From the NCBI GenBank assembly GCA_021375695.1, contig JAEPKX010000016.1, positions 1-38,282 of the forward strand: a DNA stretch of 38,282 bases. The letters run 5' to 3'. How positions within the stretch are numbered: position 1 is the first letter of the stretch; each line of letters begins with the position of its first letter. The notes below the pieces were generated by a model. It was not told where the DNA came from, did not search any database, and worked only from the letters and a program-made list of their open reading frames with translations. A program made the translations under genes and the position numbers. Below are positions 1-38,282 of this stretch, piece by piece. The stretch comes from Candidatus Igneacidithiobacillus taupoensis (GTDB lineage Bacteria > Pseudomonadota > Gammaproteobacteria > Acidithiobacillales > Acidithiobacillaceae).

Positions 1-1
1 A

Positions 2-741
2 GAAGAACGGCTGAAGATTGCCATTCGTGCCGCCCATGAAAAAACACGGAGGACCTATGGGGCGAAAAGATTACACCAAGAGCTGCTGGCCGAGGGCTTT
101 GCCATTGGTCGGGATCGGGTGGCTCGACTGCGTCGGGAGCTGGGTATTCAATGTCAACAGCGGCGGCGCTTTACAAACACCACACAATCCAAGCACAACT
201 ACCCAGTGGCACCCAATCTATTGGCGCAGCAATTGGTGGCCCAACGACCAGATACCGTCTGGCATGCGGATCTCACCTACATCCCCACTGCCGAGGGCTG
301 GCTCTACCTTGCCGCCATCAAGGACCAATGCACCTGCGAGATCGTAGGATATGCCATGGGGACCAGCATGACCCAAGAGCTCACTATTGGTGCTCTGCGC
401 AATGCGATCTCGCATCGACGCCCCGCTCCCGGGCTGATCCATCACGCTGACCGGGGAAGCCAGTATTGCGCCAAGGCCTATCGCGCCATTCTCCAGCAAC
501 AGGGATTGATCGCCTCCCTGTCGAGGAGGGGAATGGCTACGATAACGCCCCCATCGAGAGCTTCTGGGGCAGTTTGAAAAACGAGAGGGTCCACCAGCAG
601 CACTTCGAGACCCGATCGGAGGCCTGCGCAGCGATTCGGGAGTACATCGAGATTTTTTACAACCGCCAACGCCGGCATTCCCGGATTGGCTATTTGGCCC
701 TCGCTGTGTTTGCACAGACCTTCACACGGGTAGCCGCTTGA
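2..741 (+). pseudogene. IS3-family transposase OrfB, 5'-cut by window and frameshifted
   Basis: An integrase-core (rve) transposase that would cut and join IS ends. The reading frame is open from base 2, starting with an IS3-type N-terminal helical region (EERLKIAIRAAHEKTRRTYG). The DDE acidic residues are visible: Asp at nt 269 in VWHADLTYIP, Asp at nt 449 in HHADRGSQY, and Glu at nt 556 in NAPIESFWGSLKNE. The spacing is DD35E. The first two lie in one frame and the Glu in another: the frame breaks around nt 519-533 in a run of G residues, where SLSRRG should continue directly into NGYDNAPIE. A one-base loss there explains it. IS3 elements use programmed frameshifting between orfA and orfB, not inside the catalytic core, so this copy is probably inactive. 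A sequencing error in the G run is the alternative. Confidence 0.85.
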
Positions 742-744
742 GAC

Positions 745-769
745 GGAACTGTCCACTATTTACAGGACA
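745..769 (+). repeat. putative right terminal inverted repeat of the IS3 element
   Basis: The stretch from GGAACTGTCC to ACAGGACA lies four bases after the transposase stop. It marks the switch from transposon to flanking coding sequence. The exact last base is uncertain because the left repeat is outside the window. Confidence 0.4.
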
Positions 770-1157
770 CCTCAGCGAAGCCATAACGATCTGGGAAAAA
801 CTCCATCAAGATGGTCTCACCTATGGTGTGGGTTATGTCGTTCTGGAGCTAGGCACGAACGGGTATGTATCTCCCAATGACATGCAGACCATGCTCAATT
901 TACTCGGATACCGGCAGGTCTTTTTGGTCGTACCCGAAATGCCAAGACCATGGGAAAGGGAGGTCCAAAGACTGTACTACCAGACTGCTTCCCAATACCC
1001 CAATGTCCACCTGATCTATTGGAACCTGCTGAGCAGGAATAACCCTGACTACTACTGGCAGGATAAGGTCCACCCCAACTGGCGCGGTATTCAGGTCATG
1101 GTGCAAGCCATTGGCAGCGAGATTCTTGCGGTTTCCCGTGCAGGGGTTGCATCGTGA
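770..1157 (+). pseudogene. acyltransferase C-terminal SGNH domain, truncated by the IS
   Basis: An open frame of about 128 codons follows the IS end with no native start of its own. It resembles the C-terminal SGNH-like domain found after the membrane acyltransferase-3 (OafA/YrhL type) domain in proteins that O-acetylate surface glycans. Supporting features are the GTNG block (VVLELGTNGYV, about 30 residues in), the strand VFLVVPEMPRPWE, the segment QYPNVHLIYWN, and the terminal catalytic-type DKVHPN motif (Asp and His three apart). The membrane-embedded N-terminal half should lie left of the IS, outside the window. The IS therefore appears to have landed within the gene or deleted part of it. 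Family assignment is by motif memory. Confidence 0.6.
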
Positions 1158-1262
1158 GCATCGCAGCCAGGTCAATAGCACCGTCAGACAGAATGGATCT
1201 TTTCAGCGACGTGAGCCGCTCCGTAATGAAGTATCGGGCGGGATCAAAATGAGGTTCAATTC

Positions 1263-1502
1263 ATGGCAACCTTTCTAACTCCAGAGGATTTATATAATCT
1301 CACAGGGTTGAAGACCAAGCCGGGGCAGATCCGATGGTTGCAGGAGAGAGGCTATCGACATGAGGTGTCGGCCGTGGGTCGACCGGTAGTTCTCTGGGCA
1401 GAGGTCGAGCGGCACCTGATCGGCGCGGGCGCAGCCCCAAGAAAAAATGGACCAAAGCTGGAGTTCCTCAAAACCAACGAGGTCAGACATGGGGCGTCAT
1501 AG
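1263..1502 (+). CDS. DUF4224 domain protein next to integrase
   Basis: A 79-residue protein with the DUF4224 pattern: an N-terminal FLTPEDLYNLTGLK followed by QIRWLQERGYRHEV and GRPVVLW. This small domain is repeatedly found just upstream of tyrosine integrases in prophages and integrative elements. Its helical make-up suggests a DNA-binding, excisionase-like or accessory role, which is an inference. GAGG sits 8 nt before the ATG. The 3' end overlaps the start of the integrase gene by 14 nt in another frame, so the two are probably translated together. Confidence 0.7.
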   Translation: MATFLTPEDLYNLTGLKTKPGQIRWLQERGYRHEVSAVGRPVVLWAEVERHLIGAGAAPRKNGPKLEFLKTNEVRHGAS

Positions 1503-2520
1503 ATCATCTCATCATCACCTTCCTCCTCGCATGCACCAGAAAGGCCCAGTCTTTTATTACGTTATATTGGTAGATGGCAAGCGAAAGTGGATACGGCTTG
1601 CCGACAATTACCCGGAGGCAGTAGCAAAGTGGGCTGAAATAGAGGGCCGCAACGCATCCGGTTCCACTGTTGGTCAGGCTATCGACAAATACATAGCAAC
1701 AGAGCTGGCAAAGCTGGCGGAATCAACAAGACGCGAATACATTCGGCAATCAGGAAAATTAAGAAGCGTATTCGGACACATGCAATTGAACGAGGTTCGT
1801 GGCGCGGATGTTGCCGCATACTTGGACCAACACCCCTCACCGATTGCCGCAAACCGCGAGATGGCGCTGTTATCTACCATTTTTTCATTCGCTATCCGGT
1901 GGGGATGGTGCGACCATAATCCAGCCAAAGGCGTGCGTAGGAACAAGGAAAAACCCAGGGATCGTTACATTACCGATGAGGAATTCAATATCATCAGGGA
2001 ACATGCCGACGAGCAATGGCGCTGCATCATGGATGTGGCCTACCTGACGGCCATGAGGCGCGGTGACATCATGGCGCTTAGGTTATCGGACATTCGCCCT
2101 GACGCGCTGGTCATCAGTCAAGGCAAGACGGGGAAGCGTATGGCCTTCGAGATGACGCCAACTTTGGCCAACACCCTGGAGCGAGCAAAAAAGCTACGGA
2201 GGCGGGTTGGATCGCTCCATCTGTTCTGTACCAGAAACGGCCAACCCTATACTGTAAGTGGTTGGAACAGCAGCTGGCGTCGAATTGTCGCAAAGTCAGG
2301 TGTCGAGAATGTTCATTTCCACGACATCCGTGCCAAAGCTCTGACCGATGCAAAGCGCGCCGCTGGACGGGATTATGCTCAATCGCTCGCTGGTCATGCT
2401 AGTGGTGATATGACCGAGGTATATATCCGTGCCAGAGAGACGGAACGAATCACTCCGTTGGGGAAGATTGTAGAAGAAAGGCTAGATTGTAGAAAACGGT
2501 CTTCAGAGAAAAGCGGGTAA
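1489..2520 (+). CDS. phage-type tyrosine integrase
   Basis: A 343-residue site-specific recombinase that would integrate and excise the element. It has an N-terminal arm, then a SAM-like core-binding domain (roughly residues 60-140), then the catalytic domain. The expected catalytic residues are visible: Arg in YLTAMRRGDIMAL, Lys in SQGKTGKR, the HxxR box in FHDIRAK, His in LAGHASGDMT, and the nucleophile Tyr in TEVYIRARE. The ATG at 1489 is chosen over 1447 because GAGGT precedes it at good spacing. It runs towards and stops 13 nt short of tRNA-Pro, the usual arrangement when the tRNA 3' end is the attachment site. All key residues are intact, so the recombinase may work. Confidence 0.9.
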   Translation: MGRHRSSHHHLPPRMHQKGPVFYYVILVDGKRKWIRLADNYPEAVAKWAEIEGRNASGSTVGQAIDKYIATELAKLAESTRREYIRQSGKLRSVFGHMQLNEVRGADVAAYLDQHPSPIAANREMALLSTIFSFAIRWGWCDHNPAKGVRRNKEKPRDRYITDEEFNIIREHADEQWRCIMDVAYLTAMRRGDIMALRLSDIRPDALVISQGKTGKRMAFEMTPTLANTLERAKKLRRRVGSLHLFCTRNGQPYTVSGWNSSWRRIVAKSGVENVHFHDIRAKALTDAKRAAGRDYAQSLAGHASGDMTEVYIRARETERITPLGKIVEERLDCRKRSSEKSG

Positions 2521-2532
2521 CTTATTGATTTA

Positions 2533-2610
<78 letters not shown>

Positions 2611-2646
2611 CGAGAAGTCGTACTCTACGCAGAAAGTTTGCCATGG

Positions 2647-3114
2647 TCAATTGTCTTTGCCCTTCCTTGGACAGAGCTTCTGCAAGGCCTCAATTTCCTG
2701 ACGAAGATAGCGAAGTCGGCTCTGCCAGGGCTTTGCATCATATTCCAAAGAACCTGGTGATCTTTCATCAATATCCAGAACCAGCTGGTTGGCGTCTTCT
2801 TCGCGCAAGACACCCTGCTGCCCCAAGCGTTCCCGCGCACCGTGGATGGTGAACCCTTCACCATAGAGCAGTTCCCGAATTTGCCGGATCAATAACAAAT
2901 CATGCTTCTGATAATAGCGCCGATTACCCCGGCGCTTGGCAGGATGTAACTGCGGAAACTCCTGTTCCCAATAACGCAATACATGCGCTTTGACACCACA
3001 AAGGTCCGCTGCTTCGCTAATGGAAAAGTACTGCTTTTCTGGAATATCCGGAAGCCTGGCAAGGACCTTTCGAGACCTTGCCCTACTCGTCCGCAGACCC
3101 GCCGCCATTGACAT
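2647..3114 (-). CDS. MerR-family transcriptional regulator
   Basis: A 155-residue regulator with an N-terminal winged helix-turn-helix: [23 protein letters not shown] (about residues 29-51) followed by the wing RRGNRRYY. A short helical C-terminus ([14 protein letters not shown]) probably dimerises. No effector-binding cysteines typical of metal sensors are seen. It overlaps the end of ihfA by 32 nt, which implies translational coupling. This MerR-like gene follows ihfA in many beta- and gammaproteobacteria, and its target is not known to me. ATG at 3114 is used; ATG at 3108 has a better-spaced AAGG and is an equal alternative. Confidence 0.85.
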
Positions 3115-3382
3115 GAACCTTCAATTTTTGGCTTGGATGGAAAGTTACCACCCGTCGCGCCGTGATCGTAATTTCCTCACCTGTTTTTGGATTGCGACCG
3201 GGCCGCGGATTTTTTTCGCGCAAGGTAAAATTACCGAATCCCGAGAGTTTCACTTCCTCCCCTCGGGCCAAGGTTTCGCGAATTCCATCAAAAAATGACT
3301 CAACCACTCCCTTGGCCTCCCGTTTATTGAGACCCATGGTGGAAAAGAGCATATCGACAATTTCTGCTTTTGTAACTGCCAT
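3083..3382 (-). CDS. ihfA: integration host factor subunit alpha
   Basis: A 99-residue HU/IHF-fold DNA-bending protein that pairs with IhfB to bend DNA sharply in recombination, replication and transcription. It starts [10 protein letters not shown], contains the conserved core [12 protein letters not shown], and has the arm-tip proline segment [12 protein letters not shown] that intercalates in the minor groove. Length matches the family. It lies 9 nt after pheT with AGGTG before the ATG. The pheT-ihfA linkage is conserved in many proteobacteria. IHF could also assist the neighbouring integrase, as it does for lambda Int, but that is inference. Confidence 0.96.
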
Positions 3383-3391
3383 GTTTCACCT

Positions 3392-5746
3392 CTATCCACG
3401 TAATGCAATGGGTGCAACCTGCACAAGGCGTTGCCATAAACGCTCCAGGGCTTCCTGCACCCGTTCTTCTGTCAGGGTACCCGTTTGATCTTGAAAGTGA
3501 AAGCGAAAACCCAGACTGTACCGGTCCTGGGGCAGCGGCGGGCCTTCATAGCGATCGAATATCTCCACCTGCTGCAAGATTTCCGATTCTACTCCTTGCA
3601 GTGCCGCCAGCAAGTCACCCGCAAGAACTCCCTGCGGGATGAGTAGCGCAAGATCCCGTTGCACGGATGGGAAGGAGGAGATGGGACGGAATTGCCGACG
3701 CGTTGTTTCCTGGAGCAGATCCTCCATATCCAGGGAAAACAGGAAGGTAGCAGCATCAAGTCCCAGATCTTCGGCCAAACGCGGATGTAATGCCCCGAGT
3801 CGACCATATTCTTTGCCTGCTCGGATCATTGCCGCTGCCTGACCGGGATGAAGAGCTGGATCATTGACCCGGACAAAGTGCCAGTCTCCATTCCACAGAC
3901 TGAGCAAAGCCTCAACATCCCCCTTGAGGTCAAAAAAATCCACCGGTTTTTTTGTATTACCCCACTCTTCCTGGTAGAGGTTGCCAGTCAGCAAACCCGC
4001 CAGTTGTAAACGTTGTTCACCATTCGCAAAGACCCTACCCAACTCAAAAATCCGGACCCGTTCCTGCTGGCGGTTTCGATTAAACTGCAATGCCTGCAGC
4101 AAACCGGGCCAAAGCCCGGTGCGCATTACCGAAAGATCCGAAGACAGGGCATTCTGCAATTTGATGGCGGGTAGATCCGGATAGATCGCAGCTTGCAGTT
4201 CGGGAGCTACGAAACTGTAGCTGATAATTTCCTGATATTCCCGTGCCACCAACAGCGCCATGACTTGCCGGCGACGGGTGTGCTGGTGTTGCTGTAGTGG
4301 TCGCAAAATGGCGCTGGGTTGTCGGGATGGTAAACGCGCGAAACCATACAGACGGGCCACTTCCTCAACCAGATCTGCTTCCAGCCGCAGGTCGAAGCGA
4401 TGACTGGGTGGAATCACCTGCCAGCCCTCGCCATCCACCTGGAACTGACAGCCCAGGGCAGTCAAATGACGCTCCACCAACGCAGGCGAAATTTTCAAGG
4501 CAAGGGTTTTAGCCAAAACCGATTGACGAAGACCAATGGTTGGCAAAACAGGAAGTTCTCCCATCACCGACCAGGTTGCCACACAATGAGTCCCCATTTT
4601 TTCTTGCAGCAGCAGGGCTGCAGGTTGGGGCAGGGCAAAATCCACTCCGCGCTCAAAACGCTGGGCCGCCTCCGTTTGCAGGCCCAGGCGTCGCGCCCTT
4701 CCCTGGATGGCGCGGGGAGAAAAATAAGCGCTTTCCAACAGAACCCGGCGCGTTGCCGAACCCACTGCCGTACGTCGTCCACCCATGATGCCGGCCAAGG
4801 CAACGGGTCCAACGCTGTCGGCAATCACCAGCATATCTTCCTGCAGTGCCAGGTCGCGACCATCCAGAGCGTCCAGGGTTTCGCCCTTTCGCGCCCAGCG
4901 GATTTCTATATCTCCTTGTAGCAGATCGGCATCAAAGGCATGCATGGGCTGCCCCATGGCCAGCATCCAGACATTGAGCCAATCCACCACGGGACTGATG
5001 CTTTTCTGCTCACAACGCCGAAGCCGTTCCCGCCAGCGATCGGGCACTCTACCAGGCAGCCCCTCCAGGAGACTCAGCCCATAGAACCCACAGGCCTCCC
5101 TTGCTGACGCTGCAATCTGTACGGTTCGATCATCGACCTGTTGTTGCAGGGTGCTTTGCTTTGCTAACTGACCCAACTGTGAGTGGAGGAGGGTGCCGGC
5201 ACCAAGTGCCGCAGCATCTCTGGCCACCCCCAGAATGGACAGGGCGTCACCGCGGTTGGGCGTGATCCCCAAGGTCAACACCGGATCTCCCAGGGCGAGG
5301 TACTCATCCAGGCGCAAACCGGGAGTCGCCTCAGGGTCCAGATCCAGTAAACCCTGACTGCCATCATCAAGACCCAATTCACTGGCCGAGCAAAGCATCC
5401 CTTCCGAACGAACTCCACGCAACTCCATCGCAGTAATCTGTTTTGTCGGCAGTTGGGCCCCAGGTTGGGCTACCGCCACCCGCTGCCCCTCGTATACATT
5501 GGGCGCGCCGCAAACAATTTGCAGCTGTCTTCCCCCGCCAATCTCCACTTTTGTTACCCGTAGCCCATCGGCGTGGGGGTGCTGTTGCATTTGCACAACA
5601 GTACCTACCACCACCCCAGGGAGTTCTGGTCCTGCAGGCTCTATCCCTTCCAGCTCAAGCCCCCCCATACTAAGGAGATCGCCCAAGGCGGTCGGCGTCA
5701 ACGTGCTATGCAAATATTCTCGAAGCCATTCCAGGGGGACACGCAT
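3392..5746 (-). CDS. pheT: phenylalanine-tRNA ligase beta subunit
   Basis: The 784-residue large subunit of the alpha2-beta2 enzyme that charges tRNA-Phe. In order: N-terminal MRVPLEWLREYL; an EMAP-II-like tRNA-binding (B2) domain around residues 40-150 (VTKVEIGGGRQLQIVCGAPN); the B3/B4 editing domain around 215-385; B5; the catalytic-like core; and a C-terminal FDX-ACB domain (FPSVQRDLALLIP through LGFRFHFQD). Length is normal for bacteria. It starts 8 nt after pheS and is clearly co-transcribed with it. Confidence 0.97.
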   Translation of the reverse strand: MRVPLEWLREYLHSTLTPTALGDLLSMGGLELEGIEPAGPELPGVVVGTVVQMQQHPHADGLRVTKVEIGGGRQLQIVCGAPNVYEGQRVAVAQPGAQLPTKQITAMELRGVRSEGMLCSASELGLDDGSQGLLDLDPEATPGLRLDEYLALGDPVLTLGITPNRGDALSILGVARDAAALGAGTLLHSQLGQLAKQSTLQQQVDDRTVQIAASAREACGFYGLSLLEGLPGRVPDRWRERLRRCEQKSISPVVDWLNVWMLAMGQPMHAFDADLLQGDIEIRWARKGETLDALDGRDLALQEDMLVIADSVGPVALAGIMGGRRTAVGSATRRVLLESAYFSPRAIQGRARRLGLQTEAAQRFERGVDFALPQPAALLLQEKMGTHCVATWSVMGELPVLPTIGLRQSVLAKTLALKISPALVERHLTALGCQFQVDGEGWQVIPPSHRFDLRLEADLVEEVARLYGFARLPSRQPSAILRPLQQHQHTRRRQVMALLVAREYQEIISYSFVAPELQAAIYPDLPAIKLQNALSSDLSVMRTGLWPGLLQALQFNRNRQQERVRIFELGRVFANGEQRLQLAGLLTGNLYQEEWGNTKKPVDFFDLKGDVEALLSLWNGDWHFVRVNDPALHPGQAAAMIRAGKEYGRLGALHPRLAEDLGLDAATFLFSLDMEDLLQETTRRQFRPISSFPSVQRDLALLIPQGVLAGDLLAALQGVESEILQQVEIFDRYEGPPLPQDRYSLGFRFHFQDQTGTLTEERVQEALERLWQRLVQVAPIALRG

Positions 5747-5754
5747 GGGAATCC

Positions 5755-7162
<1,408 letters not shown>

Positions 7163-7180
7163 GGTAGATCTCCTTCCGAT

Positions 7181-7378
7181 CTAGGCGTAGGGCAACAAAC
7201 GCCGCAGGGCAGATTGATCACTCCCTGAGGTAACGAAGGTATGACGCAAATGCCGCTTGCGCTTCGTACTCTTCTTGGTAAGGATATGGTTCAGGAATGC
7301 CTGCCGGTGCTTGAATTTCCCTGACCCAGTCCGCTTAAAACGTTTGGCGGCCCCTCGATTCGTCTTTAATTTTGGCAT
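7181..7378 (-). CDS. rpmI: 50S ribosomal protein L35
   Basis: A 65-residue basic ribosomal protein: [20 protein letters not shown] at the start and [13 protein letters not shown] in the middle are typical. The true ATG is at 7378, although the frame is open further upstream into infC. It sits 10 nt after infC and 18 nt before rplT, the conserved infC-rpmI-rplT order. Confidence 0.97.
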
Positions 7379-7388
7379 CAAAGCTCTC

Positions 7389-7907
7389 CTATTTCTTTTT
7401 CGGGGCGATGACCATGACCATCTGCCGCCCTTCCATCCGTGGTCGTTGTTCGACCACCCCATGTTCCAACAAATCTCTCTCCACCCGATTGAGCAACTCC
7501 ATGCCCAACTCCGGATGACTCATCTCCCTTCCCCGAAAACGGAGGGTGATTTTGGCACGATCGCCATCCTCAAGGAAGCGAATAATATTCCGTAACTTGA
7601 TCAGGTAATCGGCATCATCGGTGCGCGGCCGAAACTTGATCTCCTTGACCTGACTCTGCTTTTGGCGCTTGCGCGCTTCATGCTGTCGCTTGTTTTCCTG
7701 GAAACGGAATTTTCCGTAATCCATAATCCGACAAACCGGGGGCACGGCTTGTGGCGCAATCTCAACCAAGTCTAAATCTGCCATTTCTGCAGCAGCTTGG
7801 GCCTCCTGTAGAGAAACAATACCCAGCTGGTCTCCATCTTCCCCAATCAATCGGACCTTTGCAGCAATGATTTCCCGATTGATGCGGATTTCCTTTTCTG
7901 TCGCGAT
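7389..7907 (-). CDS. infC: translation initiation factor IF-3, AUC start
   Basis: IF-3 binds the 30S subunit, prevents premature 50S joining and rejects wrong start codons. The N-domain ([21 protein letters not shown]), linker ([17 protein letters not shown]) and C-domain ([17 protein letters not shown]) are complete. No ATG, GTG or TTG opens the frame early enough to include the N-domain; the first TTG, at 7850, would remove about 19 residues. AUC at 7905-7907 lies 8 nt after AAGGAGG and gives a 172-residue protein of normal size. A rare AUU/AUC-type start is the basis of IF-3 autoregulation in E. coli, so the same control is likely. It begins 4 nt after the thrS stop. Confidence 0.93.
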
Positions 7908-7911
7908 AGCC

Positions 7912-9855
7912 TTATCCTCCTTCCAAGGCCAGTTGCAAAGCCGGTTGCCGGTTCCGATTCAATTCCTGCAGTGCCGACCCCAAATGATCCTGCGTAAATG
8001 ATCCGAGTTCTCGCCCGTCCCGGTCTCGCAAGCTCACTGTTCCACCACCCTTCTCCCGATCGCCTACGATAGCCATAAAGGGCACCCGCCGCAAAGTGTG
8101 GGCGCGTATTTTATAGCCGATCTTCTCGCTTCTCAAGTCTGTTTCCACACGAATCCCCATCATTTCCAGCCGTGCGGCAACTTGGGCTGCATAGTCTGCC
8201 TGCTGTTCGCTAATGGGCGCAACCACTATCTGCGTAGGTGCGAGCCAAAAAGGAAATTTTCCTTCGTAATGCTCAATCAGTACCCCGAAGAATCGCTCCA
8301 GGGAACCAAGAATGGCCCGATGGATCATGATTGGCCGCTGTCGGCTACCATCCTCTGCCACATATTCCATGCCGAAGCGTTCCGGTAGATTGAAATCCAA
8401 CTGAATGGTGCTGCACTGCCATTTCCGACCGATGGCATCCTCGATCTTCAGATCGATCTTGGGACCATAGAAGGCACCGCCCCCCTCATCAATCTGGTAG
8501 GCAAGACCCGCCCGCTCCAGTGCGGCAGACAGCGCGGAGGTAGCATGTTGCCAGACCTCTTCACTCCCCACAAACTGCACCGGACGGGTCGACAGATTGA
8601 TTTCGTAGCGATCAAAACCAAAGGTCCCCAAAATCTTCTGGGTCAATGCCAAAACACCTGCAATTTCGGCTTCGATTTGATCTGGTCGGCAGAAAATGTG
8701 AGCGTCATCCTGGGTAAAACCCCGCACCCGCATCAGTCCATGAAGTGCCCCTGACATTTCGTGGCGATAGACGGTCCCCAGTTCCGCCCAACGGATGGGA
8801 AGATCCCGATAGGAGCGAAGCTTGCTACGGTAGACCAAAATGTGGAACGGACAATTCATGGGTTTGAGCTGGTAAGGTTGCCCTTCATCCTCCATGGCCT
8901 CGAACATGGATTCGGCGTAGAAATCCTTATGGCCAGAGGTATACCAAAGCTGTTCGTGGGCAATATGGGGGGTAAAGAGTAAATCATACCCTCCAGACAC
9001 ATGGGCATCTCTCCAGAAATCCTCGATGACCCGGCGGATCTTGGCTCCTTGCGGATGCCAGAACACCAGCCCTCCCCCAGCCTCGTCCTGGATGGAGAAC
9101 AACTCCAACTCGCTACCAATTCGCCGATGATCCCGTCGTTCCGCCTCGGCCAACTGTTGCAAATAGGCGTCCAGATCCTTCTGCTCTGCCCAAGCAGTTC
9201 CATAGATCCGCTGCAGCATGGCATTGCGGGAATCCCCCCGCCAGTAGGCACCTGCCACATTCCGCAGGGCAAAGGCTCCCAGTACTCCAGTTCGGGGAAC
9301 ATGAGGCCCCCTGCACAAATCAACGAAATCCCCCTGATGATACACCGTGATTGGCTGATCCACAGGAATATCTGCGATAATCTGGACCTTATATTCCTCG
9401 CCCATGGCGGCAAACCGGGCAATGGCTTCCTCCCGAGACCAGACCTCTCTGCGCACCGGCAAATCTGCCGCGATGAGTTCCCGCATCTTCGCGCTAATCC
9501 GCTCCAGATCTTCCGGGGTGAAGGGTTTGCTGGAAGCAAAATCGTAATAAAAGCCGTTTTCGATCACCGGCCCGATGGTTACCTGGACATCAGGAAAAAG
9601 CTCTTTCACCGCCTGGGCCAGGAGATGGGCCGTGGAGTGCCGAATGATTTCCAACCCCTCGGGATCCCGGTTCGTGATGATGGCTACCGCTGCGTCCTGA
9701 TCCAAGACCGTGGAGAGATCCCGAAGCTCCCCATTGACCCGCAGGGCCAAGGCGGCCTTGGCGAGCCCTGGGCCAATCTCTCGCGCAAGCTCGAGACCTG
9801 TCAGGGGCTGCGCAAAAGAGCGCACGGTGCCATCAGGTAAGCGAATCTCGGGCAT
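7912..9855 (-). CDS. thrS: threonine-tRNA ligase
   Basis: A 647-residue class II synthetase that charges tRNA-Thr and edits mischarged serine. In order: an N-terminal TGS domain ([14 protein letters not shown]), an editing domain with [11 protein letters not shown] and [10 protein letters not shown], the catalytic core, and an anticodon-binding C-terminus (about 540-640). The zinc ligands that select Thr are visible: Cys in KPMNCPFH, His in TQDDAHIFC, and His in [15 protein letters not shown] lies 4 nt before the ATG at 9855, so the upstream extension of the frame is excluded. A terminator-like hairpin ends 3 nt before this ribosome-binding site. Confidence 0.97.
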
Positions 9856-9865
9856 GGGTCCTCCA

Positions 9866-9901
9866 AAGAAAAAGCACCAGTGAGCCAAGCCCTTCTGGTG
9901 C
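9866..9901 (-). terminator. terminator-like hairpin between tRNA-Val and thrS
   Basis: On the minus strand GCACCAG (9901-9895) and CTGGTGC (9880-9874) form a perfect 7-bp stem with a 14-nt loop, followed at once by TTTTTCTTT. This has the form of a rho-independent terminator. It lies 5 nt after the CCA of tRNA-Val and directly before the thrS ribosome-binding site. It may end the tRNA transcript or act as an attenuator for thrS. Confidence 0.65.
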
Positions 9902-9906
9902 GGGTA

Positions 9907-9981
9907 TGGTAGGCACGGGCGGTTTCGAACCGCCGACCTCTACCGTGTCAAGGTAGCGCTCTCCCCCTGAGCTACGCGCCT
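9907..9981 (-). tRNA. tRNA-Val (anticodon GAC)
   Basis: A 75-nt cloverleaf: acceptor AGGCGCG/CGTGCCT with one G-U pair, D stem GCTC/GAGC, anticodon stem CTACC/GGTAG with loop TTGACAC (anticodon GAC), T arm GGCGG-TTCGAAA-CCGCC, discriminator A and encoded CCA. It separates the nuo/DUF2818 block from thrS. Confidence 0.95.
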
Positions 9982-10019
9982 AGTGCATGGTTCAAAGTAA
10001 CAGTGCAGTGGGCCGATCG

Positions 10020-10334
10020 TCAAGATCGATGCAGTATCGGCACGATATTGAAGCGCCAAAGGAAGCCCGGGATGGCAAAAACCGCAAACATGCACAGCGC
10101 AACGACATAAAACTCCCAACCCTGACCATGGTTGCTACCCAGCAACATTCTTTCCAGCGCCATACCTACCAGACCCATGATGACATATGCTGCCAACCAT
10201 TCTCCCAAGTACCACGGCAGGGTCTTCGCCGGAGTGTTCGGCCCAATCAGATATCGACGACTGCTAAACCAGGGAATGTTTGCCGCCAGAAACGCCATCA
10301 CGATATACAGTGTTGCCCACTGTGTCAGATTCAT
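10020..10334 (-). CDS. DUF2818 family membrane protein coupled to nuoN
   Basis: A 104-residue protein with about three membrane segments (near residues 5-22, 42-60 and 75-95). The C-terminal signature GWEFYVVALCMFAVFAIPGF matches the DUF2818 family that follows nuoN in many betaproteobacteria. The start is the ATG at 10334, whose A is also the last base of the nuoN stop (TGATG), so translation is coupled. The conserved position at the end of the complex I operon suggests a role in assembly or stability of the enzyme; no biochemical function is known to me. Confidence 0.85.
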   Translation of the reverse strand: MNLTQWATLYIVMAFLAANIPWFSSRRYLIGPNTPAKTLPWYLGEWLAAYVIMGLVGMALERMLLGSNHGQGWEFYVVALCMFAVFAIPGFLWRFNIVPILHRS

Positions 10335-11779
10335 CACAGCACCCCCTGCAAAGCGTGGAAGCAAATGGCCATCATGGGCCCCGGAAAGATCCCCAGCAGT
10401 AACAACGCCAAACTGTTCACAGATAGGGTTGAAGCGGCCAAGGGATCATCGGCCCCATAGCGAAGATCTTCTGCTGGCGGATCAAACAATGCAACCTTGA
10501 GCACCCGTAGATAGTAAAAAGCACTCACGACCGCCATCAAGACCCCAAAGACCGCGAGCCATAGGAAATGGGCTTCGATGAGCGCCTGAAAAACGACTAG
10601 TTTGGCATAAAATCCAATGGTGGGAGGTACACCTGCCAGGGAAAACATGATGAGAAGCAGCAGAAATGCCGACCAGGGACGAGTGCGCACCAAACCGCGA
10701 AGATCCGCGATCTCCTCCGCCTCAAAACCCTCTCGGCTCAGATAAAGGATCAGCCCAAAGGCGGCCGTCGCCATTAGGGCGTATACCACGGCATAAAAAA
10801 AGGCACTGGCAAGCCCATTTTGCCCACCAGCCACAATACCCAAAGCCAGAAAACCCATATTGCCGACGGTGGAATAGGCAAGCATCCTCTTGAGATTACT
10901 CTGGGCAATGGCAACGACGTTCCCGATGAGCAAGGAGACGACCACCAACGCCACAAAAATTTGTCGCCAGATCTCCAGAGAACCATAGCCACCTTCCACC
11001 AGGATCCGTAGAAAGAGGCCAAAGACCGCAATCTTCGGCACCGAAGACAAAAAGATGGTTACCACGGTCGGGGCCCCCTGGTAGGTATCGGGAAGCCACA
11101 TATGAAAAGGCGCCGCACCCAGTTTGAATGCAATTCCCGCCACCAGGAAAACCACTGCCAGCATCAGCAGATAGTTGGCTTGGCCACTATTGATCAGGCC
11201 TTCAGCCACCCGTGCCAGATCCAGGCTCCCCGTCAGACCATAGAGCAGGGAGATGCCGTACAGTAACAACGCCGAAGCCAACGCCCCCAAAATAAAGTAT
11301 TTCAGAGCTGCCTCGGTGGCTCGCAAATTCTGACGCTGGAAGGCAATCAGGGCATATTGGCTCAGGGCGAGCAACTCCAGACCCAGATATAAGACCAGGA
11401 CATTGGCACCGGAAATCAGGATCAATGCCCCCAGCAGGGCAAAAAGCAGGAGCACAAAGACCTCCCCCCGATATAATCCCCGCCGCTGGAGATATCTTCT
11501 GCTATATAGCAGGGTCAGGAAGGTCAACAATTCCACAAACAAGCCGGCCACATTAGTGAACGGATCCATTTGCAACTGCCCGAAAAAGGTAGTTCCCGTT
11601 CTTCCCATTTCACCCCAGGTAAGCAGCATCGCCCCAGCAACGCTGAACAGGGCCAAAGCAAAGGATAGATCCGGATGGTGCTTTCCCCAAAAGACATCGA
11701 CAAGCAGTAGCACACAAGCCATAGCCAGGATCCATATTTCTGGTATGGCAAAGGACCAATGGAGCAAGGCAAGGGACAT
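10334..11779 (-). CDS. nuoN: NADH-quinone oxidoreductase subunit N
   Basis: A 481-residue antiporter-like membrane subunit of complex I with about 14 transmembrane helices that forms one proton channel of the membrane arm. Expected charged residues in the membrane are present, such as Glu in YLGLELLALSQYAL and Lys in AGIAFKLGAAPFHMWLPD, with a further Lys in IAQSNLKRMLAYSTV. Start ATG has GAGGA upstream. It follows nuoM by 9 nt and is coupled to the DUF2818 gene. Confidence 0.97.
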   Translation of the reverse strand: MSLALLHWSFAIPEIWILAMACVLLLVDVFWGKHHPDLSFALALFSVAGAMLLTWGEMGRTGTTFFGQLQMDPFTNVAGLFVELLTFLTLLYSRRYLQRRGLYRGEVFVLLLFALLGALILISGANVLVLYLGLELLALSQYALIAFQRQNLRATEAALKYFILGALASALLLYGISLLYGLTGSLDLARVAEGLINSGQANYLLMLAVVFLVAGIAFKLGAAPFHMWLPDTYQGAPTVVTIFLSSVPKIAVFGLFLRILVEGGYGSLEIWRQIFVALVVVSLLIGNVVAIAQSNLKRMLAYSTVGNMGFLALGIVAGGQNGLASAFFYAVVYALMATAAFGLILYLSREGFEAEEIADLRGLVRTRPWSAFLLLLIMFSLAGVPPTIGFYAKLVVFQALIEAHFLWLAVFGVLMAVVSAFYYLRVLKVALFDPPAEDLRYGADDPLAASTLSVNSLALLLLGIFPGPMMAICFHALQGVL

Positions 11780-11788
11780 GATACTTCC

Positions 11789-13279
11789 TCAGCTGGGGAT
11801 CTTACTGACCGATACCTGGCTCAGCAGGTGTTGAACGGAGCTATGCACAACCTCTAAGAAGGGCGCTGGCCAAAGTCCCATCAACAAAACCAGGACACCC
11901 AGGCTGCCCAGAACCAGAACTTCCCGACCATCGAGATCAGACAAGGCGGCCACTTCCGCACGGGTTACCCCCCCAAAGATGACCCGCTTGAAGAGCCAAA
12001 GGGTATAGGCGGCTCCGGTAATGAGCCCGGTTGCCGCAATGATGGCTGCCCAGGGATGGGGCCCGTAGGTGCCCAGAACCACCATAAACTCACCAACAAA
12101 GCCGGACGTTCCAGGGAGGCCCACATTGCCCATGGCAAAGAGCATCATAAGGGAAGCAAAAATGGGCATGACATTGGCAACGCCACCATAGGCATGGATA
12201 TCCCGGGTGTGCATCCGGTCGTAGAGGACCCCTACACAGAAAAACATTGCGGCACTCACGAAACCATGGGAAAGCATCTGCATGATGGCCCCTTCTATTG
12301 CGGTCTGGGTAAAGACAAAGAATCCCAGGGTAACAAAGCCCATATGGGCAATGGAGGAATACGCAATAAGCTTTTTCATGTCCTGCTGAACGATGGCAAT
12401 GAGCGCAATATAGACAATGGCGACAAGGGACAACGCAATCATCAGCCAGGCAAGCTGGTGGCTGGCGTCTGGTGTAATGGGCAGACTCAGCCGCAAGAAA
12501 CCATAGGCACCCATCTTGAGCATGACCGCGGCCAGAATCACCGAACCACCCGTGGGTGCTTCCACGTGGGCATCGGGCAACCAGGTATGCACCGGCCACA
12601 TGGGGATTTTTACGGCGAAGGCAATGAGGAAGGCCAGGAAAATCCAGATCTGGGCAGCCGCGCTCAAGGGTGTTTTCATGAAGGTGAGCAGATCAAAGCT
12701 GTCCCCACTGTGAAAATACAGATAGAGAAAAGCCACCAGCATCAACACCGAACCCAAAAAGGTATACAAAAAAAACTTGATGGTCGCATAGACCCGGCGT
12801 GGCCCACCCCAAACTCCGATGATCAGGAACATGGGAATGAGCATAGCCTCCCAAAAGACATAAAAGAGGATGGCATCCAGGGCGCAGAAGACCCCGATCA
12901 TAAGACCATCCATAACCAAAAAAGCCGCCAGATACTGGGCTTGCCGCAGCTGTACGTTGCGCCAGGAAGAAATCACCACCAGCAGGGTAAGAAAACTGGT
13001 GAGCAGGATGAACCACAAGGAGATTCCATCAATACCCAGGTAATACTGGATGTGCAAGGAAGGAATCCATGGCACCCTTTCCACAAACTGCATGGCCGCA
13101 GTATGGGTGTCAAAACCCGTGAAAAGCGGGATGGTGACCAGCAGGGTCAACAGGGAAAAAACCAGTGCCAACCAGCGTGCCGGCCGGCTGCCCGCACGAT
13201 CACCAACGGCCAGCACCACAAACCCACCCACAATGGGTAACCAGATTGCAGCGCTCAACAGACCCATGTGCAGATCCAT
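11789..13279 (-). CDS. nuoM: NADH-quinone oxidoreductase subunit M
   Basis: A 496-residue proton-pumping membrane subunit. The pump Glu lies in FYVFWEAMLIPMFLIIG and the pump Lys in FAVKIPMWPVHTWLPDAH; a further Lys is in QQDMKKLIAYSSIAHMGF. The ATG directly follows the nuoL TAA with no gap, and the purine-rich GGAGGGGG that ends nuoL serves as the ribosome-binding site, so translation is tightly coupled. Confidence 0.97.
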   Translation of the reverse strand: MDLHMGLLSAAIWLPIVGGFVVLAVGDRAGSRPARWLALVFSLLTLLVTIPLFTGFDTHTAAMQFVERVPWIPSLHIQYYLGIDGISLWFILLTSFLTLLVVISSWRNVQLRQAQYLAAFLVMDGLMIGVFCALDAILFYVFWEAMLIPMFLIIGVWGGPRRVYATIKFFLYTFLGSVLMLVAFLYLYFHSGDSFDLLTFMKTPLSAAAQIWIFLAFLIAFAVKIPMWPVHTWLPDAHVEAPTGGSVILAAVMLKMGAYGFLRLSLPITPDASHQLAWLMIALSLVAIVYIALIAIVQQDMKKLIAYSSIAHMGFVTLGFFVFTQTAIEGAIMQMLSHGFVSAAMFFCVGVLYDRMHTRDIHAYGGVANVMPIFASLMMLFAMGNVGLPGTSGFVGEFMVVLGTYGPHPWAAIIAATGLITGAAYTLWLFKRVIFGGVTRAEVAALSDLDGREVLVLGSLGVLVLLMGLWPAPFLEVVHSSVQHLLSQVSVSKIPS

Positions 13280-15262
13280 TTACCCCCTCCCCAGCGTAAA
13301 GTAGGTCAGGAAGAGGACAAAACCGATGATCATCACAAAGGCATAGTGATAGATATAGCCTGTCTGGAGTCGACGCCAAGATGCAGCAGCCCGTGCCACC
13401 AGCTGCGCCGAGCCATTGACCATCGCCCCATCGATGAGCGCCTGGTCACCCCAGTGCCAGAACCGGCGGCCGAGCAGCAAGGCCCCGCGAACCAGAACAA
13501 TTTGATTGAAGACATCAAATCCGTATTTTTGGCGGAGCACCCAGATGGCTGGTTGGACAATCCTCTGAAGGGGTGCCGGCAGCCCTTCGCCAACAAGGTA
13601 AAAAAGTGCGGCCAGACCGATTCCCAACACCGCCAGCCAGAAAGGCCAAGCCTGTATACCTTCCCAAAGGAAAGCCGCGGTCCCGTGCCAATGGGCAGCA
13701 ATTGCCCCCACCGTATCAAAGGTGGGCTGAATGCGCAGAGAAGAATCCAGAAACCCTCCCAATCCCACTGGCTTCATCAACAACCAACCCGTAAGCACAG
13801 AGAGGATGGCCAACGCCACGAGGGGCAGGGTAATGACCCACGGCGACTCATGGAGATGGGCCCTTGTATGTTCGTCCATCCGCGGTTGCCCGTGGAAGAC
13901 CAAAAAAAACATGCGGAAGGTATATAAGGCCGTGACCAGTGCCCCCAGAACCAAAAAGACATGGGCAAGCCCTGCGTCGGCCAGATGGGATTGGCCAACG
14001 GCCTCAATGATCAGATCCTTGCTGAAAAATCCTGCAAAGGGGGGGATACCCGCCAAGGCCAGGGAAGCAATCAGAAAAGTGACGTAGGTAATGGGCATGG
14101 AACGTGCCAGGCCACCCATTTTGCGAATATCCTGTTCGTTGGCCATGGCATGGATCACCGAACCCGCCGCCAAAAAAAGGAGCGCTTTGAAAAAGGCATG
14201 GGTCACCAGATGAAAAATGGCTGCAGAAAAAGCCGAAGCTCCCAAGGCTGCCGTCATGTAACCCAACTGAGATAGAGTGGAGTAGGCGATGATCCGTTTG
14301 ATGTCGTTTTGGACGAGGCCCACCAGTCCCATGAAAAGCGCGGTGATGGCGCCAATGATCAGGATAACGGACAGTGCAGTCGCTGATTTCTCATAGATGG
14401 GGGACATCCGCGCCACCAGAAAGATTCCTGCGGTCACCATGGTTGCCGCATGGATCAGTGCAGAGATCGGGGTCGGGCCCTCCATGGATTCGGGTAACCA
14501 GACATGCAGGGGAACCTGGGCTGATTTGCCCATGGCACCGATGAAGAGCAACAGGGCAATCCAGGTCAACACCGACCAGGGATGTCCTGGCAGAATGCTT
14601 ACCGTCTGCCCCACCAGACTTGGCACCTCGGCAAAGACGGTCCGGTAATCCAGGCTGCCAGTGTAGTGATAGATAGCAGCAATTCCCAGCAGAAAACCAA
14701 AATCTCCCACGCGGTTTACCAGAAAAGCCTTCAACGCGCCCTGATTGGCGCTTTCCCGGGTAAACCAAAAACCAATGAGCAGATACGAAACGAGCCCCAC
14801 CGCCTCCCAGCCAAAAAAGAGTTGCAGGAAATTATTGCTCATCACCAGCATCAGCATGCTGAAGGTAAAAAGGGAGATGTAGCTGAAGAAACGGGCATAT
14901 CCCGGATCGTCATGCATGTAGCCGATGGTATAGACATGCACGCACAGCGAAACGAAGGTGACAACCACCATCATGATGGCGGTAAGGCTATCGATATCAA
15001 AGCCAATGGGTACCGATAGGCTGCCAAAGACTCCCCAGGTATAGACATTGCCATAAAAGGTCCGGCCATGGAGAACCTGGAGCAAAACGAAAAGGGCAAG
15101 ATAGAAAGCAAAGGTAACGCCCAGAATCGGTGCCCAATGGGCTCGATGGCCCAAAAACCAACCTCCCAGACCCGCCACTAACGAACCCGCCAAGGGGGCC
15201 AGGGGAATCAAGAAATATACCCAAAGAGGTGGCAAAGCATTCAGCCAGTCAAAAATCCACAT
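13280..15262 (-). CDS. nuoL: NADH-quinone oxidoreductase subunit L
   Basis: A 660-residue distal pump subunit of the membrane arm. The core antiporter fold carries Glu in LFFGWEAVGLVSYLLIGFW and Lys in AMGKSAQVPLHVWLPESMEG, plus Lys in VQNDIKRIIAYSTLSQLGY. The C-terminal extension after about residue 500 is the lateral helix and anchor typical of NuoL. The start is the ATG at 15262, one base after the nuoK stop; the open frame upstream lies inside nuoK and is ignored. Confidence 0.97.
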   Translation of the reverse strand: MWIFDWLNALPPLWVYFLIPLAPLAGSLVAGLGGWFLGHRAHWAPILGVTFAFYLALFVLLQVLHGRTFYGNVYTWGVFGSLSVPIGFDIDSLTAIMMVVVTFVSLCVHVYTIGYMHDDPGYARFFSYISLFTFSMLMLVMSNNFLQLFFGWEAVGLVSYLLIGFWFTRESANQGALKAFLVNRVGDFGFLLGIAAIYHYTGSLDYRTVFAEVPSLVGQTVSILPGHPWSVLTWIALLLFIGAMGKSAQVPLHVWLPESMEGPTPISALIHAATMVTAGIFLVARMSPIYEKSATALSVILIIGAITALFMGLVGLVQNDIKRIIAYSTLSQLGYMTAALGASAFSAAIFHLVTHAFFKALLFLAAGSVIHAMANEQDIRKMGGLARSMPITYVTFLIASLALAGIPPFAGFFSKDLIIEAVGQSHLADAGLAHVFLVLGALVTALYTFRMFFLVFHGQPRMDEHTRAHLHESPWVITLPLVALAILSVLTGWLLMKPVGLGGFLDSSLRIQPTFDTVGAIAAHWHGTAAFLWEGIQAWPFWLAVLGIGLAALFYLVGEGLPAPLQRIVQPAIWVLRQKYGFDVFNQIVLVRGALLLGRRFWHWGDQALIDGAMVNGSAQLVARAAASWRRLQTGYIYHYAFVMIIGFVLFLTYFTLGRG

Positions 15263-15263
15263 A

Positions 15264-15575
15264 CTAGCCCCGCAACTCGTCAATATCTTCCACATTGATA
15301 CTGCGGCGATTGCGGAAAAAAACCACGAGGATCGCCAAGCCAATGGCTGCTTCTGCCGCCGCCACCGTCAACACGAAAAATACGAAAATCTGCCCGTCTA
15401 GATTGCCCAGATACCGAGAAAAAGCCACAAAGTTGATATTGACCGCCAATAAGAGAATCTCAATGGCCATCAACAGAATAATGACATTCTTGCGGTTCAG
15501 GAAGATTCCCACCACCCCAATGGAAAAGAGCAAAGCAGCCAGAATGAGCCACTGACCAAGCAGCGGTGGAATCAT
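15264..15575 (-). CDS. nuoK: NADH-quinone oxidoreductase subunit K
   Basis: A 103-residue protein with three membrane helices. The two conserved membrane glutamates are visible in [15 protein letters not shown] and [12 protein letters not shown]. These are part of the central proton-transfer axis. It overlaps nuoJ by ATGA, so it is coupled to it, and nuoL starts one base after it. Confidence 0.97.
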
Positions 15576-16171
15576 GGGCGCGGCCCTCGCAAATCCACCA
15601 TCCGCACCCGCTCCTTAGGACGCACATCCAGTTGTTTGGCAATATTCTGCGTTTTGGTATCGGGCCGACGCCGCAGGGTCAGCGCAATGGCCGCAATAAT
15701 GGCCACCAATAGAATCACTGCAGCGATTTCGAAGGGATAGAGATAATGGGTATAGAGCAGCTGCCCCAAGGCACGGGTATTGTCCACCTGGGCCGGTAAC
15801 GGGCTGGGTGCGGGGACCTTGCCCAGAGGATTGGTCCACAGAATTGCTACCATTTCCAGAACACCTACGAGCGCCACTGCCAATCCCAAAGGAAGGTAGT
15901 GTAAAAAACCCTCTTTCAGGCGGGCCAGGTTGATGTCCAGCATCATTACCACAAAAAGAAACAGGACCATGACTGCGCCCACATACACCAGCACCAGGAT
16001 CCAGGCCAAAAATTCTGCCCCCAGCAGCAGAAACAAGGCCGCGGCACTGAAAAAAGCCAGTACTAAATAGAGAGCAGAATAGACCGGGTTGCGGGAGGTG
16101 ATGACCAGCAATGCCGATCCCAAGAGGATCGCGGCAAAAACATAAAAAAGAATGGTGGTAGTGAGCTCCAT
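15572..16171 (-). CDS. nuoJ: NADH-quinone oxidoreductase subunit J
   Basis: A 199-residue membrane subunit with five predicted helices, including the conserved third helix [20 protein letters not shown] (residues ~52-72). In other complexes that helix carries a pi-bulge important for coupling redox chemistry to pumping. AAGGA precedes the ATG. The C-terminal tail is polar and arginine-rich. Confidence 0.96.
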
Positions 16172-16193
16172 AGTATTCCTTGTTGCTTCCCTG

Positions 16194-16685
16194 CTAGCGG
16201 TAGGGGCGATCGGCCTGGCGATCCAGGCTTAGCTCCGGTTCCAGTCGATCTCCCTGAGCGAGCAGTTTCCGCTTGTCATAGAGTAATTCGCTACGGGTTT
16301 CCGCATGGTAGGCAAAGATACGACTTTCCACAATGGAATCGACGGGACAAGACTCCTCACAAAGTCCGCAAAAGATACATTTGCTCAAATCGATGTCATA
16401 CCGGCTGGTGCGCCTGGTGCCATCGGCACGCTCTTCGCTTTCGATGGTAATGGCCAAGGCCGGACACACTGCCTCGCAGAGTTTGCAGGCTATACACCGC
16501 TCTTCGCCGTTTTCATAGCGTCGCAAGGCGTGGAGACCACGGAAACGGGGTGACTGTGGGGTCGTCTCCTCAGGGTACTGCACCGTAAACTTCCGGGCAA
16601 AGAAATACCGTCCGGTTAGCCGCATCCCGCGGAGCAGCTCCAAGAGAAAAAACGTTTTGAACCAGCGCGATACCGGATTGGCCAT
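16194..16685 (-). CDS. nuoI: NADH-quinone oxidoreductase subunit I
   Basis: A 163-residue ferredoxin-like subunit at the arm junction carrying two 4Fe-4S clusters (N6a and N6b) that pass electrons from NuoG to N2. Both motifs are intact: [12 protein letters not shown] (about residue 63) and [12 protein letters not shown] (about residue 102). The basic N-terminal helix anchors it to the membrane. The ATG at 16685 has GAGGAG upstream; the longer open frame reaches back into nuoH and is rejected. Confidence 0.97.
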
Positions 16686-16695
16686 GGTAAACTCC

Positions 16696-17721
16696 TCAGC
16701 GCAACAGAGCCCGCAAGGGCGTTTCGAGGGCAACACCCACCACTACAATCCAGGCAATGGTGACCGGGATGAAAACCTTCCAACCCAACCGCATGATCTG
16801 ATCATAGCGATAGCGGGGGAAGGTTGCCCGAATCCATAAAAAAACATATAGCAGAAATGCGGTTTTCAGAAGTAACCACACCAGCCCTGGCACCCAGGTA
16901 AAGGGAACTACTGCAATGGGAGGATACCAACCACCCAGAAAGAGTACCGTGGTCAGCAAGGATACGAAAATCATGTTGGCATATTCTGCCAGGAAAAAGA
17001 GAGCAAAACCCATCCCGGAATATTCCACATGGAAACCAGCAACGATTTCCGACTCTCCCTCGGCCACATCGAAAGGTGCCCGATTGGTTTCCGCCACCCC
17101 CGAAATAAAATAGACCAAAAAGAATGGGAACAAGGGCAACCAGTACCAGGACCAAAAACCACCACCAGCCTGAGCTTCCACAATTTTCGTCAAATTCAGC
17201 GTCTGGGCCAGCATCAAGACCCCAACCAGGGCAAAGCCCATGGCAATTTCATAGGCCACCAGCTGGGCAGCGGCACGCATGGCACCCAAAAAGGCATACT
17301 TGGAATTGGAAGCCCAGCCGGCCACGATGATCCCATAGACCCCAAGTCCGGCAATGGCCAGGATATAGAGAAGCCCCGCATTCATATTGCTGATGGCAAG
17401 GTCTGGACCAAAAGGAACCGCAGCCCAGACCAGCATGGCGGGAACGAAGGCCAATACGGGTGCACCAAGAAAAAGAAAGCGATTGGCATTGCTGGGAACC
17501 ACGACTTCCTTGAAGAGCAGCTTCAAGGCATCGGCAATGGGCTGGAGTAGCCCCCGAAAACCCACGCGATTGGGTCCCAGACGAATCTGGATATAACCAA
17601 TGACCTTCCGCTCGGCAAGGGTCAGATAGGCGACCGCCCCCAGTAGCGGCAACAATACCATCAGGATCTTGAACACGGCCCAAAGGACAGGCCACCAGAA
17701 AGAATGGGTCAAGGTCGTCAT
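16696..17721 (-). CDS. nuoH: NADH-quinone oxidoreductase subunit H
   Basis: A 341-residue membrane subunit with eight helices that builds the quinone cavity and links it to the pumps. Conserved cytoplasmic loops are present: [20 protein letters not shown] near the N-terminus, and [20 protein letters not shown] (about residues 210-230) with its cluster of glutamates. The start is the ATG at 17721 ([10 protein letters not shown]) after GGGAG. The upstream extension falls within nuoG. Confidence 0.97.
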
Positions 17722-17731
17722 CCGGAACTCC

Positions 17732-20056
17732 CTAGGCCCCGGCCCGCTGCTGCAGGGAGGGGGTGCGCACGCGTACCCTGCTCCCCACCGCACCCAGTGC
17801 CTGGACATCGGCATAACCCAGTGTCACCCATACAGCACCTTGGGGAACTCCTTCATCGGAGAAGACGGGGAGAATGCATTCCTTGCCCTCAAAGCCAATG
17901 ATTTCCACGCTATTCCCTTGTATTCCCTGTTGCCTGAGGGTCTCTGGATGAACGCGACAGTGGGGCGAGCGTTGCAACGGGGGAGAACGACGCACCAAAG
18001 GATCCATCTGGTAAATGGGCCAATCCCCCAGCAACACCAACTCTCCATCCCGATCTTCCCGGGCCACAGGGGCAAGCTCGGGAACGGTGTGTAAACCAGG
18101 AAGATCCAGGGGAAAGTCTCCCAGGGCTTCTTGCCAGGCAGTTTGCAGGGCCTCCAAATCATCAAAGGCCAATCCGTCAATCTGGAAGTGATCAGCCAGT
18201 ACCCGCAAGACCTTCCAGCCCGGACGAGACTCACCAGCGGGCTTGACGGCAGCGCGATAACTTTGGAGCCGGCCTTCGTTATTGAAGAAGGTACCGCTGG
18301 ATTCCGCCCAACTGGCAAGGGGAAGGACCACATGGGCCCAGTTTTCTCCATCGCCAAGGAATTGCCCCAGCTGCACAACGAAATCAGCCGATGCCAAGGC
18401 GTTCCTGGCGTCCGTGGCAAGCATGGCATCCCGCTCTGGTTCGACCCCATAGAGAAGAAAAGCCCTTCTGTCCTGCCAGATGCTGCTGGGAGCATGGGCC
18501 ACCGGAATACCGGCTGGCTGGCGATGAGGCACGCAACCCAACAGCCAGGCACCAGCGCTGTTGGCAGCCTCGGCAAGCCAGGAAATCCGGCCATTGACCA
18601 GGGGGAGCAATTCCCCCAGGGCGGCCAACAGTTCCGCAGCCCGTGGCTCTTGCAACAGACCATTTCCCAGTAGAAAAAGAGGGGATTTGTCTTGCCAACT
18701 TTGCAGAATTTCCGAGACTGTACGGTCGCTTACGGGTTCCCCCCGGGCTGCCCGCAGTAGCTGCCCATAAATATGGGCACCCTCGTCCAGCGGACTTTGC
18801 ACATAACGGATCGAGTAATTGAACTCTCGCCGCACCGAGTCCAGGACCCACACCTGGGCCCCAGCCAATACGGCTTTGCGAATCCGGTGGTTGGTAAGTG
18901 GTTGCTGTTCTCTGGGGTAGGCATGGCAGAGAACGATTGTCTTTTCCGCTTCCAGCTGCTCCAGGCTCATATTGAGAGCAGGATAGAGGGGCATGATGGG
19001 GTCGGCACGAAAATCCGTTTGCCGAAGACGATGATCGATGGCGCGAACTCCCAAGGCCCGCAGCAGGGCCTGAAACAGGTAGAGCTCTTCATTACTGGCC
19101 TGGGGAGAGATCAATCCGGCAATGGCGTCGGGTCCGTACTTGGCAAGGACGGACTGTAGACCAGCAGCCGTCACTTCCAGGGCATCGGCCCATGAAACGG
19201 GCTGCAGGCGACCTTCAACGCGCAGTAGCGGTTGGGTGAGGCGATCTGCGGCCTGCAATCCGGCATAGGCAAAGCGGCCCTTGTCGCACAGCCATTCCTC
19301 GTTGACCGCTTCATTCACGCGGGGCTTGACCCGCATTACCTCTTTTCCCAGACTCTGGACATCGGTGTTGCAACCCGTCGAACAGTGGGGACAGAGACTC
19401 GGGCTATGTTTGAGTTCCCAAGAGCGGGCTTTATAGCGAAAGGGCTTGCTGGTCAGCGCCCCCACGGGACAGAGATCGATCATGTTACCGGAAAGCTCGG
19501 AACGCACTGCCTTGGCTACATAGGTGCCAATGGCCATTTTTTCGCCTCTACCCGTGGCCCCGAGTTCGCTGATTCCACCAATCTCCGTGCCAAAGCGGAC
19601 GCAGCGGGTGCATTGGATGCAACGGGTCATCTCGGTAGCGATCAGGGGGCCTATATCTTTATCCTCTACGACTCGCTTCTCTTCGGTATAGAGGCTATGG
19701 GGATTGGCATAACCCATGGTGATATCTTGGAGGGGACACTCCCCGCCCTGGTCACAGATAGGGCAATCCAGGGGATGGTTGATGAGCAGAAACTCCAAGA
19801 CCCCCTGCTGGGCCAGTTTGGCTCGCTTGGAGCGGGTCCAGACCTTCATCCCGTCACTGGCCGGAGTGGCGCAGGCAGGCAAGGGCTTGGCTTGCTTTTC
19901 CACATCCACCAGACACATGCGACAGTTGGCGGCAACCGAAAGCTTGGGATGATAACAAAAGAACGGAATGTAGATTCCTAGCTGCTGGGCCGCCTCCATG
20001 AGGGTCGTCCCCGCACTCACCTCGATCTCGTTTCCGTCGATCTCGATTCTAGGCAT
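17732..20056 (-). CDS. nuoG: NADH-quinone oxidoreductase subunit G, with N7 motif
   Basis: The 774-residue largest peripheral subunit. The N-terminal ferredoxin domain has the N1b cysteines ([17 protein letters not shown]). N5 is the His/Cys motif around [18 protein letters not shown], and N4 is [10 protein letters not shown] molybdopterin-oxidoreductase-like domain follows, beginning with CPHCSTGC and then Cys in WLCDKG, an exact CX2CX3CX27C motif. That is the signature of the off-path cluster N7 known from E. coli and Thermus but absent in mitochondria. The A of ATG at 20056 is shared with the nuoF stop (TGATG). Confidence 0.96.
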
Positions 20057-21366
20057 CAGGCGACTCTCCGCACTCCAGGAGATCCACCCACCATACAACG
20101 CCCGTGCTGGACATGATACAGGTACTCTTCCCGGAACAAGCGCAGGGAGCTGACCACAGGCGCAACCCCTCCATCGGCCAGGGCGCAAATGGTTCGCCCC
20201 TCGATGCGACTACCGACGTTTTCCAACAAATCCAGGTCCGACTCTCGACCCTGACCCTGCTCGATGCGATGCATGACCCGCCAAAGCCAGCCCATTCCTT
20301 CCCGACAGGGGGTACATTGCCCACAGGATTCATGCATGTAAAAGCGGGATATCCGCTCCACCACCTTGACGATGCAAACACTATCGTCAATGACAATGAC
20401 CGAACCCGCGCCCAGGGCCGAACCCGCCTTGGCAAGGCTATCGTAGTCCATGGTCACTTCCATCATTTGCGCCCCACTGACCATGGGGGTGCTGGTACCA
20501 CCGGGGATCACCGCCTTGAGGGTACGCCCCGGACGCAAGCCCCCGGCCATGGCCAAGAGATCACGGAAGGGAGTACCCATAGGGACTTCATAGTTCCCGG
20601 GCTTTTGGACATGACCGGTTACCGAAAAAATCTTGGTTCCCCCGTTGTTGGGCTTACCCAATTCCAAAAACCACTGCCCACCATGCACAATGATATCGGG
20701 AACGGAAGCAAAGGTTTCCACATTGTTAATGGTGGTTGGCTGACCATATAAACCGTAGCTGGCCGGGAAGGGTGGCTTGAAACGGGGTTGCCCCTTTTTC
20801 CCTTCCAGGGCCTCCATGAGGGCCGTTTCTTCACCACAAATATAGGCACCCGCACCCCGATGTACATACAGATCGAAGGAAAAATCGCTGCCGAGAATCC
20901 GCTCTCCCAAAAATCCGTTTTGGTAGGCTTCGGCCAGGGCACCTTCAACGATGCGAATGGGCTCGATGAATTCCCCACGAATGAAGATATACCCCACTCT
21001 TGCCCCCATGGCATAGGCGGCAATAATCATTCCCTCGATCATACGATGGGGATCATAGCGCATGATATCGCGGTCTTTGCAGGTACCTGGTTCGCCTTCA
21101 TCTGCGTTACAGAGCAAGTACTTCATGCCCGATACCCCTTTGGGCATGAAACTCCATTTGAGACCCGTGGGAAAGCCAGCCCCGCCGCGCCCGCGCAGGG
21201 CAGAGGTTTTCAGCTCGGCAATGATTTGATCAGGACTCATTGCTTCCTGAAGCACCTTGCGCAAGGCAACATAGCCTCCTGTATCCACATAGGTTTGCAG
21301 TCGGTGCGAATTGGGCAGACCACGATTGCGCAGTGTCACTCCATTGACAAAATCCCCGGTACTCAT
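20056..21366 (-). CDS. nuoF: NADH-quinone oxidoreductase subunit F
   Basis: The 436-residue NADH-oxidising subunit. The FMN/NADH site shows [17 protein letters not shown] (about residue 54) and the FMN-binding segment [16 protein letters not shown]. The N3 4Fe-4S cluster motif is [12 protein letters not shown] with a fourth Cys in [12 protein letters not shown] overlaps the nuoE stop as ATGA and has AAGGAGG upstream inside nuoE. Confidence 0.97.
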
Positions 21367-21848
21367 CTCTGTGCCTCCTTACGCAATTGCTCGATCAGGG
21401 CGTCAATTCGTTCAGGGGTCAGGTTTTCCAGATAGCGATCCCCCAACTGCATCATGGGTGCATCCTTACATGCTCCCAGGCACTCCACCTCCTTGAGGGT
21501 AAAAAGACCATCGGCGGTCGTTTCCCCAATGCCAATACCCAAGCGATCCTGTAAATGGGCCAGGATTTCATCGGAACCGTTCAAAAAACAGGAAATACTA
21601 CCACAGACGCAAAACTGGTATTTCCCAACGGGAGCAAGATCGTACATGGTGTAGAAAGTGGCCACCTCAAAGGCCTGGATACTGGGTACCCCCAGATAGG
21701 AAGCAACAAATTCAATCAATTCATTGGAGAGATAGCCATGCTCTTCCTGGGCGATCCGCAGGGCAGCAAGGAGCACCGAACGGGCCTGTTCGGGAGGATA
21801 TTTCAGCCGCTCCCGATCAATTTCGGCTAAGGAACTGGCGGAAAGCAT
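21363..21848 (-). CDS. nuoE: NADH-quinone oxidoreductase subunit E
   Basis: A 161-residue thioredoxin-like subunit carrying the 2Fe-2S cluster N1a. The ligands are Cys in CGSISC (CX4C) and in CLGAC (CX3C). Upstream is the helical region [16 protein letters not shown]. It is coupled to nuoD by a TAATG overlap and to nuoF by ATGA. Confidence 0.97.
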
Positions 21849-23101
21849 TATCGGTCAATCTCCCCAAAAACAATATCCATGGTCGCCAGAATTGCCACCA
21901 CATCGGCAATCATATGCCCCTTGGCCATCTCGTCCATGGCCGCCAGGTGAGCAAAGCCTGGGGCTCGAATTTTCATGCGATAGGGTTTATTGGCCCCATC
22001 GGAGATCAGGTAGATACCAAACTCTCCCTTGGGTGCTTCCACTGCCGCATAGTACTCCCCTGCAGGCACAATCATCCCTTCCGAAAAGAGTTTGAAATGA
22101 TGGATCAGCGCTTCCATGCTGCTCTTCATTTCTTCTCGGGAGGGTGGTGCGACCTTGAAATCGTCGACGATCACCGGTCCGGGATTTTTACGAAGCCAAT
22201 CCACACACTGGGCGATGATTTTGTTACTTTCGCGCATCTCCGCCACCCGGACCAGATAGCGATCATAACAATCCCCTTCCTTACCCACAGGGATTGCAAA
22301 GTCCAGCTGATCATAGGCAGCATAGGGCTGGGAGCGACGCAGGTCCCAGGCAACGCCCGAGGCACGCAACATCGGGCCCGTAAACCCCAAGGCAATGGCG
22401 CGTTCCGGCGAAACTACCCCAATACCCACGGTGCGTTGCTTCCAGATGCGATTGTCAGTGAGCAAGGTTTCGTATTCGTCTACATATCCTGGAAAACGCC
22501 TGGTAAAATCTTCAATGAAATCAAGCACAGAGCCTTCCCGGTTCGCATTGAGTTCCCGCAGACGTTGCTCATTACGGTAGGGAGAGGGCTGATATTTGGG
22601 CATTTGCTCGGGAAGATCGCGATAGACCCCACCTGGGCGGTAATAGGCTGCATGCATCCGCGCCCCAGAAACGGCCTCATAAACATCCATGAGGTCTTCC
22701 CGCTCCCGAAAACAATATAGAAAAACACTCATGGCTCCCACGTCCAACGCGTAGGCACCCAACCACAGTAAGTGGTTGAGAATCCTGGTTATTTCGTCAA
22801 ACATGGTGCGGATATACTGCGCCCGCAGCGGAATTTCCAGACCCAGCAAGGCCTCTACGGCCCGACAATAGGCGTGCTCATTGCACATCATCGAGACGTA
22901 GTCCAGGCGATCCATGTAGGGCAGTGCCTGCAGATAGGTCTTGTGCTCAGCCAATTTTTCGGTGGCGCGATGAAGCAGACCGATGTGCGGATCGGCCCGC
23001 ACGATGACCTCCCCATCCAGCTCCAGCACCAGACGCAAGACCCCGTGGGCAGAAGGATGTTGGGGCCCAAAATTCATGGTGAAGTTACTGATTTCTGGCA
23101 T
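21848..23101 (-). CDS. nuoD: NADH-quinone oxidoreductase subunit D
   Basis: A 417-residue subunit related to the large subunit of NiFe hydrogenases that forms the quinone-binding site with NuoB. Conserved parts are [19 protein letters not shown] (with the quinone-site His), [15 protein letters not shown], and the C-terminal FGEIDR. NuoC and NuoD are separate here, unlike the E. coli fusion. The start is ATG at 23101 after GAGGAGGGG, which lies within the 3' end of nuoC (17-nt overlap). Confidence 0.97.
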
Positions 23102-23690
23102 GGTAACGCCCCTCCTCGTCACTGCGCACTATCCGGGGCACCACAACTCGCTCCTCGGTGCGGGTGGGCTCGTAGACAACCCGATGTTGATCGGCGTCGT
23201 AGCGCATTTCCACGGTCCCCACTAGGGGAAAATCCTTGCGGAATGGTGAACCAACAAAGCCATAATCCGTTAAAATGCGGCGCAAATCCGGATGGTTTTC
23301 GAAAAGAAACCCAAAAAGATCAAAGGCCTCTCGCTCAAACCAGTTGGCAGCAGGCCAGATTTCGTTCACGGAGGAAATCATGGGAAGGTCTTCCTCCAGA
23401 AAAACCCGCAGACGTAAGCGTAGGCCATGCTCGATTCCCAGCAGATGGTATACCACCGCAAAACGATTTCCTTCCCAGGCCCCATCGCCATACTCAGCGT
23501 AATCGACCCCACAAATATCGATCAACTGATTGAAACCTGCCTGATCTCGCAGCCAGAGACAGTCGGACAAAAAGTTTTCCCGCTTGAGTTCCAGGGTCAG
23601 CTCCCCCCGCGCCAGTCGATGGGCAAGGATGCTTTCTCCGATTCCAGCCTGAATTTGCTGGAGCAGGTTGCCAAGGGCTTCGCTCATCAT
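23085..23690 (-). CDS. nuoC: NADH-quinone oxidoreductase subunit C
   Basis: A 201-residue peripheral subunit (30-kDa family). The family signature around [20 protein letters not shown] is complete and is followed by [20 protein letters not shown]. The start is ATG at 23690 or the adjacent ATG at 23687, one base or four bases after the nuoB TAG. It overlaps nuoD at its 3' end. Confidence 0.96.
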
Positions 23691-23691
23691 C

Positions 23692-24168
23692 CTACCTGGC
23701 TATGGTGTTGGTACGGCGGATTTTTTTTTGCAACTGGATCAGCCCATACAGGAGTGCTTCGGCAGTGGGTGGACAGCCTGGCACATAGACGTCCACGGGC
23801 ACAATCCGGTCACAACCACGTACGACACTATAAGAATAGTGGTAATACCCACCGCCATTGGCACAGGATCCCATGGAAACCACCCAACGGGGCTCGGGCA
23901 TTTGATCGTATACCTTGCGCAGGGCCGGGGCCATCTTGTTGACCAGGGTGCCAGCCACGATCATCACGTCCGATTGACGGGGACTGGGACGAAAGATGAT
24001 TCCAAAACGATCCAGATCATAGCGAGACGCGCCGGCATGCATCATTTCCACAGCACAACAGGCCAAACCAAAGGTCATGGGCCACAAAGAACCCGTTCGA
24101 CTCCAGTTGATGACCGTGTCCAGGGTCGTGGTGACAAAACCTTTTTCGAGAACGCCCTCTATTCCCAT
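23692..24168 (-). CDS. nuoB: NADH-quinone oxidoreductase subunit B
   Basis: A 158-residue subunit that binds N2, the last 4Fe-4S cluster before quinone. Its ligands are the tandem cysteines in [11 protein letters not shown], then Cys in GSCANGGG and Cys in [17 protein letters not shown] at 24168 is preferred because GGGGG lies 7 nt before it. An ATG at 24189 inside nuoA lacks a ribosome-binding site. The 3' end of nuoA overlaps the gene start by 10 nt. Confidence 0.95.
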
Positions 24169-24515
24169 TCCAAGGCCCCCTTTTTCCATTCGTACACAAA
24201 GCCCACAACCAGGATGGCCAAAAAAATCATCATGGCCAAAAATCCGGTCATACCAATGGCGTCAAAAACCACCGCCCACGGAAACAAAAAGGCGATCTCC
24301 AGATCAAACAGAATAAAGAGGATGGCAACGAGATAATAGCGCACATCAAACTTGACCCGTGCATCTTCGAAAGCCTCAAAACCACACTCGTAGGGGGAGA
24401 GTTTTTCGCTATCGGGACGACTGGGACCCAGGCTGCTACCAAGCAACAAGGGCACGATGCCTACCACCAGGGCAATCCCCAGAAAGATGAGCACAGGCAA
24501 GTAATGATCTAGCAC
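24159..24515 (-). CDS. nuoA: NADH-quinone oxidoreductase subunit A
   Basis: A 118-residue first gene of the complex I operon with three membrane helices. The conserved loop [20 protein letters not shown] contains the hallmark Cys in the loop near the quinone cavity, followed by [14 protein letters not shown] with its membrane Asp/Glu. It starts with GTG at 24515, 8 nt after GGAGGAG; no ATG fits. Confidence 0.95.
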
Positions 24516-24592
24516 CAGGCCGACTCCTCCACCGTTTCTGTTCTAGCCCCTGGGGGCCCATCATAAAAATAATCTAGTCACTATAATCAGTG

Positions 24593-24610
24593 CTCTGGAA
24601 TACTCCAGAG
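24593..24610. promoter_or_regulatory. inverted repeat in the nuo leader region
   Basis: CTCTGGA (24593-24599) and TCCAGAG (24604-24610) are perfect 7-bp inverted repeats around a 4-bp spacer, about 80 bp upstream of nuoA. It could be an operator or a leader hairpin. A TATAGT-like -10 element lies next to it on the minus strand, but no convincing -35 box accompanies it. Confidence 0.4.
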
Positions 24611-24611
24611 A

Positions 24612-24635
24612 CAAAAAAACAGCCCTGCAGGCTGT
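24612..24635 (-). terminator. rho-independent terminator after tRNA-Leu
   Basis: On the minus strand ACAGCC-TGCAG-GGCTGT forms a 6-bp stem followed by seven T residues. It lies 6 nt downstream of the tRNA-Leu CCA and upstream of nuoA, separating the tpiA-secG-tRNA-Leu unit from the nuo operon. The nuo operon should therefore have its own promoter in 24516-24611. Confidence 0.8.
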
Positions 24636-24641
24636 AGATAT

Positions 24642-24726
24642 TGGTGCCGAAGACCGGACTCGAACCGGTATGGCTTGCGCCGCCGCCCCCTCAAGACGGT
24701 GTGTCTACCAATTTCACCACTTCGGC
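24642..24726 (-). tRNA. tRNA-Leu (anticodon GAG)
   Basis: An 85-nt class II tRNA with a long variable arm (GGCGGCGCAAGCC region). The acceptor is GCCGAAG/CTTCGGC, the anticodon stem CCGTC/GGCGG encloses loop TTGAGGG (anticodon GAG), the T arm is ACCGG-TTCGAGT-CCGGT, with discriminator A and encoded CCA. The tRNA after secG is a common proteobacterial arrangement. Confidence 0.95.
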
Positions 24727-24741
24727 GAATGAGTTAAAACT

Positions 24742-24758
24742 TTCGCATGGCCTGCGAA
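24742..24758 (-). terminator. weak hairpin between secG and tRNA-Leu
   Basis: TTCGCA-GGCCA-TGCGAA on the minus strand is followed by AGTTTTAAC, a short imperfect T run. It could be a weak terminator or a processing signal between secG and tRNA-Leu. Read-through is likely needed if the tRNA has no promoter of its own. Confidence 0.35.
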
Positions 24759-24763
24759 CAAGG

Positions 24764-25162
24764 TCAAGGCTTGGGCACAGAATGTAAGGGTGCGGTTGTT
24801 TGGGCGGCACCGCCAGTGCCCTGTGGCACTACAACGGACTTCGCCGGTACTACCGGTGCAGGCAGGTGGCTTTCCGTATTTGCTATTGGCGCCGAGGCAG
24901 GCAAGGAAATGCCCGTTGCTGCCGAATGAGCTACATGGTCAGACAAATACGCCAAGGCCAGGCTGTTGAGAAAAAATAATGCCGCCAAAACGGCAGTTAG
25001 GTGACTCAAGAAATTCCCGGCGCCAGCAGCTCCAAAAACCGTCTGCGAAGCCCCACTGCCAAAAACTGCACCAATGTCAGCACCCTGCCCTTTCTGGACC
25101 AGTACCAACGCGACCAGGGCCACACAAAGCAGTACTTGAAAAATCAGCAAGGCGGTATACAT
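24764..25162 (-). CDS. secG: preprotein translocase subunit SecG
   Basis: A 132-residue inner-membrane subunit of the SecYEG channel that assists SecA-driven protein export. It has two transmembrane helices (about residues 3-22 and 52-73) separated by the conserved loop LVQKGQGADIGAVFGSGASQ. The C-terminal tail (about 77-132) is long and rich in Ala, Pro and Val, as in many betaproteobacterial SecG proteins. The start lies 2 nt after the tpiA stop, with GGAGG upstream. Confidence 0.95.
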   Translation of the reverse strand: MYTALLIFQVLLCVALVALVLVQKGQGADIGAVFGSGASQTVFGAAGAGNFLSHLTAVLAALFFLNSLALAYLSDHVAHSAATGISLPASAPIANTESHLPAPVVPAKSVVVPQGTGGAAQTTAPLHSVPKP

Positions 25163-25164
25163 GC

Positions 25165-25938
25165 TTAGCCTCCACGGCCTATTTGTTCAGCAACCCGACA
25201 AATTTGTACGAACTCCCCGGCCTGGAGCGATGCGCCACCAACCAGGCCGCCATCAATATCTTCCTCGGCAAACAATGCTCCGGCATTGTTTGCCTTGACA
25301 CTACCTCCATAGAGAATGAGGACTTTTTGCGCAAGTGCCGGATTTTTTCTTGCAACCAAAGAACGCAGGTACGCATGCGCTTCTTGCGCCTGCGCAGGAC
25401 TCGCTGTTTTACCCGTACCAATGGCCCAGATCGGCTCATAAGCAATGATCAGATTCGCCTGCTGTCCATTAGCGCCAAGGGCAGGAAGAATCGCTGTCAT
25501 TTGCCGTTCCAGCACCTCCCAGGTTTGACCACTTTCCCGTTCCTGTTCGCTTTCGCCAACACAAACTACCGGGGTAAGACCTGCATGGAGGGCGGCCATA
25601 ACCTTGCGGAAAACAATCTCATCGCTTTCCTGAAAGATCTGACGTCGTTCGGAGTGTCCCACCAGGACGTAGCGACACCCATGATCACGAAGCATGGGCC
25701 CGGATATCTCTCCGGTGTAAGGCCCATGGTTTTCCCAAAAAAGATTCTGCCCACCCCAACGTAAAGAGCTCCCTCTGGCCAGGGCGGCGACACTCGCAAT
25801 CAAGGTGAAAGGTGGGAACAAAACCACCTCAGGGACCGTTGGTGCCAAAGCAGCGTCCAGAATCGCTTGCGTCAGATGCTGTGCATCGGCGTGGAGCCCA
25901 TTCATTTTCCAGTTGCCCGCCACCATGATGGGTCGCAC
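25165..25938 (-). CDS. tpiA: triosephosphate isomerase, GTG start
   Basis: A TIM-barrel enzyme of about 257 residues interconverting dihydroxyacetone phosphate and glyceraldehyde 3-phosphate in glycolysis, gluconeogenesis and the Calvin cycle. Catalytic residues are visible: Asn/Lys in VAGNWKMNG, His in LVGHSERR, Glu in AYEPIWAIGTGKTA (flexible loop), and the phosphate-binding LYGGSVKANN. GTG at 25938 is preferred because AGAGGGGG lies 7 nt before it and the protein then starts like other family members. An ATG at 25965 with a poor ribosome-binding site is the alternative. Confidence 0.95.
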   Translation of the reverse strand: MRPIMVAGNWKMNGLHADAQHLTQAILDAALAPTVPEVVLFPPFTLIASVAALARGSSLRWGGQNLFWENHGPYTGEISGPMLRDHGCRYVLVGHSERRQIFQESDEIVFRKVMAALHAGLTPVVCVGESEQERESGQTWEVLERQMTAILPALGANGQQANLIIAYEPIWAIGTGKTASPAQAQEAHAYLRSLVARKNPALAQKVLILYGGSVKANNAGALFAEEDIDGGLVGGASLQAGEFVQICRVAEQIGRGG

Positions 25939-25982
25939 GTTTTTACCCCCTCTTGCCACAATCATTTCCTAATGAACCGGGC

Positions 25983-26011
25983 AGTCTAAACACTCCCCTG
26001 GCACTGGTCAA
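25983..26011 (-). promoter_or_regulatory. sigma70-type promoter for tpiA-secG-tRNA-Leu
   Basis: On the minus strand TTGACC (26011-26006), a 17-bp spacer and TAGACT (25988-25983) match the -35/-10 consensus well. Transcription would start around 25975, about 40 nt before the tpiA GTG. It lies just after the glmM stop. Confidence 0.65.
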
Positions 26012-26030
26012 TTTGCCCAAAACATCCTTA

Positions 26031-27371
26031 TTACTGTTCTTCTGCGAAAGCCTGTATTTTTTGTTGTAAGCCCTTGGCACTTTGTTCAGCGAGGTCATAA
26101 TCCTCTGCCTCCACCATGATACGCAACAGTGGCTCCGTACCCGATGGCCGGACCAGCAAACGTCCGGCCGTACCCAAAGCCAAGGCCGATTCTTCTATCG
26201 CAATTTTTACTGCAGGTTTCTGCAGGAGTTCCCTGGCCCCCCGCACGGGCATACTCAGCAGCACTTGCGAAAATAAATGGAGTTTGCCAAACCACTCCTG
26301 CAGGCTACTGCCCCGTCTGCGCAGATAGGCCAGTACTTGCAGGGCTGCCAGAATGCCATCTCCAGTAGTGTTGGCTGGGGTTATGATATGACCGGAATTT
26401 TCTCCACCAAGGGGATAGCCCAAACGACGCATAGCCTCCAGGACATAACGATCACCCACGGGAGCGCGTACCAGGGGGATACCCATTTGGGCAAGGGCCC
26501 TCTCCAAGCCGAGATTGCTCATTACCGTTCCAACCACTCCAGCCAAACCGCTCTGCTCCTGCATGGCTTGGGCCAAAAGCCAAAGGATGGCATCACCGTC
26601 CCATAGATTCCCCTGGGAATCGATGAGCAAAACCCGATCCGCATCGCCATCAAGGGCAATTCCAAGGTCGGCTTCTGCATTTTTTACCGTTGCAAGCAGT
26701 GCGGCAGGCGCTGTCGAACCCACACCTTCATTGATGTTGATCCCATTGGGCTGGGTCCCGATGGTATGAACCTCGGCACCCAACTCGGTGAAAACCATGG
26801 GTGCTACCTTGTAAGCTGCTCCATGGGCGGCATCTACTACAATGCGTAAGCCACGCAAATCCAGATCCGCAGGAAAGGTGGTCTTGCAATATTCCACGTA
26901 GCGTCCCGCAGCGTCCTCCAGGCGCCGCGCCTTTCCCAGGGCCGCGGGGGCTACACAGCCCAGGGGCTTTGCCATCTCTGCCTCGATAGCGGCTTCGGTT
27001 TGATCGGGCAACTTCAAACCATCGCCCGAAAAAAACTTGATTCCATTGTCTTCATAGGGATTATGGGAAGCGCTGATGACGATCCCGGCATCAGCCCGCA
27101 ACGTACGGGTCAAATAGGCAATGGCCGGAGTTGGCAGTGGCCCTACCAGGAGGACATCGACACCTGCAGCAGCCAGACCAGACTCCAGGGCCGACTCCAA
27201 CAAGTAACCCGATAATCGGGTATCTTTGCCAATGAGTACTCGGGGTCGTTGGACCCCATTGGTCAGGACCCGCCCTGCAGCCCAGCCAAGCCGCAGAATC
27301 CATTCCGGGGTCATTGGTGCCTCACCAACCCGCCCCCGAACTCCATCGGTGCCAAAATACTGTCTAGCCAT
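26031..27371 (-). CDS. glmM: phosphoglucosamine mutase
   Basis: A 446-residue enzyme converting glucosamine-6-phosphate to glucosamine-1-phosphate for UDP-GlcNAc and peptidoglycan synthesis. The four domains are marked by FGTDGVRGRVG at the N-terminus, the phosphoserine loop VISASHNPYEDNG (about residue 100), the metal-binding LDGDADRVL, the sugar-binding GGENSGH, and the C-terminal phosphate-binding RPSGTEPLLRIMVE. ATG at 27371 overlaps folP by 8 nt. The order ftsH-folP-glmM is conserved in gamma- and betaproteobacteria. Confidence 0.97.
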   Translation of the reverse strand: MARQYFGTDGVRGRVGEAPMTPEWILRLGWAAGRVLTNGVQRPRVLIGKDTRLSGYLLESALESGLAAAGVDVLLVGPLPTPAIAYLTRTLRADAGIVISASHNPYEDNGIKFFSGDGLKLPDQTEAAIEAEMAKPLGCVAPAALGKARRLEDAAGRYVEYCKTTFPADLDLRGLRIVVDAAHGAAYKVAPMVFTELGAEVHTIGTQPNGININEGVGSTAPAALLATVKNAEADLGIALDGDADRVLLIDSQGNLWDGDAILWLLAQAMQEQSGLAGVVGTVMSNLGLERALAQMGIPLVRAPVGDRYVLEAMRRLGYPLGGENSGHIITPANTTGDGILAALQVLAYLRRRGSSLQEWFGKLHLFSQVLLSMPVRGARELLQKPAVKIAIEESALALGTAGRLLVRPSGTEPLLRIMVEAEDYDLAEQSAKGLQQKIQAFAEEQ

Positions 27372-28224
27372 TGCTTCTCTCTTCCCTTTCGCTAAGTCGC
27401 TGCCAGACCCGCAACGCCTGCCGCGCTCCAGCCACATCGTGAACCCGATAGATTGCTCTGCCCAGTTGATTTTCTACCCAAAGCATGGCGCTATGACTTG
27501 CCACATCTCGCTGGCCCGGATCAGCCAATCCCGTCAAGCGCCCAAGAAAACCCTTGCGGGAGATCCCCAAGAGCAATGGCTGGCCAAGGGACTGCAGCTC
27601 CCGAATCTGTCGCAGAAGCTGAAAGTTGCCCGGATCGTCCTTGGCAAAACCAATACCCGGATCCAGCAGAATACCATCCCGCGCAAGTCCTGCAGCCATA
27701 CAAGCTGCCAAGCGTTCTTGCAAGTACTCCTTTACGGACAGGACCACATTTTCGTATTGCGTATTTTGCTGCATGGTAGCCGGACTACCTCGCTTGTGCA
27801 TGAGGCAGACATCCAGACCCAAGTCTGTGACGGTCCGCAGGGCATCTGGATCATCGCTGAGAGCGCTGATGTCATTGATGAGTGTCGCTCCAAGGGCATG
27901 AGCGGCACGCATTACAGCCGCCTTGCGGGTATCGACCGAAATGGGAATGGGAATTTCTCCCCGCAGGACCTCCAGGACTGGCAGCAGACGATCCATTTCT
28001 TCCTGCAGTGTGATATCAGCTGCGCCTGGACGGGTCGACTCCGCACCCAGGTCCAGAATATCCGCGCCATCCTGCCAAAGCTTTCGCCCCTGCTCCACCG
28101 CAGCATCAATGGAAATAAAACGCCCGCCATCGGAAAAGGAATCCGGAGTGATATTGAGGATACCCATGATACAAGAACGCCCCTGGAGCCAGGGGCGTCT
28201 AGCCTGCAACGGAAGCAAGGTCAA
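27364..28224 (-). CDS. folP: dihydropteroate synthase, TTG start
   Basis: A 286-residue TIM-barrel enzyme joining p-aminobenzoate to the pterin diphosphate in folate synthesis; it is the sulfonamide target. Family motifs are [15 protein letters not shown] (about residue 20), [20 protein letters not shown], and the phosphate-binding GISRKGFLG. No ATG precedes the first motif. TTG at 28224 overlaps the ftsH stop (TTGA) and has GGGAGA about 9 nt upstream, so it is taken as start; translation depends on ftsH. Confidence 0.93.
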
Positions 28225-30143
28225 ACGGGGTGTTCTCCCGGATTCAACTTGGGAAGGCTGTTGCCGCCAGAACCACTGACAGCATCAGCAGGACCAACTC
28301 CCGCAGTTGCAGGGGTGCCCGAGGTATCCTGTGGGGGACGAGGATCCCGACCCGCCATCAGATCATTTACCTGGGCCGCATCCAAGGTCTCAAACTTAAG
28401 AAGGGCCTGGGCCATTCGCTCAACGATCTCACGGTTTTCCTCGATCAGCTTGCGAGCAACCTGATAACGCTCCTGGATGATTGTCCGCACTTCCTCGTCC
28501 ACGGTCTGTGCCGTACGTTCAGAGACGCTGCTATGCTTGGTGATCTCGCGGCCAAGGAACATTTCTTCTTCCTTTTCACCAATCACCATGGGACCGATCT
28601 GTGACATTCCCCATTGGGTTACCATCTTGCGGGCCAGGTCCGTAGCACGCTCGATATCATTTCCCGCACCGGTCGTCATCTGATTCAGGAAGACTTCTTC
28701 AGCAATGCGTCCCCCCATGAGAATGGAGATATTGTTCAAAATCTCCTGCCGTTCATAATTGAAGCGATCCTCGGTGGGGAGTTGCATGGTCAGCCCCAGG
28801 GCACGACCCCGAGGAATGATAGTGACCTTGTGGACTGGATCCGTGCCAGGCAGAAGCTTCGCAACTACCGCATGGCCAGCTTCGTGATAGGCCGTAGTCT
28901 CCCGCTGTTTGTCACTCATGACCACCGACTTGCGCTCGGCACCCATCATCACCTTGTCTTTGGCATCCTCGAAGTCATGCATATCCACCAGGCGCTTACT
29001 CTTGCGGGCGGCCATGAGGGCTGCCTCATTGACCAGGTTGGCCAGGTCAGCACCAGAAAAGCCTGGCGTTCCCCGGGCAATGATCTTGGGGTCTACATCG
29101 GGTGCCAAGGGTACCTTACGCATATGGACCTGCAGGATTTGTTCCCGTCCACGAATATCCGGTAGCGGAACTGTTACCTGTCGATCAAAACGGCCCGGTC
29201 GCAACAAGGCGGGGTCGAGGACATCGGGACGATTGGTGGCAGCGATGACAATGATACCTTCGGTTCCCTCGAATCCATCCATTTCCACCAACATTTGATT
29301 CAAGGTCTGCTCGCGCTCATCATTACCACCGCCGAGTCCAGCACCCCGCTGCCTACCTACAGCATCAATTTCGTCAATGAAGATAATGCAGGGTGCATGC
29401 TTCTTGGCCTGCTCAAACATATCCCGTACCCGGGAGGCACCCACACCCACAAACATTTCCACAAAATCTGAGCCGGAGATGGAAAAGAAAGGAACCTTGG
29501 CCTCGCCAGCAATAGCCCGGGCCAATAGCGTTTTACCGGACCCTGGCGGGCCCATGAGCAAGACCCCCTTGGGAATTCGCCCGCCCAGGCGTTGAAACTT
29601 CTGGGGGTCACGAAGAAAGTCGACAATTTCAGCGACTTCTTCCTTGGCCTCTTCGACCCCCGCAACATCTGCAAAGGTAACTTTATTGTTCTCTTCACTG
29701 AGCATGCGGGCCCGACTCCGCCCGAAGCTCATGGCACCACGACCGCCAGCACCCCCCCCACCCATCTGCCGCATGAAAAAAATCCATACGGCAATGAGGA
29801 GAAGCATCGGAAACCAATTGATGAGCAAGGCGAGCAACAGGGACTGCCCTTCGGGGGGCTTGACCGTAATCTTGACGCCTGCAGCTAAAAGCTGGGGCAC
29901 CAGCTGGGTATCATTGGGCGGAGTGTAGACACTGAACTGCTGACCGGAACTCAGCGAGCCCGTCAGATGGTTGCCATTCATGGTCACATCCGCGACTTGA
30001 CCCTGCTTTACGCTGTTGACAAAGGTGGAAAAATCCATGGCCTGGGATGGCGGGGTAGACGTCGAATTCAGGTTCTGGAAAACGAAAATCAGGATAACAA
30101 GAATTGCTACCCACAAAAGTACGTTCTTGAAAACGTTATTCAT
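28221..30143 (-). CDS. ftsH: membrane ATP-dependent zinc metalloprotease FtsH
   Basis: A 640-residue hexameric AAA+ protease that degrades misfolded membrane proteins and short-lived regulators. It has two N-terminal membrane helices flanking a small periplasmic domain (about residues 5-120). The AAA domain carries Walker A GPPGSGKT, Walker [10 protein letters not shown] and the Arg-finger region [19 protein letters not shown]. The protease domain has zinc-site HEAGH. The C-terminus is short and Gly/Pro-rich. ATG at 30143 follows GGAGG by 7 nt; an upstream ATG at 30161 is less likely. Confidence 0.97.
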
Positions 30144-30241
30144 AGCCTCGCCTCCCCCCATGGGAGTCCAAAACAGACAAATTACTCCAAGTCAAGCAAT
30201 GGTAGACCCAAGAAGAATAGCTTACAAGGGGCAAGCCGTCT

Positions 30242-31684
30242 TCATTGGGTGCCACCGACCGTCAGCCCGCGTATCTTCAAGGTGGGTTGACCAACCCCCA
30301 CCGGGACACTTTGTCCCTCCTTACCGCAGGTACCCACACCTGTATCTAATTGGAGATCATTGCCGATCATTTCAACCCGCGTCAGCACATCGGGCCCATT
30401 ACCAATCAATGTGGCCCCTTTCACGGGATGGGTAATCTTGCCATTTTCAATCAGGTAGGCCTCCGAAGCCGAAAAGACAAATTTTCCGCTGGTAATGTCT
30501 ACCTGACCACCGCCAAAATTCACGGCATAAATTCCCTTTTGCACACTAGCAATGATCTCCTGGGGATCGCGGCTGCCGGCCCGCATGTATGTATTGGTCA
30601 TCCGTGGCATGGGCAGATGGGCATAGGATTCGCGCCGGCCATTACCCGTGGAGCGCTCGCCCATCAGTCTGGCATTCAAGGTATCCTGCAGATAGCCACG
30701 CAGGATACCGTCCTCAATGAGTACGGTACACTGGGTGGGCGTACCCTCATCGTCCAGGTTCAGACTTCCACGACGGCCCGGCAGAGTACCGTCATCTACC
30801 ACCGTTACCCCTGGCGCCGCTACCCGCTCGCCGATCCGTCCGGCAAAGGCACTACTGCCCTTGCGGTTGAAGTCCCCCTCCAAACCATGGCCAATGGCCT
30901 CATGCAACAGAATCCCAGGCCACCCTGGACCTAATACGACATCCATGGTACCAGCCGGGGCGGGTATTGCCGCAAGATTGACCAGGGCTTGCCGCACCGC
31001 CTCGTGGGCATAGTGCTCGACTGTGCCACGACCGAGGAACTCACGATAGTCATGACGCCCACCCCCCCCATAACTGCCCTGCTCCCGTCGCCCGTGTTCT
31101 TCGGCAACCACGGTGACATTCAAGCGCACCAAAGGGCGGATATCGGCAGCCAGGCTTCCGTCGAGCCGCGCCACCAGCACCACTTCATGACGAGCAACCA
31201 GACTGGCCATGACTTGCACTACGCGCGGATCATGCGCTCTCGCTGCGGCCTCCAGGCGTTCCAGAAGGGCGATTTTTTCGGAATTGCTAATACTAGCCAA
31301 GGGGTCATTTCTCGGATACAACTGCAATCCAGATCGTGAGCGCCATTGCAGGGAGCGCTCACCGCCCGCGTGATGCACAATACTGCGTGCGGCCTTGGCA
31401 GCACCCAACAATGCCTCCACGGCGATCTCGTCGGAATAGGCCAGCCCCTGCCTTTCCCCTTGCAGGGCGCGCACCCCCACTCCCTGCTGGATGCTGTGAT
31501 TTCCAGATTTGACCACGCCTTCTTCCAGGCTGAACGACTCGCTTCGGCTATACTGAAAGTACAGATCCGCATCATCCAGGGCGCGCCGGCTGAGCTGGCT
31601 GAAAATCCGGTCTAGCACCGCCTCATCAATGCCGGCTGGTCGCAGCAGGGTATCCTGTGCCAACTGCAGGGCAGATTCTGTCAT
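30242..31684 (-). CDS. tldD: TldD metalloprotease
   Basis: A 480-residue subunit of the TldD/TldE protease that trims modified peptides such as microcin B17 precursors and degrades the CcdA antitoxin in E. coli. The zinc motif [11 protein letters not shown] (HExxxH, about residue 257) is intact, and conserved C-terminal blocks such as [19 protein letters not shown] are present. The TldE partner (pmbA) is not in the window. ATG at 31684 with GGAG about 9 nt upstream gives the family length; ATG at 31699 is possible. It is divergent from nrdA. Confidence 0.95.
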
Positions 31685-31715
31685 AATTTGGTACTCCATC
31701 CGTTCTCATGAATGG

Positions 31716-31744
31716 AGTATGCGCCCAGGGATAATTTAGAACAA
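31716..31744 (-). promoter_or_regulatory. possible tldD promoter
   Basis: On the minus strand TTGTTC (31744-31739), a 17-bp spacer and CATACT (31721-31716) make a weak sigma70-like promoter about 32 bp before the tldD start. The match is imperfect at both boxes. Confidence 0.3.
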
Positions 31745-31767
31745 GTCTATCCATGGCCATCCACCAC

Positions 31768-31776
31768 TTATCCCCA
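31768..31776 (+). promoter_or_regulatory. DnaA-box-like site upstream of nrdA
   Basis: TTATCCCCA differs from the consensus DnaA box TTATCCACA at one position and lies about 36 bp upstream of the nrdA -35 box. In E. coli the nrd promoter is controlled by DnaA, so the placement is suggestive. A single 9-mer can occur by chance. Confidence 0.4.
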
Positions 31777-31796
31777 GATGTTCCACCACGTTATTA

Positions 31797-31812
31797 ACAC
31801 AATATATACGAT
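31797..31812 (+). promoter_or_regulatory. NrdR box 1
   Basis: ACACAATATATACGAT matches the palindromic NrdR-box consensus (ACAC-W-ATATAT-W-GTGT) at 13 of 16 positions; the left half is perfect. It abuts the nrdA -35 hexamer. NrdR is an ATP-cone repressor of ribonucleotide reductase genes. Confidence 0.65.
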
Positions 31813-31840
31813 TGACAATGCATGCAATCAACTATATGTT
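31812..31840 (+). promoter_or_regulatory. sigma70-type promoter for nrdAB
   Basis: TTGACA at 31812-31817 is a perfect -35 box. After a 17-bp spacer, TATGTT at 31835-31840 is a fair -10 box. Transcription would start near 31848, close to the nrdA start at 31870. Confidence 0.65.
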
Positions 31841-31844
31841 GTGA
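31829..31844 (+). promoter_or_regulatory. NrdR box 2
   Basis: CAACTATATGTTGTGA matches the NrdR-box consensus at 12 of 16 positions; here the right half is the better one. It overlaps the nrdA -10 box and lies exactly 32 bp after box 1. That is the three-turn spacing typical of paired NrdR sites. Confidence 0.65.
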
Positions 31845-31869
31845 AAAGCCAAGCTCAATGGGGAAAACC

Positions 31870-34692
31870 ATGTCACTTGCAGCGCAATCCAGTCTCTCCG
31901 CTTCCCAGGAATCTCTTCACCGCGTAATCCGTCGTAATGGTGCAGTGGTTCCCTTCGAAACCAGCAAAATCCAGGTGGCCATGACCAAGGCCTTCCTGGC
32001 CGTGGAAGGCAGCACGGGGGCTGCCAGCGCCCGCGTGCGGGATCAAGTTGCCCGCCTGACCCAGCAGGTGGTCCAGGCCCTGACCCGTCGCCAGCCGGGC
32101 GGAGGGACTTTTCACATCGAGGATATCCAAGACCAGGTGGAACTCGCCTTGATGCGTGCCGGCGAGCACGAAGTCGCCCGGGCCTATGTTCTCTACCGGG
32201 AAGAGCGCGCCCGGGAACGAGCGCAACGGCAACAACAGGAAGCGCCAGCAAAGGAGATCCACGTACGCTTGGACAACGGTCAAACGATCCCACTGGATCG
32301 GGAACGGCTGCGGGCTGTCATTGCCGAGGCCTGTGCCGGCCTGGGCGAGGCCGTCGTACCGGAAACCATCCTGCAGGGCACCCTGAAAAATCTTTACGAC
32401 GGAATCAGTGAACAGGAGGTTTTCCAGGCCCCTATTTTGGCGAGCCGGATTCTGATTGAACAGGACCCTGCCTATGCCTATGTTTCTGCCAGACTCCTGC
32501 TAGACCGTATCCGCCGCGAGGTGTTGCAGGAGCCCTGCACCCAAGCCCAAATGCAGCAACGCTACCCAGAATATTTTCGGGATTATCTGGAGACGGGCAT
32601 TCGCCACGAGCTCATCGACCCGCGTCTTGGCCAGTTTGATCTGGACCGGATTACGGCCGCCCTAAGACCGGAACGCGACCTCCAATTTCAATATCTTGGC
32701 CTGCAGATCCTTTATGATCGCTATTTTCTGCACATCCGTGAACGGCGCATCGAACTGCCCCAAGCCTTCTGGATGCGGGTAGCCATGGGTCTTGCCCTGG
32801 AGGAGATCGACCGCGAAGAACAGGCCATCTCCTTCTACGAAATCCTCTCCCAATTCGACTTTGTCAGTTCCACGCCAACCCTTTTTAATTCCGGTACCTT
32901 GCGACCCCAGCTATCGAGCTGCTTTTTAACCACTGTGGCCGACGACCTGGATGGTATTTATGAGTCCATCAAGGATAACGCCCTCCTCTCCAAATACTCT
33001 GGGGGGCTTGGCAACGACTGGACCCGGGTCCGGGCACTCGGCTCCTATATCAAGGGCACCAATGGTAAAAGCCAAGGGGTTGTGCCCTTCCTGAAAGTAG
33101 TCAACGACACTGCCGTCGCCGTCAATCAGGGGGGCAAACGCAAGGGTGCCGTCTGCGCCTATCTGGAAACCTGGCACCTGGACATCGAAGAGTTTCTGGA
33201 GCTGCGCAAAAACACCGGCGACGACCGCCGCCGCACCCACGACATGAATACTGCCAACTGGATTCCCGATCTCTTCATGGAAAGGGTGGAAAGCGGTGGC
33301 GAATGGACCCTTTTTAGCCCCAATGAGGTTGCTGATCTGCACGATGCTTTCGGAACGGCTTTCCGCGAGCGGTACGAACACTATGAGCGCATGGCGGATG
33401 CGGGCCAAATCGCACTGTTCAAGCGTCTGCCAGCCATTGCCCTCTGGCGCAAGATGCTTACCATGCTCTTCGAGACGGGACACCCCTGGATCACTTTCAA
33501 AGACCCCTGCAATCTACGTAGTCCACAACAACATGTGGGCGTGGTCCACAGTTCCAATCTTTGTACGGAAATCACCCTCAACACCAGCGACAAGGAAATA
33601 GCCGTCTGCAATTTGGGTTCCGTCAATCTCCTGAGCCATCTGCGCATTCCTACCAGGAAAGATTCTCTTTCCCTCCGTACGGAAATGTCAGCCCAGGAAA
33701 TCCTGGAGTGTATCGACACCGATAAACTGGCCCGGACTATCCGTGTGGCCATGCGCATGCTGGACAATGTCATCGATATCAACTATTACGCCCTGGCCAA
33801 GGCCCGCAACAGCAATCTGCGACATCGCCCGGTGGGGCTGGGGCTCATGGGTTTTTCCGATGCCCTCCTCGCCCTGCGCATCCCCTATGCATCCGAGGCA
33901 GCTGTGCTCTTTGCCGACATCAGTCAGGAACTGATCAGCTATCATGCCATTGACGCCTCGGCTGACCTTGCCCGTGAGCGCGGCAGCTACCAGAGCTTTC
34001 CTGGCTCCCTGTGGAGCCAGGGAATCCTGCCCATCGACAGTATCGAGATCCTGGCACGAAACCGTGTCAACGGCGTTGATCTGGATCGCAGCCAACGCCT
34101 CGACTGGTCGATCCTGCGGGAAAAGGTACGCGGCGGGATGCGCAACAGCAATTGCCTCGCCATCGCCCCTACCGCCACCATCTCCAATATCGTGGGCGTC
34201 AGCCAGGGCATTGAACCCATCTATCAGAATCTGTACGTCAAGTCGAATCTTTCCGGAGAATTCACCGTCGTCAATCAGTTCCTGGTGGCCGACCTCAAAG
34301 ACCTGGGACTCTGGGACGAGGTAATGGTCAATGATCTCAAGTATTTTGATGGATCCATCCAGCCTATCGACCGCATCCCCGAAACCCTCAAGCCCTTATA
34401 CGCCAACGCCTTTGAAATCGATGCAAAATGGCTGGTGGAGGCCGGGGCCCGGCGGCAGAAATGGCTGGACCAATCCCAGAGTCTGAACCTCTATTTTGCC
34501 CAGGCGTCTGGCAAAAAAATTGACGAGACCTATCGCCTTGCCTGGCAACGCGGTATCAAGACCACCTATTATCTTCGTTCCCTGGGAGCAACGGCGGCCG
34601 AAAAATCAACGGTCCAGGCAGGAACCCTAAATGCTGTCCCCACCCGCAAGGCCTGCGCCATCGACGACCCAGGTTGCGAGGCCTGCCAATAA
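31870..34692 (+). CDS. nrdA: class I ribonucleotide reductase alpha subunit
   Basis: A 940-residue catalytic subunit reducing ribonucleoside diphosphates to deoxy forms. The N-terminus has one clear ATP-cone ([20 protein letters not shown], about residues 17-110) and a second cone-like region (about 127-215), longer than the E. coli protein and like the two-cone enzymes of Pseudomonas. Catalytic residues: Cys351 (SSCFLTT), Asn563-Cys565-Glu567 (NLCTE), Cys580 ([10 protein letters not shown]), the radical-transfer Tyr900-Tyr901 (TYYLRSLGA), and the C-terminal redox pair Cys936/Cys939 (GCEAC). ATG at 31870 has GGGGA 5 nt upstream; in-frame ATGs at 31822 and 31858 are less well placed relative to the promoter. 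Confidence 0.95.
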
Positions 34693-34708
34693 TTGCAAGG
34701 AGAAACCC

Positions 34709-35827
34709 ATGCTTGACTTTTCCGATGACAGCAACCAAAGCTTTCTAGCCACCGCCCATCAGAAGATCCCCATGGGCATGGCTGATGGTGCAATGCGGGC
34801 CCAGAGCCTCCAGCGTGTGCGCGCCGAAGATAAGCGCATCATCAACGGCAAGGCCGACGTCAATCAGCTCGTACCTTTCAAGTATCACTGGGCCTGGGAG
34901 AAATATCTGGCCGCCTGCGCCAATCACTGGATGCCGCAGGAGGTACAGATGGCGCGGGACATCGCCCTTTGGAAAGATCCCAAGGGTTTGAGCGAAGATG
35001 AGCGCCGCATCGTCAAGCGCAATCTGGGATTTTTTGTCACTGCAGATAGTCTCGCGGCCAACAACATTGTCCTTGGCACCTATCGCCATATTACCGCCCC
35101 CGAGTGTCGGCAGTATCTGTTGCGGCAGGCCTTCGAGGAAGCCATTCATACCCATGCCTACCAATACATCGTCGAAAGCCTGGGCCTGGATGAGGGCGAG
35201 ATTTTCAACATGTATCATGAAGTCCCTTCGGTGCGTGCCAAAGATGAATTTTTGCTACCCTTCATTGAGATTTTGGCCAATCCCCAGTTCAAAACTGGCA
35301 CGCTGGAGAATGATCAGCAGTTGCTGCGTTCCCTCATTGTCTTTGCCACCATCATGGAAGGGACCTTCTTCTATGTGGGTTTCAGCCAGATCCTGGCTAT
35401 GGGTCGGCAAAACAAAATGGTGGGTGCTGCCGAACAGTACCAATATATCCTGCGGGACGAGTCCATGCACTGTAATTTTGGGATCGATCTGATCAATCAG
35501 ATCAAAATCGAAAACCCACAGCTCTGGACCGAAGCATTCCAGGAGGAGATCACCAATCTCATCCGTCATGGCGTCGAGCTTGAGTGCGCCTATGCCGATG
35601 ATACTATGCCCCGGGGCGTCCTTGGACTCAATGCTCCCATGTTCAAAGAATACGTGCGCTATATTGGCAACCGGCGCTTGAGCCAAATCGGACTCGCTCC
35701 CCAATGGCATGGGGTACAGAACCCCTTCCCCTGGATGAGCGAAATGATAGATCTGAAGAAAGAAAAAAACTTCTTTGAAACACGGGTTACCGAATATCAG
35801 ACGGGAGGGGCCTTGAGCTGGGATTGA
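34709..35827 (+). CDS. nrdB: class I ribonucleotide reductase beta subunit
   Basis: A 372-residue ferritin-like radical subunit. Metal ligands can be assigned by spacing: Asp113 (TADSL), Glu144 and His147 (FEEAIH), Glu217 (IMEGTFF), Glu251 and His254 (RDESMH). The radical Tyr151 (HTHAYQY) is present. Overall the protein resembles the chlamydial Mn/Fe subunit, but that enzyme has Phe at the radical site and Glu at the first ligand; here they are Tyr and Asp, so a tyrosyl-radical (Ia-like) enzyme is expected. AAGGAG lies 7 nt before the ATG, 16 nt after nrdA. Confidence 0.96.
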
Positions 35828-35884
35828 AGGAAGTTGGCCACCCTTGCGGGATGGCACCCCCTGATAATAGAATGACAATACTTT

Positions 35885-35961
35885 GGTGGCTGTAGCTCAG
35901 CAGGTAGAGCCCCGGATTGTGATTCCGGTTGTCGTGGGTTCGAGCCCCATCAGCCACCCCA
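35885..35961 (+). tRNA. tRNA-His (anticodon GTG)
   Basis: A 77-nt cloverleaf with the extra G-1:C73 pair diagnostic of tRNA-His, acceptor GTGGCTG/CAGCCAC, D stem GCTC/GAGC, anticodon stem CCGGA/TCCGG with loop TTGTGAT (anticodon GTG), T loop TTCGAGC, and encoded CCA. It lies 57 nt after nrdB on the same strand. Confidence 0.95.
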
Positions 35962-36379
35962 CATTATTCAGTATCTTATCGTTGTTCTGCCCGTGCGCCG
36001 GATTTTCGCTGTGACGTTTTTGGGACCAATCCTCGATGTTGCGAGCAGCGCTTGAGAGGTGATCCGGGGCAAGTTTCCAACAGAGACCGGTTCGGAAGCA
36101 CGCTTTCTCCCATGTATTGGTAGCTTTGCACAAGAGGTACCCACCGCGGTGCTCCTGCACCAGACGCATAGCGCTTGCACGTACTTCAGGTAAAAACTTC
36201 GAGGATCAGTTGCTGGCTCCATGTCCTTGCAGGCAGGAGCCTCCATCCAACCCGGGGCGGCCCATTCAAGAAAACCGGCTGGTCGAAAAGTTCTGGCTTC
36301 TGGGTTGAAATCTTCAAAGAACTCCCTAAGGCTGTCCTGTATCAACAAGCCTATACCATTTCGGACAACGGCAACTCTA
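35962..36379. other. gene-poor stretch after tRNA-His
   Basis: About 420 bp without a credible intact gene. Open frames on both strands lack recognisable domains or ribosome-binding sites. The only homology I can see is a short IS3 orfA-like segment on the minus strand near 36137-36205. The frame that crosses tRNA-His on the minus strand is a tRNA shadow. Confidence 0.6.
36137..36205 (-). pseudogene. remnant of IS3-family orfA
   Basis: Minus-strand codons from 36205 read SSKFLPEVRASAMRLVQEHR and then GGY. This fits the N-terminal helix pattern of IS3-type OrfA proteins (KF-x-PEVR-x-x-A-x-RLV-x-EHRG-x-Y). The frame before it is closed by TGA, and downstream residues no longer resemble OrfA. 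It is a small scrap of an old insertion. Assigned by pattern memory only. Confidence 0.45.
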
Positions 36380-36380
36380 C

Positions 36381-36417
36381 AAAAAACCTGGTTGGAATGG
36401 ATCCATGCCAACCAGGT
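36381..36417 (-). terminator. strong rho-independent terminator of the outer-membrane gene
   Basis: ACCTGGTTGG (36386-36395) and CCAACCAGGT (36408-36417) pair perfectly over 10 bp. The loop itself contains the palindrome ATGGATCCAT, so the whole 32-bp element is palindromic but for one mismatched pair. On the minus strand it is followed by six T residues. It lies about 35 bp after the stop of the gene at 36453-37142. Confidence 0.85.
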
Positions 36418-36452
36418 TCTGGAGACAGACCTTTTTAGCGGCCTATTTCTTC

Positions 36453-37142
36453 TCAGAAACCATACCCCAGTCCGACATTCCCCTGGAGCACATTGATCGC
36501 TCCATGGTTCATATAGCGATCCCATTTGAAACCGGTAAAGGCAAAGACGGGGCCAGCGATTTGCAGGTTTGCTTGGGCTCCAACTTGCAGCACATTGTCG
36601 GAACCTTTGGCCGTAGTAAAAGCATCCTTATAGCCACCCTGGGTGTAGCTATAGGTGGCAGAAACACCGTCGAGATAGCCAACATTTCCCGTCAAGGTCA
36701 CTGGTCCGAGCCCCAAGGCCATCATGCCACCACCGCCAATGGCGTTGTTTGTTTCATGAAACGCAGCGGAATCAGGACCATTCACCGTCCATCGCTGGTA
36801 CTGATAGGCCAGATACGGACCAACGGCCAGGGAGCTGCCAAGGGGAACGAGGTAGCCAAGCTTGACATTGACACCCGTGTTTGCCCCACCAGTGCGATCG
36901 GGTACCGCAAAGGAAGAGCCAAAGTCGTGATGGTAATTGGCAGAAAACAGGACATTGTTCTGCCACCAACTCCCCTTGACCCCCAAACCACCGGTGGTCC
37001 GGCCACCATCATTGCTGATGCCATTGAGATTGCCATAGAGGGATACACTATTGAGAACTTGCCCAACGTCCGCGAAGGCCACGGGGGAGAACAGCAGCGC
37101 GGCGGCCGGGAGCAGAGCCAAGGTATTGGGTAACTTTTTCAT
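36453..37142 (-). CDS. predicted outer-membrane beta-barrel protein
   Basis: A 229-residue exported protein of unrecognised family. A classic signal peptide (MKKLPNTLALLPAAALLF, cleavage after AFA near residue 24) is followed by alternating polar/hydrophobic, Gly- and aromatic-rich strands (SVSLYGNLNG, VNVKLGYLVPLG, VGPYLAYQYQRW, VTLTGNVGYLDG, VFAFTGFKWDRY). It ends in GNVGLGYGF with a C-terminal Phe, the signal used by the Bam machinery. About 8-10 strands would fit. ATG at 37142 follows GAGGAG; the frame extends upstream but the signal peptide fixes the start. It is a monocistronic gene with its own terminator. Function unknown. Confidence 0.75.
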   Translation of the reverse strand: MKKLPNTLALLPAAALLFSPVAFADVGQVLNSVSLYGNLNGISNDGGRTTGGLGVKGSWWQNNVLFSANYHHDFGSSFAVPDRTGGANTGVNVKLGYLVPLGSSLAVGPYLAYQYQRWTVNGPDSAAFHETNNAIGGGGMMALGLGPVTLTGNVGYLDGVSATYSYTQGGYKDAFTTAKGSDNVLQVGAQANLQIAGPVFAFTGFKWDRYMNHGAINVLQGNVGLGYGF

Positions 37143-37258
37143 AAAGATCTCCTCTTTCACGACTACGCTACCGAATTGGACATGGGAATACACGATTTTT
37201 CTCCCATTCATACCAACTACAGCTGACAGGACAGCATCTCTACCAGAAGCTAAAAAAG

Positions 37259-37571
37259 GTGACCGACCCTATAAACGTTGTGACCGTAGACGAACTCCGG
37301 CAGACAACAGGCAAGCACTGGTCCTATCCTGGGCAGGGCCGGGCGAACGTTAGCATCAGAAACGGAAAGCCCGTTGCCCTGATGTGCCATAAGGCCGGAA
37401 ACGGTGGAGGAAATCATCTTGTCCACTACTTTCTGGTAGAGCAGGCCCATCCCAAAGAGAAAGGCCCTGACCCGTATTGCCCTGGTAGCTGCCAGCAAGC
37501 TCTCTGTCTTCGGTGAGCAGCTGTTTCAGCGCTTCCTGGAAAAGCGGCAAGGTTTGGCTATCGAAGGATGA
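37259..37571 (+). pseudogene. degraded Phd/YefM-like antitoxin gene
   Basis: The frame from GTG at 37259 encodes INVVTVDELRQTTGK and ANVSIRNGKPVALM, which resembles the N-terminal beta-alpha part of Phd/YefM antitoxins (GKPVA motif). At about 37380-37388 the sequence continues sensibly only in another frame: AIRPETVEEIILSTTFW, then a TAG, then RKALTRIALVAASKLSVFGE and QLFQRFLEKRQG to TGA at 37569-37571. One lost base would join the two parts, but the internal TAG remains. A small frame starts at the overlapping ATG 37568, as a toxin gene would, but shows no toxin similarity. The family assignment is tentative. Confidence 0.4.
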
Positions 37572-37712
37572 CGGTTGTAGCCCAGTGCAATGAGGCCAAA
37601 TCCAACGGCACCAAAACGGGAATTTTCATGATAAAAGCGATATCTAATTGGATGAAATATCCAGCGCCGTACTGTTTTTGAATGAAGTAGACCTTTTGTT
37701 GAAGATGCAGAC
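37572..37712. other. short region without a recognised gene
   Basis: About 140 bp before the small exported gene. It holds a 37-codon frame on the plus strand (ATG 37568) and an antisense frame, neither recognisable. The promoter of the gene at 37713 probably lies here, but no box pair is convincing. Confidence 0.4.
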
Positions 37713-37940
37713 ATGAAGAGAAAATTTTACTTCCTGGAATTTATCTTGGCGGCTTTCCTCTTGGCTTGTTCCGCCCTAACCTTTGCTGGCAGCAAGGGAA
37801 ACCCGGATCATTGGGTTGCCCAGGTAAGTGGTGCCCAGTATCTGTGCAAGACCCAGTGGGAGGCCAAACAACAAGACATCAACCCCAGTTATCTCGTTCC
37901 AGGATGCAGTTACGATTATCATTCTCATCACGGGAGGTAA
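37713..37940 (+). CDS. small secreted protein, unknown
   Basis: A 75-residue protein with an N-terminal signal peptide (KRKF, then a hydrophobic stretch, cleavage probable after TFA near residue 25). The Cys in LLACSA could also be a weak lipobox. The mature part has about 50 residues, with two cysteines (YLCKTQW and VPGCSYD) that could form a disulfide, and a His-rich end YDYHSHHGR that might bind metal. No known family recognised. It stops 4 nt before the next gene and supplies its ribosome-binding site, so they form a two-gene unit. Confidence 0.6.
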   Translation: MKRKFYFLEFILAAFLLACSALTFAGSKGNPDHWVAQVSGAQYLCKTQWEAKQQDINPSYLVPGCSYDYHSHHGR

Positions 37941-37944
37941 CGTC

Positions 37945-38142
37945 ATGAGAGTTGTCCCATTCACACTATCTGTTACTGTTTTTACTCTTGCTTTTCTCTA
38001 TATTGGCGTAGCAATTCTTCTGCACATGATTCCCATTGATCCATGGATTTGGCTTGAGCCCTTCTTTTTGCTTCTTATACTATTTTTCCTGCTCTTTGTC
38101 AGGATTACTCACGACAAACAAGGCGCTCCCAAGGAAGAGTGA
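37945..38142 (+). CDS. small two-helix membrane protein, unknown
   Basis: A 65-residue protein with two predicted membrane helices (about residues 5-27 and 34-53), a short Pro/Trp-containing turn between them (MIPIDPWIW), and a charged C-terminal tail (RITHDKQGAPKEE). GGGAGGT lies 7 nt before the ATG at 37945, overlapping the stop of the preceding secreted-protein gene. No family recognised; its link with the upstream small exported protein is inferred from spacing. Confidence 0.65.
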   Translation: MRVVPFTLSVTVFTLAFLYIGVAILLHMIPIDPWIWLEPFFLLLILFFLLFVRITHDKQGAPKEE

Positions 38143-38282
38143 TTTCCAGTTATATTGGCAGCTTCGCTTTCTTCCCTGCAGACTGCAGGTCACGCAACAC
38201 CGTTGTGCCATGTACGGGCCATGGAGATCCGCCTTGAGGGGGACAGGCAGGTGTGATTCGACGGTGAAGCTTTCTGGTTTTT
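38143..38282 (+). pseudogene. possible lipid-kinase (DAGK/YegS-like) C-terminal remnant
   Basis: Immediately after the stop at 38142 the same frame stays open as VILAASLSSLQTAGH, then VRAMEIRLEGDRQV, a TGA at 38254-38256, and FDGEAFWF at the window edge. The pattern of a helix, GH, then V-x-x-EI-x-x-EG, V and DGE resembles the last part of diacylglycerol/lipid kinases. There is no start codon and there is an in-frame stop, so it would be a broken fragment. The similarity is by eye and weak. A perfect 15-bp palindrome (CCTGCAGACTGCAGG, 38175-38189) lies within it. Confidence 0.3.

Follow-up and report, generated by a model that had tools for sequence, protein, structure and literature searches.

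A predicted NrdR operator with upstream DnaA-like boxes at the nrdAB promoter of Candidatus Igneacidithiobacillus taupoensis and its relatives

The nrdAB promoter in the stretch of DNA analysed here (38,282 nucleotides; contig C51 in a draft genome of 1.73 Mb and 98% completeness; hereafter the window) is probably repressed by NrdR and subject to an additional upstream input from DnaA, based on the motifs found in the window and in its relatives. We consider the site a standard NrdR operator, of a type already known, and the same is true of its predicted DnaA input; control of nrdAB by both proteins has been described for E. coli. The nrdA gene (31870..34692, plus strand) encodes the alpha subunit of a class Ia ribonucleotide reductase (RNR), whose match to PRK07207 (1659.7 bits) is well above the cut-off of 965 and which has an ATP-cone at residues 18–114. 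The nearest named record to NrdA is from Acidithiobacillus sulfuriphilus (82% in the best segment), other named records being far lower, which places the host with the Acidithiobacillaceae. The beta subunit is encoded by nrdB (34631..35827, plus strand; PRK07209, 684.3 bits, the match beginning at residue 49), and since its open reading frame, as called, overlaps nrdA, the true start of nrdB probably lies further inside that frame. Upstream of nrdA is the divergent gene tldD (30242..31699, minus strand; PRK10735), and the AT-rich intergenic region of 170 bp between the two genes contains all of the NrdR and DnaA-like sites described below.

The two NrdR boxes, box 1 (ACACAATATATACGAT, 31797..31812, plus strand) and box 2 (CAACTATATGTTGTGA, 31829..31844, plus strand), match the consensus ACACWATATATWGTGT at 13/16 and 12/16 positions, respectively, and are 32 bp apart from start to start with a spacer of 16 bp, exactly as a first-pass annotation of the DNA had reported. 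That annotation also placed one box against the −35 element and the other over the −10 element, which is accurate: the −35 element (TTGACA, 31812..31817, plus strand) shares its first base with the end of box 1, and the −10 element (TATGTT, 31835..31840, plus strand), after a spacer of 17 bp, lies within box 2. The box pair, with a summed score of 25, is the sole match of at least 23 in the window (its palindromic image being the same site on the other strand), and when the 170-bp intergenic region was dinucleotide-shuffled 5000 times, no shuffle reached a sum of 25. Across the genome, 12-mer matches to the box core occur as two close together at nrdA only. The site therefore has two 16-bp palindromic boxes, a spacer in the range of 15–17 bp that gave the best binding for four NrdRs (PMC12051234), a downstream RNR operon and an nrdR gene in the same genome, all of which are expected of an NrdR operator.

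A further feature of such operators, C4 and G13 in each box, is present in box 2 and incomplete in the window owing to box 1, which has C4 but has C at position 13 (31809) in place of the conserved G. In the nrdRJ operator of Streptomyces coelicolor, which resembles the window in its pair of 16-bp boxes separated by some three helical turns, the GC pairs at positions 4 and 13 were tied to sequence recognition by cryo-EM and mutation; inversion of one such pair in each box lowered binding ~60-fold and inversion of both pairs in box 1 lowered it ~50-fold (PMC9110341). Based on this analogy, NrdR may bind the pair in the window poorly. We regard C4 and G13 as part of the consensus but not as strictly required; their loss lowers the expected affinity, and 4 of 41 gammaproteobacterial NrdR pairs scoring at least 24 are also without one of these bases. 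By sequence, the pair in the window is clearly orthologous to the intact operators of its relatives.

The first-pass annotation had suggested that each box has only one strong half, in mirror orientation to the other, and that this may matter for how the NrdR oligomer binds. The description fits box 1 (by eye, 8/8 for the outer half and 5/8 for the inner) and does not fit box 2, whose halves both match this consensus at 6/8, again by eye. The larger idea finds no support as a rule, since C4 and G13 occur in both halves of nearly all boxes in the order, and we reject mirror half-sites as a general design for these positions and for box 2. Where the −35 element runs into box 1, the inner end of the box reads TAGTTG(ACA) and not TAGTGT, so that the overlap with the −35 element explains the weak inner ends of box 1 without any special oligomer geometry.

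The genome has a single intact nrdR, found by profile search above the TIGR00244 cut-off, with both the Zn-ribbon and the ATP-cone; it sits between a glyA-like reading frame and a ribD-like one, just ahead of the latter (names assigned by eye). The RNR content of the genome is class Ia alone: a single large subunit of class I/II is present, and class III RNR was not found. A dnaA gene is present as well, and the DnaA box TTATNCACA is enriched in the genome, with 22 occurrences compared to 9 for the reversed control. Within the family, nrdR was identified in 28 of 29 genomes. Three genomes (G022, G026, and G011) carry, besides a full nrdR, second short open reading frames that match the NrdR Zn-ribbon model (G022:C1:2211381, G026:C23:61542, and G011:C8:21399).

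Conservation of the NrdR pair among relatives is extensive. A pair with a spacer of 15, 16, or 17 bp is present in all 26 family promoters that were read (window included), and 24 of the other 25 have the promoter TTGACA-16-TATATT, in which the −10 element is fixed inside box 2 and the position of box 1 relative to the promoter slides by 0–2 bp. Every family box has C4 and G13 except box 1 of the window; across the order (28 promoters) these bases are missing only from that box and from box 2 of two outgroup genomes, and loss of G13 from box 1 is found in the window alone. The first-pass annotation had proposed scanning the genome for nrdR and for the same box pair, and had counted a missing nrdR or a lack of the boxes in close relatives against its reading. 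Neither applies: nrdR is intact and the pair is conserved in every relative tested, and the predicted control of nrdAB by NrdR is well supported at the sequence level. Its proposal that NrdR and its sensing of dATP are combined here with replication-linked control stands well for NrdR; for DnaA, the support comes mainly from relatives.

The DnaA-like box that had been called near-perfect (TTATCCCCA, 31768..31776, plus strand) is real, with 8/9 matches to TTATNCACA and a start 29 bp upstream of that of box 1, but it is weak, and a second such site that had been missed (TTATTAACA, 31791..31799, plus strand, also 8/9) overlaps NrdR box 1 by 3 bp. Two 8/9 sites in the intergenic region are by themselves only weakly unexpected (P = 0.032 in shuffles), and a candidate between them (TGTTCCACC, 31779–31787) matches at only 6/9 by eye. 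Perfect DnaA boxes, which most relatives have, are missing from the window. In the relatives, near-matches to TTATCCCCA of the form nATCCCCA occur near −28 in four congeners, and the −6 register of TTATTAACA is a perfect TTATCCACA in three loci (L097, L098, and L099). All 15 genomes of genus g2 carry the same TTATCCACA at −38, while its flanks average 61% and 71% identity. Thirteen representatives of the order have a mean of 1.92 plus-strand DnaA sites of at least 8/9, compared to 0.055 in shuffles, and no minus-strand sites at that threshold. Several relatives have a double DnaA box with a gap of 3 bp, at −16 and −4 (each at least 8/9; e.g., L100 and L102), and E. coli DnaA is known to prefer a double box with a 2–3 bp gap (PMC11317965). 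Together, these patterns argue for DnaA control of nrdAB across the relatives, with the predicted boxes of the window itself being weak examples.

Overlap of the two kinds of site is a recurrent feature of the order: 22 of the 28 promoters have a DnaA box (at least 8/9) that extends into NrdR box 1 at its outer end, with an offset of −4 or −6, and this DnaA box is perfect in L097, L098, L099, L109, and L113–L116. We also read individually the nrdA upstream regions of 67 further gammaproteobacterial genomes, one per family, and in 46 of them found an NrdR pair in which the four contact bases are all present. In 10 of these 46 a DnaA box (at least 8/9) overlaps box 1 at −4 or −6. Perfect copies of TTATNCACA lie no more than 110 bp upstream of box 1 in 26 of the 46, all on the plus strand, compared to a mean of 0.17 and a maximum of 2 in shuffles and to 2 of 51 in beta-proteobacteria. 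These perfect boxes are clustered at −26/−27, −36 to −38, and −47/−48 from box 1, which hints at helical phasing, with shared ancestry as an alternative. We do not claim phasing, since the value obtained if the 25 sites are treated as independent (R = 0.80 at 10.5 bp, 0/5000) fails once shared ancestry is allowed for: over the 7 distinct positions it is not significant (P = 0.13 at 10.5 bp and 0.78 with a period scan). Phasing to the −35 element was weaker (R = 0.42), and −35 calls in distant families are unreliable. A strict version of the composite pattern matched only G019 and one other among 369 genomes of the class, the pattern being too strict.

By analogy with other organisms, at high dATP an NrdR tetramer loaded with dATP and ATP would bind both boxes, which are three helical turns apart, bend the DNA and cover the −35 and −10 elements; as dATP falls NrdR would release and nrdAB would be transcribed. 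DnaA would bind the upstream array of same-strand boxes and modulate the promoter. In most Acidithiobacillales the outer end of box 1 and the promoter-proximal DnaA box overlap by 3–5 bp, and NrdR and DnaA are therefore probably unable to occupy this site together. In the window, both the DnaA array and box 1 have decayed, and control by NrdR and by DnaA is therefore predicted to be weaker. More tentatively, we propose as a possibility for the Acidithiobacillales and part of the Gammaproteobacteria a composite nrdAB operator: the proximal DnaA box would have DNA in common with box 1 (outer half), initiator and repressor would be mutually exclusive, a single competition site would link RNR expression to both initiation and dATP, and further DnaA boxes would lie at set distances upstream.

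It is unlikely that the site is an NrdR operator only, in which the DnaA-like sequences arose by chance or from the resemblance of an NrdR half-site (nCACA) to the end of a DnaA box (NCACA). The motifs do have CACA in common and the sites in the window are just 8/9, but the mirror-image end of box 2, which is under the same NrdR constraint, is overlapped by a DnaA box in only 1 of the 28 order promoters and 1 of the 46 pairs of the wider survey, and the overlap with box 1 was not found in any of 56 control promoters, mostly from beta-proteobacteria, that have the same NrdR boxes. Moreover, the perfect boxes further upstream are clear of the NrdR boxes and are on a single strand, 26 to 0. Far less credible still is that the DnaA boxes act on tldD and not on nrdAB. 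The boxes are within the intergenic region common to both genes; however, from one gammaproteobacterial family to another (nrdA upstream regions alone being compared) the same-strand boxes keep similar distances from the NrdR boxes of nrdA, and the double DnaA box at E. coli nrdA has ypaB, not tldD, annotated upstream.

A somewhat stronger contender, which we nonetheless consider rather unlikely, is that the operator is a relic in a shrinking genome, where NrdR control is being lost and nrdAB would be near constitutive. The loss of G13 unique to the window and its want of perfect DnaA boxes are in keeping with this, as is the genome size of 1.73 Mb, compared to 2.5–2.8 Mb in most near-complete congeners (one other is 1.7 Mb at 91%). 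Against it, nrdR is intact, box 2 and the −35 element have been retained, and so have the 16-bp spacer and the outer half of box 1. The base change in box 1 is also possibly a sequencing or assembly error in a single draft genome; a closer strain for checking it was not found, and the congener G025 (61% complete) had no nrdA match.

At E. coli nrdAB, DnaA is an activator when DnaA-ATP is low and a repressor when it is high (PMC8203912), its binding having been demonstrated by ChIP-seq (PMC11317965). The real NrdR site there lies downstream of the promoter and consists of boxes 1 and 2, the once-proposed box 0 that overlaps the promoter not being part of it (PMC12176259), which is a point against our reading of the window. 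The two systems are alike in having NrdR boxes on the promoter and same-strand DnaA boxes just upstream. However, in E. coli the DnaA boxes stop well short of the NrdR boxes, whereas in the Acidithiobacillales the NrdR pair is on the −35 and −10 elements and a DnaA box overlaps its outer end. Relative to box 0, the E. coli locus (L133) has TTATCCACA at −37 and TTATGCACT at −25, and, judged by the former position, box 0 corresponds to the box 1 of other gammaproteobacteria, suggesting that box 0 is the ancestral box 1. A precedent for an NrdR box overlapping the site of another regulator is found at Salmonella nrdDG, although the partner there is FNR and not DnaA (PMC2892513). Unlike the window, the S. 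coelicolor nrdRJ operator has no DnaA element described in the part of that study consulted (PMC9110341).

RNR supply has to match replication, and E. coli nrdAB is known to receive separate inputs from NrdR (through dATP) and DnaA (through initiation); the conserved overlap site, if true, would be a simple means of combining them. NrdR boxes were reportedly surveyed by Rodionov and Gelfand in 2005. The literature we searched, mostly without subscription papers, contained no prior report of the recurrent DnaA/NrdR overlap in this order, which may have been noticed before, and search entries on Acidithiobacillus with NrdR or DnaA boxes contained nothing pointing to nrdAB control. The window, having naturally lost a contacted G in one box, lends itself to testing to what extent one NrdR half-site is dispensable.

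Several minor observations concern nrdA elsewhere. Second copies in two Acidithiobacillus-like genomes (G005:C37, L119, and G009:C48, L120) have no good NrdR pair in the 400 bp upstream. In G017 (C1:1757723-1762735) and in G164, G179, G125, G102, G084, and G168, the NrdA matches are split within single long open reading frames of 1323–1687 aa, a pattern expected of inteins at conserved RNR sites. Lastly, the sequence around box 1 in L093 (congener G027), CTTGTCAACACTATATATAGTGTTGACAAG, forms a perfect palindrome of 30 bp in which TTGACA points in both directions; this box 1 could therefore serve two divergent promoters.
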